From Reichenbachiella sp. 5M10 (GTDB lineage Bacteria; Bacteroidota; Bacteroidia; Cytophagales; Cyclobacteriaceae): 64,000 bases of DNA. The translations under genes and the position numbers were made by a program. This document shows, piece by piece, positions 1 to 64,000 of the stretch (positions are counted from its first letter, which is position 1; every line of letters starts with the position of its first letter). Under the pieces are notes generated by a model. The model was not told the DNA's origin. It made no database searches and was given only the letters and a program-made list of their open reading frames with translations. The stretch is from NCBI RefSeq assembly GCF_002742335.1, contig NZ_MDGR01000007.1, positions 3,414,501-3,478,500 on the forward strand, read 5' to 3'.

Positions 1-694
1 TAAGCACTTGATAGTGCGTGATGGCCTTTCGTCCGAAATCTCCCTCAGGAAAAGGCGCTGTAATCCTACGGTCCTTTAAACTCCGTCCCAGATTCACATC
101 GATGGTTCCTTTGTCCTCTATAGGCTCCCCCCACACGATAGCGTAGTATGTACGCTCGATACTATGGTCGAAAAACTGCTTTGCAAGACTTGTCATGGCC
201 TTTTCATTTTTGGCAATCACAAGCAATCCAGACGTATCCTTATCGATACGATGCACCAACCCTGGGCGACCATCATTATTAGGCATGGTGGGCAAGTTTT
301 GAAAATGCCACGTCAACGCATTCACCAAAGTTCCGGACCAGTTTTGATAAGCAGGGTGTACTACCATACCCGGCTCCTTATTGACCACTAAGATATCCTC
401 ATCTTCATACACGATATTGAGCGGGATATTTTCGGGGACAATCTCCGTGTCGCTTGGTGGCTCTGGGAGCTCTACCGTGAGTACATCTCCAGGACGCACC
501 TTATAGTTGGGCTTTACACTTTCATCGTTTACTTTGATAAATCCGTCTTTGATCCCATCTTGTACTTTGTTTCTTGTGACGTTGGGCAGCTTGTCCATCA
601 AGAATTTATCCACCCGGAGCAACTCTTGTTTTGGATCAGCTACAATCCTATGATGTTCGAACAACTCGCCTTCTTCTATATATGCTTCATCCAT
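1..694 (-). CDS. RluA/RluD-family pseudouridine synthase, 3' end missing
   Basis: The frame opens with ATG at 694 and stays open to the left edge, giving 231 residues of a protein that continues outside the window. An S4-like RNA-binding stretch (about residues 20-80) is followed by the catalytic domain with the family motif HRIDKDTSGLL, whose Asp is the nucleophile that converts uridine to pseudouridine in 23S rRNA. The segment around VVNKEPGMVVHPA is also typical of RluD/RluA. A CAAANNTA match at 701-708 could be a -7 box reading left, which would put the transcript start almost on the ATG, but no -33 partner is visible. RluD specificity versus another RluA member cannot be settled from a fragment. 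Confidence 0.93.
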   Translation of the reverse strand, partial: MDEAYIEEGELFEHHRIVADPKQELLRVDKFLMDKLPNVTRNKVQDGIKDGFIKVNDESVKPNYKVRPGDVLTVELPEPPSDTEIVPENIPLNIVYEDEDILVVNKEPGMVVHPAYQNWSGTLVNALTWHFQNLPTMPNNDGRPGLVHRIDKDTSGLLVIAKNEKAMTSLAKQFFDHSIERTYYAIVWGEPIEDKGTIDVNLGRSLKDRRITAPFPEGDFGRKAITHYQVL

Positions 695-778
695 GTTTGG
701 CAAATTTAGTCTTTCGCTAGCTTATATCGAATAGGATTATCCATGGAACTTGCTCTAAAATAACTGGATAGTCAACTG

Positions 779-809
779 TTGATACATACAATTCATCGAA
801 TTAGTTTTG
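779..809 (+). promoter_or_regulatory. Bacteroidota-type promoter of the LPP20/caspase locus
   Basis: TTG at 779-781 and TAGTTTTG at 802-809 match the Bacteroidota -33 and -7 elements (TTG, 19-21 nt, TAnnTTTG) with a 20-nt spacer. The predicted transcript would start near 815 and leave a leader of about 55 nt before the ATG at 871. Confidence 0.5.
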
Positions 810-870
810 TAATCAAATTGGCAGCTCATATCTTGGAATCAATTAAATAATCTAATTAAAATTATCAATC

Positions 871-1527
871 ATGAAAACTAGAAACTTATACGCACTGAGC
901 GTTGTGTTCGCCCTTTTTATTGCGTTTTCTGCACAAGCGCAGCAGGACAAAAAAGAAATCAAAGCACTGAGAAAAGAGCTGAATGACAAGGCTATAAAAG
1001 ATGCTAGAAAAGAAGCCAAAAGTATAGAAAAAGCCGATTGGTTTACCCAACCAGGTACTATGCCCCTCGAGAAACAAATCGAAAGAGCATGGATGAAAGA
1101 GGTAGAAGTAGACGATGATGGTTACCCAAAATACTTCGTAGGTACGGGTAGTTCACTTGCAGGCACCCAATCTGCTGCAAAACTTCAAGCCTCAACTATC
1201 GCCAAGCAAGATCTCGCAGGCCGTATCAGCTCAAGCATCGCCTCTATCATAGAGACCAATATCTCTACCGAGCAATTGACTGCTGAAGATGCTGCCACGA
1301 TTCAGCAAACCGTATCTGCATCGACAGAGGTGATTTCTCAAAAATTGGCTCGTGTGATTCCTTTGACAGAATTGTATAGAAAAAATGGCAAAAACTACGA
1401 GTGCCAAATCCGAATCGCTTACAGTCAGGAGCTGGCTCAAGAAGCGGCCAAAGAAGTGATCAAGCAGGAGCTAGAAGACAAAACCAACGTGACTAGAGAA
1501 AAATTAGACAAATTGATGAATTTCTAG
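871..1527 (+). CDS. secreted LPP20-like protein
   Basis: A 218-residue protein with a clear signal peptide ending in SAQAQ (residues 1-24), so it is exported to the periplasm or surface. The mature part begins with a Lys/Glu-rich helix and continues with a pattern typical of LPP20-like proteins: a conserved Tyr/Phe-x-Gly-x-Gly-Ser turn (FVGTGSS, about residue 90), then long amphipathic helices and a short strand (NYECQIRIAYS). There is no lipobox Cys, so it is probably not a lipoprotein. It is the first gene of a rightward run with the LPP20/DUF4384 protein, the WD40-caspase and the TerB-like gene. The molecular role is unknown. Confidence 0.7.
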   Translation: MKTRNLYALSVVFALFIAFSAQAQQDKKEIKALRKELNDKAIKDARKEAKSIEKADWFTQPGTMPLEKQIERAWMKEVEVDDDGYPKYFVGTGSSLAGTQSAAKLQASTIAKQDLAGRISSSIASIIETNISTEQLTAEDAATIQQTVSASTEVISQKLARVIPLTELYRKNGKNYECQIRIAYSQELAQEAAKEVIKQELEDKTNVTREKLDKLMNF

Positions 1528-1597
1528 TAGCTAAGATTATTTAAGTGGGTTGGGGAGAATTACCTTCTTTCCAACCCTTTACTACCCCAGCACTACA

Positions 1598-3124
1598 ATG
1601 AATAAAAAATCGATACTTTCCCTTCTATTTGCTCTTTCGTGCCTTACCGCATGGTGTCAAACCCCAGCATGGGTCAGCTATGCTGACCGAACCATCAACT
1701 ATCCAGAGTCAGAATATTTGATGGGGTTCATGTCGGAGCACAACCTCAACGACGAACCCGAAGAAGAACTCATCGCTCGACTCAGGGGATATAGCAAAGA
1801 CCAAGTCGTCGAGAGTATCCTCATTGACATCAACAGCATCAGTACCCTCAACATCCACAACGTCAATGCAGACACTCATGAAGAGTACAAACGGGCCAGT
1901 AGCACCGTCAGCAACGCATCAATCGCCGGACTCAAGACCGAAAGCTACTACGACAAACGTAAGAAAATAGGGTATGCATTTTCCTACGCACGAAAGGAAG
2001 ACGTAATCAACTACTACAGCAACCAGATCGCCCAATCCCTAAACAAAGTCAACACCCAATACCTCATGACTAAAAATCAGATCATGACCGGTGATCACGA
2101 GACAGCTTTGAAGTCTCTCTATGCGATGCAAACCTCTCTAAAAAATCTAGATCAGAAATTCACCATGCTGATCACACTCACAGGAGACTATGACCATCCT
2201 GGTGTCAAGAGAGAGGACTACAACAGACACAAAGTCAATATCGACAAAGACCTCAACGCGATCAAAACCACTGATCAACTCAAGATCGACGATGCGGCGT
2301 TCTTCATTGCCTTTGCTCTCGATGCACAACTTGAAAGCAAGGACATGGTGATCAGAGTCAACAACTTCACCTATGAAGACACGCCGATGACGAGTTCGTT
2401 TTCGAGAAGAATGAAAAACAGCATTGAACAAAAACTCATCCAACAGGGCTACAGAGTAGCCAACGACGGAGGAATGACTCAAGACGCTCTGGTGCTCAAT
2501 GGAACGTATTGGGAAAGTACCGATCAGCTGCAGATCACCACGCTCCTTCGAGAACAATCCAACGCCAACGCCATTGCAAGTGCTGATTGCGCTCTCTCAA
2601 AGGACATGCTCGAACTAGACCGGATCCCTTACAAACCCGAGAACTATACAGATGCTCTGGTCAGTATGAAGCAGTTTGCTACAGATGAAATCATAGCAGG
2701 TGGATTGGTAGTAGATATCTTCACCAACAAAGGGCAAGACAACCTTATCTTCACCCAAGGAGAAGAACTAAAGCTATTCGTAAAAGCCAATCAAGAATGT
2801 TACTTACGATTTATCTACCATCTTGCTGACGGGAGCCAAGTTTTGCTACTTGACGACTATTACATCAGCAGAGAGTATGTCAACAAAGCCTATCAGCTCC
2901 CTGATGTGTTTGAGTGTGCCGAACCATTTGGCTTTGAAACCCTCCAACTCAATGCACAAACCACTCCCTTTGCTCCTCTCAATACGAGAGAAGAATACGG
3001 TTACAAATTCATCCTAGATGGGAGTGCAGTCGTCCTGCAAAAAACGCGAGGATTCAAAAGATCTACCGACCAAGAAGTCCTACGCGCTGAAAAAAGAATC
3101 AACATTACTACCATGAGCCGGTGA
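1598..3124 (+). CDS. secreted LPP20-like/DUF4384 protein
   Basis: The ATG at 1598 was chosen over the longer frame from 1550 because it starts directly with a signal peptide (MNKKSILSLLFALSC to about residue 20). The 508-residue protein has an LPP20-like N-terminal part (PAWVSYADR, then YLMGF and long helices), a middle domain (about 220-340) and a DUF4384-like beta domain near the C-terminus (about 365-455; motif GEELKLFVKANQECYLRFIY, then a segment around LLLDDYYISREY). DUF4384 is often fused to or encoded beside caspase-like peptidases, and here the next gene is one, with which it nearly overlaps. A partner or regulator role for the peptidase is inference. Confidence 0.72.
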   Translation: MNKKSILSLLFALSCLTAWCQTPAWVSYADRTINYPESEYLMGFMSEHNLNDEPEEELIARLRGYSKDQVVESILIDINSISTLNIHNVNADTHEEYKRASSTVSNASIAGLKTESYYDKRKKIGYAFSYARKEDVINYYSNQIAQSLNKVNTQYLMTKNQIMTGDHETALKSLYAMQTSLKNLDQKFTMLITLTGDYDHPGVKREDYNRHKVNIDKDLNAIKTTDQLKIDDAAFFIAFALDAQLESKDMVIRVNNFTYEDTPMTSSFSRRMKNSIEQKLIQQGYRVANDGGMTQDALVLNGTYWESTDQLQITTLLREQSNANAIASADCALSKDMLELDRIPYKPENYTDALVSMKQFATDEIIAGGLVVDIFTNKGQDNLIFTQGEELKLFVKANQECYLRFIYHLADGSQVLLLDDYYISREYVNKAYQLPDVFECAEPFGFETLQLNAQTTPFAPLNTREEYGYKFILDGSAVVLQKTRGFKRSTDQEVLRAEKRINITTMSR

Positions 3125-3144
3125 GGCTCCTTCACCCTTTCGCT

Positions 3145-6090
3145 ATGAGAATTATACTAGCATGTTTGCTCCTCGTGATTTCCAGTAATTTGGAAGCCCA
3201 AAAACTGATCATTGATAATCAGGGCCATTCTGGTCTCATCCATGATGTTGCATTCATCGATCAAGGCAAAAAAATACTGTCTGTCTCTGAAGACAAGTCC
3301 GTCCGAGTCTGGGACGTATCCTCTGGGACACTAGCGAAAACCTATCGCTTCGAGACAGAAGAGGGTGTCTATGGCAAAATCTATGCATCCGCTCTCTCTA
3401 AAGACGAGCGGTATTTGTTTCTGGGAGGCTACTTTGATGCTTCGAGTGGTCCCAAAGAAAACATCGGTGAGATACGCATACTCGATCTAGTCAACGAAAA
3501 ACTACTCCCCAGCTTGAAAGGGCACCAAAATGTAATCCTAGACCTAGTCGTGTCAGAAGACGGCAGTAAACTGATTTCAGCTTCTGCTGACCAATCAATC
3601 ATCGTCTGGGATCTCTCTCCTCTCAAGTACAGCAATCAAGCCTCTGTCATCACTTCCATCACTGACATAGCCTCTCACATCAATGCCATTGATTTTGATG
3701 TAGAAACAGGCACCATCGCAGCAGGTGATCAAGACGGCTATGTCCGCACTTGGTCTCTCAATGGTGGCAACCCTAGCCAGTTCAAAGTACATAGTGAGGC
3801 TGTCAGAGATGTGAAATTCAGTCCACATACACTATACTCTGCAGGAGAAGACGGACGAATCATCAAATGGACCAAAAACGGTAAATACATGGGAGACCTA
3901 GCCGAACTGCCTGGAGCGGTCAACGTACTGGAAGTATCCCAGGACGGAAACTATCTCACCGCCATGGGCCGTGTCGGGATCGTATACAGTCTCGCCAGTG
4001 AGATGCCTGTATCACACTTTGACTACCATACCAATGCCGTCAGCGCCATCACGAGCGCCCCCTTCAGTACTTTCGGTCAAGTCGAAGGGCAATACATGGC
4101 TTCCGCAGGTGGTGATGACAAAAACATTCTCCTTTGGGAAATCAAATCGGCTAAACTCGAACGCAACTTTGTCGGAAAAGGAAAAAGTGTCTTCGGGATA
4201 GGAATCAACGAAGACAATCAAGAGCTAGCCTTCAGTCAAACCAATTTGACTGGAGTTTTGGACGATGTTGTTTTGGAAAAAGCCTTTGATTTGAATGATT
4301 TCGTCTTCAAACAAACGTTAGAAAATCCAGCGAACTATCACAGAGCAACTACGCAAAGTGGCGACCAAGTGATCACCAAAGAATCTTCAAATTCAATAGC
4401 TTATGGTGCTCGGATGATCCATACAGACGAGAGACGAGACGGAACCGTGCGGTCCTTCACGTTCATGCAAGAGGGACAATCACTAGCCATCGGCTCTTCC
4501 TATACGCTCCTCAAGTACAGTACAGTTGGAGAAGAACTTCTCGGTTCGTTCAAAGGACATGAAGGAGAGGTATGGGCACTGGCAGACTATGCATCCGAAA
4601 ATCTCCTTCTCTCTGCGAGCAATGACCAAACCATCAAAATTTGGAACAATACCACTGGAGAAAATCTCGCCAGTCTCTTCGTCTCTTCTGACAATGAATG
4701 GGTCATATGGACCCCTCAAGGTTTCTATGAAGCATCTGCAGGTGGAGAAAAATACATCGGTTGGCACATCAACAAAGGCCGCAACAATCTCGCGGAATTT
4801 CATGATGTATCGGCATTCAGAAACTTTTTCCACAAACCAGAAGTCATCCATGAAATTTTAAAACTAAAATCCTTTGAAAAAGTATCTGAGGTACTTGACT
4901 TGGATCCCAAAGAAGAGAAAATAACTCCACCGACAATTGACTGGATCACAGAGCCCAACACCCTCATCGAAGGCCGAGCTACAACTGTTCGTTTTAGCAT
5001 TAGTTCACAAACACCTGTCACCCAACTCAAGCTCATGGCCAATGGAAGGCCCCTAATCTCACGCTCCGAACTTTCAATATCAGGCAACGGGCACGTCGAG
5101 CAAATCGATTGGGAAGTAGAAATCCCAGAAGGAAGCAGCGAAACCATCGTTTTCAGCGTCTTCGCTCAAGATCAACACTCCAAGATACTCTCTACAGAAC
5201 GTAGCATCACCTTTGTTCAAAATGCACCACTCAACGCAACACCATCTAGTGGAAACAGTTCGGCTACCCCTCCCATACAAACTGTACTAGAAAACACCAC
5301 CGAAAGAAGCCGAGTCACACTCGATCCAGTAGAAGTAGAAATCAAAAAAAGCAACCTCTACATGGTGTCTATCGGAGTCTCTGAATTCTCCGACCCGACC
5401 TACAATTTGAAATTTGCTGACGATGATGCCAATGCCATTGACGAATTGTTCAAAAATCAGAAAGGTAAAATGTTTAACAGTGTCACGAGCCTCAAACTCA
5501 CCAATCAAGACGCTACCCGGGCAAAAATTCTGAAGACTTTTCAGCGTCTCGAACAATACACCACCGTCGATGATTTTGTGATTATATTCATCGCTTCACA
5601 TGGCATCAACGAAGACAACAACTTCTACATACTTCCTCATGATGGCGATGCGAACAATCCACGTATATCTTGTATCGATTGGAGGGATTTTTCGGACTTG
5701 GTTGGCAACATGTCAGCCAAAGTAGTATTATTCATCGACACTTGCCATAGTGGTCAACTGGGCAACAACATCGGACAGAAACGCTTAAGCAACACAGAAG
5801 CTGTTCGTGAACTCTCCGGCAAAGAATATGGTGTCGTTATCATGGCGGCTGCTACAGGCTATGAATACTCTCTCGAACACGACGATTGGGGGCATGGGGC
5901 ATTCACTCTGTCTATCCTAGAAGGGCTACAAGATGGCAAAGCAGACATCAAACCAGACGGCACTATCCATTTACGAGAATTGGACTACTACCTCTCCGAA
6001 CGCGTGCAAGAACTCACCGGAGGTCGGCAGCACCCTACGACCCAAAAACCAAGTTCAATCAGCAAATTGTCCTTGGCTAAAGTGAAATAA
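3145..6090 (+). CDS. secreted WD40-repeat caspase-like peptidase (C14)
   Basis: A GTG at 3121 overlaps the previous stop, but ATG 3145 starts exactly at a signal peptide (MRIILACLLLVISS, cleavage after EAQ) and is preferred. The 981-residue protein carries a WD40 beta-propeller (about residues 25-560; repeats ending in VRVWD, IIVWD, ILLWE, IKIWN), a beta-sandwich-like linker (about 600-700) and a caspase/C14 domain (about 735-975). The catalytic pair is visible: His819 in ASHGI and Cys867 in DTCHSG. Caspase-like enzymes cleave after basic or acidic residues; the substrate here is unknown. The signal peptide places it outside the cytoplasm, unlike most immune caspases. WD40 plus caspase suggests activation through protein binding to the propeller (inference). 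Confidence 0.88.
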   Translation: MRIILACLLLVISSNLEAQKLIIDNQGHSGLIHDVAFIDQGKKILSVSEDKSVRVWDVSSGTLAKTYRFETEEGVYGKIYASALSKDERYLFLGGYFDASSGPKENIGEIRILDLVNEKLLPSLKGHQNVILDLVVSEDGSKLISASADQSIIVWDLSPLKYSNQASVITSITDIASHINAIDFDVETGTIAAGDQDGYVRTWSLNGGNPSQFKVHSEAVRDVKFSPHTLYSAGEDGRIIKWTKNGKYMGDLAELPGAVNVLEVSQDGNYLTAMGRVGIVYSLASEMPVSHFDYHTNAVSAITSAPFSTFGQVEGQYMASAGGDDKNILLWEIKSAKLERNFVGKGKSVFGIGINEDNQELAFSQTNLTGVLDDVVLEKAFDLNDFVFKQTLENPANYHRATTQSGDQVITKESSNSIAYGARMIHTDERRDGTVRSFTFMQEGQSLAIGSSYTLLKYSTVGEELLGSFKGHEGEVWALADYASENLLLSASNDQTIKIWNNTTGENLASLFVSSDNEWVIWTPQGFYEASAGGEKYIGWHINKGRNNLAEFHDVSAFRNFFHKPEVIHEILKLKSFEKVSEVLDLDPKEEKITPPTIDWITEPNTLIEGRATTVRFSISSQTPVTQLKLMANGRPLISRSELSISGNGHVEQIDWEVEIPEGSSETIVFSVFAQDQHSKILSTERSITFVQNAPLNATPSSGNSSATPPIQTVLENTTERSRVTLDPVEVEIKKSNLYMVSIGVSEFSDPTYNLKFADDDANAIDELFKNQKGKMFNSVTSLKLTNQDATRAKILKTFQRLEQYTTVDDFVIIFIASHGINEDNNFYILPHDGDANNPRISCIDWRDFSDLVGNMSAKVVLFIDTCHSGQLGNNIGQKRLSNTEAVRELSGKEYGVVIMAAATGYEYSLEHDDWGHGAFTLSILEGLQDGKADIKPDGTIHLRELDYYLSERVQELTGGRQHPTTQKPSSISKLSLAKVK

Positions 6091-6134
6091 TCTCAATTAT
6101 TCACTAAATTCAGTTCATTCCAAATCATCATATT

Positions 6135-6668
6135 ATGACCGATCAAAAACAACCTACCGAATACCAGCGGTTATTACTTCATACCGTATTTGCATTCATG
6201 ATATGTGATACACATATCGCTGAAGACGAAGTAGCTCTAATCAAAGAGAAAGCCAATAAGAAGAAATTGTTTGGGGACCTAGACATAGAGATCGAATTAG
6301 CCAAACTCATAGAACATGTCAACCGAAGAGGGATCGAATTTTTCGACGACTACTTCAAGAAAGTCAAACGCGTACAAATGTCCGATGAAGATGAGCTCAA
6401 TCTACTTCAATCTGCCATTCGGACCATACAAGCGGATGACAAAATCACCCAAGAAGAAGTCAACTTCCTCAAGATACTTCGTGTGCTCCTCAACGTGTCC
6501 AACGAGAAAATCATCGCTCGCTTCCCGCAAGTAGGGCCTGATTTCGTAGACAAAGACCGTTTCACCGACATCTATTTCGAGGAACTCTACGCCAACTATA
6601 TCAAGGTCAAAGAAATGCCCATGTTTGACGTGAGTGATGTCACAGATATCACCAATGAAATCAACTAA
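6135..6668 (+). CDS. TerB-like helical protein
   Basis: A 177-residue all-helical cytoplasmic protein without signal peptide. The N-terminal helix pair (HTVFAFMICDTHIAEDEVALI) and the repeated acidic turn later (TIQADDKITQEEVNFL) resemble the TerB/DjlA N-terminal fold, where two helical hairpins place acidic residues around a possible metal site. The C-terminus (KEMPMFDVSDVTDIT) is nearly identical to that of the paralogue at 16802. It follows the WD40-caspase gene at 44 bp and ends just before a strong terminator, so it is probably the last gene of that transcript. TerB proteins are linked to stress and membrane-associated complexes; the role here is unknown. Confidence 0.6.
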   Translation: MTDQKQPTEYQRLLLHTVFAFMICDTHIAEDEVALIKEKANKKKLFGDLDIEIELAKLIEHVNRRGIEFFDDYFKKVKRVQMSDEDELNLLQSAIRTIQADDKITQEEVNFLKILRVLLNVSNEKIIARFPQVGPDFVDKDRFTDIYFEELYANYIKVKEMPMFDVSDVTDITNEIN

Positions 6669-6713
6669 AAAGTCTCCTCTTCGGAACTGTGTATGATACA
6701 ACCCCAAAACAAA

Positions 6714-6762
6714 CGGCAAACAAAAAGGGCTTTTCACAATGAAAAGCCCTTTTTGTTTGCCG
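6714..6762. terminator. bidirectional intrinsic terminator
   Basis: A perfect 22-bp inverted repeat (arms 6714-6735 and 6741-6762, 5-nt loop) with A-rich and T-rich parts on each side of the GC core AGGGC/GCCCT. It sits between the converging TerB-like gene and the caspase gene at 6776 and can end transcription from both. Confidence 0.9.
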
Positions 6763-6775
6763 CAAAGACCGTGAA

Positions 6776-7918
6776 TCAATACGTCTCAATCACACGTCTC
6801 TGAAAGATGAAATCTCCACCCTCATCCCCTGTATTTCTTATTTCACCAAACTGCGGCGTATTAGGACTGTTATTCAAGACTGCAGGCTTAATTCGGTAAA
6901 ACAACTGTTCAGAAGCCACGTACTTCTCATCGTTGGTTTCCAAGTTCTTAAGCAAGTATTTCATAAACACGCTTTTGTCTGGGACTTCTGTCAAGGTCCC
7001 GCTCGTCATCGCTTTTCTGCTTGGTATCTCATAGAGCTTATTGATCCCCATACTTGCATCTTTGAAAGCCTTTCTAGTCTTGAATATCGAACCTCCAAAA
7101 CAAGCATCGGTAATCAATAGTGTATGCTTTGAATTGATCTCACGAATGTACTCAGTCACCGCACTGTTCCTCATCCAGTCTCTCTTTTTTCCATCTTCTG
7201 CATCTCGTGGCAACCAATAGCCATTCTGCGCTTCTTCATCCCAGTGTCCATGCCCAGCATAGAAGATTAGCAAATTATCCTCAGTAGTCACCTTAGCGCT
7301 GAGCGCATCCATATTGTCATAGATTTGATCACGAGTAGGGTTCTCTAGTAGGGTTACATTTTCCTTTTCAAAGGTATATTGCTCTGTCAGCATCTTGTAC
7401 AAGGCCGTCGCATCTTGCACAGGATTGTCCAAATCTGTAATATCAGGATCATCGTAATCCTGTATACCGATGATCAATGCATAATACAATCCTCCTTCTT
7501 GGGTAGGCACTGGTGGCAACTCTCTTTCCAACTGATAAGTTCTCGAAAATACATTTCCTTTCATGTCCACTGCTTCGAACGTCAAGGTGTTTTCTCCCAC
7601 TGCCAAAGGCAAGTTATACTCGAACCTCCCTGTCCCCTTGGACGGAGTTATCGGGTTGTTATTCAACCAAAGGGACTTCACTCCATCATCATCTGAAATG
7701 ACCCCCTCTACCGCAACATACTCAACCATGACTTTCTGAACAAACCCACGAGTCTTATCATAATCTGACAGATACTCTGGGCTGATTAGATCCATATACG
7801 TCGGTGAATTGGTAACATAATTCACCGAGATTTTCGAACTTTTGGTAGATACAGTCTGACTGTATCCCGCCGATACGGCTAGCAAAGTAAGAGCCAATGC
7901 AAAAAATAACTTTTTCAT
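6776..7918 (-). CDS. secreted caspase-family peptidase
   Basis: A 380-residue protein with a signal peptide (MKKLFFALALTLLAVSAGYSQ). Residues about 30-135 form an Ig-like or bacterial beta-sandwich pre-domain (motif GENTLTFEAVDMKGN). Residues about 144-375 are a C14 caspase domain with His223 in YAGHGHW and Cys273 in TDACFGG, so the catalytic dyad is intact. Its start lies 11 bp after the stop of the giant T9SS protein at 7930, so both probably share a transcript with the gene at 14621. It differs from the WD40-caspase across the terminator in lacking the propeller. Processing of the neighbouring surface protein is a reasonable but untested idea. Confidence 0.88.
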   Translation of the reverse strand: MKKLFFALALTLLAVSAGYSQTVSTKSSKISVNYVTNSPTYMDLISPEYLSDYDKTRGFVQKVMVEYVAVEGVISDDDGVKSLWLNNNPITPSKGTGRFEYNLPLAVGENTLTFEAVDMKGNVFSRTYQLERELPPVPTQEGGLYYALIIGIQDYDDPDITDLDNPVQDATALYKMLTEQYTFEKENVTLLENPTRDQIYDNMDALSAKVTTEDNLLIFYAGHGHWDEEAQNGYWLPRDAEDGKKRDWMRNSAVTEYIREINSKHTLLITDACFGGSIFKTRKAFKDASMGINKLYEIPSRKAMTSGTLTEVPDKSVFMKYLLKNLETNDEKYVASEQLFYRIKPAVLNNSPNTPQFGEIRNTGDEGGDFIFQRRVIETY

Positions 7919-7929
7919 CCTTTTGTCAT

Positions 7930-10900
7930 TTATCTTAAATAGACAACCCTCTTGTTGAAGGTTGTACTGTTTTGTTCATTATCGATGGTCACTCGGACCA
8001 AATATGTACCTGCCCGTAGCTCTGACCCAACAGTCTCGTTGGCATTCAGAACAAACTCATGATACCCATTCTCTACCTGTACATATTTCGTTGCATATAT
8101 CTCCATTCCTGACAAATCATACATTGAAATTTGCACCGTCGAAGACACTCCTTTTGTCGCTACTGGCAAGATCAACGCACCATTGAATGGATTTGGGTAT
8201 GGATTGATCAATCTATCCACGTTGGCATTTACCTGTTCTTGCAGTGTACTACGCAAACCATAGTACAATTCAAATTTGCTACTCTCTCCTTTGGCTTGAA
8301 AAGTATAGCTCTCAGCGGTCTCCAAGTCAATGACTTTTTGATTCTCTACATCCAATAGGATCAAACCATAATCACTCCCTTTCAACACCTCATTGTCCCA
8401 GGACAAGGTAATAGCTGAGGTCAAAGTAGAATTGACATCAAACGTCCACTTGTGTTGAACGCTATTCGCTACTATATTCTTCGTCAAACCATTTTCAAAT
8501 ACCAGATCCATATAGTCTGACAATATAGGCAGACGATCGGCATCAAAAACATCCCTACCTATTGTAGCCTTCTCGTTCATACCTACTGCCGACACATTGT
8601 AATTCAAAGAACCGCTTTTGATATTCAAACCAAAACTCCACTCATCCGAACCTATGGCACCACGATTGCCCACGGACTTTGATTCTTCGCTCTCTCGTAG
8701 AACAGCAGTAATCGCAGAAGTGGGAATAAAAAGAGTATCCAAACCATGTAGAGTATTGTCATAGAACCCTCCCTCAAATGCATCAAGCACAGTGGCCGTT
8801 CTGAACCCCTGATCGTAGACATACAAATCCTCAGTGATCCCATTGTGAGCCAATACTTCTCCCCAGTCAATTGAGAAGGGGTAGGGATTACCAATTTGAT
8901 TGAAGCCTTCGGTCAGTTTGATTGCAAACGGCTCGTATGCATTCGCTACTGGAGTGGTACCTGATGGAATACTGAAAGTAACTTGCTCTGTATTCAAGAA
9001 CCAATAGCCCTTGCCTGCAACCATAGTACTGGTTTTGGACAGCTCTGTATAACTTGCCCCGTTATAATTGACCATACGCCAAACGTCATCTCCCGAATCA
9101 CTCATCACACCCAGCATCTCACTGATCTTCACTGATTTAAAAGGCACACTTATCATCTTGTAGTCTATAACTGTCGCTCCAGGTGACACAGTGATGGAAT
9201 ACCTATCAGCGGGTACTACCGTAGAGACATGATACAAATCAGAGTACAAATCCAGCACACCATCCGTCGCATAGTAATAGTATGTCAAACCGAATGGTCC
9301 AAAATCACTGGAACCAAACACATAATTAAAATCCCCCTCTTCATCACTTACCAACTGCACAAACTCTTCACTCTCTACACCTTTTCCACTGAGGTAAACA
9401 ATATAAACAGCCAAATCACCCCCATCCGGATCGTAACAGCTGATAGAGACAGGCATCTCAGAAGCAGTCGATGAGTCAAAAACCTCTTCGAAGACTGCGT
9501 CTCCAAATATTGGTGTTTCATTGAGGTTATTGACTGTGATCTCTATGTCGCTATCCAATACGGTACCATTCCCATCGTCATATCTAATAGTGAGCGAATA
9601 GGTCGAACCTGTTTCATAGTCCAATTCGTCATTGGTCACCAAGGCATAACCCTCAATTTTGAAAGCTGTGCTACCTGATAGGATCGAGTATGTGCCTACC
9701 TCTGGCGAAAACACTCCTACCAAGGTTCCCACCTCCACATTTTCGTCCACTTGGGTCTCACTCAATTCAAAATCAACTTCCAATGCCTCTGATTCATAAA
9801 TGGATAAAATCTCTTCCGCCGTAAGCGCTCGATCATACAGTCGTACATCATCCAATGCTCCTTCGAATCCAACCGGTGATGTAGAATCGCCTCCTAATCC
9901 CGCTGCAATAAAGGCCCCTGTCGTGGCAGTCGTTCCAGTGCCAAGGACCATCCCGTTCAGATAGATGGTTATAGTGCTCCCTGACCTCGTCAAGGACAGC
10001 ATACTCCAGCGATCCAAAGGAACAATCTCGGTAGCAGTAAAACTATCTGCAAACGACAGGTATTGTGGGTTGCCATCTACAGACAAATACAAATCCACAT
10101 AATTCCCCTCGGAGAATACCACATAGGAATCGTACCCCGTAGGCTTCATCCATACATTGAAAGTAATGTCATCACTTAGGCCAACTCCACTGACACCGTT
10201 GATGCCTAAGTAATCCTTATCTCCGTCCATTTCGACAGCATTGTTCTCTCCGTAGCGGTCCTGACCTACTACAGGTTGTGCATCACTTTCCGTTGACAGA
10301 ATCAAGTCATAGCCATTTCCAGATTTGTCAGTCAAGCTACCACCTGTCAATGGATAATAGGCGGCCAAGCCTACCTCTTTGACAACTGTCACGGTCCAAC
10401 TTTGATAACTGAATCCATTGGCCGACAAGACATCTAGCACTACAGGTGCCGTAAAATCCACTATAGACACTCCACTCGTCAACTCGGCTCCTGCCAGCTT
10501 CACGGTGGCCCCCTCCGAAACAGTATAAGTCAATACTTGGTTGGTCAAATCTCCAGTTCCTGATATGTAATGTTTAATCGTCTTGTTCTCTTCATCAATA
10601 CGGGCTACCCCGATTTGTTCAGAGACCTGAAACGACAAGAAATCCATCCCCGCATCCAGTGTTTCCCAACCCTCACGGTAAAGCAAATCAACCTCATTGG
10701 CATCTAAGACCTCTCCATATATCCTTACGTCATCGATAGCCCCATACCAGGACTCCGAACCACTCCGATCATATGCTCCGATTGTCAATGGACCAAGTAT
10801 GAATCCACTTACTGCATTTCTATAAACCTCTTGACCGTTCATGTACAAAACAAAGACATCATTGTCGTGCGTAGCGACCAAATGCGTCCACTGCCCAATA

Positions 10901-13900
10901 GGCATAGCAATTCCCAATTCCTCCTTGAATCGAATATAGCCTGCATCTGTAACCCCAAAATAATTGGTAATCGACTCATCATCGGATACAAACCCAAGTA
11001 TCTCTTGATAGAGGTTCAAGTTCTCTTCCCAGTATGCCCAAACAGATATCGTAACCTCCAAAGAACTGGACGGGGTAAAATCTGTATAAATGTAATCTTG
11101 ATTGCCATCAAATAAGTAAGCCTCATTCTCCACGCCAAAACGATCGGTTGTCAAAACGGGAATCTTATCAGTAGTTCCATCTCCCAACACACCATGATTC
11201 TCATACCCTGAATCATCATTTGTATTCCCTGAGAAAGAATAATATGCAAGCAAATTCCCTGATGTTTCCACTATCTGTACAGCTGGATCCGAAGTATTCA
11301 AAGTACCAATAGTTGTGAGTTCCACATAATAGAGCGTCTCTTGATTCAACCCTGTAACGCTATAGTTCAACGTCGTACTACTCAACTCCTCAGCAAGCAA
11401 TGGATCACTAAAATCATCAGTCTCTGCAATACGAATACGGTAGCCCGTCGCATCAGGCACAGCTTCCCAATTGACTACAAAACTCGAAGTAGTCACATCC
11501 GTAAAATTCTCAAAAACTGGGGGGGCATAGTCTCTCGTGATTCGAGATACTGCTCCGTCATAGGTGAGATCTTGTTGTCTGAATGTCACATCTGGCACAG
11601 TGAAAGCTCCCTCTCCCATATCAACAGAAGAATTGAAGTCCCAATAAGCCTTTAGATTTGTTTCTTCTCCTGTCAATTCGGTCTGACACAAATCCCTAAC
11701 CTGCTCTAAAGTACGTGCTTCACTCCATACACGAAGTTCGTCTATACTACCTACTGCTGATGTCAAGATATCCAGTGCTGTGGCGACTCCTGAGTTTTCC
11801 CATTCGGGAAAATATCCTCGCGCAACTACCCGCCCGTTATAATAGAGCAATAGACTGTTGTCCTTGTATGTGATTGCATAATGTCCCCATTTATTCAGAG
11901 CAAATCCTTCTATGTATGAAACTCTGGTACTGATCCAATATCCACCACTCAAACCTCCCAGGTTTGCTTGCATGATTTTACCGCTCTCGTCACTCGGGTC
12001 ATGTGACTCCAGCCACCAATTGTCCGAACGGACATACCCCATATACACATCCTCACCCGTAGCTATGGCCTGAGGCTTCAATAAAAATTCAATGGTAATT
12101 TCATTGGTTGTGGAGTCAAAAAAGACCTCCCTCCTAAACCCACCTCCAACACTAGTCTCTCCATACATTCCTTGTGGATGAATATCTGAAACTACATATT
12201 TTGGTTCTTTGCTCAGCTCTACAATGAAGTTAGTCTCATGATTGAATGTCTTGTCAGCCATGACACCATTTGCTGTCGAAAAATATCCCGTCAACAAGAC
12301 ATTTTCTCCTTTCAAAGCCATTGAATACAAATTATCATCCAATGTAGACCCATACGTTTGCATCCAAATCAGTTCCCCCTGTGTAGTCAATTTACCAACC
12401 ATTAAATCACGACCACCTAAACTATTGAGTTCTTCATCACCCCAAGACCAAGTGTTGTAAAACTCTGAAGCAATGTAAATCCTATCTTGATTGTCAATAG
12501 CCAGACGCATGTTCTCTCCTTCATCAGCCAATCCACCATAGGTATCATGCCAGTACCAGTCTCCGGTTGCTATATTCTGTTTCCCCAAAAAGAACTGGGT
12601 ATTGGCACCGCTATTCTCTTGACCAAAAAACACAACATCTCCATTGGAGTCCATTTCCCATCTGTACCAAGCCAAATTGTTGCCCACAGGAAACTCCAAT
12701 TCTTCGGCGAAAGCCAAAACGCCCGTATCATATTTCCTCAAACTATAGGCTCCTGCCGCTCCCAGATATACGCTAGACTGATCACTTGTCAATTCTAATT
12801 TCCCTGCGTCTGGTGTATAAATATACTCTGACAAATTCAAGGAAGAGTTCAGCTTGGCCAGTACAGCTCCATTCCCTGTCTCGAGATTGACTCCATCAAA
12901 AGAAAAATTCGTGTCAAACCAAAATGAAAGCAATACTTCTCCAGTGTCCATCGCATCCAACCCTATCATGTGCACTTCACCTTCACTCGTCCAATGCCTC
13001 ACCGCACTTATTTCCCAACTTGACGAATACTTAATCAACATAGGGTCATTGCCATTGGCAGTATAGTTGACACCATCTATTGTGATGGTCCCACTAAAAT
13101 TGATCAAAGCATAATAACTTCCATCCAATCCTTGCACCAAATTTTCAAAATACATCCCTGACCCATCAGGAACTATGATTCCTTCACTCGTTGACAGAGC
13201 AATACCTTCATCGCCCATTTCACTAATCACATAGTGAGCACTCCCATCATTGTAGGGATCCAAGCTCATAAATACCCTACCCCCAATCGTAGTAGAAAAA
13301 GATGAATAGTCCAATCTACTCCAGTGGACCTTGTATTCTGCCTCTACGGGGACAGGTTCATACATATTCTCATACACCTGTACACTACCTGCATCCGTGG
13401 CAAATCCGTCATTACTGTCTGCTCCAATAGCTAAGCGCTTTCCATCCGAAGAAAAAGACACTGACACACCAAACCTATCCGATGGGGCAGCTCCTTGCAA
13501 ATCACTCCCTAATTGCCCCCAATCACCTCCTGTAAACTCAAAAACACGAACATGACCGGCATCTAAACCATTGTCATCATTCGACATAGCTCCGACTGCC
13601 AAACGAGTCCCTTCCGAGGACAGTGCAACTGAGCTCCCCGCATAATCATTGGCTCCTTTGCCAAAAATCGTGGTTCCTTGTTGAGACCATTCCTCCTCAG
13701 CCAAGTGGTAAACTTGAACAAAGCCAGGCTCATCAACGGATGCACCATATGCTCCGATCGCCACTTGATCTCCATTCGCAGACATAGACAACCTAGATCC
13801 AAATAATAACCCAATGGAAACATTTCCTTCAATATCGGTTCCTACCTGCTGCCAGCTATTCTCTACGAAATCAAAAACACTCACATAGCCTCCACGAGTA

Positions 13901-14580
13901 TTGCCGCCTCCATTGCAATCCGCTCCAATTGCCAAACGAGACGCATCTGAGGAGAAAGAAACCGAACGACCAAACTGATCACTCACCGCAGCCCCATTGA
14001 TCGCCAGCCCCAATTGCACCCAATTGGTGCCGTTAAACTCAAAAACGCGAACATGACCTGCATTTCCTCCTGCAGTATCGTTTCCTGATGCCCCTACTGC
14101 TACACGTGTACCATCTCTGGATAGTTCAACAGACTCTCCAAACCTGTCACCTTCTGCCGCACCGTCTATATCAGCCCCTGTTTGTACCCATGACACCCCA
14201 TCAAAATCAAAAACACGAACATGACCTGTCCCACCAGTATCTCCAATAGCCACTCTAGTCCCATCGCTGGACAATGAGACAGCATAACCGGACCGATCTC
14301 CTGCTGCTACACCATCAATATCTAATCCTTTTTGCACCCAAGCAGAGCCGTCATATCCATAAACTCTCACATGACCTGCTGCCACACCCGCACCATCATT
14401 CTCTAAGGCCCCTACAGCCAATGATGCGCCATCAGCAGACAACGATACAGAAAAACCAAAATCATCACTGGCAGCCTCTCCATAAAGATCAGATCCAATC
14501 TGCGTCCAATCTTGGGCAGACACCTGTCCCCCTACCAATATGAATAGAATCAGACAAATATATTTTTTCAACTCTCTCAT
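7930..14580 (-). CDS. giant T9SS-secreted adhesin-like protein (FG-GAP, LamG, Fn3, cadherin-like)
   Basis: The frame opens at 14715, but ATG 14580 begins at a signal peptide (MRELKKYICLILFILVGG, cleavage after SAQ), giving 2216 residues; ATG 14607 is an alternative. Order: seven FG-GAP-like beta-propeller repeats (about 24-409), a second propeller-like region (about 430-830), LamG/concanavalin-like domain 1 (about 840-1055), Fn3 (about 1070-1150), LamG 2 (about 1155-1330), LamG 3 (about 1410-1580), a cadherin-like repeat (about 1590-1680), a long beta region, and a T9SS type A sorting domain at the end (NPYPNPFNG, SMYDLSG, GTYLVRV). LamG domains often bind sugars. It is therefore probably exported by T9SS and anchored on the surface; the ligand is unknown. 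Confidence 0.9.
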   Translation of the reverse strand: MRELKKYICLILFILVGGQVSAQDWTQIGSDLYGEAASDDFGFSVSLSADGASLAVGALENDGAGVAAGHVRVYGYDGSAWVQKGLDIDGVAAGDRSGYAVSLSSDGTRVAIGDTGGTGHVRVFDFDGVSWVQTGADIDGAAEGDRFGESVELSRDGTRVAVGASGNDTAGGNAGHVRVFEFNGTNWVQLGLAINGAAVSDQFGRSVSFSSDASRLAIGADCNGGGNTRGGYVSVFDFVENSWQQVGTDIEGNVSIGLLFGSRLSMSANGDQVAIGAYGASVDEPGFVQVYHLAEEEWSQQGTTIFGKGANDYAGSSVALSSEGTRLAVGAMSNDDNGLDAGHVRVFEFTGGDWGQLGSDLQGAAPSDRFGVSVSFSSDGKRLAIGADSNDGFATDAGSVQVYENMYEPVPVEAEYKVHWSRLDYSSFSTTIGGRVFMSLDPYNDGSAHYVISEMGDEGIALSTSEGIIVPDGSGMYFENLVQGLDGSYYALINFSGTITIDGVNYTANGNDPMLIKYSSSWEISAVRHWTSEGEVHMIGLDAMDTGEVLLSFWFDTNFSFDGVNLETGNGAVLAKLNSSLNLSEYIYTPDAGKLELTSDQSSVYLGAAGAYSLRKYDTGVLAFAEELEFPVGNNLAWYRWEMDSNGDVVFFGQENSGANTQFFLGKQNIATGDWYWHDTYGGLADEGENMRLAIDNQDRIYIASEFYNTWSWGDEELNSLGGRDLMVGKLTTQGELIWMQTYGSTLDDNLYSMALKGENVLLTGYFSTANGVMADKTFNHETNFIVELSKEPKYVVSDIHPQGMYGETSVGGGFRREVFFDSTTNEITIEFLLKPQAIATGEDVYMGYVRSDNWWLESHDPSDESGKIMQANLGGLSGGYWISTRVSYIEGFALNKWGHYAITYKDNSLLLYYNGRVVARGYFPEWENSGVATALDILTSAVGSIDELRVWSEARTLEQVRDLCQTELTGEETNLKAYWDFNSSVDMGEGAFTVPDVTFRQQDLTYDGAVSRITRDYAPPVFENFTDVTTSSFVVNWEAVPDATGYRIRIAETDDFSDPLLAEELSSTTLNYSVTGLNQETLYYVELTTIGTLNTSDPAVQIVETSGNLLAYYSFSGNTNDDSGYENHGVLGDGTTDKIPVLTTDRFGVENEAYLFDGNQDYIYTDFTPSSSLEVTISVWAYWEENLNLYQEILGFVSDDESITNYFGVTDAGYIRFKEELGIAMPIGQWTHLVATHDNDVFVLYMNGQEVYRNAVSGFILGPLTIGAYDRSGSESWYGAIDDVRIYGEVLDANEVDLLYREGWETLDAGMDFLSFQVSEQIGVARIDEENKTIKHYISGTGDLTNQVLTYTVSEGATVKLAGAELTSGVSIVDFTAPVVLDVLSANGFSYQSWTVTVVKEVGLAAYYPLTGGSLTDKSGNGYDLILSTESDAQPVVGQDRYGENNAVEMDGDKDYLGINGVSGVGLSDDITFNVWMKPTGYDSYVVFSEGNYVDLYLSVDGNPQYLSFADSFTATEIVPLDRWSMLSLTRSGSTITIYLNGMVLGTGTTATTGAFIAAGLGGDSTSPVGFEGALDDVRLYDRALTAEEILSIYESEALEVDFELSETQVDENVEVGTLVGVFSPEVGTYSILSGSTAFKIEGYALVTNDELDYETGSTYSLTIRYDDGNGTVLDSDIEITVNNLNETPIFGDAVFEEVFDSSTASEMPVSISCYDPDGGDLAVYIVYLSGKGVESEEFVQLVSDEEGDFNYVFGSSDFGPFGLTYYYYATDGVLDLYSDLYHVSTVVPADRYSITVSPGATVIDYKMISVPFKSVKISEMLGVMSDSGDDVWRMVNYNGASYTELSKTSTMVAGKGYWFLNTEQVTFSIPSGTTPVANAYEPFAIKLTEGFNQIGNPYPFSIDWGEVLAHNGITEDLYVYDQGFRTATVLDAFEGGFYDNTLHGLDTLFIPTSAITAVLRESEESKSVGNRGAIGSDEWSFGLNIKSGSLNYNVSAVGMNEKATIGRDVFDADRLPILSDYMDLVFENGLTKNIVANSVQHKWTFDVNSTLTSAITLSWDNEVLKGSDYGLILLDVENQKVIDLETAESYTFQAKGESSKFELYYGLRSTLQEQVNANVDRLINPYPNPFNGALILPVATKGVSSTVQISMYDLSGMEIYATKYVQVENGYHEFVLNANETVGSELRAGTYLVRVTIDNEQNSTTFNKRVVYLR
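13354..14511 (-). repeat. seven tandem FG-GAP-like protein repeats
   Basis: Seven consecutive units of 50-57 residues, each opening with W-x-Q-x-G and containing S-x-D-G-x-x-(L/V)-A-(V/I)-G-A and GHVRVF-like strands. Unit starts are marked by WTQ, WVQ, WVQ, WVQ, WQQ, WSQ and WGQ. Units 3, 4, 6 and 7 are the most similar. Seven units are what a closed seven-bladed propeller needs. This is a coding repeat, not a DNA array. Confidence 0.85.
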
Positions 14581-14620
14581 AGCTAAGTAAAATTCTTGTA
14601 GTTTCATTGATTTCTCAAAT

Positions 14621-15382
14621 TTACGGTAGTGCTGGCGGATTAGGCAGTGATTCCGTTCCACCACCAGACCCACCCGATTCTCCTCCAGAATTGAGAATAA
14701 AATAGGCCGCCGCACCCGCTGCTAGGACGGGCAAGGCTTTCACTATGAAAGGGACTTTACTTTTTACTTTGAATTCAGGCGTCAGCACTTTGTTCTGCAT
14801 GTTCTTCTCAGACTGGATGGCGAACTGATACTTTCCTTTCTTCTGCTTGGAAGACATAGCCCAATTGTAACTGCCGTATTGATTATTTTCTTCCAGCGTC
14901 TCCATCTTCACACCATTCTTGAATAATTCCACAGCAAAGGTCTCGTTCTCGATTCCTCCGTGCCATTTGACCTCTACCATTCTGCCTCGCTTGTAACTTT
15001 GTGATTCAAATGGCCGATCAATGATGACCGGTGAGTAGACCATTGTAGCAATAATTTGAAAATCAATTTCCCCTTTGAACTCTGCAAAATTCTCCATCCC
15101 ATCCAAAATAAAAGTATGTCGACGATTCAAAGCAGGAACATCTTTGAGTTCCCCCTCTTTGATTTTGAGAGGCTCTGTGTAATTGTCTCTTGAAGAATAA
15201 ATTTCAATATCGTACTTCTCCTGTAGACTAGTTTTGTAGACGAGATCAAAAGAGACATTGATGTCGTCTCCATCGACTTGCACCTGTACGTTTTCCAAAC
15301 TCTGACCTTGAGCATCCGTGATGATCAAAAATAGCGTTGAAATGAGCAATACAGTAAATGTGCGAAGGTAACAAAGGACCAT
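14621..15382 (-). CDS. secreted protein with C-terminal membrane segment and Gly-rich tail
   Basis: A 253-residue protein with a signal peptide (residues 1-27, ending AQGQ). The mature part has an N-terminal beta domain, then a sandwich-like domain (about 120-205, with GRMVEVKWHGG and GSYNWAM) that resembles the Ser-Thr-rich GPI-anchored/Kre9 beta-fold (PF10342). A hydrophobic helix (about 218-232) is followed by a Gly/Ser tail ending in PALP. It precedes the giant adhesin gene by about 40 bp in the same direction, so a role in anchoring or accepting that protein is possible. No enzyme motif is seen. The exact function is not recognised. Confidence 0.55.
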   Translation of the reverse strand: MVLCYLRTFTVLLISTLFLIITDAQGQSLENVQVQVDGDDINVSFDLVYKTSLQEKYDIEIYSSRDNYTEPLKIKEGELKDVPALNRRHTFILDGMENFAEFKGEIDFQIIATMVYSPVIIDRPFESQSYKRGRMVEVKWHGGIENETFAVELFKNGVKMETLEENNQYGSYNWAMSSKQKKGKYQFAIQSEKNMQNKVLTPEFKVKSKVPFIVKALPVLAAGAAAYFILNSGGESGGSGGGTESLPNPPALP

Positions 15383-15736
15383 ATGCAGTTCTAATTAGTT
15401 AAGTAATCGTTCGTATTCAATATCGAGGTGGAGAGATGCAATCCAATATTGATCTCTCAACACTTCATGCAACGTTCAAAATTATGAATTAATATGCACT
15501 ATATATCTGTCCGTACAGGTGATTTGAAATTCTATTCATATAGCCCAAGTTTATATTAAAATAATACAAACTAAAACAGCTAAACAAGAAATTAACAGCG
15601 AATTAACACGTTTTATTAACATTACAAAACACTCCTTTGGATAAGCAAAATACGCATTATTAGGTATTGCATAATCACCAAAAACAACTATATGATACTA
15701 GTTGAATTTTTGAGGAGGGAAGTTATTTCATCATCC
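15383..15736. other. intergenic, AT-rich, no gene seen
   Basis: These 354 bases hold no convincing frame. They include the start region of the leftward gene at 15382; a CAAAATTA at 15477-15484 fits a -7 box on the minus strand but lacks a -33 partner. Near 15590-15620 there are three close copies of TTAAC-like words. No hairpin with a T-run was found. Confidence 0.5.
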
Positions 15737-16666
15737 CTATCGAGATTGGTTTTGGCGAATGGAGCGGGCGCTCTCGATCACCACAGAAGCCAATATAATT
15801 GCCCCCCCTATGAGTACTTTGCTCTCGGGCACCTCCGACAACACAAAAAAACCAATGATGATCCCACACAAGGGTGTCAGACTACTGATCACACTAATCG
15901 TAGTAATCGAAAAGTAGCGAAAACTCATCACGAACAAAGTGTGCCCAATAGCGGTCGTAGCTAATCCTAGCACCAATAGAGGCTGCCACTGCCCTGCGAT
16001 TGCAACCACATTGCTACCCCAATCTCCAATCAGTACAACAGGGGCCATCACCAAACTCAAAATGAGGAGTTGGTAGTACATCAGCGTCATACCAGAATGC
16101 TCTGTAATGTTCTTTTTGAGCATGATATTGCGCAACGAATAGAGCAAAGCCGACCCAACACCAAAAGATATACCTACGGTGATGTTGTTGCCAAGGCTGT
16201 ACTCTGGCACCAAGAAGAACACTCCACTGAATGCCAACAAGGCAATAAGCACCTCGCTCCACTTGTGTCGATATCCCAGCATCCACGGTTCTAGCAAAGC
16301 CGTCAAAACCGGATAGGTAAACAAAGAAAGCATCCCAATCGCCACCGATGTATACTGCAGAGCATAAAAGTACATCACCCAATGTCCCCCCAACAGAAGC
16401 CCACTGATAGCCACCATCCGAAACAATCGTCCCCATCCGATAAAAATAGGTATCCCGGTAATTTTGAGAATAAGAAACAAAGCCCCAGCTCCGATCAAAC
16501 AGCGAGCCCATATAATTACCTCTGGAGACAGCGCGATATATCTTCCCAAAGTTCCCGAAGAACTCATGATCAATATAGCCAACCCCAACTGCAAAAACTG
16601 ATATATACGCTTATCCAAATTCCTCCTTTTTAAATCGAAATTCAATATTAGAGAATATCCAAGCAT
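15737..16666 (-). CDS. EamA-family (DMT) transporter
   Basis: A 309-residue, very hydrophobic protein with about ten membrane helices in two halves, as in the EamA/RhaT drug/metabolite transporter superfamily. The first half has the conserved SSSGTLGRYIAL...ARCLIGAGALFL pattern, and the second half begins near residue 160 (GISFGVGSALLYSLRNIMLKK). These carriers move amino acids, nucleosides or other metabolites across the inner membrane; the substrate cannot be read here. Start ATG 16666 is the only clear one; a later Met (about residue 34) would cut into the first helix. The gene is divergent from the TerB-like gene at 16802, with 135 bp between them. Confidence 0.85.
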   Translation of the reverse strand: MLGYSLILNFDLKRRNLDKRIYQFLQLGLAILIMSSSGTLGRYIALSPEVIIWARCLIGAGALFLILKITGIPIFIGWGRLFRMVAISGLLLGGHWVMYFYALQYTSVAIGMLSLFTYPVLTALLEPWMLGYRHKWSEVLIALLAFSGVFFLVPEYSLGNNITVGISFGVGSALLYSLRNIMLKKNITEHSGMTLMYYQLLILSLVMAPVVLIGDWGSNVVAIAGQWQPLLVLGLATTAIGHTLFVMSFRYFSITTISVISSLTPLCGIIIGFFVLSEVPESKVLIGGAIILASVVIESARSIRQNQSR

Positions 16667-16801
16667 AATCCGCTGTTCCTAAACGGAATGTCTACTCTTA
16701 AATCTAGAGACTAAGTACAGCACACGCTCTAGGACACCATGCGGTATTACTGTTTTTGATAGAAAAGCGTTATTTTTATGCGTTCAAAACAACATTAACA
16801 T

Positions 16802-17335
16802 ATGTCAACCCCTACATTCCACAACCTACTTCTTCGTACCGCATTTTCGTTCATGACATGTGATGGACACATCGACAAAAAGGAAGTCGTATCCATCATG
16901 CAAATGGCCCAAAACAAACACACTTTCGGAGACATTGAGATCGATCAAGAACTGGAAAAAATGCTCAAAAAAATCAATCTCAAAGGCACAGAATACCTCA
17001 AGGACTATTTCCGAAAAGTACACAAAGCTGGCTTGACGGATGAAGAGCAGCTACAGATCATCCAAATAGCAGCAGACGTCATCTACGCTGATCTAGAAGT
17101 CAAAGAAGACGAGGTGAAATTTTTGCGAGTACTGCGCACCATGCTCAATGTCTCGGACTCAGTGATTCTGACTCAGTTTCCTCAGCTTGCCAAAGACTTC
17201 ATGTGGGAAGATGAATTTACCGACAGCTACGTCCAAGAACTCTACAGCAACTACTTCAAAAACAAAGAAATGCCCATATTTGATGTATCAGATGTCATGG
17301 ATATCACTCAAGATGTCCTCAAGGATATGAACTAG
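16802..17335 (+). CDS. TerB-like helical protein (paralogue of the gene at 6135)
   Basis: 177 residues, exactly the length of the TerB-like protein at 6135 and clearly homologous over its whole length (shared patterns LLRTAFSFMTCDGHI, FLRVLRTMLNVSD, KEMPIFDVSDVMDIT). It is all-helical, soluble and lacks a signal peptide. The two acidic turns (DGHIDKKEV, DLEVKEDEV) match the internal duplication of TerB-like folds. Here it stands alone between a transporter and a PLP enzyme. The two copies bracket the caspase/adhesin locus, which suggests an old duplication. Function unknown. Confidence 0.6.
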   Translation: MSTPTFHNLLLRTAFSFMTCDGHIDKKEVVSIMQMAQNKHTFGDIEIDQELEKMLKKINLKGTEYLKDYFRKVHKAGLTDEEQLQIIQIAADVIYADLEVKEDEVKFLRVLRTMLNVSDSVILTQFPQLAKDFMWEDEFTDSYVQELYSNYFKNKEMPIFDVSDVMDITQDVLKDMN

Positions 17336-17428
17336 TACTGGTGCTTTCTCCGTGCTGGGAGACAATTTTTCCAAATTATATCCTCACGGAGGACTGGACA
17401 ATCTGCCTACTCCTTCATAGATTTGGAT

Positions 17429-18340
17429 ATGTTTGAAAAATCAAATCCTACGCCACTTGTAAAAATCGAAGATGACCTGCTAGAGCAAAAGAACATCCAA
17501 CTCTACATCAAACGAGAAGACCTCATCGACACAGAAATCTCTGGCAACAAATGGCGAAAACTCAAATACAACCTGATCCAAGCCAAAGAACAAGGACAGG
17601 AGATTGTATTGACATTTGGAGGAGCATATTCAAACCACATCGCAGCAACTGCCGCTGCAGCCAAACGCTTTGGTTTTCAAGCCATCGGTGTGATCCGCGG
17701 CGAAGAGCTCAACGAAAGTTCCAACCCTACGCTGCAAAAAGCTCATGCTGACGGCATGCAACTCCTCTTTGTGAGTCGCGCAGACTACATGTTTCGGACG
17801 AGCCCTCACTGGCTCAACATGCACAAGCAAGAATACTCGGCCTTCATCATCCCTGAGGGTGGCAGCAATCATCTCGCTATCCAAGGGGTCAAAGAGATCC
17901 TCCATGAAATCGAAATCGATTTTGATTATGTCACTTGTCCAGTAGGCACAGGAGGGACTCTAGCTGGGCTAGCATCGGGATTGCACTCTCACCAAAAAGC
18001 CTTAGGATTTGCTGCTTTGACAGGAGAAGATTATTTAGAAAAACTCGTCGGACAATTGCTCCCCCCAGAATTCCATTCTAGACAAGCTATCATCCACGAC
18101 TATGATTTTGGAGGCTATGCCAAACACACCCCTCAACTGATCGCCTTCATTCAAGACTTCTATGACAGACATGGCATCCCTCTTGACCCCATCTACACAG
18201 GCAAAATGATGTATGGCGTTTTCGATCAAATCGAAAAAGGGAAAATTGAAAGCGGAAAAACTATCGTTGCTATCCACACTGGAGGGATACAAGGGATTGC
18301 TGGTTTCAATGAAAAGTATGGATTGAGCCTTTACGCCTAA
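17429..18340 (+). CDS. D-cysteine desulfhydrase / ACC deaminase-like PLP enzyme
   Basis: A TTG at 17423 opens the frame, but ATG 17429 is the likelier start (303 residues). The protein belongs to PLP fold type II: the lysine that binds PLP is in SGNKWRKLKYN (Lys41), a substrate-carboxylate loop follows (TFGGAYSNH), and the phosphate-binding Gly-rich turn is CPVGTGGTLAGLASG. Members either open the cyclopropane ring of 1-aminocyclopropane-1-carboxylate or, more often, release sulfide from D-cysteine; D-cysteine desulfhydrase is favoured in this phylum. At about 300 residues it is slightly shorter than the usual 330. It is transcribed alone and ends at a terminator. Confidence 0.85.
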   Translation: MFEKSNPTPLVKIEDDLLEQKNIQLYIKREDLIDTEISGNKWRKLKYNLIQAKEQGQEIVLTFGGAYSNHIAATAAAAKRFGFQAIGVIRGEELNESSNPTLQKAHADGMQLLFVSRADYMFRTSPHWLNMHKQEYSAFIIPEGGSNHLAIQGVKEILHEIEIDFDYVTCPVGTGGTLAGLASGLHSHQKALGFAALTGEDYLEKLVGQLLPPEFHSRQAIIHDYDFGGYAKHTPQLIAFIQDFYDRHGIPLDPIYTGKMMYGVFDQIEKGKIESGKTIVAIHTGGIQGIAGFNEKYGLSLYA

Positions 18341-18347
18341 ACCCAAA

Positions 18348-18371
18348 ATAGCCCACATTTCTGCGGGCTAT
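18348..18371. terminator. bidirectional terminator
   Basis: Perfect 7-bp stem ATAGCCC (18348-18354) / GGGCTAT (18365-18371) followed by a pyrimidine-rich stretch on the plus strand, between the converging PLP enzyme and lipoprotein genes. Confidence 0.6.
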
Positions 18372-18396
18372 CTCTTTCTTTCGATCTTCTGACGGA

Positions 18397-19278
18397 TCAC
18401 CTACTGACCGTACCGCTCGCATACGTGCTAGCCGCTATATTATCCATAGCTTGCAAAGTACCGGGAGCTAATCCTGTGGGCACATTACCCAACAATGGCT
18501 TGAGTTCGAACGGGCCAGGACTATTGTCTGGCTCTGGCTCGACACTAATCACAATCACTCCTCCATCGGTCAAATCTGTGGGAAATGTCAACCCACTCGG
18601 CGCATTGGTAATGAAATCTTCACCAGGAAACGCAGGGCCACCCTCTGGACCACTAAACATACTGCTCTCATCAGCACCAGACGCCATATTGAACCTACCC
18701 GTCGATACTGGCACGCCATCAATCACGGCCCATCCTTCGTACACCCATCCAGCCATGGAAGTCAAATCAGGCAGATTTGTCAAGGCAGGTGTGCCACTAC
18801 TGGGATCCAAAAACCACACTCCACTCAAATCATCGTCATCGGTTGTGGTTGTAGGTGTTTTTAGAATGTAACTCCCTCCTACACCTGTAAAACTCGTCCC
18901 CAGAGCCGCTGCATGACTGATCATCACCGAAGCAGAATTGCCCGAGAAATCACCGCCCAAAAGTTTGGTAGCCGAAGGGGCCGGATCACTATCGTTGGCA
19001 GGCTCGATAGACAAAACAAACGTCGTAGCAACATCCAACATCTCTGCCTCTACCTCGAATGTAGTTTGGTCCAAAGTCCCGTCGGACATCACGTCAAATG
19101 TCCCCGTAGATACTGGACTTCCCTCTACAATAATCCATCCCTCATAGACATAATCATCGCCCAAATCTCCCAGTCCTGAGATATCAAGGGTGAGCATTCC
19201 AGAGGTAGTTCCTTCATCGTCTTTACAAGCCGTCATCAACAAGGTGCATGCAGCCAAGGATAATATTAACTTCTTCAT
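18397..19278 (-). CDS. lipoprotein with duplicated anti-sigma-K-like domain
   Basis: The longer frame starts at 19323, but ATG 19278 gives a standard lipoprotein signal (MKKLILSLAACTLLMTACKDD, lipobox LMTAC, Cys at residue 18). The remaining part contains two copies of one beta domain, each with YEGW-(I/A)-(I/V)-...-G-x-PVSTG-(T/R)-F and a later (V/I)LSIEP / VISVEP...DxxPxP strand. This pattern resembles the extracellular RskA anti-sigma-K domain, but there is no cytoplasmic sigma-binding region, so it is not itself an anti-sigma factor. It is encoded downstream of a histidine kinase on the same strand (about 90 bp gap) and may be a sensed envelope protein (inference). Confidence 0.7.
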   Translation of the reverse strand: MKKLILSLAACTLLMTACKDDEGTTSGMLTLDISGLGDLGDDYVYEGWIIVEGSPVSTGTFDVMSDGTLDQTTFEVEAEMLDVATTFVLSIEPANDSDPAPSATKLLGGDFSGNSASVMISHAAALGTSFTGVGGSYILKTPTTTTDDDDLSGVWFLDPSSGTPALTNLPDLTSMAGWVYEGWAVIDGVPVSTGRFNMASGADESSMFSGPEGGPAFPGEDFITNAPSGLTFPTDLTDGGVIVISVEPEPDNSPGPFELKPLLGNVPTGLAPGTLQAMDNIAASTYASGTVSR

Positions 19279-19368
19279 GATTTCAATTTTTAGTTCTAAC
19301 CAAAGATCAAAATCGCGTATCACGGAAGTATCACAAAGTCCTCATGAAAGATTCAATTCTGCTCCCCC

Positions 19369-20844
19369 TCAAGCGATATACTGCGGCAGCTCAAATGAAA
19401 AGCTAGTCCCTTGCCCCATACGGCTAGTCAGACGAATGGAAGAATCATGAATTTCCAAGATTCGCTTGACAATAGCCAACCCCAACCCCGTACTATTGTT
19501 GTCCAAAGACACGCGCTTGTCCCCAATATGATAGCGGTCAAACACAAACGGAATCTGATCTTCAGGTATACCCTTGCCTGTATCTGTGACTTTGATCTCT
19601 ATTTGCTCCTTTTTCTCGTTGATTTCCAATCGAATTTCTCCATTTGCTGGTGTAAACTTCACCGCATTGTCTATGAGATTTTGTAGTACTCGCTCGATCA
19701 ATCCTATATCAGCATAGACCATGAAGGACTTGCCCTTGTGTACAGGGATAATCTGAAGTCCCTTCTCCTCCAAGATCAATGTATACTTCTGAGAAATATC
19801 ATCGATGAGTTCATTGATGAAAAAAGCCTCTTTGACAGGTACTACTTGCTTGGCTTCCAACTTAGACAACTCAAACAGTTCCTCTACCAACTTTTTGAGT
19901 CGCTCTGTACCGTCGAGTGCTCTATCGAGATACTTTCGTTTTTCCTCGCCCGTCAACTGCTCGTCTTTGATGATGAGCGTCTCTATGAATCCATGTATCA
20001 CAGCCAATGGAGTCCTCAAATCATGAGATACATTCCCCACCAACTCACGTCGTAGATTTTCCATGGATTTCATGTTCTCAATATTTCCCACGATGGTGTC
20101 CGCCATCTCATTGAAAGACTCCGCGAGTTCATTGATCTCACCTCCTTTGGTCACCTCGATACGTGCACTCATTTCACCTCCTTGAAAACGCCTCACCGTA
20201 TCTATGACAATACTCAAGTTTCGAGTTATGAAGTAGATCGCTACTACTCCGATAATAAGTGCCGCCACGATTGTAATCAGACCATAGACCGACCCTAATC
20301 TGAGTACATAACTATCAAATAATTGAGCTCCTATACTGTCATACTCCTCGCTCGCCAAAATCACATAGACATACCCTAGGGCCTTGTCATTTTCTTCAAT
20401 TTTCGCTGCTGAAAACACCTTGGTTCTCCCCTCCATTCTTGGATCATCTCCCAGAATCATCGCCTCACAGCTAGGGTTTAGAAATTCATAAATTGGATCC
20501 AGTCCCACACGATCCAGTACTACTTTTTTGTAAGGTGCCACATAGTTTAGTATGACACCAGTCGTATCCAGCAGATACACTTCGATAGCTGGGTTGATAG
20601 CCATCATATGGTGCATGATGTCATCGGTTGCCTTTTCGTTCAATTTCCCACCGAGGAAGGGCTTCAACTCCGAACCGATATGTTGCGCTATTTCCGCGTT
20701 GAGCTTCTGATTCTTTTCTTGAAAATGCTTGTCGGCAACTTCTATCGCAAAGTAAAAATAAAGCCCAGACACACTGAGCAACAACAATAAAAAGATACCC
20801 GACAGCTTCAGAAACAGCCCTTTTGATATTCTCGCTTTTTTCAT
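19369..20844 (-). CDS. membrane sensor histidine kinase
   Basis: The ATG at 20844 avoids overlap with the upstream regulator gene; the longer form from 20877 would overlap it by 17 bp. The kinase (491 residues) has a first membrane helix (about 12-35), a periplasmic sensing region (about 36-180), a second helix (about 188-208), a HAMP linker, a HisKA domain with phospho-acceptor His274 in NVSHDLRTPLAVIHGF, and a HATPase_c domain with N, G1 (DTGKGIP) and G2 (STGLGLAIVKRI) boxes. It partners the OmpR-type regulator just upstream. The signal is unknown; the periplasmic part is not a recognised Cache or PAS domain by eye. Confidence 0.93.
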   Translation of the reverse strand: MKKARISKGLFLKLSGIFLLLLLSVSGLYFYFAIEVADKHFQEKNQKLNAEIAQHIGSELKPFLGGKLNEKATDDIMHHMMAINPAIEVYLLDTTGVILNYVAPYKKVVLDRVGLDPIYEFLNPSCEAMILGDDPRMEGRTKVFSAAKIEENDKALGYVYVILASEEYDSIGAQLFDSYVLRLGSVYGLITIVAALIIGVVAIYFITRNLSIVIDTVRRFQGGEMSARIEVTKGGEINELAESFNEMADTIVGNIENMKSMENLRRELVGNVSHDLRTPLAVIHGFIETLIIKDEQLTGEEKRKYLDRALDGTERLKKLVEELFELSKLEAKQVVPVKEAFFINELIDDISQKYTLILEEKGLQIIPVHKGKSFMVYADIGLIERVLQNLIDNAVKFTPANGEIRLEINEKKEQIEIKVTDTGKGIPEDQIPFVFDRYHIGDKRVSLDNNSTGLGLAIVKRILEIHDSSIRLTSRMGQGTSFSFELPQYIA

Positions 20845-20860
20845 AGTAAGTAATGTAGTG

Positions 20861-21574
20861 TTAACTGAGTTCATCATTGAATCGATAACCCACTCCCCAA
20901 GTCGTCAGGATATATTTTGGTTCGGTCATATCATCCTCTATTTTGGCACGAAGACGGTTGATATGAGAGTTGACCGTGTGCTCGTACCCGTTGAATTCAT
21001 ACCCCCAGACCAAAGAGAGCAATCGCTCTCGGCTGTAGCTCCTACCTGGGTGCTGAGCCAGTAGCAATAGCAAATCAAATTCTTTGGGTGTCAACTCTAG
21101 GCGAGACTCGTTTTTGAGCACCTTACGCTTCTCTGGATCTATGGTGATCCCCTCTCTCTCGATCATCTCATAATCAGCCTCTTGACTTGCAGAATTGAGC
21201 ATTTCTACTCGACGAAAGATCGCCTTGACCCTCGCCGTAAACTCTCGGATACTAAAAGGCTTGGTCAAGTAATCATCCGCCCCTGTCTCCAATCCAAGTA
21301 TCTTGTCTATCTCCTCGGACCGGGCGGTCAACATCAAAATCGGTGAAAAAATCTTGGCTGCTCGCAGCTCCCTGCAAATATCCAGCCCGTCTCGGCTAGG
21401 CAAGTTGATATCCAACACAATCAAATCATACGCTCCTTTCAGTGCCGTTTCCAACCCCAGCTCTCCATCATAGACCTGATCCACCTCAGCATGAAGATCT
21501 CTAAGATGAATGGTGAGAAGCTCTACGATGCTTTCGTCATCTTCTACAATCAGTACACGTTTATTCATTGGCAT
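20861..21574 (-). CDS. OmpR-family response regulator
   Basis: 237 residues (Met3 is an alternative start). Receiver domain 1-120 with acidic pocket EDD (11-13), phospho-acceptor Asp55 in VLDINLPSRDG, and the conserved Lys in DDYLTKPFSIREF. The C-terminal winged-helix DNA-binding domain (about 140-235) shows the typical LTPKEFDLLLLL, SRERLLSLVWGY and GVGYRF features. It is the first gene of the two-component pair, with the kinase starting 16 bp after its stop. Phosphorylation by the kinase should control DNA binding; targets are not visible. Confidence 0.95.
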   Translation of the reverse strand: MPMNKRVLIVEDDESIVELLTIHLRDLHAEVDQVYDGELGLETALKGAYDLIVLDINLPSRDGLDICRELRAAKIFSPILMLTARSEEIDKILGLETGADDYLTKPFSIREFTARVKAIFRRVEMLNSASQEADYEMIEREGITIDPEKRKVLKNESRLELTPKEFDLLLLLAQHPGRSYSRERLLSLVWGYEFNGYEHTVNSHINRLRAKIEDDMTEPKYILTTWGVGYRFNDELS

Positions 21575-21633
21575 AATGCGACAGGTTCATACGCTCAAAT
21601 AAAAGAGAAAAAGATCACGAAATGTTCACAAAC

Positions 21634-22197
21634 CTACAGTGTGGTAGAATCCAGCACCGCAAACCCGATCCACAAGAATAACTGTGCCACCATAAACACC
21701 TCATGCAGTAGCTTGTTTCTGAAATCACCAAAAATGAACATCAAATAGACTCCTGCATATATCATCAGTGGGATTTGCTCCTGTATAGTATACCCTGAGA
21801 AGTAAATATTTTGAGCAATACTGATGAGAATCGTCATTACAAAAATCGAATAGATCCATTTCCAGTTTTCTTGAAAATACACCTCCATATCAGTCTCTTG
21901 ACTCCTCGATCCAGTAGGAAACAGTAGCCTAGTCTCCACAAATAGCAAAATCGGAAAGCTCAACAAAGACAGCACGATAGGCAGGGTCCACTCCTCGATT
22001 TGTTTCGAATATTGATAGCTATACCACCAATCCTGTAGCGTTACCAAAAACACCACTGAGATCAACAAGGAATGTGCATAACTGAACTTAATCTTGTCAT
22101 AGTGAGCCACCATATCCGCCACTCCATTGAGCAGTTGTGTCATCCCTAGTCCCAAAATCAGAGTGATCATTACTACTACATATTCGAAAGGTTCCAT
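21634..22197 (-). CDS. integral membrane protein of unknown function
   Basis: The frame opens at 22263, but the upstream part would read through a terminator hairpin, so ATG 22197 (MEPFEYVVVMITLILGLG) is preferred, giving 187 residues. Five or six hydrophobic helices are visible (starts near residues 5, 43, 71, 112, 140 and 164), with a short charged loop between. No catalytic or binding motif is recognised. It lies between the M1 peptidase gene and the two-component pair. The sequence resembles conserved hypothetical membrane proteins of Bacteroidota. Confidence 0.6.
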   Translation of the reverse strand: MEPFEYVVVMITLILGLGMTQLLNGVADMVAHYDKIKFSYAHSLLISVVFLVTLQDWWYSYQYSKQIEEWTLPIVLSLLSFPILLFVETRLLFPTGSRSQETDMEVYFQENWKWIYSIFVMTILISIAQNIYFSGYTIQEQIPLMIYAGVYLMFIFGDFRNKLLHEVFMVAQLFLWIGFAVLDSTTL

Positions 22198-22230
22198 AAA
22201 CTTCTTATTTTGTACAAGGACTAAAACAAA

Positions 22231-22260
22231 GAAACCTCTGAGATAATTCCCAGAGGTTTC
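22231..22260 (-). terminator. terminator of the M1 peptidase gene
   Basis: Perfect 10-bp stem (22231-22240 and 22251-22260) with a 10-nt loop; reading leftward it is followed by TTTGTTTT. It lies 22 bp after the stop of the peptidase gene at 22282. Confidence 0.8.
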
Positions 22261-22281
22261 CATTCTATTTCAAAACAAGAT

Positions 22282-24501
22282 TTACTTGCCTGACTTGAAC
22301 TCGTCAAATTCTGAAGCAGTTTCAACTCTAGGGAAGACGTTGTCTTCCACATTGGTATCGGCTGTTTCTTCGTTCGGATCGATCACGATATTGGTGACTT
22401 CCTTGTCTTTGATGAAGACCTTTTTTACCTCATTCTCGTTCATTCTCCAAATTTCTGCTGGGATATACTCCGTTTCTGTCGTGCCGTCTGCATACGTCCA
22501 CTCCACAATCAATGGCGTCACCAAGCCGCCTTTGTTGGTAAATGTCAACTCGTAGAAATTCTTATTTTCATTGGCCAATTTGACCGCTGCATCATCGACT
22601 CTATTGAGAAACTCAAAGTAGCTCTTGTCTTCGGTGTTTTTAAACTCAAAGATCTCCGCTTCCTCTGCAAACTCAAACACTTTCTCATCCGAAGCACCCT
22701 CAGACACTTTCTTGTCCTTCTTTCCTTTCTTTGGCTTGTTCTCTACAGTAGCTTCTGGCACACCCATCTTGTACCAAGTGACCTTGTCCAAAGACACATC
22801 CACATGATCCGTAGAGTAGAACCACCCCTTCCAGAACCAGTCCAAATCAACCGCAGAAGCATCCTCCATCGAACGGAAGAAATCCGCTGGGCTCGGGTGC
22901 TTGAAAGCCCATCTTTCCGCATAGGTCTTGAATGCATAATCAAACAACTCTGGGCCCATAACTGTCTCCCTCAACACGCTAAGTGCTGCTGCTGGCTTTC
23001 CGTAAGCATTGTTGCCAAACTGGATGATCTGCTCAGAGTTGGTCATGATCGGACGAATGAACATCTTGTCGCCTTTCATGTAATCGACAATCAATTTTGC
23101 CTCACCTCTACGCAATGGCTTCTCTGGATAGTATGCCTTTTCTGTCAAAGATTGCACAAAAGTATTCAACCCTTCGTCCATCCATGTCCACTGTCTCTCG
23201 TCTGAATTGATGATCATCGGGAAGAAGTTGTGTCCCACCTCGTGGATGATTACCCCGATCATTCCCCACTTCTTATTGTCCGAGTACTCTCCGTTTTCGT
23301 CTGGTCTACCATAGTTGAAACAGATCATCGGGTATTCCATACCGATCGCTGCAGTATGCACAGAAATTGCAACAGGGTACGGGTATTCCACCGTGTGCTT
23401 CGAATACGTAATCAACGTATTGACTACCGCTTTCGTAGACTCCTTTTCCCAAAGTGGGTTACCTTCTTTCGGGTAGTAAGACATCGCCAGTGGCGTCTTG
23501 TCGCCAATCTTCACTGCCTGAGCATCCCAGATAAACTTCTTGGACGCTGCGAAAGCAAAATCTCTCACATTTTCAGCTTTGAAACTCCACGTTCTTGTTT
23601 CGCTCGTTTTGTTCTTTTCCTTCTCGATCGCTTCCTCTTGGGTCACGATGATGACTGGAGCATCAAATGACTTCTTGGCTTGCTGAAACCTCTTGAGCTC
23701 TGTAGCTGTCAAGACATCCTTGGCATTTTGCAAAGAACCAGTTGCTCCTACGATAAAGTCCGAAGGGACAGTCAAGTTCACTTCATAGTCGCCAAACTCC
23801 AAAGCAAACTCTCCTCTACCCAAAAACTGCTTGTTTTGCCATCCTTCTACATCATCGTACACGGCCAATCTTGGAAACCACTGTGCGATCGTATAGAGGT
23901 AGTTGTCATCTGCTGGGAAGTACTCGAAACCCGAGCGACCACCCATATTGAGTCTGTCCTGCACGATGTACGACCAATCGATCTTGAAAGTCACACTCTC
24001 GCCTGACGCCAAGGCCTCTGGCAAGTCTACTCTCATCATCGTCTTGTTGATAGTATAGCTGAGCGCTGCATCCTGAGCATCCTTCACCGCACTGATCTTG
24101 AAACCTCCATCGTAGTTATAATCATTCGTCAACTTCTGAAGAGACTTTCCATTCATTTCCTCCTTCATTTTCGTGGCTTCCACCAATGGAGTATCCGAAT
24201 CCTTGGCTCTCATGTTTTGATCCAACTGCACCCAGAGATAACCGAGTTGATCTGGAGAGTTGTTGGTATAGGTGATCGTCTCACTTCCTACGATTTTATG
24301 GTCCTCGTCTGTCAATTGCACATCGATGACATAGTCCACTTTCTGTTGCCAATAATCAACCCCAGGTGCTCCAGAAGCTGTCCTGTATTGATTGGGTGTA
24401 GGCAGAGTAGTGCCTAACTGTTCGAATTTCTGCTCCCAAACACCTTGTGCCTGTGTCAACAAAGGCATCAATGCAAGAGCAAACATCATTATTCTCTTCA
24501 T
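22282..24501 (-). CDS. secreted M1-family zinc metallopeptidase
   Basis: 739 residues with a signal peptide (MKRIMMFALALMPLLTQAQ). The M1 zinc site is intact: His420-Glu421-x-x-His424 (HEVGH) with third ligand Glu443 in WMDEGLNTF. The substrate-binding exopeptidase motif is the variant GMEYP (387-391), which keeps the key Glu that binds the free amino terminus. N-terminal residues 50-270 form the saddle-like beta domain. The C-terminal part (about 570-720) is Lys/Glu-rich. The protein probably trims peptides in the periplasm or outside the cell. It is transcribed alone and ends at a hairpin terminator. Confidence 0.93.
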   Translation of the reverse strand: MKRIMMFALALMPLLTQAQGVWEQKFEQLGTTLPTPNQYRTASGAPGVDYWQQKVDYVIDVQLTDEDHKIVGSETITYTNNSPDQLGYLWVQLDQNMRAKDSDTPLVEATKMKEEMNGKSLQKLTNDYNYDGGFKISAVKDAQDAALSYTINKTMMRVDLPEALASGESVTFKIDWSYIVQDRLNMGGRSGFEYFPADDNYLYTIAQWFPRLAVYDDVEGWQNKQFLGRGEFALEFGDYEVNLTVPSDFIVGATGSLQNAKDVLTATELKRFQQAKKSFDAPVIIVTQEEAIEKEKNKTSETRTWSFKAENVRDFAFAASKKFIWDAQAVKIGDKTPLAMSYYPKEGNPLWEKESTKAVVNTLITYSKHTVEYPYPVAISVHTAAIGMEYPMICFNYGRPDENGEYSDNKKWGMIGVIIHEVGHNFFPMIINSDERQWTWMDEGLNTFVQSLTEKAYYPEKPLRRGEAKLIVDYMKGDKMFIRPIMTNSEQIIQFGNNAYGKPAAALSVLRETVMGPELFDYAFKTYAERWAFKHPSPADFFRSMEDASAVDLDWFWKGWFYSTDHVDVSLDKVTWYKMGVPEATVENKPKKGKKDKKVSEGASDEKVFEFAEEAEIFEFKNTEDKSYFEFLNRVDDAAVKLANENKNFYELTFTNKGGLVTPLIVEWTYADGTTETEYIPAEIWRMNENEVKKVFIKDKEVTNIVIDPNEETADTNVEDNVFPRVETASEFDEFKSGK

Positions 24502-24562
24502 AAGTATTAGAATTTATTTAAGTAGAATCCTCGGTGCTACGCACCTAAAAATTGTTGTTTAG

Positions 24563-25147
24563 TTACCAAAATCTCGTCTCAATCATCAAAATCACAGCAA
24601 TCCCTGCCACCGCAGACGAAATCGCCAATATCCAATCTCTTCTCGCGATATGAAAGAAAAAATGAAGCACAGCCGCAATCCCCATAAATATCGAAACGAT
24701 CAAAATCTGACCTGCTTCCAAGCCAACATTGAATGCAAAAAGTTGCCCCAGAATCTCCGTCTCATTGCCCAATAGTGCTTTCAGATAGTTGGAAAAACCC
24801 AACCCGTGAATAAGCCCAAAAAACAACGCAAAGAAATAATTGGTGCGAGAGGCTTTGTGATGAAAATCCGTATTTCGCTTTCGAATATTACCTACGGCAG
24901 TGATAAAAATCGTCACCGGAATCAAAAACTCGACTACCGCAGAGTTCACAGAAATCCAATCCAGCGTCACCAGTGCCAAAGTCAACGAATGGCCAATCGT
25001 GAAAGCCGTCACAAGCACGAGTACTTTTTTCCACTCCGCAATCTGATAGATCGTACACAGCGCTATCACAAACAAAATATGATCATAGGCCGTGATATCC
25101 ATGATATGCTCTCTTCCTAATTCAAAATACAACTGAAAATCCGTCAT
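24563..25147 (-). CDS. HupE/UreJ-like membrane protein
   Basis: 194 residues with about six membrane helices. The HupE/UreJ-type features are visible: GxxHIMDITAYDHILFV at the start of helix 1, FTIGHSLTLAL in helix 2, FFGLIHGLGFSNYL in helix 4, and the His residues in these that may hold a metal ion. Related proteins import nickel or cobalt for hydrogenase and urease, but no such enzymes are in the window, and many Bacteroidota copies stand beside DUF6702 proteins. That neighbour occurs here, divergently at 25250. The transported ion is unknown. Confidence 0.75.
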   Translation of the reverse strand: MTDFQLYFELGREHIMDITAYDHILFVIALCTIYQIAEWKKVLVLVTAFTIGHSLTLALVTLDWISVNSAVVEFLIPVTIFITAVGNIRKRNTDFHHKASRTNYFFALFFGLIHGLGFSNYLKALLGNETEILGQLFAFNVGLEAGQILIVSIFMGIAAVLHFFFHIARRDWILAISSAVAGIAVILMIETRFW

Positions 25148-25249
25148 CTCTATCCTTTCACCGTTTGTATAAATTCACTCACGTCCCACAGAAGTTTCCT
25201 TACTTTTGCTACCACGTCAATTGTAAACATAGTTTTAAAATCAGAAATC

Positions 25250-25744
25250 ATGACAATCTATTCCTTTGTGTTGCTAATAAATTATATGAGCGGTATGATG
25301 CTGCATGATTTCCATGTATCGGTCACCAAACTAGAACATGACACCAATTCTCAGTCCCTCGAAATCAGCCAACGTATCTTCATAGACGACCTAGAACAGG
25401 CGCTCACACGCTTTGATACAGCGCAATCTTACAATTTTGCCACGGTAGAGGATTTCACTACAGTCAACCCTCTCATAGAGCGATACATGATGGATCATTT
25501 TCAAATCTGGGTCAACGAAAAAGAAGTCGCTCTAGACTATCTCGGATCTAAAGTTGATGGAGATGTCCTGGTCTGCTTCATCGAGGTTCCCAAAGTCAAA
25601 AAGCTCAAATCGCTATCCGTAAAAAACACGGTACTATTTGAACTATTCTCAGACCAAATCAACCTCGTGCATGTCAAAACCCCTGACGGTAATAAAAGTC
25701 TAAAATTGGACACAAAATCCCCCAAAGATCAACTGATTTATTAA
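25250..25744 (+). CDS. DUF6702-like exported protein
   Basis: 164 residues with a short hydrophobic N-terminus (MTIYSFVLLINYMSG) that may act as signal. The body has the pattern of DUF6702 proteins: MMLHDFHVSVTKLEHD, SLEISQRIFIDDLEQAL, then the strand FQIWVNEKEVALDYLG. Such proteins are commonly encoded next to HupE/UreJ-like genes, as seen here across a 100-bp divergent gap. A TACTTTTG at 25201-25208 fits a -7 promoter box, without a clear -33 partner. Function unknown; a metal-related or membrane-accessory role is inferred from context only. Confidence 0.62.
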   Translation: MTIYSFVLLINYMSGMMLHDFHVSVTKLEHDTNSQSLEISQRIFIDDLEQALTRFDTAQSYNFATVEDFTTVNPLIERYMMDHFQIWVNEKEVALDYLGSKVDGDVLVCFIEVPKVKKLKSLSVKNTVLFELFSDQINLVHVKTPDGNKSLKLDTKSPKDQLIY

Positions 25745-25754
25745 GTCAGAGTCG

Positions 25755-25835
25755 AAACCCTCCAAGGGTTTAGCCCCCCATAATATCAAGGCTATCGATC
25801 ATGCTCTGCTTTATTAAAACCCTGCCCTTGGAGGG
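25755..25835. repeat. inverted-repeat element between convergent genes
   Basis: A 7-bp hairpin AAACCCT/AGGGTTT (25755-25771, 3-nt loop) contains the 11-mer CCCTCCAAGGG (25758-25768), whose exact reverse complement is at 25825-25835, about 56 bp away. AAACCCT recurs at 25818-25824. It may act as a terminator between the converging genes or be a REP-like repeat. Confidence 0.5.
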
Positions 25836-25927
25836 ATTGCAACTATTCTGATCCTTGGCCTGTGGCACACACCTTTTTTGCCATTTCTCGGCTGCATGGG
25901 AAAATGACAATTAACTCATTTCCTTTC

Positions 25928-26482
25928 TCATCTATCAGAATAACCCGTATACAGCACCTCCTGCCATTGCTTAGACTCGTTTTTCAACAGCGTAAAGCCT
26001 GCTACTGTCATTTTGGTTTGGAAGTTGCGCTGCGAATAATCCTCCATCACCTGAGGAAAAAGTGTCTTTTTGAGATCCCTAAAAGCAATCGTCATATGCG
26101 GATGAAAGCCCATATCCTTGTAGGTTGCATTGAAGACATTGAGCTCGCGACGGATATGATCGCACAGGCTCTTTTGTAATTCCCTCAGCGCTTCGTTTTC
26201 GTCGACTTTGACGTAGACTACCCTAGGTGGAAAAAAATCAAACCCATCCAAACTCAACTCTATCGGATAGTGATCAAACGAAAAAGAACGCATCACCTCC
26301 AGCAGCTGATCCTCTCGGTCGTCTCGCCATTGAAACGGCATGTGCAACGTGATGTGGGGCGGAGACTTCAAAGCCGCCTTGGATCCATAGCGCTCGGCCG
26401 CTTCTAACTTGAACTCATGCACCTGCTCGCGCACGGGCTCATCCGGCACTATCGCCACAAAATACAGATTCTTTTTAGCCAT
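25928..26482 (-). CDS. 2H phosphoesterase / 2'-5' RNA ligase-like protein
   Basis: 184 residues with two H-x-T/S-like motifs in the right places: PHITLHMPFQ (about 42-46) and FHPHMTIAF (about 126-131), the signature of the 2H phosphoesterase fold (LigT/ThpR). These enzymes act on cyclic phosphates or 2',5' RNA bonds. The gene overlaps the upstream radical SAM gene by 8 bp, so the two are translationally coupled, which is suggestive for a shared RNA or nucleotide substrate. The Arg and Lys-rich C-terminus is not informative. The real substrate is unknown. Confidence 0.83.
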   Translation of the reverse strand: MAKKNLYFVAIVPDEPVREQVHEFKLEAAERYGSKAALKSPPHITLHMPFQWRDDREDQLLEVMRSFSFDHYPIELSLDGFDFFPPRVVYVKVDENEALRELQKSLCDHIRRELNVFNATYKDMGFHPHMTIAFRDLKKTLFPQVMEDYSQRNFQTKMTVAGFTLLKNESKQWQEVLYTGYSDR

Positions 26483-27503
26483 CGGTCAGCGATACTTTTA
26501 AACCCTCACTACAATTTTGACAAATATCAATATTAGAACGAGACTGTAAAATGCTCTTTCGAAAATTTGTATACTTTTCGTTCGTCCAAATTTCCTTCAT
26601 CGCCTGTTGTGACAAATCTCCCAGTTGATGTTTGGCGTCTTTGTCAAAACAGCAGGGCACGACCTTGCCGTCCCAAGTCACCACACAGCCTTGCCACATC
26701 TTCCAGCACTCATTGAGCAGTGGATTCTTCAACTCGAATTTCCCCAAGGCATTTTTGCGATATCGTGAGTACTTGGAGTTTTCGGGAATCAAATCTGACC
26801 CATTTTCATAGTCATAGATCTGAGCCGTCTTGAACTGTATTTCATTGACGCCAATATCCTTGGCGAGTTGTTTTGCTTCGTCGATTTGATGCTCATTGGG
26901 TCCTACGACCAAAAACTGAAAGATCAAATGAGGCGTCTTGCTTTTGAGCTCCCGCTTCCATTTGACCATGTTTCGCGCACCTGCCAGCACCTTGTCCAGC
27001 GAACCACCCACACGGTAGCTGTGGTACGTATCCTGTGTCGTCCCATCTACCGATATAATCAGTCGATCGAGCCCCGACCGCACCGTTGCTTCGGCCTGTT
27101 TGTCATCCAAATAATGCGCATTGGTACTCGTCGCAGTATAGATACGACGATCACTCGCGTAGCGCACCATATCCAAAAACTGCCGATGCAGGTAGGGTTC
27201 TCCTTGGAAATAAAAGGTCAGATAAATCAAATGTGCCTTCATCTCCTCAATCGAACGCTCAAACAACTGCTGCTCCAGCATCCCTGTCGGCCGTGTAAAT
27301 GACCGCAAACCACTCGGGCACTCCGGACATCGCAAATTGCAAGAAGTCGTCGGCTCGATCGCAATACTCAGTGGCAAACCTGGAGCCACATAACCTCTAC
27401 CTCCCTTGCTATGGCGATAGCTCTTCCATACCTGATAGGCATTGCGCAGTTTGTGGCCGTCCAGCTTCGAGAGCAGGTTGATATGATCGTATAGTTGTGT
27501 CAC
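26475..27503 (-). CDS. radical SAM/SPASM domain protein
   Basis: 342 residues. The radical SAM 4Fe-4S site is Cys55-x3-Cys59-x2-Cys62 (TTSCNLRCPEC), followed by the GGE-like region (YFQGEPYLH). A C-terminal SPASM-type region has Cys residues (CWKMWQGC, VVPCCFDKD, ICQNC) that would hold an auxiliary cluster. Such enzymes modify peptides or other substrates through radical chemistry. No precursor peptide gene was found nearby, and the only partner is the overlapping 2H phosphoesterase gene. The start at ATG 27503 is supported by the helical pre-domain that precedes the first cluster. Confidence 0.92.
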   Translation of the reverse strand: MTQLYDHINLLSKLDGHKLRNAYQVWKSYRHSKGGRGYVAPGLPLSIAIEPTTSCNLRCPECPSGLRSFTRPTGMLEQQLFERSIEEMKAHLIYLTFYFQGEPYLHRQFLDMVRYASDRRIYTATSTNAHYLDDKQAEATVRSGLDRLIISVDGTTQDTYHSYRVGGSLDKVLAGARNMVKWKRELKSKTPHLIFQFLVVGPNEHQIDEAKQLAKDIGVNEIQFKTAQIYDYENGSDLIPENSKYSRYRKNALGKFELKNPLLNECWKMWQGCVVTWDGKVVPCCFDKDAKHQLGDLSQQAMKEIWTNEKYTNFRKSILQSRSNIDICQNCSEGLKVSLTDG

Positions 27504-27592
27504 CTTTGGGAGAAAGCCTGCATTTTAGTCCATCTAAAATTTGATTCAAAAAAAGCGACAAGTTAATTTACCCTTTCAAGACACACAGACAC

Positions 27593-28783
27593 ATGCTGCC
27601 AATCAAAACATTTCTGACACTTACTTTCATCCTCCTTTCGCTCGCATCTACTCTCGCACAACCTGTGACACTCTCTGACGAAGCGGAGATCATCGTCATG
27701 ACCATGAGCCCTGGACAGGAAGAATTGTATTCGGCCTTTGGGCACAGTGCCCTCCGTGTGCGAGATGACCTCAATGGCCTAGACATCGTATTCAACTACG
27801 GCATATTCGACTTTGACCAGCCCAATTTCTACCTCAACTTCACCAAAGGAAAACTACTCTACAAGCTCGGCACTGCACATTACTCGCGTTTTCTGCGCTA
27901 CTACATGAGTATCAACCGTACCATCACCGAGCAAACACTCAATCTCAACCCTACAGAAAAACAGGAGATCTTCAACTTCCTAACGGAAAATGCCAAACCC
28001 GAAAATGCAGACTACTACTACAACTACTGCTACAACAACTGCGCGACCAAAATCAGAGATGTCATCGAGCAATCCCTAGACGGCCGCATCACCTTCAACT
28101 ACAACTACTCCAACGACTCGCTGAGCTACAGAGGACTAATGGACAAATACCTCCATCAGCAACCTTGGGGAGACCTAGGAATTGACTTTTGTCTAGGGTC
28201 CGAAATCGACCAACTCGCAGACGGCCCAGCCTATATGTACATGCCCGAATACCTCGAAATCGCCCTAGATGGAGCCAAGCTATACACTGACAGTAGCACA
28301 GTACCACTAATCAAAAACAAAAAAATCATACATAAAGCGACGGATCAACCCAATATGGCCAGTCCCATCAGACCGTTTCATATTTTCATCTTGCTGTTCT
28401 TTTTAGTTGGTATCATCACACACCGCAGCATCAAATACCAGGTCAGCTACCGTTTTATTGACGGGATACTCTTTGGAGTGACTGGCTTCTTGGGCTTCAC
28501 GCTACTCCTACTTTGGTTTGGCACAGACCACTTGTCACAGTACAACTACAACCTCATTTGGTGCAATCCGCTTAATCTACTTGCCTTCATTCTCCTGCTA
28601 CGCAGAAAAAAACAGTCATGGCTCAGGTACTACTTCAACTTCTACGGGATTGCCTTGATCGCCCTCATCGCCTTCAACGCCATTCTACCCCAACAACTCC
28701 ACGAAGCATTCGTTCCCTTGGTTTTGGGTCTCATGATACGCAGTTTCTACTTGGGCTATTGGCTCAAAGGAGAGAAAAAATAA
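27593..28783 (+). CDS. DUF4105 / Lnb-like membrane protein
   Basis: 396 residues: signal peptide (residues 1-22, ending TLAQ), a periplasmic DUF4105 domain (about 25-210) and five membrane helices in the C-terminal part (from about residue 260). The domain shows GQEELYSAFGHSALRV and YNYCYNNCATKIRD, whose His and Cys are likely catalytic. DUF4105 proteins have been identified as Lnb, the lipoprotein N-acyltransferase of Bacteroidota, which adds the third acyl chain to lipoproteins (established for Bacteroides; transferred here by inference). The lipoprotein at 18397 shows that the host makes such substrates. Confidence 0.8.
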   Translation: MLPIKTFLTLTFILLSLASTLAQPVTLSDEAEIIVMTMSPGQEELYSAFGHSALRVRDDLNGLDIVFNYGIFDFDQPNFYLNFTKGKLLYKLGTAHYSRFLRYYMSINRTITEQTLNLNPTEKQEIFNFLTENAKPENADYYYNYCYNNCATKIRDVIEQSLDGRITFNYNYSNDSLSYRGLMDKYLHQQPWGDLGIDFCLGSEIDQLADGPAYMYMPEYLEIALDGAKLYTDSSTVPLIKNKKIIHKATDQPNMASPIRPFHIFILLFFLVGIITHRSIKYQVSYRFIDGILFGVTGFLGFTLLLLWFGTDHLSQYNYNLIWCNPLNLLAFILLLRRKKQSWLRYYFNFYGIALIALIAFNAILPQQLHEAFVPLVLGLMIRSFYLGYWLKGEKK

Positions 28784-28903
28784 CCGCTAGCGCAAAAAAG
28801 ATCAGCTCTCAGACCTACTACTTTATTGGACTGGGGACGACAAAAAACACCCTCCACCCTCAAAAAACGCATACCTTCGATCAAAAAAATCAATCTTGAA
28901 AGA

Positions 28904-29152
28904 TTACTCAAAATTCACAACGTCCGCTAAACTACTAGAAGCAGAACACGGCTCAATTGGTGCAGACTCAAGGACCGAATAGTCCATCAGCCTGTCCACA
29001 AATGGCACAGTGCCATCGCCGAGCTTCGCGATGGTCTTGCGCTGCTCCGAAGTGAGTGCCAGTACATAGGGTGACAAAGTGGTTTGAATGGTAGTGCGGG
29101 CGTCCTTCACCGTCTGAATATCCGCTGCAAAATATGTAATGCTCAAATTCAC
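28904..29152 (-). pseudogene. small hypothetical protein, probably truncated
   Basis: An 82-codon frame from GTG 29152. Residues about 30-60 (SPYVLALTSEQRKTIAKLGDGTVPFVDRLMDY) resemble the middle of a conserved Bacteroidota family of short hypothetical proteins in which a similar LTxEERxxxxKxGDKxxxFV pattern is followed by a longer C-terminus. Here the frame ends soon after in a Ser-rich tail, so it is probably a 3'-truncated remnant. It lies at the edge of the accessory island. Family identity is from memory and uncertain. Confidence 0.35.
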
Positions 29153-29267
29153 CTTTACTCAATAACCATAGATCATATCGAACGCAAAGAAGACGGTGGA
29201 CTGGGTAACTTTGGTAATGCTTAATTAGCTCACCCTATTGTAATAGTTCTGTCAAGAATTAAATATG

Positions 29268-29338
29268 CCTAATCGAGTAGACGGCCGTGAGCCATAAGCC
29301 CACGATGCGCCTCTTACACCACCCAGCGTACGTTACCA
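29268..29338 (-). mobile_element. possible 3' end of a group II intron (remnant)
   Basis: Read leftward, the segment starts with GTACG...GGTGGTGTAAGAGG, then a stem-loop GTGGGC/GCTCAC with a TTAT-type loop, then ends in CTACTCGAT. A bulge-ready A lies seven bases before the end. This matches the look of domain V 3' strand plus domain VI in bacterial group II introns. No reverse transcriptase or rest of the intron is present. Assignment by eye, from memory. Confidence 0.4.
29270..29301. repeat. 32-bp direct repeat, copy 1
   Basis: Identical over 32 bp to 29955-29986; both copies contain the words TCGAGTAGACGGCCGTGAGC. Together they flank the ParDE module. Confidence 0.95.
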
Positions 29339-29377
29339 ATAATTACTGAATACTAAATATAGGCCCTTAATTTTTAG

Positions 29378-29407
29378 TACATTTGGTGTAAAAACGCACC
29401 AAATGTA
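29378..29407 (+). promoter_or_regulatory. palindromic operator over the parDE promoter
   Basis: A perfect 11-bp inverted repeat (TACATTTGGTG at 29378-29388, CACCAAATGTA at 29397-29407, 8-nt spacer). Its left arm contains TACATTTG (29378-29385), a perfect -7 box, so a bound repressor would block the promoter. ParD-type RHH antitoxins bind such palindromes, which predicts autoregulation. The transcript would start near 29391, inside the operator. Confidence 0.75.
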
Positions 29408-29413
29408 GAAATC

Positions 29414-29644
29414 ATGGGACGACAAAGTATTTCATTTACTGAGCCAAACGACGAATGGATAAAGGCACAAGTTGAAAATCAGGAGTATTCAAGTAAAAGT
29501 GAACTTGTCAATGACTTAGTGAGACAAGCAAGAAATCAACAACGAGAGATTAACTATATACGGTTAAAGCTTGAAAAAGCAGAAAATTCAGGTTTCACTA
29601 ATGATTCTAAAAGTGATATACTACGACAAGCAAAGTCGAAATAA
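29414..29644 (+). CDS. parD: ParD-family antitoxin
   Basis: 76 residues. The N-terminal ribbon-helix-helix region has the RHH pattern (GRQSISFTEPNDEWIKAQV, then YSSKSELVNDLVRQA), where the first strand enters the major groove of the operator. The Lys/Glu-rich C-terminus would wrap the toxin. It lies 7 bp behind the palindromic operator and overlaps the toxin gene by one base (TAATG). The module is AT-rich compared with its neighbours, which fits horizontal transfer. Confidence 0.88.
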   Translation: MGRQSISFTEPNDEWIKAQVENQEYSSKSELVNDLVRQARNQQREINYIRLKLEKAENSGFTNDSKSDILRQAKSK

Positions 29645-29937
29645 TGGCAGAATACCGAATTAGTGAAGTCGCCAAAGAAGACCTTATCCGAATACATCAA
29701 TACGGAACTAAGCAATTTGGAGAAGTACAAGCTGACAAGTATTTCAACACTTTCTTTGAGAAATTTGAACTAATCGCAAATCAACCATATTCATTTGAAT
29801 CAGCAGAATTCATCAAGGTTGGCTATAGAAAATGTGTATGTGGTATCGACACTATATTCTACCGAATCATGGACAATGTTGTTGAAATCATGACAATTAT
29901 TGGCCGACAAGACCGAGTTGAAAACCTAAACAGATAG
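29644..29937 (+). CDS. parE: ParE/RelE-family toxin
   Basis: 97 residues with the ParE/RelE fold pattern: helical N-terminus (VAKEDLIRIHQYGTKQFGEVQADKYF), then strands RKCVCGIDTIFYRIMDNVVEIMTIIGRQD. The conserved Arg/Tyr and the final GRQD-type strand are typical of ParE, which poisons DNA gyrase; RelE-like ribonuclease activity cannot be excluded. It overlaps the antitoxin gene by one base. The frame is intact, so the module is likely functional. Confidence 0.88.
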   Translation: MAEYRISEVAKEDLIRIHQYGTKQFGEVQADKYFNTFFEKFELIANQPYSFESAEFIKVGYRKCVCGIDTIFYRIMDNVVEIMTIIGRQDRVENLNR

Positions 29938-29954
29938 AAGGATTAAAATATTGG

Positions 29955-29986
29955 TAATCGAGTAGACGGCCGTGAGCCATAAGCCC
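29955..29986. repeat. 32-bp direct repeat, copy 2
   Basis: Second perfect copy of the repeat at 29270-29301, starting 17 bp after the toxin stop. Read leftward it ends in the same CTACTCGAT word, but the domain V-like part seen beside copy 1 is absent here. Confidence 0.95.
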
Positions 29987-29990
29987 CGCT

Positions 29991-30024
29991 CTTTCAAGTC
30001 TTAGAGTGAAGTGAGACTTGAAAG
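29991..30024. repeat. REP-like hairpin
   Basis: Perfect 11-bp stem (CTTTCAAGTCT at 29991-30001, AGACTTGAAAG at 30014-30024) with a 12-nt loop. A related short inverted word AGACAAGTCT follows at 30035-30044. Such hairpins resemble REP sequences moved by RAYT-type transposases; no transposase gene is present. A terminator for parDE is an alternative, but no T-run follows. Confidence 0.55.
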
Positions 30025-30193
30025 TCTCTACGTAAGACAAGTCTTCAGGCTTGTATCATCATGGCTCAATGTATTAGCTCACCCCTACAACCTCTATATC
30101 CAGTTCCTCTTCAGCAGGCATTGCACAGACTCATTTGAGTTCGTCATTTACACCTTATTTAACTCTTGGCATGAGGTTTCGTGTATTTGCTTT

Positions 30194-30362
30194 ATGGTTA
30201 CAGTAATAAAAAAAGGAACCTCGATACAAGAACATCCACACAAGTTGAACGAAGTTGTATCCAAAGAAAACAAAGGCATTTCTACTTCGAAACACAGCGG
30301 AATCTCTAAAGAAAATAGTCCCTATTCGCTTTCAGTCTAACTTAAGAGATGATTGGAAATAG
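30194..30362 (+). pseudogene. frameshifted antitoxin of a PIN-domain module
   Basis: From ATG 30194 the frame reads a Lys-rich start with VIKKGTSIQEHPHKL, as in the small antitoxins that precede PIN toxins in Bacteroidota. It then ends early at 30340. In the +1 frame from 30306 the expected C-terminus appears: LKKIVPIRFQSNLRDDWK and stop TAG 30360-30362, which overlaps the toxin ATG by 14 bp. This matches the family ending LRDEW. A single-base change near 30300-30306 therefore broke the gene. Confidence 0.6.
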
Positions 30363-30540
30363 GCTTTTTGTCGATACCAACATTCTAAGCTATCTGCTAA
30401 ACGGCGACCTTGATATAACACAAATTCTAAATGGTAAGCAATTAGTAATATCAGAAATCACCGAATTAGAATTACTAGCAGTACCTAACCTATCCACAGT
30501 GGTCACGAAAGAAAAAACCACAACACGAACAAACCAGTAA
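30349..30540 (+). pseudogene. truncated PIN-domain (VapC-like) toxin
   Basis: The frame starts with the PIN signature RLFVDTNILSYLLNGD (first catalytic Asp) and continues to SEITELELLAVPNLS, but similarity stops near 30500, about residue 50 of an expected 130. The later acidic residues of the nuclease site are missing. The remaining codons run into the convergent gene at 30503. Deletion of the 3' two thirds is the simplest reading. It pairs with the frameshifted antitoxin just upstream. Confidence 0.75.
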
Positions 30541-30787
30541 TCAATAGCGTCAAAAGCATGGCTTTGATTTTTCGCTTGACTTCTCTTTTGCGACGAGCGG
30601 CGAGTTTGACATGGAGCTCAGCCAAATACTCAGGCGTTGCTTCTTTGAATATCCTTGGTTTCCGAGAAATGATATAATCTGATATGTACGACTTATCAAA
30701 ATTTTGATAAGACCCCTTATCCCTCAACAACGATCGATTATTTTTCGACGTTGTAATCATATCCTTTGTAAACCCGAAACCAGCCAT
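30503..30787 (-). CDS. small protein with C-terminal membrane anchor
   Basis: 94 residues. A charged, Lys/Arg-rich body (about 1-72; RKPRIFKEATPEYLAELHVKLAARRKREVKRKIKA) is followed by one membrane helix (about 73-93; LLTLLITGLFVLWFF) at the very end, so it should sit in the inner membrane with its N-terminus in the cytoplasm. It resembles short conserved hypothetical proteins of Cytophagales. No motif suggests an activity. Its 3' end touches the truncated PIN toxin. Confidence 0.6.
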   Translation of the reverse strand: MAGFGFTKDMITTSKNNRSLLRDKGSYQNFDKSYISDYIISRKPRIFKEATPEYLAELHVKLAARRKREVKRKIKAMLLTLLITGLFVLWFFLS

Positions 30788-30867
30788 TGATGTTGTCTAT
30801 TGTCTCTTGAATATAGTCAATACTTATCAATGCCCCTCAATGTTTGAGAGGCATCTAACAATCACCC

Positions 30868-31686
30868 TCAATAACTCTCCTTTTCATTGGGGAAACTCTT
30901 GGCTTTGACGTCTTTGATATAGTTTTCGGTGGCTTCACGCATGGCTTTGCTGATGTCAGCATACTGGCGCAGAAACCTTGGCTGAAACTCCTGTGTGATC
31001 CCTAGCATGTCGTGCACGACCAGTACCTGCCCGTCTACATCAGGCCCAGCACCTATCCCTATGATCGGAATGGACACTGTCTCTGCTACTCGCTTGGCCA
31101 GTTTGCTCGGTATTTTCTCTAAAACGATCGCATAGCATCCACATTCTTCAAGTACCTTGGCATCTGAGATCAGCTTCTCAGCCTCCTCTTCCTCCTTGGC
31201 TCTCACACTATAGGTCCCGAACTTGTAAATCGACTGTGGTGTCAGTCCCAAGTGTCCCATCACAGGCACACCTGCTGTCAATACACGCTCAATACTCTCT
31301 CGTACCTCCGCTCCTCCTTCGAGCTTGACACTATGTGCACCAGATTCTTTCATGATACGAATCGCTGATTCGAGTGCCTGACGGGAGTTGCCCTGGTAAC
31401 TACCGAATGGCAAATCCACCACCACAAAGGCCCTATTGATGGCCCTAACGACTCCCTGCGCATGATAGATCATCTGATCCAGCGTGATCGGCAGGGTAGT
31501 TTCGTTACCCGCCATGACATTAGACGCTGAGTCCCCGACGAGCAGTACATCGATCCCTGCTTGATCTAGGATCCGCGCCATCGAAAAATCATAGGCCGTA
31601 AGCATGGAGATTTTCTCTCCACGATTTTTCATTTCTTGCAATTGATGCGTCGTGACGCGCTTGATATCAGGGTTGTATACAGACAT
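30868..31686 (-). CDS. panB: 3-methyl-2-oxobutanoate hydroxymethyltransferase
   Basis: 272 residues, full length. PanB transfers a hydroxymethyl group from methylene-tetrahydrofolate to alpha-ketoisovalerate, the first step of pantothenate (coenzyme A) synthesis. Family hallmarks are seen in order: [35 protein letters not shown] (metal-binding Asp), [23 protein letters not shown], and [20 protein letters not shown]. The gene stands alone; panC and panD are not in the window. A short imperfect hairpin near 30824-30847 may serve as its terminator. Confidence 0.97.
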
Positions 31687-31811
31687 GGCCGTTGTTCAAT
31701 GTTTAAAAGTCGTAAAGTTGAAAGTTTATTTGATACCGAACAAATAAAAGGTTAAAACCAGATTACACAATCCGGTCTCTTTGCCATCCTCACACGTTCA
31801 AATTACGTGTA

Positions 31812-32369
31812 TCAAGCCTTCCATTTGATCCCACAGCCTATGCTCGGATGCTGTTCTCTATCGACAGGGAGATTTTTGACCAAACCATCCAACGCCATCC
31901 GAAGCTCCTCACCTGTTACGACTTGTCCATTGCCTGGTGTCGAAGAGTCCATTCTACCACGGTAGACACACTTGTCTTGTCCATCAAAGACGAAAAAGTC
32001 AGGTGTACAAGCGGCTTGATATGCCTTCGCGACCTCCTGAGACTCATCATAAAGGTAGGGGAAATCAAAATTATATTTCCGGGCATGCTCCGTCATCTTG
32101 CCTGGCGCATCTTCTGGATAATTGACCACATCATTGGCGCTGATTGCCACGAAGGACAGCCCTTGCTCGCCATATTCCTTGGCCATCCGAACGATTTCTT
32201 CCTGCACATGTATCACATAGGGGCAGTGATTGCAGATGAACATCACCACCGTTCCTTTGTCAGACTTGATAGCATCAAAAGAAAGCTCCTTTCCAGATAC
32301 GGTATCGGGTAGGTTAAACTTGGGAGCGACAGTGCCTAGCGGCATCATATTGGATTCGGTTCTGGCCAT
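31812..32369 (-). CDS. thioredoxin-like (AhpC/TSA-type) protein
   Basis: 185 residues without a signal peptide. A thioredoxin fold with AhpC/TSA-like start (LGTVAPKFNLPD) and a CNHCPYV active-site region, in which the CxxC pair (residues about 47-50) is intact. The second part contains VVNYPEDAPGKMTEHA and the cis-Pro loop TPDFFVFD. Such cytoplasmic proteins are annotated as thioredoxin family redoxins; a peroxidase or disulfide reductase activity is possible. It is downstream of the SUF terminator, so it is transcribed separately. Role unknown. Confidence 0.85.
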   Translation of the reverse strand: MARTESNMMPLGTVAPKFNLPDTVSGKELSFDAIKSDKGTVVMFICNHCPYVIHVQEEIVRMAKEYGEQGLSFVAISANDVVNYPEDAPGKMTEHARKYNFDFPYLYDESQEVAKAYQAACTPDFFVFDGQDKCVYRGRMDSSTPGNGQVVTGEELRMALDGLVKNLPVDREQHPSIGCGIKWKA

Positions 32370-32411
32370 GGTTTTGGGGTTAATAATTAGAACTCAAAAT
32401 GGAGTAAAACA

Positions 32412-32451
32412 AAAATAGACATCAGATACTCGATTCTCTAATGTCTATTTT
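32412..32451 (-). terminator. terminator of the SUF/bacilliredoxin operon
   Basis: Perfect 11-bp stem (32412-32422, 32441-32451); read leftward it is followed by a T-run interrupted once by G. It lies 20 bp after the stop of the bacilliredoxin gene, the last gene of the operon. Confidence 0.75.
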
Positions 32452-32470
32452 CTAATATGTTAAGACTGGC

Positions 32471-32914
32471 TTAGCAGTACTCGTCAAATACACTCACCAA
32501 GTGGTCAGCGATCATCTCAGCGCTACGTCCTTCGATGTGATGTCTCTCTACAAAGTGCACCAACTCACCGTCCTTGAACAGCGCGATCGATGGAGACGAT
32601 GGAGGATAAGGCAACGTAAACTCTCTCGCCTTCTGCACCGCGTCAGCATCTACTCCTGCAAATACAGTTGTCAAATGTGAGGGTTTTTTAGCACCATTGG
32701 CGACAGCCATTTTCACACCGGGTCTAGCAGCACCTGCTGCACAGCCACATACCGAGTTGACTACCAAAAGGGTCGTACCACTATGGTCTGTCAAGTGCTC
32801 AGTCACAGCATCTGCTGTTTTCAATTCTTCAAATCCCGCAGAGGTCAAATCTGCTCTCATTGGGGCTACTAATTCTTCTGGATACATTTCTTTATTATTT
32901 AATTTCCCTATCAA
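32471..32914 (-). CDS. bacilliredoxin (BrxA/BrxB family)
   Basis: 147 residues with the CGC active-site motif in VVNSVCGCAAGAARPG (about 54-56), typical of BrxA/BrxB (YphP/YqiW). The remainder shows a thioredoxin-like fold (TVFAGVDADAVQKA, PSIALFKDGELVHFVERH). In Firmicutes these reduce mixed disulfides with bacillithiol; some Bacteroidota also make that thiol. Here the gene lies 47 bp after the DUF59 gene, at the end of the SUF run, and may protect or reduce Fe-S assembly thiols (inference). Confidence 0.9.
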   Translation of the reverse strand: MIGKLNNKEMYPEELVAPMRADLTSAGFEELKTADAVTEHLTDHSGTTLLVVNSVCGCAAGAARPGVKMAVANGAKKPSHLTTVFAGVDADAVQKAREFTLPYPPSSPSIALFKDGELVHFVERHHIEGRSAEMIADHLVSVFDEYC

Positions 32915-32961
32915 ACGATCACTGACTAAATCCTATCTGCAATCGCCTGACTAATTCCTTA

Positions 32962-33267
32962 TTACATAAACCCGAGTTCCAACTTGGCTGCCTCGGACAT
33001 CATATCAGTCTCGTATGGAGGATCAAAAGTCACTTCCACATTGACCTCCCCTACTCCTTCGATTTCTTGAATTCTCTGCTTCATTTCGTCCGGAATCGCT
33101 TCCGCAGACGGGCAAGCCGGAGAAGTCAGCGTCATCAACACATAGACACTATTGACCGGATGGATACTGATCTCATAGATCAATCCCAACTCGTAGACAT
33201 CCACAGGAATCTCTGGATCGTATACTTTTTTGATGGCCTCTACGACCTTTTCTTTCAAATCTTCCAT
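32962..33267 (-). CDS. MIP18/DUF59 Fe-S assembly protein
   Basis: 101 residues covering the whole DUF59/MIP18 domain: KKVYDPEIPVDVYELGLIY, then VLMTLTSPACPSAEAIPD with the conserved Cys, and VTFDPPYETDMM near the end. Proteins of this type (SufT/PaaD-like) assist Fe-S cluster maturation. Only 1 bp separates it from sufE upstream, so it belongs to the SUF operon. Confidence 0.93.
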   Translation of the reverse strand: MEDLKEKVVEAIKKVYDPEIPVDVYELGLIYEISIHPVNSVYVLMTLTSPACPSAEAIPDEMKQRIQEIEGVGEVNVEVTFDPPYETDMMSEAAKLELGFM

Positions 33268-33268
33268 C

Positions 33269-33700
33269 TTAAGCTCCTATTTTAGATTTCAATGCCAATG
33301 CATAAATCTGCATCTGCTTAATCATGGCACCAAAGCCATTTGACCTTTGTGTACCGATAAACCTGTTCATCCCGATTCGCTCTTGAAAAAACAGATCTGC
33401 ACTCAATATATCGTCAGGCGTCTGCCCAGACAATATCTCCGTCAGCATACTCACCAGTCCTTTGGTGATGGCCGTATTGCTGTCCGCTTGATAGATTACT
33501 TTGTCCCCCTCTAGATGAGCATAGAGCCACACCTTTGACTGACAGCCCTTGACGATATTTTCGTCCGTCCTGTGCTCCTCTGGAAACTCCGGCAACTTCG
33601 CTCCCAACTCCATGATATAACCAATGGTCATTTCCATGTCGCCATCCAGCATCCCAAAATTCTCAATGATTGACTCTTGTACGGAATTGATTGTTGCCAT
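33269..33700 (-). CDS. sufE: SufE sulfur-transfer protein
   Basis: 143 residues. SufE takes the persulfide sulfur from SufS through its Cys, here in NIVKGCQSKVWL (about residue 51), and passes it to the SufBCD scaffold. The rest is conserved as expected (AITKGLVSMLTEILSGQTPDDIL, RSNGFGAMIKQM). The start lies right after the sufS stop (33702). Confidence 0.95.
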   Translation of the reverse strand: MATINSVQESIIENFGMLDGDMEMTIGYIMELGAKLPEFPEEHRTDENIVKGCQSKVWLYAHLEGDKVIYQADSNTAITKGLVSMLTEILSGQTPDDILSADLFFQERIGMNRFIGTQRSNGFGAMIKQMQIYALALKSKIGA

Positions 33701-33701
33701 A

Positions 33702-34934
33702 TTATTTTTTGAACATTTTAATGGAAGACTTCAGCGCCTCCACAAAATATTTGATTTCTTCTTTGGTATTATAAACAGAAAAAGACGCCCTGACAGTTCC
33801 CTCGATGTTGAATATCTCCATGAGCGGCTGTGCACAGTGGTGCCCCGTCCGAACAGCGATTCCTTTAGCGTCCAGTATCTGACCGAGATCAAATGGATGC
33901 ACTCCATCGATCAAAAACGACACCACGCTTGCCTTTTGATCCGCCGTACCGATAGGCCGAAAGCCTTCTACATCCGCCAGCAGCTCGTTGGCATACTCCA
34001 GCAACTCGTGCTCGTACGCCGAGATGTTCTCCAACCCGATCTCATTGACATAGTCCAGTGCCGCTTTGAATGCAATCACCTCACCTATGTTGGGCGTCCC
34101 TGCCTCAAATTTGTACGGGATGTCGTTATAGGTTGTCCCTGAGAAACTCACATCTTTGATCATTTCCCCTCCCCCTTGGTAAGGCGGCATAGCCTCTAGC
34201 AGGGCGCGCTTACCGTACAAGGCACCTACACCTGTAGGGCCGTACACTTTGTGTGCTGAGAAGGCCAAAAAGTCACAACCCATCGCTTGCACATCTACTC
34301 TAGCATGAGGAGTCGCTTGCGCCGCATCGATCAGCACTTTGGCTCCCACTGCATGCGCCTTGTCGATGATCTCCTGCACGGGGTTGATCGTACCGAGTGC
34401 ATTGGAGATATAGTTGACTGAGACGAGTTTCGTCCTTTCGGACAAAAGCTTGTTATACTCTGCCAAGATCAATTCGCCTTTCTCATTGACGGGAATGACC
34501 TTGAGTACACATTTCTTCTCTTCACAGAGAATCTGCCACGGCACGATGTTGGAGTGATGCTCCAGCGCCGAGATGATGATTTCATCTCCCTCACCAATGA
34601 ACTTTCGTCCAAAAGTCGCCGCGACCAAGTTGATTCCCTCCGTCGTGCCTTTGGTGAAGATAATCTCCTCTGCCTCCGCAGCATTCAGAAACTTCGCCAC
34701 CGTCTTTCGCGTGTTTTCAAAAGCCGTCGTAGACCGCTCCGCCAAAGTATGAATCCCTCGGTGGATGTTGGCATTATCGGTATTGTAGTAGTGGGTCAAC
34801 GCATCGATCACACACTGAGGCTTCTGCGAGGTAGCCGCATTGTCAAAATACACCAATGGTTTCCCGTTAACCTCCTGATGGAGGATCGGGAAATCCTTTC
34901 TTATTTTTTCAATATTCAATTGTGTCTCGACCAT
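33702..34934 (-). CDS. sufS: SufS cysteine desulfurase
   Basis: The frame opens at 34997 inside sufD, but ATG 34934 (MVETQLNIEKIRKDFPIL) gives the normal N-terminus and 410 residues. It is a PLP enzyme of the class V aminotransferase fold: the PLP lysine is in AFSAHKVYGPTG and the catalytic Cys is in RTGHHCAQPLM. It releases sulfur from L-cysteine as a persulfide. It starts 8 bp after the sufD stop. Confidence 0.96.
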   Translation of the reverse strand: MVETQLNIEKIRKDFPILHQEVNGKPLVYFDNAATSQKPQCVIDALTHYYNTDNANIHRGIHTLAERSTTAFENTRKTVAKFLNAAEAEEIIFTKGTTEGINLVAATFGRKFIGEGDEIIISALEHHSNIVPWQILCEEKKCVLKVIPVNEKGELILAEYNKLLSERTKLVSVNYISNALGTINPVQEIIDKAHAVGAKVLIDAAQATPHARVDVQAMGCDFLAFSAHKVYGPTGVGALYGKRALLEAMPPYQGGGEMIKDVSFSGTTYNDIPYKFEAGTPNIGEVIAFKAALDYVNEIGLENISAYEHELLEYANELLADVEGFRPIGTADQKASVVSFLIDGVHPFDLGQILDAKGIAVRTGHHCAQPLMEIFNIEGTVRASFSVYNTKEEIKYFVEALKSSIKMFKK

Positions 34935-34942
34935 TGTATTGT

Positions 34943-36238
34943 TTAGTCCACTTGTAATCTTTCCATCACTTTGTCCGCGATCTCCATCTTCAACCATCCT
35001 AGGCCGATATGTTCGATCACTTCCCCGGCATTGGCCAGCAAAATCATCGATTTTGCCTTGTCTTTGTCTATGCCTCTGGCTCGTAGATAAAAAATCGCTT
35101 CCTCATCTAGCTGCCCTGTCGTACATCCGTGCGAACACTTCACATCGTCTGCCCAAATCTCCAACTGAGGTTTGGTATGGATGGTTGCGTTATCTGACAA
35201 CAAAATATTGCCATTGGACTGGAATGCATTCGTTTTCTGTGCCGCTTGTCGCACAAATATCTTTCCGTTGAAGACTCCTTTCGCCTGATCCGCAATGATC
35301 CCTTTGTACAGCTCGTTGCTGTTGCAGTTGGGTTGGATATGATCCACGAGCGTGTGATTGTCGATGTGTGTCTTGCCTTTGGCTAGATACAGTCCGTACA
35401 TATTGCTTTCGCATCCCTGACCATCGACACGGATGTTCAGGTTGTTTCGAACCACCTCTCCATCGAACGTGAACACAAACGAAGAAAAGACACTGTCCTT
35501 CTCTTGGTACACGTTGGTATTCCCTACGTACACCGCATTCTCGGACTCTTCCTGTACTTTATACAGCTTCACATTTGCGTTCGCCTTGACCAAATAGTTT
35601 TTGGTCTCATTGACGAAAGTCTTGGCATTTCCTTCCGAGAAATGGAAGTGAACAAAGTCTGCTTGGCTACTTTCGTTGGCCAAATAAATATTTTTCACAA
35701 AGCCATAGTTGACCCCATTGTCTACCGAGATGTAGTAGCACAACACAGGCTGAGCCACTTTCTTATTCTTTGGCACCTCGATCACCACACCGCTATTGAC
35801 ATAAACGTTGTTTTGTGCCTGAAACGGATCACTATTCTCTGCGATCAATTCATGTGCATCTGCACGATCTGCTAGAGAATCAATTCTCAGCTCCTCTGCA
35901 GTAGAGACAATCTCCGACTGCTCGGCATTGTACACGCCATTGATGAAAAACAGGATATTCGCACCTGCATGTCGCTTCTTGATATCAGCGATCTTGTCCA
36001 TCGGCAAATCCCCCTGTGCAATAGGTGTTGCGAAATCAAACTTCCCAGAAATCGCCTTGGTCAGACGAGTAAACTTGTACTCCTCCGCCTTAGGGCCAGG
36101 AAACCCATTTTCTTTCAGATATGCTAGGCCTTGCGTCCTGTTGTCTTTCAGGTGAGCGATCGCATTTCCGTTCAAATTAGAAACATACTGCTCCGCCTGA
36201 TCGATCAGTTCTTGACCAAATATTTTCTTTGTACTCAT
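34943..36238 (-). CDS. sufD: SufD scaffold protein
   Basis: 431 residues of the SufB/SufD beta-helix family. The C-terminal part has the typical KCSHGCTTGQLDEEAIFYLRARG (Cys and His near 370), and the core has SEGNAKTFVNETKNYLV. SufD forms the SufB-SufC-SufD complex that assembles the Fe-S cluster. It starts 7 bp after the sufC stop. Confidence 0.95.
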   Translation of the reverse strand: MSTKKIFGQELIDQAEQYVSNLNGNAIAHLKDNRTQGLAYLKENGFPGPKAEEYKFTRLTKAISGKFDFATPIAQGDLPMDKIADIKKRHAGANILFFINGVYNAEQSEIVSTAEELRIDSLADRADAHELIAENSDPFQAQNNVYVNSGVVIEVPKNKKVAQPVLCYYISVDNGVNYGFVKNIYLANESSQADFVHFHFSEGNAKTFVNETKNYLVKANANVKLYKVQEESENAVYVGNTNVYQEKDSVFSSFVFTFDGEVVRNNLNIRVDGQGCESNMYGLYLAKGKTHIDNHTLVDHIQPNCNSNELYKGIIADQAKGVFNGKIFVRQAAQKTNAFQSNGNILLSDNATIHTKPQLEIWADDVKCSHGCTTGQLDEEAIFYLRARGIDKDKAKSMILLANAGEVIEHIGLGWLKMEIADKVMERLQVD

Positions 36239-36245
36239 GCGCTTC

Positions 36246-37007
36246 TTATGCTTCTGCTCCTTCTAAATCCTTGATAATCCAATCGTATCCTCTCTCCTCG
36301 AGTTCCAATGCCAAATCCTTGGTACCAGACTTCACGATACGACCTTTGTACAGTACGTGTACAAAATCAGGCACGATGTAATCAAGCAATCTTTGGTAAT
36401 GCGTCACCACGATGGTCGCATTGTCTTTGTTTTTGAGTGCATTGACGCCATTTGCGACGATTCTCAATGCATCGATATCTAGTCCAGAATCCGTCTCGTC
36501 TAGGAGTGCCAACTTAGGCTCTAGCATCGCCATCTGGAAGATTTCGTTTCTTTTCTTTTCCCCTCCAGAGAAACCTTCGTTGAGCGAACGGCTCAATAGC
36601 GACTGATCGATCTCTACAAGCGCCATTTTCTCCTTCATACGCTTCAAGAATCCCACAGCATCCAAAGGCTCTTGTCCTTTGTGCTCTCTAATTTGATTCA
36701 GTGCTGTTTTCATGAAGTTGGTAGTGGTCACACCTGGTATTTCTACAGGATACTGAAACGCCAAGAAGATACCTTCTCTCGCACGCTCTTCGGCTGCCAA
36801 GTCTAACAAATCTTGACCGAGATACTCTACAGACCCGCCGGTCACTTCGTAATCCTCTCTACCCGCCAAGACATTGGCCAAAGTACTCTTGCCCGAACCA
36901 TTCGGCCCCATGATCGCATGTACTTCACCAGGCTTCACTTCTAAGTTGATCCCTTTGAGGATTTCCTTCTCCTCTACTCTAGCTTGTAAATTTGTTATTT
37001 TTAACAT
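36246..37007 (-). CDS. sufC: SufC Fe-S assembly ATPase
   Basis: 253 residues. ABC-type ATPase of the SUF complex: Walker A GPNGSGKST, Q-loop AFQYP, the signature GFSGGEKKRNEIFQ, and Walker B ALLDETDSGLD (with the D characteristic of SufC). ATP turnover drives conformational change in SufBCD. A 257-bp stretch separates it from sufB upstream, longer than the other gaps in this operon; no gene or clear promoter was found in it. Confidence 0.97.
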   Translation of the reverse strand: MLKITNLQARVEEKEILKGINLEVKPGEVHAIMGPNGSGKSTLANVLAGREDYEVTGGSVEYLGQDLLDLAAEERAREGIFLAFQYPVEIPGVTTTNFMKTALNQIREHKGQEPLDAVGFLKRMKEKMALVEIDQSLLSRSLNEGFSGGEKKRNEIFQMAMLEPKLALLDETDSGLDIDALRIVANGVNALKNKDNATIVVTHYQRLLDYIVPDFVHVLYKGRIVKSGTKDLALELEERGYDWIIKDLEGAEA

Positions 37008-37264
37008 GATCTATGTTCAAAATTTATTATTCAAAGTTCAAGATCAACTTGAGTGATACTTAGTTCCTTTGAATTCTGAATTCTTTAAATACTTAATAAT
37101 GGAAGAAACTCCCTAACCTGTCGTCCTCAGTTGAAAGCAGCACTTCATAGGAATTGAGAATGAACCCACTTCCTGAAAACGACACTGAATAACTACCTGC
37201 GCTTAGCAAGCCCTCAAAAGGCTGAATTCCCACCCTTCTTCAAGCTTGAATAAGAACTACGAAA

Positions 37265-38710
37265 TCAACCAACCGATCCTTCGAGCGTCAACGCAAGTAA
37301 TTTCTGCGCTTCTACTGCGAACTCCATCGGGAGCTTGTTCAAGACTTCTTTGGCGTACCCATTGACGATGAGTGCTACTGCATTTTCTTCGTCAATCCCT
37401 CGCTGCGTACAGTAGAATATCTGGTCCTCTCCGATCTTCGAAGTAGTCGCCTCGTGCTCCACTTGTGCAGTTGAGTTCTCTATATCGATGTAGGGAAACG
37501 TATGCGCTCCACACTGATCACCGATCAATAGTGAGTCACACTGTGAGAAGTTACGTGATTTCTCAGCACGCTTCATCACTTGCACTTGCCCTCTGTATGA
37601 GTTTTGCGAATGTCCCGCAGAGATCCCTTTGGACACGATTCTTGACTTGGTGTTTTTACCAATATGAATCATCTTGGTCCCCGTATCCGCTTGCTGATGA
37701 TTATTAGTCACTGCTACCGAATAGAACTCACCAATAGAATAATCGCCTTTCAAAATACATGAAGGGTACTTCCAAGTCACAGCAGATCCCGTCTCGACTT
37801 GTGTCCATGAAATCTTCGCATGATCACCCGCACAGATACCGCGCTTGGTCACGAAGTTGTATATACCTCCCTTGCCGTTCTTGTCGCCTGGATACCAGTT
37901 CTGAACAGTCGAATATTTAACCTCCGCATCTTTCTCAGCGATGATTTCTACCACTGCAGCGTGCAGTTGGTTTTCGTCACGCTGTGGAGCTGTACATCCT
38001 TCGAGGTAGCTCACATATGATCCTTCGTCCGCTACGATGAGCGTTCTCTCGAACTGCCCCGTATTGGCCGCATTGATTCTGAAATAAGTAGACAACTCCA
38101 TCGGACATCTGACGCCTTTTGGAATGTAACAGAACGAACCGTCTGAAAACACAGCCGAATTGAGGGCAGAGAAGTAGTTGTCCGAAACCGGCACTACAGA
38201 CCCGAGATGCTTTCTCACCAACTCGGGATGTTCTTTGACCGCTTCGCTAAACGAGCAGAATATGATTCCGCGCTCACCAAGGGTCTCTTTGAAAGTCGTC
38301 GCAACAGACACCGAGTCAATTACCGCATCTACAGCCACTCCCGTCAATCGCTTTTGCTCGTTCAAAGAGATGCCTAGCTTCTCGAAAGTCTCGATCAACT
38401 CAGGGTCGACCTCATCGAGGCTACCGACAGCTTTCTTCTGCTTAGGTGCTGAATAGTATTTGATCGCTTGGTAGTCGATTTTAGGATACTTCACGTTGGA
38501 CCAATCTGGCTCCTCCATGTTTTTCCATCGCTCATACGCACTCAATCGCCACTCTAGCATCCACTCTGGCTCTTCCTTTTTTGCTGAAATAAAACGAACT
38601 ATCTCCTCACTCAATCCCTCTGGTGCCTCATCAGCTTCCAGATCCACGGACCAACCATGTTCGTATTCTTTGGAGGTAAATTCCTCTAATATTTGATCGT
38701 CATTGCTCAT
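37265..38710 (-). CDS. sufB: SufB scaffold protein
   Basis: 481 residues, full length. SufB is the main scaffold for new Fe-S clusters. The motifs [35 protein letters not shown], and a C-terminal [19 protein letters not shown] region (Cys of the cluster site) are all seen. It is the first gene of the run (B-C-D-S-E-MIP18-Brx). A CAAAATTA at 38747-38754 could be its -7 box, giving a short leader, but no -33 partner is clear. Confidence 0.97.
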
Positions 38711-38818
38711 TCGCTATGAATTATTTAGACTCACCTTAAATAAGTGCAAAATTACTACCTTTCTGACAGGATGTTGGTTCTGAGCCTATAATTTTTTTCT
38801 ACAATCTCATAAAGGGAA

Positions 38819-38848
38819 TTGATATAGTGCCTGAACTACGTACATTTG
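38819..38848 (+). promoter_or_regulatory. Bacteroidota-type promoter of the VOC protein gene
   Basis: TTG at 38819-38821 and TACATTTG at 38841-38848 with a 19-nt spacer, a very good match. The transcript would start near 38854, leaving a leader of about 18 nt. Confidence 0.65.
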
Positions 38849-38871
38849 GTTCTCCAATTTGAGATTTACCC

Positions 38872-39687
38872 ATGGATAAAAACCTGTATCGCTCCACCCT
38901 ACTCTTCTTTATCGTCTGTGTCTCGCTGATGTTTCACTCAGCACCAGTCTTTTCTCAAAAAAGCATCAACGAACTACGCATGACAAGCGCCGTACTCATC
39001 GTCAAGGATCTCAAAGTATCGGCAGGTTGGTACCGCAAGTTTCTCCAATTTAGCATCGAAGAGTATCGCCCCAACCAGCACGTAAAAATGCGTAACGACG
39101 AGTTTCAGCTCACCCTACGCCAAGGGAACGGCACATTGCTCCAATCACAAATCCGATTCAAAGAGGGTAAAAAACACATCAATGGCATTGAAAAAATTGG
39201 TTTTAAGACCAACAGATTTGACAGCCTCCACCTCTACTTGGAGCGATACGAGCAGCCCTTTGCGCAAGACATCTTTGCCGATCAAAATCTCGACATACTA
39301 TCTTTTGTAGCAGAAGACCCAGACGGGAACAAAATTCGTTTTTTCGATGCTCCAAACAATTCTCAGCTCTATGAAATCGACCCCTGCTACTTCACGATCC
39401 AATCCTCCGACTACATCAATACACTCAAATGGTACACAACACAGATGGGATTTGAGGAGATTGAGATCGTAGACGACACCAACCTCCACTTTCAAAACTA
39501 TCTCACCAAAGACGGCATCATTCTCGAACTCATCCACCTCCCCTACGAATCAGTAGAAACGACCGAATTCATGCCTCTTGAGCGAGACCTCGCCCAAATC
39601 GAGCAAGTCACCTTCAAAATAGGCACAGCCAAAACCAAAGCTTTCGTCATGGACAACAATGGCAATAAGGTTGTCTATTTGAAATGA
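38872..39687 (+). CDS. exported two-domain VOC (glyoxalase-fold) protein
   Basis: 271 residues with a signal peptide (residues 1-29, ending VFSQ). Two VOC modules follow: the first at about 40-160 (TSAVLIVKDLKVSAGWYRKFL and VAEDPDGNKIRFFD) and the second at about 170-270 (YFTIQSSDYINTLKWYTTQMGF). The pattern of metal-binding His/Glu positions is only partly kept, so an active glyoxalase or dioxygenase is not certain. Export is unusual for VOC enzymes. No link to the neighbouring sufB is visible. Confidence 0.75.
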   Translation: MDKNLYRSTLLFFIVCVSLMFHSAPVFSQKSINELRMTSAVLIVKDLKVSAGWYRKFLQFSIEEYRPNQHVKMRNDEFQLTLRQGNGTLLQSQIRFKEGKKHINGIEKIGFKTNRFDSLHLYLERYEQPFAQDIFADQNLDILSFVAEDPDGNKIRFFDAPNNSQLYEIDPCYFTIQSSDYINTLKWYTTQMGFEEIEIVDDTNLHFQNYLTKDGIILELIHLPYESVETTEFMPLERDLAQIEQVTFKIGTAKTKAFVMDNNGNKVVYLK

Positions 39688-39721
39688 AGTAGTGAGTATT
39701 TAAAAAGAATAAATTAAATAC

Positions 39722-39753
39722 TTGTTTCGTAGAAGTTCTCTTCTTTACATTTG
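39722..39753 (+). promoter_or_regulatory. promoter of the riboswitch-controlled hom gene
   Basis: TTG at 39722-39724 and TACATTTG at 39746-39753, spacer 21 nt. The transcript would start near 39759, just ahead of the aptamer. Confidence 0.65.
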
Positions 39754-39778
39754 CAGCAGTTCTATTTTTAATGGATGA

Positions 39779-39879
39779 CTTATCAAGAAAGGTGGAGGGA
39801 TTTGGCCCTACGAAACCTTAGCAACCCCCGCGTGACGGAAGGGTGCTAATTCCAATTCCGAGCAATCGGAAGAGATAAG
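39779..39879 (+). promoter_or_regulatory. SAM-I riboswitch (S-box) aptamer
   Basis: The closing helix P1 is CTTATC (39779-39784) with GATAAG (39874-39879). Inside are the conserved S-box blocks: AGGTGGAGGGA, TTTGGCCCTACGAAACC, TTAGCAACC and GGTGCTAATTCC. S-adenosylmethionine binding stabilises P1. An intrinsic terminator follows at 39914 and the regulated gene is homoserine dehydrogenase, so high SAM should turn the gene off. Confidence 0.95.
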
Positions 39880-39913
39880 CGAGAGGCACGAGATACAATT
39901 TCAAAAATATATC

Positions 39914-39947
39914 ATCCCTTCTAGCTTGTCTGGAAGGGATTTTTTTA
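39914..39947 (+). terminator. riboswitch-controlled terminator
   Basis: Stem ATCCCTTC (39914-39921) / GAAGGGAT (39933-39940) followed by seven T. It stands between the SAM-I aptamer and the hom start, the usual expression platform. No clear antiterminator pairing was traced by eye. Confidence 0.9.
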
Positions 39948-40019
39948 TGCCCTTCTTCAGACAAAAACCCTTGATAGTCTTCTAGAAAGATGATGTATTA
40001 AACGAAAACTATTAGACGT

Positions 40020-41186
40020 ATGAAACTAGGAATATTCGGATTTGGAGTCGTTGGACAGGGGTTGTATCACGTATTGCAGCAATCCAACTCTATACAAGCA
40101 GAGATTGTCAAGTTTTGCATCAAAAATATCACAAAGCCGAGGAGTCTAGACGCTAGCTTATTTACTGATGACAAAGCAGAGCTACTCGACAACCCAGAGA
40201 TAGACGTGATCGTGGAGTTGATAGATGATGCAGAAGCCGCCTTCGAAATCGTCACAAAAGCCATGAACAACGGCAAGCACGTCGTCTCAGCCAACAAGAA
40301 GATGATCGCAGAACACCTCGAAGAACTCCTCGCGCTACAGAAACAAAACAAGGTATCCTTCCTCTACGAAGGGTCTTGCTGCGCAAGTATCCCGATCATT
40401 CGCAACCTAGAAGAATACTATGATAACGATCTACTGACCTCCATCGAGGGAATATTCAACGGGTCGACCAACTTCATTCTCACCAAGATGATCAACGAAA
40501 GCACACCCTATGACAATGCCCTCAAAGAGGCGCAAGACCTAGGATTTGCTGAATCTGACCCTACCCTAGATGTAGAAGGAATCGATGCAAAATACAAGCT
40601 CTGCATCCTACTCTACCATGCCTTTGGCTTGATTACAGACCCGCACACTTTATTTACTTTGGGAATCACGAAGATCAACACCTTCGACATTGAGTTTGCC
40701 CAGAAAAACAACTACGAAATCAAACTCATTGCGAAAGCGAAAAAAATCGGCACCCTAATAGACGCAACGGTGCTTCCTACTTTTGTAGATAAAGCTTCCA
40801 TTTTGGCTCAGACCAAAAACGAATACAATGCTGTAATCTTAGAAAGTGCATTTTCAGAAAGTCAATTCTTGTATGGAAAAGGAGCTGGAGATAAACCCAC
40901 TGGATCAGCCGTACTATCAGACATCTCCGCTTTGGGCTATGGCTACCGCTACGAGTACAAGAAATCAGCCAAAACCAAGGAAAAAATCGAATTGCATGAA
41001 GATTTCCAAATGAAGATCTATGTAAGGTTTGCAGACCAACAACCCAAAACATCTGACTTCACCGAGATACTAGAGAAATACTCGAGTCAAAATGGCAATT
41101 ACTGGATTGGCTACATCTCTCGTCAAAAGATGAAAGAAGCGGAATGGCTGGAAATCCCAGAAATTAACGTGATCGCACTGGGGTAA
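40020..41186 (+). CDS. hom: homoserine dehydrogenase, SAM-riboswitch regulated
   Basis: 388 residues. The N-terminal NAD(P)-binding motif is GIFGFGVVGQGL, followed by VSANKKMIAEH and the catalytic region with the conserved NGSTNFILTKM and AQDLGFAESDPTLDVEGIDAKYKL (Lys and Asp/Glu needed for catalysis). It reduces aspartate semialdehyde to homoserine, the shared precursor of methionine and threonine. There is no aspartokinase part and no ACT domain, so it is the monofunctional form. Control by a SAM-I riboswitch points to a copy dedicated to methionine synthesis. It is the only gene of its transcript here. Confidence 0.93.
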   Translation: MKLGIFGFGVVGQGLYHVLQQSNSIQAEIVKFCIKNITKPRSLDASLFTDDKAELLDNPEIDVIVELIDDAEAAFEIVTKAMNNGKHVVSANKKMIAEHLEELLALQKQNKVSFLYEGSCCASIPIIRNLEEYYDNDLLTSIEGIFNGSTNFILTKMINESTPYDNALKEAQDLGFAESDPTLDVEGIDAKYKLCILLYHAFGLITDPHTLFTLGITKINTFDIEFAQKNNYEIKLIAKAKKIGTLIDATVLPTFVDKASILAQTKNEYNAVILESAFSESQFLYGKGAGDKPTGSAVLSDISALGYGYRYEYKKSAKTKEKIELHEDFQMKIYVRFADQQPKTSDFTEILEKYSSQNGNYWIGYISRQKMKEAEWLEIPEINVIALG

Positions 41187-41188
41187 GC

Positions 41189-41296
41189 CTAGTAACAGGC
41201 TTCCATGGTCAACACCTGCTCCTCTACTGGAGCAGGCTCCTGAGTGCAAAGCCAATAGCCTAGCACAACCATGATTAGAACGAGTATACTTTTCAT
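41189..41296 (-). CDS. possible 35-residue membrane peptide
   Basis: A short frame from ATG 41296 to the stop at 41189. The first half is a hydrophobic helix (MKSILVLIMVVLGYWLC), the second half acidic (EPAPVEEQVLTMEACY). It lies between hom and the ABC ATPase gene, in the direction of the latter. It looks protein-like, but no relative is known to me. A CCTGCTCC/GGAGCAGG hairpin lies inside it (41215-41236). Confidence 0.3.
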   Translation of the reverse strand: MKSILVLIMVVLGYWLCTQEPAPVEEQVLTMEACY

Positions 41297-41386
41297 TTTC
41301 TTTGGGTTCGTTGTGTCTAAAACGCACCCACCCTTGAGAATGGGCGCGCATAGGATTCTACTTTTAAACTACTATTTGAAGATCAT

Positions 41387-42088
41387 CTAGAGGATCGTCT
41401 CACGACGATGGATATTTTCGGAGACGATTTGTCCATCAAACAAATGAATCACGCGCTGAGCATAGGCCGCATCTACTGGCGAATGTGTCACCATGATCAC
41501 TGTGGTTCCCTTTTCGTTGAGTTCACTGAGCAACGACATAACTTCTTCCCCGTTGGCCGAGTCTAAATTACCTGTCGGTTCATCCGCTAGGATCAGTTTC
41601 GGCTTGGCAACCACTGCTCGTGATATCGCTACACGCTGCTGTTGTCCACCAGATAGTTGCTGAGGAAAGTGATTGCGGCGATGCATGATCTTCATCTGCA
41701 CCATGACTTCCTCCACTCTCTTGCGACGTTCAGCAGCACTGTATTTGAGATAAATCAACGGCAACTCGATATTTTCATAAACCGTCAATTCGTCGATAAG
41801 GTTGAAACTCTGAAACACGAAACCGATATTTTCCTTTCGGATCTCTGCCCTTTTGCGTTCGCCAAACACAGACACCTCCTGCCCTAGAAAAAAAAACTCA
41901 CCGTGGGAAGGGTTGTCTAGCAATCCCAAGAGGTTGAGCATCGTAGTTTTGCCACAGCCTGACGGCCCCATGATCGCCACAAACTCCCCCGTATTTACTT
42001 GAAGGTTGACTCCTGCAAGAGCGGTTGTTTCGATCTCATCGGTACTGTACACCTTCTTCAGCCCCTTTGTATTGATTAATTCATTCAT
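41387..42088 (-). CDS. ABC transporter ATP-binding protein (LolD/MacB type)
   Basis: 233 residues. Walker [11 protein letters not shown]-loop [16 protein letters not shown], signature LSGGQQQR, Walker [13 protein letters not shown] and the switch His (VTHS) are all intact. The LolD/MacB/FtsE group fits well ([11 protein letters not shown] start, EPTGNLD). A normal export operon would also encode an adaptor and permeases; here the adaptor gene just upstream is internally deleted and no permease gene follows, so the ATPase is probably orphaned. It could still serve a permease encoded elsewhere. Confidence 0.93.
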
Positions 42089-42119
42089 CCTATTGCTTTT
42101 TAGTTGGTGCTTTGAATCT

Positions 42120-42533
42120 TTACCTAAACACCAAGCGATCTTTATCCGAATATTTGGCGTAGGAGGACACTACGATCTCTTCTCCAGCTTCTAATCCCTC
42201 CAATACTTCGATATACCTTGCTCCTCTACACCCCAGTTTGATTTCTCTACGCACCGCTTCGTCTCCCGTCACCACAAATACCCACTGTCCTCCATGACTA
42301 TTTCCAAAATTGCCACGAGGCACCATCAACCTATCCGGCCGAGACACCGGAGCAAGACGTTGTTCTGCCCTCATGACCCTTACGATTCGTACTTTGTCTT
42401 TCTGAACCCTGAGTTTGACTTCCCTTTCGGTAAAGACAAAATGATACAGCCCAACACCGCCCACAATCAACCCCAACATGAGGAAAATTATTTCTTTTTT
42501 GAATTGTTTCTTTCTGGGCAATGCACGATCCAT
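42120..42533 (-). pseudogene. HlyD/RND-type adaptor with internal deletion
   Basis: The ATG at 42533 (MDRALPRKKQFKK) gives 137 residues. The first part has the basic tail and membrane helix (about 14-33) of HlyD-like adaptors and the usual Lys-rich stretch after it. After about residue 56 the sequence jumps to the C-terminal end of the family (LMVPRGNFG..HGGQWVFVV, then EVLEGLEAGEEIVVSSY). The lipoyl-like, coiled-coil and beta-barrel domains, about 250 residues, are missing. The frame is kept, but the protein cannot bridge the periplasm. It lies 31 bp ahead of the ATPase gene. Confidence 0.7.
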
Positions 42534-42835
42534 AGAGGCAATATCTGTTGTTGGCAATACTATCCCAAGAAGGATGCCACACATATAAATCATTGACAAT
42601 CTGTATATTAACAAAAAACAAGAAAAGATAAAGCTACAAAAATTGTACGGGAGCGAACCAAACATGTACGAAATCGGTCAGTAGACACAAGCACCATAAT
42701 CCCAACTCGACTTCACTCGATCAATCTATTGATCTATCCAATGAACTAAAACCAGAGGACTAATACCTACCAATAGCCAACCGCTCCAATCACCACATCC
42801 AAGCGCTAGATGGCCAGATCGCAGACAAAAAAATA

Positions 42836-42859
42836 GGGTTCAAGACTTAACTTGAACCC
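42836..42859 (-). terminator. orphan leftward terminator
   Basis: 9-bp perfect stem with a 6-nt loop followed, reading leftward, by TATTTTTTT. No protein gene lies upstream on this strand before the divergent BatA gene at 43056. Confidence 0.55.
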
Positions 42860-43020
42860 CAAGGTCAAAAACTCAAAATAAAAAGGACTAATCAAATCTT
42901 AATCCACAACAACAGTTCGAATATACGGATTTTAAAAACGAAATAAAAACGACTCTTATTAGTTCTTCTATTTTCACCTAGTATAATTGACCTCTCTTCA
43001 AATAATTCATTCTTGAGAAC

Positions 43021-43050
43021 TTTGCCAGCTTCATTTTTCACTTAGATTTG
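43021..43050 (+). promoter_or_regulatory. promoter immediately ahead of the BatA gene
   Basis: TTTG at 43021-43024 and TAGATTTG at 43043-43050, spacer 18 nt. The -7 box ends only 5 bases before the ATG at 43056, so the transcript may begin at or next to the start codon (leaderless). Confidence 0.45.
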
Positions 43051-43055
43051 TCTCG

Positions 43056-45062
43056 ATGAACTTTGCAAACGCGACATTCCTTTGGGGGCTATTGGCTCTG
43101 AGTATACCTATTATTGTTCATCTGTTCAATTTCAGAAAGGCCAAACTGATCCAGTTTTCCAATGTCAGATTTCTTGATCAAGTCAAGAAAAAATCCTCCA
43201 CGACGCGCCAACTGAAACATCTATTGATCCTTTTTTGCCGCATGGCTTTCCTTGCTTTCTTGGTCTTGGCATTTGCTCAACCATACATTCCAGGCCAAGA
43301 AGAAGGTCTCAAAGAAAACACCGTGATACTCTATGTTGACAATTCGGGGAGCATGAGCAACTTGACAAGCGAAAATACCGCTGCACTCAACGTCGCTATA
43401 GCTATGGCCCAGGACATCATCGCTCTCTACCCTCAAACCACGACATTCAAACTCCTAGACAACAACTTTGCTCCCTACAGTACACACTACAAATCAGCAG
43501 ACAAAACCCTCGACCTGCTCTCAGAACTCAGCTACTCCTCCGTCAGTCGTTCGGGTCAGGAGATCATGGACAAAATTGCCTCCCTCACCAATTCTAGCCA
43601 AAAAAATGAGATCTTCATCCTCAGTGACATGCAGCATAGTACCTTTGGACAAATAAAACTAATCCAAGACTCACTGAACCAGTACTATCTCGTACCACTA
43701 TCCATAGACCAAACCCACAACGTCCACGTCGACACAGCTTATCTACACGAACCCTTCATCCTGGCTCACAAGGACAACATACTCAGTGCAAAAATCCGAA
43801 ACAATGGAAACAACAACATAGAAGACCTCATCGTCAAGCTACAACTCAATGAGAAACAAGCTGCGAGTCTCGCTATCGATATAGCTCCTCACTCTACCAA
43901 AACAATTGATTTCGAACTGAGTAAGAACCTGCCCCCTCACAACCAGGGGAAAATCGAATTTCAAGATTTCCCCGTCACTTTTGACAATGAGTTCTTCCTC
44001 TCCTTTAACCTCGCTCCCAAAATCCATATCACTGAAATCAAAGAACAACAGACTCCTACTTACACACAACGTGTGTTTGAAGGCAATAGCTTATTTGAGT
44101 TCAATACTTATACTACCGGAAACATCTCCTACCAAAGCCTAGAAAATGCCGACCTACTCATCGTCTCTCAACTCCATGAGATCAACCATAGTTTGGTCTC
44201 ACAGATCTCACAACGCCTCGACGCGGGCAAATCTGTCCTCCTCATTCCTCACCAGAATACGGGGCTTGGTGGATTAGAAGAGGCCCTGAATATCCACTAC
44301 CTACTTCAGTCGGAAGTTTCAAAAATCGAACTGGCCAAGCCCGATGTGAACCATCCCTTTTTTGAAGGCATCTTTGAATCCCTAGACCAGAACACAAGAC
44401 TACCTCAAGCGAGCCCAGTCCTGCAATTGCAGACCTATCACCAACCCCTCCTGCAGCTCAAGACAGGTACCCCCTTCCTTGTCCAACTCACCCAGCTGGG
44501 CAAACTATACATCTACACTGCTCCAATGGCTGACACCTTCACGTCCTTTCACAAACACGCCTTTTTCGTCCCTGTGATGCAGCGAATCGCCGAATTGAGT
44601 GCGACCGGGGGCAACAAGCTCTACTACACTTCTGACAACCCGACGGTACAAGTATCTCTGGATACTCTAGACCCACGTGCCCTATACAAGCTGCGTCCAA
44701 TGGACATTGATCATCAGGAGCTGATCCCCTCACAACGCACGATACAAAACCAACTCGTAATGGATTTTCCACAATATCTCCTCTCCCCAGGCAACTACGC
44801 TCTCGGGACAGATACCGATGAGATGGGTTATATTGCTTTCAATCCCACTCCAAGCGAGTCCAATCTCGCCATCATGGAACCCGAAGAACTTGAAGTTCGG
44901 CTCTCGGGATTGAAACACCGCACTTCATTCGACCAAATCGAAAGCAAGAATTTCAGTAAAATACTGAAAGAAAAATACCACAGCATTGAGTTATGGAAAT
45001 ATGCCTTACTTTTGTCCTTGGCATTTTTAATAGCCGAATCCATGCTACTAAGATTTTTGTAA
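43056..45062 (+). CDS. BatA-domain/vWA-like membrane protein
   Basis: 668 residues. The N-terminus is the BatA signature (MNFANATFLWGLLALSIPIIVHLFNFRKAK), with membrane helices at about 5-23 and 58-76. A vWA-type domain follows (about 90-230) with an intact DNSGSMS metal-ion site. The large periplasmic region ends in a final helix (about 648-666). Related genes are core Bacteroidota membrane proteins of unknown function, often linked to cell envelope integrity. It is the first gene of a packed operon; the next ATG follows its stop directly. Confidence 0.88.
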   Translation: MNFANATFLWGLLALSIPIIVHLFNFRKAKLIQFSNVRFLDQVKKKSSTTRQLKHLLILFCRMAFLAFLVLAFAQPYIPGQEEGLKENTVILYVDNSGSMSNLTSENTAALNVAIAMAQDIIALYPQTTTFKLLDNNFAPYSTHYKSADKTLDLLSELSYSSVSRSGQEIMDKIASLTNSSQKNEIFILSDMQHSTFGQIKLIQDSLNQYYLVPLSIDQTHNVHVDTAYLHEPFILAHKDNILSAKIRNNGNNNIEDLIVKLQLNEKQAASLAIDIAPHSTKTIDFELSKNLPPHNQGKIEFQDFPVTFDNEFFLSFNLAPKIHITEIKEQQTPTYTQRVFEGNSLFEFNTYTTGNISYQSLENADLLIVSQLHEINHSLVSQISQRLDAGKSVLLIPHQNTGLGGLEEALNIHYLLQSEVSKIELAKPDVNHPFFEGIFESLDQNTRLPQASPVLQLQTYHQPLLQLKTGTPFLVQLTQLGKLYIYTAPMADTFTSFHKHAFFVPVMQRIAELSATGGNKLYYTSDNPTVQVSLDTLDPRALYKLRPMDIDHQELIPSQRTIQNQLVMDFPQYLLSPGNYALGTDTDEMGYIAFNPTPSESNLAIMEPEELEVRLSGLKHRTSFDQIESKNFSKILKEKYHSIELWKYALLLSLAFLIAESMLLRFL

Positions 45063-46325
45063 ATGAGCCTATTTATCAAGGAAGCCAAAGTCCTAGACCC
45101 CCAATCACCCCACCACAACAAAGTTGTCAATGTATTGATCAAAGACGGTATCATCGCTTCCATCGATAGCAAAGAACACCGAGCCGATACTGTCATAGAA
45201 GCCAAGGGACAGTATTTATCCCCAGGCTTATTTGACATGAAAGCCAACTTTTGTGACCCTGGGTTTGAGCACAAGGAAGACATCAGCAGTGGCTGCCGTT
45301 TGGCGGCCGAGTCGGGCTTTACTGGCATAGCTACTTTGCCCAACACTGCCCCCGTCATCCAAGCCAAAAGTCACGTCGAATACCTCAAATCTAAGAGTCG
45401 AGACATGCTCACAGATATCTATCCACTCGCCGCAGTGACGATAGATACATTAGGAGAGGACCTTACGGAAATGATCGACCTGCACGAAGCAGGTGCCATT
45501 GCGTTTACCGATGGCAAAGAGCCCATCTGGCACACTGACATCCTGCTCAAATCACTGATTTATTTGCAGAAGTTCGACGGACTACTCATCAACCTGCCCG
45601 AAGACAAGCTCCTCACTCGCTTTGGCACCATGAACGAAGGTATCGTCAGTACAGGTCTGGGACTCAAGGGCATGCCGTCCTTGGCCGAGCACCTCATGAT
45701 CAAACGTGACCTGGACATTCTAGAGTACAGTGGTGGTCGCCTTCATTTCTCCAACCTCTCATCCGCCGAAAGCGTCAAACTGGTCAAAAAAGCGAAGAAA
45801 AAGGGCCTCAATGTAACCTGTGATGTCAGTATCCACCACCTCCTACACACCGATGCAGACATTGCGGGCTATGATGCCAATTTCAAAATCAACCCTCCTT
45901 TGCGCGAAAGCAAGGACAAAAAGGCCCTTATCAAAGGCCTCAAAGAAGGAATCATCGATGTGATCGTCAGTGCACATACACCGCAAGATGAGGAAAGCAA
46001 AAAACTTGAATTTGACAGAGCAGACGATGGTATATTGGGACTACAAACCATGATTCCCGCCTTGCTATCCCTCAAGGATCTCGAACCTGACGAATGGATC
46101 GATAAACTGACGAACAACCCTAGAACCATACTAAAAATTGAGGGCGCTACAGTAGCCGAAAAGCAGAAAGCCAACTTGGTACTCTTTGATCCCAAGGCCA
46201 AATGGACCTATGATAGCAAAACGAATCGTTCCAAATCCGTCAACAGTCCGCTGTTCGGCACGGAGCTCACCGGCCGAGTCTGCGCTACCATCCACGGCAC
46301 CAAACAATACCTCTACTCCGCATGA
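45063..46325 (+). CDS. dihydroorotase-like protein, probably non-catalytic
   Basis: 420 residues with the amidohydrolase fold of type I dihydroorotase: SPGLFDMKANFCDPGFEHKED, GIATLPNTAPVIQ, SIHHLLHTD, FKINPPLRESKDKKAL and GILGLQTMIPALL. However, the metal-binding HxH that should follow the LIDxHxH-type strand is replaced by Lys-Ala-Asn (KAN), and the catalytic Asp of the later DHAPH-type motif is Ala (SAHTPQ). The protein is therefore probably not an active dihydroorotase but a pseudoenzyme like the PyrC' partners of aspartate transcarbamoylase. It overlaps the next gene by 4 bp. Confidence 0.8.
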   Translation: MSLFIKEAKVLDPQSPHHNKVVNVLIKDGIIASIDSKEHRADTVIEAKGQYLSPGLFDMKANFCDPGFEHKEDISSGCRLAAESGFTGIATLPNTAPVIQAKSHVEYLKSKSRDMLTDIYPLAAVTIDTLGEDLTEMIDLHEAGAIAFTDGKEPIWHTDILLKSLIYLQKFDGLLINLPEDKLLTRFGTMNEGIVSTGLGLKGMPSLAEHLMIKRDLDILEYSGGRLHFSNLSSAESVKLVKKAKKKGLNVTCDVSIHHLLHTDADIAGYDANFKINPPLRESKDKKALIKGLKEGIIDVIVSAHTPQDEESKKLEFDRADDGILGLQTMIPALLSLKDLEPDEWIDKLTNNPRTILKIEGATVAEKQKANLVLFDPKAKWTYDSKTNRSKSVNSPLFGTELTGRVCATIHGTKQYLYSA

Positions 46326-46843
46326 AAGATCTCTTCAAAATATCCCTGCGTTATGGACTGATCGGGTCCGCTCTATTGATCATCATGTTTTTGGTCTTTT
46401 ATTTTTCGGATGAAAACCCCTTGCAAGAGCTGCAGATGTTTGACCTATTTGTCATTCCTATCTTTATCTTCTTTGGGCTCAAAGAATTCAGGGATCGCTA
46501 CAACGGCACCTTCCTCAAGTATTGGGAAGGAATGACCGGCGGACTCATCCTCTATACCTCTATGGCACTAATCACCGCAGGGTTTGTTTATACATTTGTA
46601 GAGCTGATCGATCCTAGCCTCGTCCCGGACTATGTCTCCAGTAGATTGGAAATCCTCGAAGAAACGCGTACCAAAATCGTCGAAGAGATGGGCGCCGACT
46701 CCTACATCCAATCCTACCAAAAAGTAAAAGACACTACCCAAACCGACATTCTATTGGACGGCTTCCTCAAAAAAATCATCATTGGATTTTTGATTACAAG
46801 CGTGGTGTCGGTAGTATTGAAAAGAAAAGCTCCCAAGGCCTGA
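46322..46843 (+). CDS. DUF4199 membrane protein
   Basis: 173 residues with membrane helices at about 10-30, 40-55, 75-97 and 148-166. The pattern FIFFGLKEFRDRYNGTFLKYWEGMTGGLILYTSMALI is typical of DUF4199, a Bacteroidota-specific family of unknown function. The start overlaps the dihydroorotase-like stop by 4 bp (ATGA), so translation is coupled. A second member follows 35 bp later. Confidence 0.85.
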   Translation: MKDLFKISLRYGLIGSALLIIMFLVFYFSDENPLQELQMFDLFVIPIFIFFGLKEFRDRYNGTFLKYWEGMTGGLILYTSMALITAGFVYTFVELIDPSLVPDYVSSRLEILEETRTKIVEEMGADSYIQSYQKVKDTTQTDILLDGFLKKIIIGFLITSVVSVVLKRKAPKA

Positions 46844-46878
46844 CCTAAGAAATATCGTGCATTAAACAATATCAGAAA

Positions 46879-47424
46879 TTGAATTACGACTTAAATAAAA
46901 AAGGCCTACTACACGGCGCGATGATTGGTGGCGTAGGAATCGCCATCTCGCTATTCGCCTATCTCATCAGCAACAATGCCTATTTCACTTGGCGCAGCAT
47001 CGCCCTGATATCTATTTCCTTTGGATTACTCATCTACCTTGGGAGAAAAGAGCGCCGAGAAAGCCACGACGGATTCCTCACCTATATGGAAGCCTATTGG
47101 TATGCAGCTATAGCCTTATTCATCATGATGTATCTCAACGAGATCTTTTATATCTTCGTTTTCAATGTCCTCAACCCAGGACTTCAAGAGGTGTTTTTAC
47201 AGCAGAGTATCGAGTCTACAGAGCAGATGTATTTGCTCTTCGAGAAAGACCAAAGTGTCATTGACGACTCACTCAAAGAAATTGAAATCCAGCTACGCAA
47301 CAGCTTCAAGCCGTTTTCGTTGATTGCAAATAGTTGGCAAATCTTGATGCAAGCCATGTCCGTGGCACTAATCGCCGCACTTTTTCTCAAAAAGTCAAAA
47401 CCGCTATTCGAAGAAGAAGCATGA
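46879..47424 (+). CDS. DUF4199 membrane protein (second copy)
   Basis: 181 residues, starting at TTG 46879; no better ATG was found for the complete first helix (LLHGAMIGGVGIAISLFAYLIS). The same FGLLIYLGRKERRESHDGFLTYMEAYWYAAIALFIMMYLNEIFY pattern as in the preceding gene marks DUF4199, with helices near 12-30, 38-56, 70-92 and 152-170. The two copies are paralogues. Its stop overlaps the glycosyltransferase ATG by 4 bp. Confidence 0.82.
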   Translation: MNYDLNKKGLLHGAMIGGVGIAISLFAYLISNNAYFTWRSIALISISFGLLIYLGRKERRESHDGFLTYMEAYWYAAIALFIMMYLNEIFYIFVFNVLNPGLQEVFLQQSIESTEQMYLLFEKDQSVIDDSLKEIEIQLRNSFKPFSLIANSWQILMQAMSVALIAALFLKKSKPLFEEEA

Positions 47425-48392
47425 GTCTAAACCCAAACATCACAGTCATCGTCCCTCTACTCAACGAAGACGAGTCACTACCCGAACTCAGTGCATGGAT
47501 CGAGCGTGTCATGGACGAACACAATTTAAGCTACGAGATCCTCTTCATTGACGATGGCAGCACAGATTCCTCATGGCGAGTGATTCAAGACCTCAAAGCC
47601 AAAAACAATCACATCAAAGGCCTCCGGTTCAACAGAAACTATGGTAAGTCTGCCGCACTCAACGTAGGTTTCAAACAAGCTGTGGGCGATGTAGTCATCA
47701 CCATGGATGCCGACCTACAGGATAGCCCAGACGAGATTCCCGAACTCTTCCGCATGGTCACCGAAGAAAACTACGACCTGGTCTCAGGTTGGAAAAAGAA
47801 GCGGTTCGATCCTCTAATGAAGACCATCCCTTCAAAATTATTCAACGGAGTAGCACGAATATTTTCTGGAGTACAGCTACACGACTTCAACTGTGGCCTC
47901 AAAGCCTACAAAAAAGTAGTCGTCAAGTCAATCGAAGTGTACGGTGAAATGCACCGCTACATTCCCTTCATTGCCAAAGGGCAAGGGTTTCATCGCATAG
48001 GTGAAAAAATAGTACAACATCAAGCTAGAAAATACGGAACAACAAAGTTTGGCCTGGAGCGATTCATTTTTGGCTTTTTGGATCTACTATCCATATCCTT
48101 CGTCTCCAAATTCAGAAAAAGTCCCATGCACTTCTTTGGTTCACTGGGGACATTGTCGTTCTTTTTTGGGTCAATTATCACTGTATGGGTGATCGCACGA
48201 AAACTTTACGAGATACACTTTGAGTTGCCCGCAAGAGACATCGTCGCTCAACCTCTGTTTTTCTTGGCACTTGTAGCCATCATCATTGGGGTACAACTGT
48301 TCTTGACGGGGTTCATCGGAGAAATGATGATACAGGTCTCCCCCAAAAAAGACGACTATCTGATCAGTGACAAACTGGGAATAGATGACTAA
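47421..48392 (+). CDS. GT2 family glycosyltransferase with membrane anchor
   Basis: The longer frame from 47334 lies inside the DUF4199 gene; ATG 47421 (MSLNPNITVIVPLLNEDES) overlaps its stop by 4 bp and is preferred (323 residues). A GT-A fold with FIDDGSTDSSW, the DxD-type metal site MDADLQD and SGWKKKRFDP is followed by two C-terminal membrane helices (about 232-255 and 270-295). This layout is that of GtrB/DPM1-type transferases that move a sugar to polyprenyl phosphate. The lipid acceptor is inferred. It ends the packed operon that begins with the BatA gene. Confidence 0.9.
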   Translation: MSLNPNITVIVPLLNEDESLPELSAWIERVMDEHNLSYEILFIDDGSTDSSWRVIQDLKAKNNHIKGLRFNRNYGKSAALNVGFKQAVGDVVITMDADLQDSPDEIPELFRMVTEENYDLVSGWKKKRFDPLMKTIPSKLFNGVARIFSGVQLHDFNCGLKAYKKVVVKSIEVYGEMHRYIPFIAKGQGFHRIGEKIVQHQARKYGTTKFGLERFIFGFLDLLSISFVSKFRKSPMHFFGSLGTLSFFFGSIITVWVIARKLYEIHFELPARDIVAQPLFFLALVAIIIGVQLFLTGFIGEMMIQVSPKKDDYLISDKLGIDD

Positions 48393-48490
48393 CTAGTGGC
48401 TATCTCAAGGTTCCAAACGGGTAGTGCGTGGATGTTGACAAACACATCTATGACTCTCCGATGTGATTCTTCAATCCCGATATTGGCAGC

Positions 48491-49258
48491 TTATTTCTTT
48501 TTGCATAGATAAATGATCTCGTCGACAGGTAGTGCATAGCGCTGCTGTACTTCGCTACTCAGCGTCATCACATAGTCATCTTCCACTACGTCAAACCCTG
48601 CAGCACGCAGACGTTCGGGATAGTCTTTGCCGTACAGCCTTACATGATCGTCCTGTCCAAAAATTCGCTCCCTTTCTTTTGGGTCCGTAATGGAATCGTC
48701 TTCATATGTCTCGTCTGCCTGTGGCTCAAAAATAGGGATTTGAATGATCGCCCAAGCCCCTGGCTTGAGCACCCGGTGAATCTGCCGCATTGATTGGATA
48801 TCATCATCTACATGCTCCATCACATGATTGCAAAACGCCACATCGAATCGATCATCCTCGAAGGGCATCTGATGTATATCCATCTTCACTTTAGCCAAGG
48901 GGGACTCTAGATCAGCTGTAATGTACCGGTTCCCATGTATGGATTCAAACCGTTTGATGAAGCAAATTTCTGGTGCGATGTGTAATATTTCTTTGTCCCT
49001 GACGAAAAAATCCGTCTTCTCTCTCAAATACAACCACATCAAACGATGTCTTTCAAGCGCCAAGCAATTGGGACACAAGGCATTGGCACGTGCAACCCGG
49101 CCATACGGCACGAATTTAGCAAAATGTGCCTCACATACAGGGCATTCCACGGTGTTGCCTTTGTAGAATAGAGCTACGACCTTGAGTGCAAAATGACTAA
49201 AAAGTTGGAGATACTTTCTTGGGACTTTCTTTAGGACAAAACTAATGAGCTGCTTCAC
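48491..49258 (-). CDS. class I SAM-dependent methyltransferase with N-terminal zinc finger
   Basis: 255 residues. The N-terminal segment (about 38-75) has two CxxC pairs (CPVC, CPNC) typical of a zinc ribbon. The C-terminal methyltransferase domain (about 80-250) shows ITADLESPLAKVKMDIHQMPFEDDRFDVAFCNHVMEHV and VLKPGAWAIIQIPIF. Motif I is not a perfect GxGxG, but the pattern is normal for the class. Members are often found in surface-polysaccharide regions. The substrate is unknown. Confidence 0.88.
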   Translation of the reverse strand: MKQLISFVLKKVPRKYLQLFSHFALKVVALFYKGNTVECPVCEAHFAKFVPYGRVARANALCPNCLALERHRLMWLYLREKTDFFVRDKEILHIAPEICFIKRFESIHGNRYITADLESPLAKVKMDIHQMPFEDDRFDVAFCNHVMEHVDDDIQSMRQIHRVLKPGAWAIIQIPIFEPQADETYEDDSITDPKERERIFGQDDHVRLYGKDYPERLRAAGFDVVEDDYVMTLSSEVQQRYALPVDEIIYLCKKK

Positions 49259-49309
49259 AGATAACCGATTTAGGCTGCAAATATAGGAATAGCCTATCAG
49301 CGAAAAAGT

Positions 49310-49930
49310 TTAGTGACTATTTTCTATCAATTCCTCCACATCTCGATTGAGACTGTCATAATCAAATTGATACTGGGTATCAGACAGCTGTATCTTGGCA
49401 AGTATTACCTTGATCTCCTCGATCACCTCTTTTTCTCGCGCCTTATCTCGCTCATCGGTAGCAAACTTAAGCGAGCTTACCATTTCATTGAAGGTAGCAT
49501 TCATGAACCGAATCGCTTTGTACTTTTCTCCTTTGTCAAGGTTCTTTTCAGAAATAATCAAATTGGCATATGCAATCGAATTGAGCGCTTTGAAAAAAGC
49601 ATGGTTCAGATCATCCAATAAAATCGTGTCATTACGAATTTCAGACTCAACCAAAGCCAAATCCTCTATCGCCTGCTCTATATAACTCGTCGCTGTACTG
49701 TCCGCGTTTTGCTCAATACGACGCATATCTAGAATAGCTTCATCGAGTTCGTTGAGACTTTTGTCAAACATCTTGCTGAGAATGGCCTGACGAGCATTCG
49801 TCAAGTGACGCACCGGCTCCATCGCCTGTTCTATGGTCAGATCCGTCTTATGATTTTTGTCGTAGAGATACAACACAGCAAATGACAACAACAGAAAGAT
49901 GAGTGCAGCAAAAAAAGGTCTATTGGACAT
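49310..49930 (-). CDS. single-pass coiled-coil protein of unknown function
   Basis: 206 residues with one N-terminal membrane helix (about 6-23) and an otherwise helical, highly charged body (heptad-like runs at about 45-90 and 140-200; MDAL-like repeats KSLNELDEAILDMRRIEQ). It may be a periplasmic or cytoplasmic tether. No enzyme motif was seen. It stands alone, divergent from the pyrophosphatase gene. Confidence 0.55.
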   Translation of the reverse strand: MSNRPFFAALIFLLLSFAVLYLYDKNHKTDLTIEQAMEPVRHLTNARQAILSKMFDKSLNELDEAILDMRRIEQNADSTATSYIEQAIEDLALVESEIRNDTILLDDLNHAFFKALNSIAYANLIISEKNLDKGEKYKAIRFMNATFNEMVSSLKFATDERDKAREKEVIEEIKVILAKIQLSDTQYQFDYDSLNRDVEELIENSH

Positions 49931-50123
49931 GTTCGAACGATTGAATGGTAATAAAATAGCCGATCTATAAATCGAACCCTAAAATACACAAAAATCCAGA
50001 GCTCACATCCACCTTGGGATTATATTCGATATAGACAAGCAAGACATAAACCTCTCCCTATCAATACATGATTTGCTCCTATCGCCGTTTTTTTGCCCAA
50101 TTTTTATTTATAGGCTGATCGTA

Positions 50124-50131
50124 TATATTTG
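50124..50131 (+). promoter_or_regulatory. -7 box of the pyrophosphatase gene
   Basis: TATATTTG at 50124-50131 is a perfect TAnnTTTG box, placing the transcript start near 50137 and a leader of about 73 nt. The nearest TTTG upstream (50092-50095) is 28 nt away, longer than the usual spacer. Confidence 0.45.
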
Positions 50132-50209
50132 TTAGCCTCGCAAAAGTGAATCCATTCATTTTTCGAGGTGTGCAATCAATTTTTTTTTTAAAACAATCTA
50201 GGAGAAGAG

Positions 50210-52672
50210 ATGAGTAACATGATTTATGTGCCAATAGGATTGGCCATTCTGGGACTTGTATTCATGATGATTAAAAGATCATGGGTCAAAAAGCAAAGTG
50301 CCGGCAATGAAAAGATGAAAGAGATATCCAAAAACATCAAGGAAGGAGCCTTGGCGTTTTTGGCGGCAGAGTACCGACTACTCGCTGTATTTGTAGTGGT
50401 CGCAGCGATCGCCCTATTTGGTATATCCACGATGGTGGACACGACCAGTTGGATGATCGTACCTGCGTTTGTGGTGGGAGCTATTTTTTCCGCCATAGCG
50501 GGAAACATAGGCATGCGTATCGCTACGGAAGCCAATGCTCGGACGACCGAAGCAGCCCGTACGAGTCTACCCCACGCTCTCCAAGTCTCCTTCGGTGGGG
50601 GCACCGTCATGGGACTGGGAGTCGCTGGTCTAGCCGTGCTAGGTTTGAGTTTATTTTTCTTACTGTTCGTCAGTCTGTTTATGGGAGACAGTACAGACTT
50701 CTATACGGACATGACCATGGTCTTAGAAGCTCTCGCAGGCTTCTCTCTTGGCGCAGAATCTATAGCACTATTTGCGCGTGTCGGGGGAGGCATCTACACC
50801 AAAGCCGCCGACGTGGGTGCAGACCTGGTTGGCAAGGTAGAAGCTGGCATCCCTGAGGACGACCCGCGCAACCCCGCCACTATCGCTGACAATGTAGGAG
50901 ACAATGTAGGAGATGTCGCGGGCATGGGAGCTGATCTATTTGGGTCCTACGTCGCGACTGTACTCGCATCTATGGTACTGGGCAACTATATCATTCGAGA
51001 CATGGCCGAATCTGGTGTAGTACTCGACACCTTCGACGGTATGGGAGCTATACTGCTACCCATTATGATCGCAGGAGTAGGGATCGTCTCGTCTATTATT
51101 GGTACTTTTTTGATCAAAATCAAAGACAACTCTGCCAAAGAGAGTGAAGTACAAAAAGCACTCAATGTCGGCAATATCACCTCTCTACTACTCACAGCAG
51201 TAGCCGGTTGGTTTCTCATCGACTGGATGCTGCCAGAAACCATCTTTGGCATGAAATTCTTTGGAGAAGGAGTCAAAGACATTTCAAGTACTCGGGTATT
51301 TTACGCCACATTGGTGGGACTCAGTGTGGGGTATCTCATCTCGTCGTTTACCGAATACTATACTGCGCTTGGGAAAAAACCAGTCATGGATATCGTGACC
51401 AACTCCTCGACAGGAGCAGCAACCAACATCATAGCTGGTTTAGCGACTGGTATGATCTCCACGTTTTCGTCAGTGATCCTGTTTGCCGTGGCGATATGGG
51501 GCTCGTACGAACTGGCAGGGTTCTATGGTGTGGCAATCGCTGCATCAGCGATGATGGCCACTACAGCCATGCAACTTGCAATCGATGCATTCGGTCCTAT
51601 CGCTGACAATGCGGGTGGGGTAGCTGAGATGAGCGAACTCCCCAAAGAAGTCCGAGAAAGAACGGATATCCTCGATTCAGTAGGCAACACCACAGCAGCT
51701 GTAGGCAAAGGCTTTGCCATCGCTTCAGCTGCACTGACTGCTTTGGCTCTGTTTGCAGCCTATGTGACATTCACGGGGATCGATGGTATCAACATCTTCA
51801 AAGCCGATGTGCTGGCAGCACTGTTTATTGGCGGCATGATCCCGGTGGTATTTTCTGCCCTCGCTATGAAATCCGTCGGTAAAGCAGCCATGGAGATGGT
51901 GATGGAAGTCCGTAGGCAATTCAAAGAAATCCCCGGCATCCTCGAAGGTACCGGCAAACCTGACTATGCGCGGTGTGTGGAGATCTCTACGCAAGCCGCT
52001 TTGAAAGAAATGATGCTCCCTGGTGCATTGACAATCATCACTCCAATCATCATCGGTTTCGTCATGGGACCTGAGGCATTGGGTGCTTACATGGCAGGAG
52101 TAGCCGTATCAGGGGTGATGTGGGCCATCTTCCAAAACAACGCAGGTGGTGCTTGGGACAATGCCAAGAAATCGTTCGAAGCGGGAGTCATGATCAATGG
52201 AGAGATGACTTACAAAGGCTCTGACGCACACAAGGCTGCGGTGACCGGCGATACTGTCGGAGATCCATTCAAGGACACTTCTGGGCCATCAATGAACATC
52301 CTGATCAAACTAACCTGTCTCGTCGGACTAGTAATCGCTCCTATCTTGGGAGAAACATTCGGAACAAACAGCCATACCCATGGTGGGTCGCACCCGACCG
52401 AAATGATGTGCAAACACGTAGGACCTTGTACGGCTCAGTGCCACACCCGCCCAAATGAGACTACCAAAACTTGTAAAGCTGGGTGTAAAAAAGCATGTTG
52501 TGCCAAAAAATCAAACAAACAGGTCAAAATCATGATGAGTACAGAAGGGGAGCAAAGCACAGCTATCGTCGAACAAACATCAACGGTAGCAGGCCAAACA
52601 ACAGTTGAGGTAGATACCCTGAGGGGTACAAAAGCTGAAATACAAACACAAATCGATGCATTAGACAAATAG
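50210..52672 (+). CDS. hppA: ion-translocating membrane pyrophosphatase with Cys-rich tail
   Basis: 820 residues with about 16 membrane helices. The pyrophosphate-binding motifs are all seen: [55 protein letters not shown] and [14 protein letters not shown]. The enzyme cleaves PPi and pumps Na+ or H+. The [11 protein letters not shown] region has Ala where K+-independent pumps have Lys, which suggests K+ dependence. After the last helix (near 715) there is an unusual tail of about 105 residues: a His/Cys segment with seven Cys (CKHVGPC, AQCH, TCKAGC, ACC), then a Thr/Val-rich part. The family usually ends soon after the last helix. Confidence 0.96.
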
Positions 52673-52686
52673 TCTGCTTCGCTTCA

Positions 52687-52731
52687 AAACAAAAGACCCC
52701 ATCCATATCCATTTTGGGTGGGGTTTTGTTT
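52687..52731. terminator. bidirectional terminator
   Basis: Arms AAACAAAA...CCCCATCC (52687-52704) and GGGTGGGGTTTTGTTT (52716-52731) pair with a two-base bulge and one G-T pair; a T-rich end follows on the plus strand and A/T-rich flanks on the other. It separates the converging pyrophosphatase and trmN6 genes. Confidence 0.8.
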
Positions 52732-52748
52732 TCATGAGCTAATGCAGC

Positions 52749-53459
52749 TTAGTACTTCAAATAGTACTCACGAAGTAGCTTGACGAATTCAGGCGTATGT
52801 TCTTGACCATTTCTAATGCACAACTCCTCTGTGTCAATTGATGTTTTTTCACGTGACACTTGCAGAACCATTCTAAAAATGGCCTTGTCGGGTTGGTTTC
52901 GTATCACGAGCGCAGTACAAGCATACAGTCCAACTTTTGCAAGGCATTGCACAAACTCTTCTGCTTCGGCTTCTGGATAGAGCACATAGGCTAACCCTTC
53001 GTTGCTGAGTAAAGCCAATAGCTTCTTGGCAAAACGTGGTTTGCTAAAATCTCCGGTATCATGTTTGGCCAAGTTGTTCTTACTCTTCTGAGACTTGAGA
53101 CTTGAGGTGAAAAATGGAGGATTCGATATGATGAGGTCATAGCAATCTGTATTCTCCCATTCCAAGACATTGCAATGGACCAAATGCAACCGATCAGCCC
53201 AGAGCGATGCTTCAAAATTTTGCCGCGCCTGTTGGGCCGCCTCTCCATCCATCTCTACTGCATCTATGGACACATCTGATCGCTGTGCAAGCATCAACGA
53301 GAGCAAGCCTGTACCTGTACCGATATCTAAGACCCGTCTGGATACAGCGGCGACAGGAACCCATGCCCCAAACAGGCAAGCCTCCGTACTAACCTTCATA
53401 GCACATCGCTCCTGATGAACTGTAAACTGTTTGAACTGGAAATAGGTGTTGGCGGCCAT
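52749..53459 (-). CDS. trmN6: tRNA1(Val) A37 N6-methyltransferase
   Basis: 236 residues. It matches TrmN6/YfiC: FQFKQFTVHQERCAMKVSTEACLFGAW at the start, SAM motif I LDIGTGTGLLSLMLAQ, and the N6-adenine target motif NPPFF (about 112-116). The enzyme methylates N6 of A37 in tRNA-Val. It is downstream of the Gly-rich T9SS gene at 53500 with about 40 bp between them. Confidence 0.93.
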   Translation of the reverse strand: MAANTYFQFKQFTVHQERCAMKVSTEACLFGAWVPVAAVSRRVLDIGTGTGLLSLMLAQRSDVSIDAVEMDGEAAQQARQNFEASLWADRLHLVHCNVLEWENTDCYDLIISNPPFFTSSLKSQKSKNNLAKHDTGDFSKPRFAKKLLALLSNEGLAYVLYPEAEAEEFVQCLAKVGLYACTALVIRNQPDKAIFRMVLQVSREKTSIDTEELCIRNGQEHTPEFVKLLREYYLKY

Positions 53460-53499
53460 GCTTCAATAACTATATTTGGATGGATTGACTCAGTAGCAA

Positions 53500-55368
53500 C
53501 TATTCTACCAAAACTTTGAAGACATGAACATTGTCCCGAATAGTCAGGTTAACAAAATAGAACCCTGGTTGTAGCCCCTCGGTATACACAACTAGTTCAT
53601 TGCCCTCACGATGTACCACGGGAGCCACCATCTGACCTGACATACGATGCATCGTCAACGAATAGTCCATCTCTGTCATTCCAATTCGAAAACTCCCTTG
53701 ATTTGGATTAGGATACAAAAGAATATTGGCTTCCGCAAACTGTGACTTTAGCATCACCAAGTCAAACACTTCCGTCGTTCCGTCAGAATCTGTCTGCGTC
53801 AATCGATAATAGGTTGTCTGGTAGGGAGACGAATCCACATGGGAATACCTTTTCTTTTCACTCGAATCCCCTGCCCCATTTATTCGTGCAACAAATTGCC
53901 AATTTTCAGCATCTCGTGATTTATCAAGAGTAAAGTAATCATTGTCTTGTTCGAGAGCTGTAGCCCACTCCAATACAACCGATCTTCCCGACTCACTCGC
54001 CTTCCAATACAACAAACTCACTGGTAAGGGTCCTGACTCCTCAGCAACTATCCCATCAGGGTCTGCTGCAGGATTGGATGGAGTAATTTCTCCACTGTCC
54101 GCATTACCTCCCGTACCTGAGTTGTTGTTTGCCCCTCCATTTCCCTGTGTATTTTCAGTAATCAAGTTGGATGCCGGAATCATCCCTGAAAAAACTATCG
54201 CTCCACGTCCACCTCCAGCACCACCTCCATGTGTAGTTCCATTGTTTGTCGCTCCTCCATTGCCTCCATTGGCTTGTACAGTAAGGTCACAATTCAAAGC
54301 CCAAGTATTGACAGTAAACACTACCATACCACCTGCACCGCTACCTCCTGCACCGTCATTGCCTGCTGCCGCCGTATCACTGCCATTGGCACTCACCACA
54401 ACTCCCCCACATCCGGACTCAAGCTCAATCGTATTGGCGGTAAGAAAAGCAATCCCTCCCCCATTGCCACCAGCAGTGGCTACATTATTGTTTTGGTGTC
54501 CACTACCTCCACCTCCTCCCATAAACACTCTAGAACCACTGATATAGTCACTCAAGTCGTACCCTCCGAGTCCTCCTACAGTTGGAGAGCATCCTCCTGC
54601 GCTTCCATTGTAACCGGGTCCTCCTTCACCTCCTGCGGTAAAATTGGCTCCTCCACCGCCTCCGGCATTGTGAGGATTTCCTCCCCCCCCACCATTGGCA
54701 ATTTTCCCTCGTCCAGCTACATAATCTGCCAATGTGACTTTGTAAACCCCTTCTCCTTTCAATCCAAATTGATCGGAATCTACAAAGTACGTGTTAGGGT
54801 CACACGTAGCACCACTCCCTACAGCATGAACTGCCGCTCCTCTAAAACCCAGGTTACTTACATCTATATCGTGCCCCAAAGTCAAAGTACCTTCTACGTG
54901 TATAGCAAAGACTCCACCTACGTTTCCATTCCAAGCGAGGGTAGTCAAGTCATCTGTCGTCGTATAATCTGAATAGGAAGGATATGTCAATACCTGTAAG
55001 CTGGCATTTGCACCAATAGAATAACTATTGACCAATGGCTCTTCCAAAGTCATAGATATCAGCCCTGCCGAACGATCAACACTGAGAATCACTCCCTCCT
55101 CATATCTTCCAGCATTCTCTATAGATTCTATATTCCCAAAGTCTGAATCGTTGTTTGTATTGGGTCCTATCACATCATCCTGCATCTGTATCACGATAAC
55201 TCTTTCTCCTACATCAAAAGAAACTCCAGACTCTTCGACAGCAGATACAGTCAGCGTACTGCCTACTATTGCATCTATTTTTGCGAAAGAATTGATTATT
55301 ACTTGTGCTCTGCCTTGAGACGACCACATGACCAAGAGGGTACATACAATCCATAATTTTTCCATCAT
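53500..55368 (-). CDS. Gly-rich T9SS-secreted surface protein
   Basis: 622 residues with a signal peptide (residues 1-22, ending RAQ). The N-terminal part (about 25-170) is beta-rich; residues about 170-420 contain many Gly-Gly and Asn-Gly runs (GGGGGNPHNAGGGGG, GGGGGSGHQ), as in extracellular structural or adhesive proteins. A sandwich-like domain (about 440-540) precedes a T9SS type A sorting domain (YPNPNQGSFRI, GFYFVNL). The antisense strand shows a Pro-rich open frame only because of these Gly codons. Confidence 0.87.
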   Translation of the reverse strand: MMEKLWIVCTLLVMWSSQGRAQVIINSFAKIDAIVGSTLTVSAVEESGVSFDVGERVIVIQMQDDVIGPNTNNDSDFGNIESIENAGRYEEGVILSVDRSAGLISMTLEEPLVNSYSIGANASLQVLTYPSYSDYTTTDDLTTLAWNGNVGGVFAIHVEGTLTLGHDIDVSNLGFRGAAVHAVGSGATCDPNTYFVDSDQFGLKGEGVYKVTLADYVAGRGKIANGGGGGNPHNAGGGGGANFTAGGEGGPGYNGSAGGCSPTVGGLGGYDLSDYISGSRVFMGGGGGSGHQNNNVATAGGNGGGIAFLTANTIELESGCGGVVVSANGSDTAAAGNDGAGGSGAGGMVVFTVNTWALNCDLTVQANGGNGGATNNGTTHGGGAGGGRGAIVFSGMIPASNLITENTQGNGGANNNSGTGGNADSGEITPSNPAADPDGIVAEESGPLPVSLLYWKASESGRSVVLEWATALEQDNDYFTLDKSRDAENWQFVARINGAGDSSEKKRYSHVDSSPYQTTYYRLTQTDSDGTTEVFDLVMLKSQFAEANILLYPNPNQGSFRIGMTEMDYSLTMHRMSGQMVAPVVHREGNELVVYTEGLQPGFYFVNLTIRDNVHVFKVLVE

Positions 55369-55569
55369 AACATCGAGTTATTTGCTTTATACAAAACGAA
55401 CTAACAGGAGGATGGTAACAGGCTGGTATGAGATAACTGGGTGAATGGAAAAAATGCTTACACAATGATTGATCAAGACTTGAATCAAACCGTAAAGCAT
55501 ACACAATAATACACAGGAAATAACACGAGCAGAAAAAAGAAGCTTCTTTTTTTAACTTTTTTCGACGAA

Positions 55570-56031
55570 TCAAAAATCATTGATACCTGCCTCAAAAGCA
55601 GCGTCAGCTGGGAGATTGGCTCCCATGGCGGCTTCCACAGCCAAATCGTCACAACGTTCATTTTCTGGATTGCCAGCATGCCCTTTTACCCATTTGAACT
55701 TGACCTTGTTGCGTTTGTAGGCAGGAATAAAACGCTCCCAAAGGTCTCTGTTTTTTTTATCTTTGAAGTTCTTTTTGACCCACCCCCATAGCCAGCCCTT
55801 CTCGACTGCATCTACGACATATTTGGAATCCGAGTAGACGAGCACATCGGCATTGATGACCTTGAGTGCTTCGAGCCCCTTGATTACTGCCAGTAGCTCC
55901 ATACGGTTATTGGTTGTCTTGCGAAAGCCCTCCGAGAGCTCCTTCCGGTGCCCTTTGGCCAATAGTACAGTCCCGTACCCTCCAGGCCCTGGGTTTCCTC
56001 GTGATGAACCGTCTGTATAGATGATGATCAT
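55570..56031 (-). CDS. rnhA: ribonuclease HI
   Basis: The frame opens at 56085, but ATG 56031 (MIIIYTDGSSRG) gives the normal 153 residues. The four catalytic acids are in place: Asp7 (YTDGS), Glu45 (NNRMELLAV), Asp68 (VYSDSKYV) and Asp128 (NERCDDLA); His118 (KGHAGNP) is also there. It cuts the RNA strand of RNA-DNA hybrids. It is followed (upstream on the strand) by the marC gene at 92 bp. Confidence 0.97.
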   Translation of the reverse strand: MIIIYTDGSSRGNPGPGGYGTVLLAKGHRKELSEGFRKTTNNRMELLAVIKGLEALKVINADVLVYSDSKYVVDAVEKGWLWGWVKKNFKDKKNRDLWERFIPAYKRNKVKFKWVKGHAGNPENERCDDLAVEAAMGANLPADAAFEAGINDF

Positions 56032-56123
56032 GGATTTTGGTATAGAGTTGAAAAGTTCAAAGTAAAATGTTTTTGACCATTCCACCCTCTTTCAACTCTA
56101 TACTTTTCACTTATCGGTCGATC

Positions 56124-56696
56124 TTACCAGATCTCCAAAGCATTTTTGAAAAGCTTGATCGCAATGGTGAGTAGGATAATTCCAAATACTTTTCTCAAAA
56201 TATTGAACCCAGCTTGGCCTATCTTTCTTTCCAACCAGGGTGATGATTTGAGAACGATGAAGATGAAAACTAGGTTGAGAATAATACCAACCAAGACATT
56301 GGCCAACTCAAACTCTGCACGCAGAGAAATCAAGGCAGTCATGGTGCCTGGACCAGCGATCAATGGAAAAGCCAGCGGCACAATCGAACTGCTATTGCTT
56401 TCATCCGTATCGGGCTTAAACAATTGTATACCCAAAGTCATTTCCATACCAATAAAAAACATAATCAAAGCCCCAGTAATGGCAAAGGAGCCAATATCGA
56501 TCCCAAAAAGTCCCAAAATCTTGGAGCCAAGAAACAGAAAAACAACCATGATCACACCTGCTACGATCGTTGCTTTTCCACTTTGGATATGTCCTGATTT
56601 TTTGCGTAAATCAATGATAATCGGCACACTGCCGAGGATGTCTATGATCGAAAACAAAATCAGGGAGACCGATAGTATTTCTTTAAAATTAAGCAT
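56124..56696 (-). CDS. MarC-family membrane protein
   Basis: ATG 56696 (MLNFKEILSVSLILFSIIDILGSVP) starts at the first helix; the longer frame from 56792 would overlap aroQ. 190 residues with six membrane helices, the usual FxSIIDILGSVPI start and SSSIVPLAFPLIAGPGTMTALI centre of the MarC/NAAT group. The family was named after a multiple antibiotic resistance locus but does not confer it; some members may carry amino acids. It lies 23 bp after the aroQ stop. Confidence 0.9.
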   Translation of the reverse strand: MLNFKEILSVSLILFSIIDILGSVPIIIDLRKKSGHIQSGKATIVAGVIMVVFLFLGSKILGLFGIDIGSFAITGALIMFFIGMEMTLGIQLFKPDTDESNSSSIVPLAFPLIAGPGTMTALISLRAEFELANVLVGIILNLVFIFIVLKSSPWLERKIGQAGFNILRKVFGIILLTIAIKLFKNALEIW

Positions 56697-56719
56697 GGGG
56701 AGTAATGTTGTATGGGTAA

Positions 56720-57139
56720 TTAGTGTTGTGTCAAATAATCTACGGCCATGTTGTATCCTGGTAACCCGTGACCAATAAAATGTGCTTTGCAAACAGGTGT
56801 CAAATAACTGTGGTGACGAAAAGTCTCTCGCTCCATGATGTTGGAGATATGAACCTCAATCACTGGGGTAGTGACTCCCGATACCGCATCGGCTAGTGCC
56901 ACGGAAGTATGCGTGTACCCTCCAGCATTGAACACGATCCCGTCATAGTCAAACCCTACAGCGTGAATCTTGTCGATCAATGCTCCTTCGTGATTGCTCT
57001 GGTAGTACTCCAACGATACGTTAGGATAGGCCTCTACCATCGTTTTGAAATACTCTTCGAAACTCTGAGTACCATAAATTTCTGGTTCTCTTTTACCCAA
57101 CAGGTTGAGGTTGGGCCCATTCAATACTAGTATCTTCAT
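56720..57139 (-). CDS. aroQ: type II 3-dehydroquinate dehydratase
   Basis: 139 residues. The enzyme makes 3-dehydroshikimate in the shikimate route. Hallmarks: LNGPNLNLLGKREPEIYG (Arg and Tyr22 of the active site), NAGGYTHTSVAL, and EVHISNIMERETFRHHSY with the catalytic His region. A TAGTTTTG box on the minus strand (57163-57170) may be its -7 element. It is divergent from xerD, a common arrangement in the phylum. Confidence 0.97.
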   Translation of the reverse strand: MKILVLNGPNLNLLGKREPEIYGTQSFEEYFKTMVEAYPNVSLEYYQSNHEGALIDKIHAVGFDYDGIVFNAGGYTHTSVALADAVSGVTTPVIEVHISNIMERETFRHHSYLTPVCKAHFIGHGLPGYNMAVDYLTQH

Positions 57140-57222
57140 AGCGCAAAATAAAAATTAAGGTGCAAAACTAGTTTACCCCTTAGAATATCCGCTATTAATA
57201 TATACAGATTAATTTTACAGCT

Positions 57223-58122
57223 ATGTCTTGGGACTTTTACATCCGGCAATTCAAATCCTATCTGCAACTAGAGCGTTCTCTCTCTCCCAATTCGGTAGAG
57301 GCCTACGTGCAGGATATCAACAAACTACATCAGTTTCTCCAATGGCGCCAAAGCGACAAGGGACCACACGATGTAGCAGATAGTGACATCCGAGACTTGC
57401 TGGAGCATATCACCGAACTCGGTATGTCAGCGTACTCCCAGGCTCGCATCGTCTCAGGCATCAAAGCGTTCTACAAATACTTGCACTATGAGGACTCTCT
57501 CTCCAAGGATCCTGCCGAGCTCATCGAGGCACCCAAGTTGGGACGAAAACTACCCGATACACTCAGCTTCCCGGAGATCGAAGAACTGTTAGCTGCTATC
57601 GATCATTCCAAACCGGAGGGTCAGCGCAACCGTGCCATGCTAGAAACGCTCTATAGTTCGGGGCTGCGGGTCTCCGAGCTCATCAACCTCAAGCTCAATG
57701 CTATCCTCGAAGACATCGGTTTTTTGCGTGTCATAGGCAAGGGCAACAAAGAACGACTCGTCCCTATCGGGCGTGAAGCACTCAAACACATCCAACTCTA
57801 CCTCGATCATTCGAGGTGTCACCTAGAGATCAAACCTGGACACGAAGGATTCGTATTTCTCAACCGACGAGGTGCACAGCTCACCCGCGTGATGATTTTC
57901 ACAATCATCAAAAACCTCGCGACCTCCATCGGCATGACCAAACGAATCAGTCCCCATACTTTTCGACATTCGTTTGCCACCCACCTCATAGAGGGAGGAG
58001 CCGACTTGCGAGCCGTACAAGAGATGTTGGGCCATGAATCCATCACCACCACAGAGATCTACACCCACCTAGACCGAGACTATCTCTCCCAGATCATCCG
58101 GGACTTCCACCCAAGGAGCTAG
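57223..58122 (+). CDS. xerD: XerD-type tyrosine recombinase
   Basis: 299 residues. An N-terminal SAM-like core-binding domain (about 3-90) is followed by the catalytic domain with the full set: Arg149 (SGLRVSEL), Lys173, His245-x2-Arg248 (PHTFRH), His271 (LGHES) and Tyr280 (EIYTH). Length and layout fit chromosomal XerC/XerD that resolve dimers at dif; no dif-like site was sought in detail here. It is not next to other phage genes, so it is not a phage integrase. Confidence 0.94.
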   Translation: MSWDFYIRQFKSYLQLERSLSPNSVEAYVQDINKLHQFLQWRQSDKGPHDVADSDIRDLLEHITELGMSAYSQARIVSGIKAFYKYLHYEDSLSKDPAELIEAPKLGRKLPDTLSFPEIEELLAAIDHSKPEGQRNRAMLETLYSSGLRVSELINLKLNAILEDIGFLRVIGKGNKERLVPIGREALKHIQLYLDHSRCHLEIKPGHEGFVFLNRRGAQLTRVMIFTIIKNLATSIGMTKRISPHTFRHSFATHLIEGGADLRAVQEMLGHESITTTEIYTHLDRDYLSQIIRDFHPRS

Positions 58123-58303
58123 ACTCATTGATCTAAGGACTTACTAATCTAAATAATGCATTCTACATCAAACCACGGTGCTTTCAACCCATAATCGTTT
58201 AGCGACAATGAATTAGGTCACCTATATTTCGTGCAAAATGCATTATTTTATTACTTTTAATAAAGATACCGTTATATTCTATTATCTCTAGATATATCCA
58301 ACC

Positions 58304-59875
58304 ATGAACCCGACCATTAAAAACATAGTTTTGCTTTTCGCATGTTTTCTTCCATTTATTGTAAAAGGTCAACCGGAAGATTATTATCTGGCACCTGCTC
58401 CTACTGGCGATGACAGCAATGATTGTCTTCTCTCAGGAGACCCTTGTGCTACATTGGATCATATCATGACTCTTGTAGCAGACAACGACAATATCTACGT
58501 AGAAGGAGGGGTATATATGGGCTCTCCTATAATTGATCACCCAATAAAGCTAATCGACATTAGTGGTAAATCTACATTTGGTATAGTTACACTAAATGCC
58601 GATATAAACTTTACCATTGGGCTAATGGAAGCCGCATTGGTACAAGTCAATCCCGGCGGCTCAATACAAGACGCTGTAGACCTATGCCCCCCCTCAGGAG
58701 CAGGATATATAGAAGTCCGAACTGGGGTCTACAATGAATCGGTGACTTTTAACAAGGACCTATCCTTTACTTCAATCAGTGCTCCTATTACTATTGCAAA
58801 CATTGAAGTGGATAACGGCGCTACACTGACTACCGACGCGAATATGACGATCTCAGGCAATGTCACTTTAACTAATGGCATTATAAATACACAGTCTACT
58901 CTTTATTTGGGTACTGGTGCATCAGATATAGTCGAAACAAGCTCTAACTATGTGACAGGTAAAGTCACCATGCTCACACGCCCAGTAGGAACTGGCTCCA
59001 TTGACTTCCTAGGTGCCAATATTGCTAATTCGTCGAATATTGGCAATGTGACTATCTCCCGAACAACGGGTCCAAGTGCTGCCGTGTTAGGTATTCCGAC
59101 TAGTTCCATTGCGGCGGTCTGGGAAATAACGGCTACCGGCACACCATTCAATACTGACATCCAGTTTAGTTGGCTATCTGACTTTGATAACGGTCTAAAT
59201 GTTTTTAACCTAGAAAATGCAAGTTTGTTTCGAGATGCAGGCTCTGGTTGGAGTCAGTTAGGAACTCTATCAGATGCAAGCATGAGTAACCCAAGGACGA
59301 TCAGTAATGTCAATTTAGATGCGTTTGGCTTATTTACTGTGTCAGTTGATGGCACGAGTTTACCTGTTGTTCTCACGACATTTTCAGCTAAGAAGAAGTC
59401 AAACCACATACTGCTCCAATGGCAAACTGCCTCAGAAACCAACCATGACTATTTTGAAGTGCAACGTAGTTCGGATGGCGAGAACTATGAAGCTCTCGGC
59501 CAAGTCAGTTCGGCTCACAACTCCACAGCGATCAACGACTATGAATGGAAAGATTTTGCTAGCACACTCAATGGTACAATCTACTACCGACTGATGATGA
59601 TGGATTTTGACGGAACCCATGAATATTCAAACGTAATAACCGTTTCAAACCAACGTGATTTCATCTCTTTGTTCCCTAATCCTTCCTCAGACAAAATCAG
59701 CGTAATTGCTAGTGAAAAAATTGAGAAAATGGAAGTTTACAATACCACAGGTCATCGTATCAAAGTTGATACTCAACACGATGAAATTGATATTTCAAAA
59801 ATAGCCCCTGGTATTTACATGCTTAAAGTATTTTTCGCTTCGGGTGCATCGCAGGAAAGATTTATAAAAAAGTAA
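58304..59875 (+). CDS. secreted beta-helix-like protein with T9SS sorting domain
   Basis: 523 residues with a signal peptide (residues 1-23, ending VKGQ). Repetitive strand-turn patterns (about 40-240; for example GSIQDAVDLCPPSGAGYIEVRTGVYNESVTF) suggest a right-handed beta-helix like that of pectate lyase-type proteins. A sandwich-like domain (about 350-440; VLTTFSAKKKSNHILLQWQTASE) and a T9SS type A sorting domain (LFPNPSSDKI, GIYMLKV) follow. No catalytic residues are recognised. It is transcribed alone. Confidence 0.85.
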   Translation: MNPTIKNIVLLFACFLPFIVKGQPEDYYLAPAPTGDDSNDCLLSGDPCATLDHIMTLVADNDNIYVEGGVYMGSPIIDHPIKLIDISGKSTFGIVTLNADINFTIGLMEAALVQVNPGGSIQDAVDLCPPSGAGYIEVRTGVYNESVTFNKDLSFTSISAPITIANIEVDNGATLTTDANMTISGNVTLTNGIINTQSTLYLGTGASDIVETSSNYVTGKVTMLTRPVGTGSIDFLGANIANSSNIGNVTISRTTGPSAAVLGIPTSSIAAVWEITATGTPFNTDIQFSWLSDFDNGLNVFNLENASLFRDAGSGWSQLGTLSDASMSNPRTISNVNLDAFGLFTVSVDGTSLPVVLTTFSAKKKSNHILLQWQTASETNHDYFEVQRSSDGENYEALGQVSSAHNSTAINDYEWKDFASTLNGTIYYRLMMMDFDGTHEYSNVITVSNQRDFISLFPNPSSDKISVIASEKIEKMEVYNTTGHRIKVDTQHDEIDISKIAPGIYMLKVFFASGASQERFIKK

Positions 59876-59948
59876 AAGTCATTCTGACCAATCAAAATTC
59901 CCTTAACGAAATACCCGCCAGAAAATCTATTCGAGTCAAACAAAAAAA

Positions 59949-59987
59949 CAGAGTCAAAGACGTTAAACCGATAACATCCCGACTCTG
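59949..59987 (-). terminator. terminator of the SprF/OmpA operon
   Basis: Stem CAGAGTC (59949-59955) / GACTCTG (59981-59987) with a 25-nt loop; read leftward it is followed by seven T. The loop is longer than usual. Confidence 0.55.
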
Positions 59988-60030
59988 CTTCCCATAACCT
60001 AACCAAATAATTTTACGGATGCAACGTCCT

Positions 60031-62376
60031 CTAAAAAGACACGCTACTGACGCTATTTTCTATTTGCTCCGTTGACGATATTGCTTGCTCATCTTTAGAC
60101 AAGAACCCTATAATTTTCACTTCGGCTCGTCGATTTAGTTGATGCATCTCCTCTTCGCATGAAGCACTATTGGCACAATGGTTGAGTAGCTGGCTCTCTC
60201 CATACGCTCGGCTTACCACTCGTTCTGATGAAACCCCTCTTTCCTCTAAATAGCTTATCACAGATTGGGCTCGTCGATCAGACAGTTCTCTATTGTACAG
60301 GGCACTTGCTCGACTATCAGTATGTGTTCCTACCTCGATGATGATCGATGGGTTCTCTCGGAGCACCACTACCAATTGGTCCAAAATAATCTTCGCATCA
60401 TTTCGGATATCATGTTTATCCAAATCATACAATATTGGCTCTACGGCCAATTCTTTTCCTACGAGCAAACGCTCCATCTCTCCGTCATGTACCACTACTC
60501 CTGCGAGGTTGTTTCCAGTATTCATGAAGGTTTGCTTCGTGAGATACTCGTATTTCACAAGTTCAACACTATAGGTCGTCCCCGATTCTGCCGCAAAGGA
60601 ATAGTACCCATCAGCCTCCGTCACGATTCTAACTTGCTCTTGTGTCTCCTGGTTGGTGACAAGAACTTGAGCCGATTCCAGTCTCTCACCACTCATTTGA
60701 TCAGTGATCACTCCTTCAACTCTCAACTCACGCGTCACGTACATACGAATGGTATCACCATAAGACACGGTTGGGTCCATCTCAAGGTGATCCACACTGT
60801 ACCCCTCCTTGGTAGCAGTCATACTATATATCTCATCGAATGAATAATCATAAGCAAACACTCCACTCTCGTCGGTGACTCCTTCTACAGTCTTGCCAGC
60901 AGAAGACTGACTCTTGACTCCTACTTGTGCATTGGCCAAAGGCTGCCCTGATTGCATGTCAATCACTAGACCCGGCACACTACCTGATTTGATATATCTA
61001 AATGCATAGACATCATCCAAGCCTATACCTCCCTCTCTGTTGGAGGAAAAATAACCTTCCTCCAATCCATTCTTCTTTTTGATGGTAATCCCAAAATCGT
61101 CTTTGGCCGAATTCATCGGGTAACCCAAATTCTCAGCCACGGAATTAGGATCCTTCAAATCAATTTTGAAAATATCTAATCCTCCGAGTCCCTTGCGACC
61201 ATTGGATGCGAAGTAGAGTATTTCATTCTCATCGACAAAAGGAAACATCTCAGACCCCTCGGTGTTGACATGTGCCCCCAAATTGACAGGCCTACCCCAT
61301 TTGTCGTCTTCTCTAGTTGACATATATATATCTGTCTTGCCGTAACCTCTCGCTTTATCCGATGAAAAATACAAACGTTGACCATCTGCCGAAACCGTAG
61401 GATGGCCGCAAGAATATTCATCACTATTGAACCATATTTCCTCTGCGGGCTTCCAGTTGCCCTCATCATCTCTCTCAGCGAGGAATAACTTGAGTTTGTT
61501 GACCCCTTCATTACTCTCTTTTGCCTCGGCTGTTTTTACAGTCAATTTTCGGTTTCGAACTCGGAGTTCCCCTTTGGTGTAGTTGTTTCGGGTAAAAATC
61601 ACACGAGTCTCACCATCATAAAAACACAACGGTCCTTCATGATACCCTGATTTGATTCGTTTGTCGTACAACTCCACCTCCCCGCTTTCTCCTTCAACTC
61701 GAAAAATGTTAAGAAAATAAGTATTGTCCCAATTGTACTTTGGCTTCAAAAACTGCATTGCTCCCATCGTAGGTCGAGACGATACAATTAACAATTCATC
61801 TTCATAATATGTCGGTGCAAAATCATACCCATCAGTATTGAACTCTGCCAACTCAACCTCGAACCGAATAGAGTCATTGTAAAAATCCAACATTCTACTC
61901 AGTCCATACAAGCGCTCTTCTACCCGTAAATCATCAGGGTGACTGTCCTGATACTTTCTAAACCACACGCTAGCTTCTTGATATCTCTCGGCAGTAATTA
62001 AGGTTTCGGCATAGTGCAAGTAGTGATCCTCATTTTCGCTAATCAAACTACTGTTGCTCATTATCAATTCATAATAAACCCGAGCACTGTCATAGTCATG
62101 AAGTTGGTAATACCCGTAGGCAAGCTCCAGTCTGACAGTATCGTCCGTCGGCACAATACCCAAAGCCCTATGGTATAATTTCACTCCTTTGGCGTAGGCC
62201 AAATCCTGATAAAACTGGGCTGCTCTCGCTTTGATTCGCTCATAATTTTGATATTTGACTGAGCCTACAGTCACTGTAGCTCCGTACACTTGTGTCATAA
62301 CAATTTGACTCAGCCATACAAACGCAATCAATACGATGACTCTTTTTATCCACAATATTTTTGTTGAATTTTTCAT
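60031..62376 (-). CDS. OmpA-family protein with TPR, PD40 and carboxypeptidase-like domains
   Basis: 781 residues, with a hydrophobic N-terminus. Order: TPR-like helices (about 45-165), a PD40/WD40-like propeller (about 180-440; DYGKT and YFSSD, YFASN, YFSSN motifs), two CarboxypepD_reg-like domains (about 470-640), and a C-terminal OmpA peptidoglycan-binding domain (about 660-765; EVGTHTDSRAS..NRELSDRRAQSVI). The layout resembles PorE-type proteins linked to T9SS and gliding machinery. It is the last gene of the operon with PorP/SprF and the gliding-type surface protein. Confidence 0.9.
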   Translation of the reverse strand: MKNSTKILWIKRVIVLIAFVWLSQIVMTQVYGATVTVGSVKYQNYERIKARAAQFYQDLAYAKGVKLYHRALGIVPTDDTVRLELAYGYYQLHDYDSARVYYELIMSNSSLISENEDHYLHYAETLITAERYQEASVWFRKYQDSHPDDLRVEERLYGLSRMLDFYNDSIRFEVELAEFNTDGYDFAPTYYEDELLIVSSRPTMGAMQFLKPKYNWDNTYFLNIFRVEGESGEVELYDKRIKSGYHEGPLCFYDGETRVIFTRNNYTKGELRVRNRKLTVKTAEAKESNEGVNKLKLFLAERDDEGNWKPAEEIWFNSDEYSCGHPTVSADGQRLYFSSDKARGYGKTDIYMSTREDDKWGRPVNLGAHVNTEGSEMFPFVDENEILYFASNGRKGLGGLDIFKIDLKDPNSVAENLGYPMNSAKDDFGITIKKKNGLEEGYFSSNREGGIGLDDVYAFRYIKSGSVPGLVIDMQSGQPLANAQVGVKSQSSAGKTVEGVTDESGVFAYDYSFDEIYSMTATKEGYSVDHLEMDPTVSYGDTIRMYVTRELRVEGVITDQMSGERLESAQVLVTNQETQEQVRIVTEADGYYSFAAESGTTYSVELVKYEYLTKQTFMNTGNNLAGVVVHDGEMERLLVGKELAVEPILYDLDKHDIRNDAKIILDQLVVVLRENPSIIIEVGTHTDSRASALYNRELSDRRAQSVISYLEERGVSSERVVSRAYGESQLLNHCANSASCEEEMHQLNRRAEVKIIGFLSKDEQAISSTEQIENSVSSVSF

Positions 62377-62388
62377 AAATACAAATGT

Positions 62389-63339
62389 TTAAAAGTATCT
62401 AGGAGTTACTATTCTATCTGATTTCAAATTGAACACGTAGTTGATCATCAACTCGTGCGAACCACTATTGACTCTGCTCAAATCGGTCGTCGTGTAAAAA
62501 TCATAAGCATACCCAATTTGCAAACTAGGAGTCAATTGGAGCTGAATCAACGCATCGAAGCTATCAAACGAACGATACGACACACCCAACCAAAGCAACT
62601 CATTGATCAAAAAATTGGCATTGAGATCTACTTGAAGCGGGGCTCCTTCTACCCACTTGAACAGCACATTTGGCTTCAATTTCAAATGTCTATTGAGTTC
62701 GAACACATACCCTGCCGAAGCAAAATAGTGACGAATCAATTGTGCATCCGCATCCAATTCATTGCCTGTATTGGGATCGATCGGAACATCTAGACCTCCA
62801 GATACCGAATGATTGATCAACTGTGGCACAGAAAACCCCACATAAAATCGATCTGAGTACCACATGATTCCTGCTCCTGCGTTGGGAGAAAGATCGTTGA
62901 TGTTTTGGCTTGCCAAATTAGGGTCATTGTTCATATTCTCTGTAAAATCCGCCTTGTACTGATGTATACTGGCTTGCAAACCAAATGACAGCTTACTCCG
63001 CTGTGTCACGCTGATCCGGTATGCATAACTCAAGCTGGCTCCAAACTGATGGGTCACACCTATCTCATCATTGATAAGGATACCTCCCAAAGCGATGTTT
63101 CGATACTTGATTGGACTATGAATCGAAAAAGTCTGCGTCTTTGGTGCTCCTTCGAACCCTGCCCACTGGTGCCTAGCCAAAAAACTAGTGCTAATGCCCT
63201 CATGAATCCCTGTATACGCTGGATTGAGTGCCAACTGATTGAACATGTACTGGGTGAACATCGCCTGCTGTTGTGCTTGCCCAGTGTACGCACTCCACAG
63301 GAGTGTACTCACGAGTATTGCTTTAAAAATTGTTTTCAT
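62389..63339 (-). CDS. PorP/SprF-family outer-membrane protein
   Basis: 316 residues with a signal peptide (residues 1-22, ending GQAQ) and the family start QQAMFTQYMFNQLALNPAYTG. Strand patterns of a 14-stranded barrel follow up to the C-terminal strand (HELMINYVFNL). PorP/SprF proteins hold or deliver the large surface proteins with gliding-type C-terminal domains, one of which is the next gene at 63361. About 12 bp separates it from the OmpA-type gene downstream. Confidence 0.95.
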   Translation of the reverse strand: MKTIFKAILVSTLLWSAYTGQAQQQAMFTQYMFNQLALNPAYTGIHEGISTSFLARHQWAGFEGAPKTQTFSIHSPIKYRNIALGGILINDEIGVTHQFGASLSYAYRISVTQRSKLSFGLQASIHQYKADFTENMNNDPNLASQNINDLSPNAGAGIMWYSDRFYVGFSVPQLINHSVSGGLDVPIDPNTGNELDADAQLIRHYFASAGYVFELNRHLKLKPNVLFKWVEGAPLQVDLNANFLINELLWLGVSYRSFDSFDALIQLQLTPSLQIGYAYDFYTTTDLSRVNSGSHELMINYVFNLKSDRIVTPRYF

Positions 63340-63360
63340 GGTTATGGTATGTTTATTCCG

Positions 63361-64000
63361 TTATAGTACTTGAACAAAGCCTTTGAGTAATGATTTACCC
63401 TCTCCTAGATCGATCACGTAGAAGTAGGTACCCTCAGGGAGGTTACTACTACCAAGTCGGTTGCCGTCGCCTAGGAAGGCTCTGTCTTCATTATTATATC
63501 CTTTGGTTTCCCAAACTTTATTACCCCATCGGTTGAATACCTGAACATGGTTGTTTGGGTAGCTATCTATATTTCTGATTTGCAGTCTATTATATGGATA
63601 AGGACTCGTTTTAGAGATAACGTTGTTGAGTACCTCTGCACTGTCTCCGTCAGGTCCTTCTTCACTATCTGGTCTATTGTCACCATCCGAATCTAGATCG
63701 AGGTAGTTAGGTACACCATCTCCATCCACATCTGACTCACCTTCGATCTCATCAGAGATGCCGTCACCATCCGAGTCTAGATCAAGGTAATTCGGTATTC
63801 CGTCGTTGTCTGCATCTTCAACTCCTTCGTTTCTATCCAAAATACCATCAGCATCGGAATCTTCATCCAAATAGTTTGGAATAGTATCCCCATCGACATC
63901 TTCTGTTCCCTCCTCTTCGTCAGAGATTCCATCGTTATCGGTGTCCTGCTTCATGATTGTGAATACTATCTCTCCCGTCGCACATGCTCCTGAGGCGTCA
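63361..64000 (-). CDS. gliding-type surface protein, 5' part missing
   Basis: The frame is open through the right edge, so only the C-terminal 212 residues are seen. They hold TSP type 3-like repeats (DxDxDGxxD acidic loops, at least five, about 63650-63950) that bind calcium, and a C-terminal domain of the gliding-motility-associated (CHU_C/type B) kind (YPNNHVQVFNRWGNKVWETKGY, LPEGTYFYVIDLG). The type B domain needs a PorP/SprF partner for surface delivery, and that gene follows directly. The start and the rest are outside the window. Confidence 0.92.
   Translation of the reverse strand, partial: DASGACATGEIVFTIMKQDTDNDGISDEEEGTEDVDGDTIPNYLDEDSDADGILDRNEGVEDADNDGIPNYLDLDSDGDGISDEIEGESDVDGDGVPNYLDLDSDGDNRPDSEEGPDGDSAEVLNNVISKTSPYPYNRLQIRNIDSYPNNHVQVFNRWGNKVWETKGYNNEDRAFLGDGNRLGSSNLPEGTYFYVIDLGEGKSLLKGFVQVL

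Follow-up and report, generated by a model that had tools for sequence, protein, structure and literature searches.

Apparently exported caspases beside Lpp20-fold proteins: a candidate envelope protease module in Reichenbachiella and related Bacteroidota

Most discussion of bacterial caspases treats them as proteases of cell death or defence that act in the cytoplasm. In Reichenbachiella sp. 5M10, a 64,000-nucleotide stretch of contig NZ_MDGR01000007.1 (the whole of the DNA analysed, referred to here as the window) carries a WD40-caspase that appears to be exported and that forms a same-strand run with two other apparently exported proteins, P1 and P2. What might such a caspase do outside the cytoplasm, and do its neighbours take part? 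The features concerned are as follows.

779..809, plus strand: candidate promoter, Bacteroidota-type TTG-N20-TAnnTTTG ahead of P1
871..1527, plus strand: P1, apparently exported, 218 aa, Lpp20-like predicted fold
1598..3124, plus strand: P2, with an Lpp20-like domain, a helical linker, an LpoB/TolB-N/CsgG-like domain and a DUF4384-like C-terminal part
3145..6090, plus strand: WD40-caspase, 981 aa, apparently exported; His819 codon at 5599-5601, Cys867 codon at 5743-5745
6135..6668, plus strand: TerB-like gene, below the Pfam cut-off, no signal peptide seen
6714..6762, no strand assigned: 23-pair hairpin, likely terminator serving both converging runs
6776..7918, minus strand: CASP2, a second apparently exported caspase, 380 aa
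7930..14715, minus strand: 2261-aa secreted multidomain protein, directly upstream of CASP2

The reading frames of the four plus-strand genes, as proposed by a first-pass annotation, are open at these coordinates. The likely start of P2 is the ATG at 1598, a TTG start at 1550 also being listed, and the caspase starts at the ATG at 3145 or at a GTG at 3121 that overlaps the P2 stop codon. The run had also been described as promoter-led. The motif TTG-N20-TAnnTTTG, which we take to be the Bacteroidota-type promoter consensus, lies about 60 bases 5' of P1; chance alone expects 1.03 such matches per window and two exact ones are present, so the candidate is weak and a promoter here is plausible at most. 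Its -7 box is conserved in R. agariperforans and changed in a further Reichenbachiella-type locus (G068) and in R. versicolor, while ATTCATCGAA, immediately 5' of the box, is invariant across the four aligned Reichenbachiella-type upstream regions. The run ends at the hairpin, which is strong (z=-9.7).

Converging on the run from the other side is CASP2, a separate unit that was absent from the first-pass annotation. It matches Peptidase_C14 at 66.0 bits (cut-off 21.4), with a weak Ig-like front domain. The C-terminus of the 2261-aa protein resembles a type IX secretion sorting domain, and relatives of CASP2 are likewise paired with very large secreted proteins.

The caspase of the run matches Peptidase_C14 (E=7.1e-15, 55.8 bits against a cut-off of 21.4) and WD40 (E=1.2e-36), and the intact His/Cys pair claimed for it was found at His819 and Cys867. 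Of 79 distinct caspases, the two of the window included, 76 keep the pair; among the other three, one is truncated at a contig end, another has Gln in place of His and the third lacks both residues. Searched against PDB sequences, the single caspase domain returned nothing relevant; a profile of 28 C14 domains, drawn from the 79 with the altered and cut caspases left outside, finds metacaspases and MALT1. Two Asp columns are invariant in these 28 domains and align with the pocket of Yca1, whose positions we take to be equivalent to Asp95/Asp211 of TbMC2. Those residues are given as the TbMC2 pocket aspartates in a passage of PMC6426788. With both aspartates kept, the acidic Lys/Arg pocket is present in the WD40-caspase and, judged from these residues, the enzyme would carry out Lys/Arg-directed proteolysis. 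The EACC1-associated caspase model NF047832 scored 68.7 and 80.2 bits, under the NCBI cut-off of 140.

Signal peptides had been proposed for P1, P2 and the caspase, and a crude home-made test of N-termini agrees with this. With duplicate loci counted twice, signal-peptide-like N-termini were scored in 79/83 caspase, 126/128 P1 and 32/33 P2 ORFs of the locus set, and in 79/80 ORFs of X, a shorter DUF4384-like protein that takes the place of P2 in some loci; among other ORFs of the same loci the count was 540/1128. Extracytoplasmic bacterial caspases had been called poorly known. Three of five other C14 genes in the genome have a signal-peptide-like start by eye, the remaining two being incomplete in the stretch examined, so caspase export may be no rarity in Reichenbachiella sp. 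5M10.

Export bears on whether the module could be a cell-death or anti-phage system resembling the cytoplasmic bacterial caspases. The caspase domain does match the PADLOC caspase model, and a repeat domain joined to a caspase recalls the logic of the cytoplasmic proteins, but a defence role is very improbable given that P1, P2 and the caspase all appear exported. In addition, a PADLOC scan of five genes gave caspase and repeat-type (HEAT-ARM_XIII) matches only, and the genes upstream of the run, the same ones in four Reichenbachiella-type loci, are housekeeping-like by eye.

Both P1 and P2 had been called LPP20-like, a label that holds for the predicted fold and fails as a family match: neither window protein matches LPP20 (PF02169) in Pfam at E<=1, so that ‘LPP20-like’ is not a sequence-family assignment here. 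For P1, the Pfam/NCBIfam search gave no family and PDB sequences gave nothing at E<=1, while 65 aligned relatives contained no LPP20 profile match at E<=0.01. The top structure match of the P1 model is Lpp20 (5ok8; Z 8.9 over 110 residues, rmsd 4.2) and the first seven rows of the comparison are Lpp20, Tip-alpha and HP1454, although Z values near 8 can be common. Foldseek returned these proteins at E of only 1.8e-3 to 9.8e-3, and FlgT matches weakly (Z 4.5). P1 and the N-terminal domain of P2 thus share a predicted fold with Lpp20/Tip-alpha/HP1454 of Helicobacter pylori, whereas the LPP20 sequence family is not matched by P1; we know of no caspase link for the Helicobacter proteins. In one genome (G071) the place of P1 is taken by a true LPP20 protein (E=1.1e-7, clearing the cut-off), which adjoins a P2 relative.

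In the predicted model of P2, which is mediocre (pLDDT 69) and of low confidence in the DUF4384 part, the N-terminal domain matches Lpp20 (Z 10.6); LpoB scores Z 11.7. The middle domain matches LpoB, PelC, TolB and CsgG. Helical designs and histidine-kinase helices also score high against the helical linker, and these are read as probable helix-bundle matches. At the sequence level, PDB searches with P2 gave weak rows only, and a P2 relative in another genome (G056) reaches 17.2 of 25.9 bits against the LPP20 profile (E=0.007). Unlike FlgT, LpoB, TolB and CsgG, P2 has a DUF4384-like end and a caspase neighbour. For DUF4384 (PF14326), P2 has a candidate match under the Pfam cut-off (22.9 bits against 27, E=9.2e-5), and four X proteins score 15.2-21.2 bits against the same cut-off. 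Profile comparison by hhalign gave weak similarity of X to P2 (probability 22.6 and 3.1), a probability of 14.7 for X against P1, and one of 0.3 for P1 against P2, leaving a sequence kinship of these two unsupported. Their predicted folds group P1 and P2 with the envelope proteins Lpp20, LpoB, TolB and FlgT, a group located at the outer membrane or close to it.

A further feature of P1 is a conserved Lys/Arg-rich segment of ARKEAK type that follows the signal peptide. Across 65 sequences, residues 27-56 are 41% Lys+Arg with a mean net charge of +7.5, the remainder of the protein having -3.2. Together with the conserved basic-specificity pocket of the caspase, this segment invites the reading that P1, or its basic part, would silence the exported caspase until a signal arrives, either as a substrate-like inhibitor or as a zymogen partner. 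Such a role is unlikely: the segment is predicted as one long helix, which would make it a poor protease site, and P1 frequently occurs with no caspase nearby.

How firmly, then, is the caspase tied to its neighbours? The first-pass annotation expected a conserved order of LPP20, DUF4384 and WD40-caspase genes. That order is present in all four Reichenbachiella-type loci (the window, G068, L040 and L041); outside them it is permuted (caspase-P1-P2) or X stands in for P2, and the permuted loci rule out strict order as the conserved trait. What recurs far above chance is a looser linkage, in which an exported caspase accompanies an LPP20-fold protein and one of DUF4384 type. Among the 14 family loci, 11 have a caspase near P1 (10/13, and the window itself); the same is true of 53 of the 79 named loci and of 7 of the 35 at order level. 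It is within three genes of P1 in all ten of these family loci other than the window, in 49 named and in 5 order-level loci. The chance expectation, about 0.01 per locus in the family and 0.03 in the order, covers these two sets: across the 14 family loci it amounts to 0.14, where the same genome search found 8 (p about 8e-14), and in the order to 0.94, where 7 were seen (p about 3e-5), the order-set links being read from locus DNA. That PF00656 genome search falls short of the local profile in sensitivity (own genome, 7 vs 5 matches), and one family locus scored ‘no caspase’ (G069) has its P1 on a contig of only 5 kb. The named loci are the best 80 of 181 by P1 similarity, not an even draw, less one (L117) in which the P1 frame was not picked; since 9 of the 13 family loci from other genomes lie on contigs that also appear in the named set, the two sets are not independent.

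WD40, by contrast with the order first proposed, is not a fixed partner domain of the caspase, whose front domain comes in at least seven kinds. Among 26 caspases scanned, 24 from P1 loci and the two of the window, there are five with WG, four with TPR, three with CARDB/Ig-like, three with LRR, two with WD40 and two with Sel1 domains, one with an outer-membrane barrel, one (CASP2) with a weak Glucodextran_B match and five in which none was found; the TPR match of L065 and that of CASP2 are both below the cut-off. The barrel, fused to the caspase of L094, indicates an envelope location.

The distribution of P1 itself is patchy. Counting the own genome each time, it is present in 14/78 genomes of the family, 33/291 of the order and 2/395 phylum-wide, which rules out universality. 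Against a module, 28 of the 35 order-level P1 loci lack a caspase within 10 kb, so P1-X can exist without a neighbouring caspase, and 24 have X or P2 or neither and no caspase; two genomes (G060 and G010) have P1 without an adjoining caspase. Caspase presence also switches at least 12 times along a quick P1 tree, in which 15 of 111 loci, with a contig ending within 4 kb, were scored unknown. P1-X or P1-P2 might instead be a self-standing unit for outer-membrane assembly or stabilisation, akin to FlgT, LpoB and CsgG, with caspases only as frequent co-regulated neighbours. X occurs in 26/35 order-level loci where the caspase occurs in 7, seven of the 79 named loci carry P2-like, CsgG-type and weakly transglutaminase-like exported proteins with no caspase, and the middle domain of P2 has the resemblances described above. 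This is a serious competitor, though a doubtful one, because linked caspases share the strand of P1 (53/53 named, 10/10 family and 5/7 order-level loci) despite their diverse front domains.

The TerB-like gene had been counted as part of the cluster. It matches TerB (PF05099) at 22.5 bits against a cut-off of 24.4 (E=1.5e-4) and lies 3' of the caspase, co-directionally, in three of the four Reichenbachiella-type loci (the window, G068 and R. agariperforans); R. versicolor has a match on the opposite strand, about 1 kb downstream. No TerB-like match was found in the other 131 of 134 loci scanned, and only 3/78 family genomes have the gene, one of them (G018) without P1. It is thus a Reichenbachiella-level companion, and this restriction rules it out as a member of the wider module.

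The reading we tentatively favour, at somewhat short of an even chance, is an envelope Lys/Arg-specific protease module made up of an Lpp20-fold scaffold, an exported caspase and an exchangeable front domain. P1 and P2 would act as a scaffold or anchor in the envelope, the repeat domain of the exported caspase (WD40 in the window) would bind a target or ligand, and the C14 domain would then cut behind Lys or Arg; the Lys/Arg-rich segment of P1 could be the anchor itself, or else serve the protease as a built-in substrate or inhibitor. The gene content and its recurrence, the intact residues of the catalytic pair and the pocket, and the swapping of front domains are direct observations, and the export of the three proteins and the folds of P1 and P2 are supported by prediction. 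We infer the scaffold role, activation through the front domain, the substrate and the compartment, periplasm or surface, as well as the envelope module for cleavage or signalling put forward by the first-pass annotation.

No account of a P1/P2/caspase module was found among the open-access papers searched. Prokaryotic caspase homologues with NACHT-WD40 architectures and multi-metacaspase operons in Bacteroidetes are reported in parts of PMC3501461, where 46 sequences have an N-terminal helix, possibly a signal peptide, and 30 are called extracellular. The window caspase shares the C14 domain and His/Cys pair with these orthocaspases and metacaspases, but in the same parts of that survey no partner of the P1, X, P2 or LPP20-fold kind is named. 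According to sections of PMC6426788, one alphaproteobacterial pseudo-orthocaspase clade bears a C-terminal DUF4384 and a cyanobacterial variant a TAT-like signal. The caspase homologue to which DUF4384 is joined in that clade has an altered dyad, whereas in the window the DUF4384-like part lies on a separate, apparently exported protein adjoining an intact caspase.

A more specific proposal, which we regard as improbable, is that these proteins are outer-membrane-associated ‘receptor caspases’, in which the exchangeable domain would pick a surface or secreted protein that the caspase would process during envelope assembly or sorting, on a scaffold of Lpp20/LpoB/CsgG type. PorU, the type IX sortase, is a clan CD cysteine protease; if the proposal were true, the module would be its caspase-fold counterpart, and the CASP2 relatives with their large secreted partners would belong to the same theme. 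More generally, exported modular caspases that recur together with two unnamed partner families would assign an extracytoplasmic role to some of the C14 genes in Bacteroidota, and the module would supply genes open to deletion and assay in the cultured R. agariperforans DSM 26134 (L040).

The window is G000:C7:3414501-3478500, on contig C7 of the organism's own 4.6 Mb genome (G000). The run in it consists of four genes on one strand, towards which a second unit converges.

Features of the locus
871-1527, same strand as the next three genes: P1, a 218-aa exported-type protein
ATG 1598 to 3124, same strand as P1: P2, a larger exported-type protein ending in a DUF4384-like part
ATG 3145 to 6090, same strand as P1: WD40-caspase
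6135-6668, same strand as P1: TerB-like gene
6714-6762: 23-pair hairpin (z -9.7) between the four-gene run and the converging CASP2 unit
6776-7918, minus, converging on the run: CASP2, a second apparently exported caspase
7930-14715, minus: 2261-aa secreted protein, in one converging unit with CASP2

An alternative GTG start of the caspase overlaps the stop codon of P2, and the two genes may therefore be co-translated. The closest named relatives of P1 are those of Reichenbachiella agariperforans (85%) and R. versicolor (73%). The first-pass annotation had included the TerB-like gene in the cluster. This holds for the window, the family genome G068 and R. agariperforans, where the gene lies 3' of the caspase. 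R. versicolor also has a match, but on the opposite strand and about 1 kb downstream. Of 134 loci scanned, the remaining 131 gave no TerB-like match. The gene is a genus-level companion.

The WD40-caspase has Pfam matches to Peptidase_C14 (C14; 55.8 bits) and WD40, the DUF4384 match of P2 and the TerB match of the fourth gene both fall under the Pfam cut-off, and P1 has no Pfam family. NCBIfam gave no above-cut-off name for P1, P2 or the TerB-like gene, nor for the relatives tested (two P1, one P2 and two of X, an exported-type protein of ~300 aa that matches DUF4384 weakly and replaces P2 elsewhere). The earlier label 'LPP20-like' survives as the predicted fold of P1 and P2, but not as a sequence-family call. 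The P1 AlphaFold model (pLDDT 84.7) has Lpp20, Tip-alpha and HP1454 as its nearest folds (Foldseek E 1.8e-3 to 9.8e-3 over the first eight rows; structural alignment to Lpp20, Z 8.9). In the P2 model (pLDDT 69), the Lpp20 match (Z 10.6) falls within residues 21-199, and residues from about 228 to 340 match LpoB (Z 11.7), PelC and TolB; CsgG is also among the P2 structure matches. In family genome G071, the place of P1 next to a P2 relative is taken by a true LPP20 protein (E=1.1e-7).

Of 78 family genomes, counting the organism's own, 14 have P1, 10 have P2, 3 have the TerB-like gene and 28 have caspase relatives (E<=1e-20); phylum-wide, P1 was found in 2 of 395 genomes, again including its own. 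A caspase lies near P1 in 11 of the 14 family loci, window included; none stands beside P1 in the fetched neighbourhoods of G060 and G010, and the contig of G069, still counted within the 14, is too short to judge. The proposed order LPP20-DUF4384-caspase is kept in the window and G068 (P1-P2-caspase), whereas elsewhere in the family it is permuted or has X for P2: fetched neighbourhoods read caspase-P1-P2 in G056, G014 and G072 (whose caspase front part is TPR-like by eye), P1-X-caspase in G003, G066, G004, G037 and G009, and X-caspase-P1 in G059. From genome-wide C14 counts, chance would give 0.14 caspase links in the 14 loci; the search used for those counts found 8 (p about 8e-14). Named loci were the best 80 of 181 P1 relatives by similarity, overlapping the family set; of the 79 usable for neighbour counts, 65 have X or P2 and 53 a caspase; in 53/53 of the latter a caspase shares the strand of P1, and in 49/53 a caspase lies within three genes of it. 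At least two caspase genes are present in 8 of these 80 similarity-ranked loci. A quick tree of P1 (111 rows; caspase present in 60, absent in 36, unknown in 15) requires at least 12 changes of the caspase label; caspase linkage is clustered, yet repeatedly gained or lost.

P1, usually with X or P2, is the constant part, while the caspase front domain varies. A Pfam scan of 26 caspases (the window's two and 24 from P1 loci, diversity-picked from 79 distinct) found seven kinds of front domain, namely WG, TPR, CARDB/Ig-like, LRR, WD40, Sel1 and an outer-membrane beta-barrel; five of the 26 had no front domain matched and CASP2 only a weak Glucodextran_B match. The barrel fusion (OMP_b-brl_2, E=1.9e-9) lies in a P1-X locus at L094:11417-13954. 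Both catalytic residues are kept in 76 of the 79 distinct caspases, the exceptions being L098_11, with Gln replacing His, L095_5, where both are lost, and one caspase cut by a contig end. The altered gene in L098 adjoins one further caspase gene. Two aspartates that align, via Yca1, with the metacaspase basic pocket, given in PMC6426788 as Asp95 and Asp211 of TbMC2, are invariant in 28/28 aligned domains, so a preference for Lys or Arg is predicted.

Signal-peptide-like starts were scored by a simple hydrophobicity and cleavage-site check in 79/83 caspases, 126/128 P1, 79/80 X and 32/33 P2, although this test is crude and its background high (540/1128 other ORFs in the same DNA). Lipobox-like variants occur in 14/128 P1 and, together with the L094 barrel fusion, point to an envelope location. 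Of the own genome's five other C14 genes, three have a signal-peptide-like start by eye and two are cut by the fetched stretch; export is thus probably common for this genome's caspases rather than locus-specific.

The reading with the best support is that of an envelope protease whose recognition domain can be exchanged and which sits on a scaffold of P1 and P2 or X. The front domain of the exported caspase would provide recognition, P1 with P2 or X would hold the enzyme through putative interactions, as an Lpp20/LpoB-type scaffold, and cleavage would follow Lys or Arg. P1 segment 27-56 is 41% Lys+Arg, with a mean net charge of +7.5 versus -3.2 for the rest (65 sequences). It could be an envelope anchor, or else a substrate or inhibitor, roles that are disfavoured because the segment is predicted to be helical.

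Against the envelope-protease reading, the caspase is often missing near P1-X in the order's other families. Among 35 order-level loci outside the family, X or P2 is present in 28 but a caspase in only 7 (on P1's strand in 5/7). Those 7 still exceed the 0.94 expected by chance (p about 3e-5, or 4e-4 with the expectation raised by half), though they came from a local profile more sensitive than the search behind the expectation. Also against it is one Bacteroidales group with P1 beside P2-like, CsgG-type and weakly transglutaminase-like genes. These caspase-free loci (L082, L091, L096, L099, L100, L104 and L107) combine P1 with a large exported, weakly transglutaminase-like protein, usually a ~610-aa protein, and divergent P2-like and CsgG-type genes, and look like a related envelope module; L091 has a lytic transglycosylase domain. 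In another caspase-free P1 locus, L119:11683-13797, a PEGA-repeat/FGE-sulfatase-like protein adjoins a ~605-aa protein, and the own genome's second P2-like gene (600 aa; G000:C7:174345-175127, L037) lies beside an opposite-strand 464-aa gene.

CASP2 relatives (E<=1e-25) gave 34 matches in 21 of 78 family genomes. In six of 15 fetched CASP2-type loci (L155, L156, L157, L159, L162 and L169) the caspase adjoins a gene that is partly similar in sequence to the 2261-aa secreted protein; in L159 that gene is on the opposite strand. The pairing is also seen in the window (6776-14715, minus) and in G059, and L024 is a further locus of this set. The similarity may come down to widespread surface domains. 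The very large protein of the window is type-IX-cargo-like. The genes of G059 are arranged as large secreted protein, then CASP2 orthologue, then P2. These findings tie P2 to the second caspase type and hint that large surface proteins may be processed.

PMC3501461 already records caspases of bacteria that probably carry signal peptides, as well as some encoded in operons, and PMC6426788 describes DUF4384 fused to some pseudo-orthocaspases. No description of a P1/X/P2 partnership was found in the open-access literature searched.
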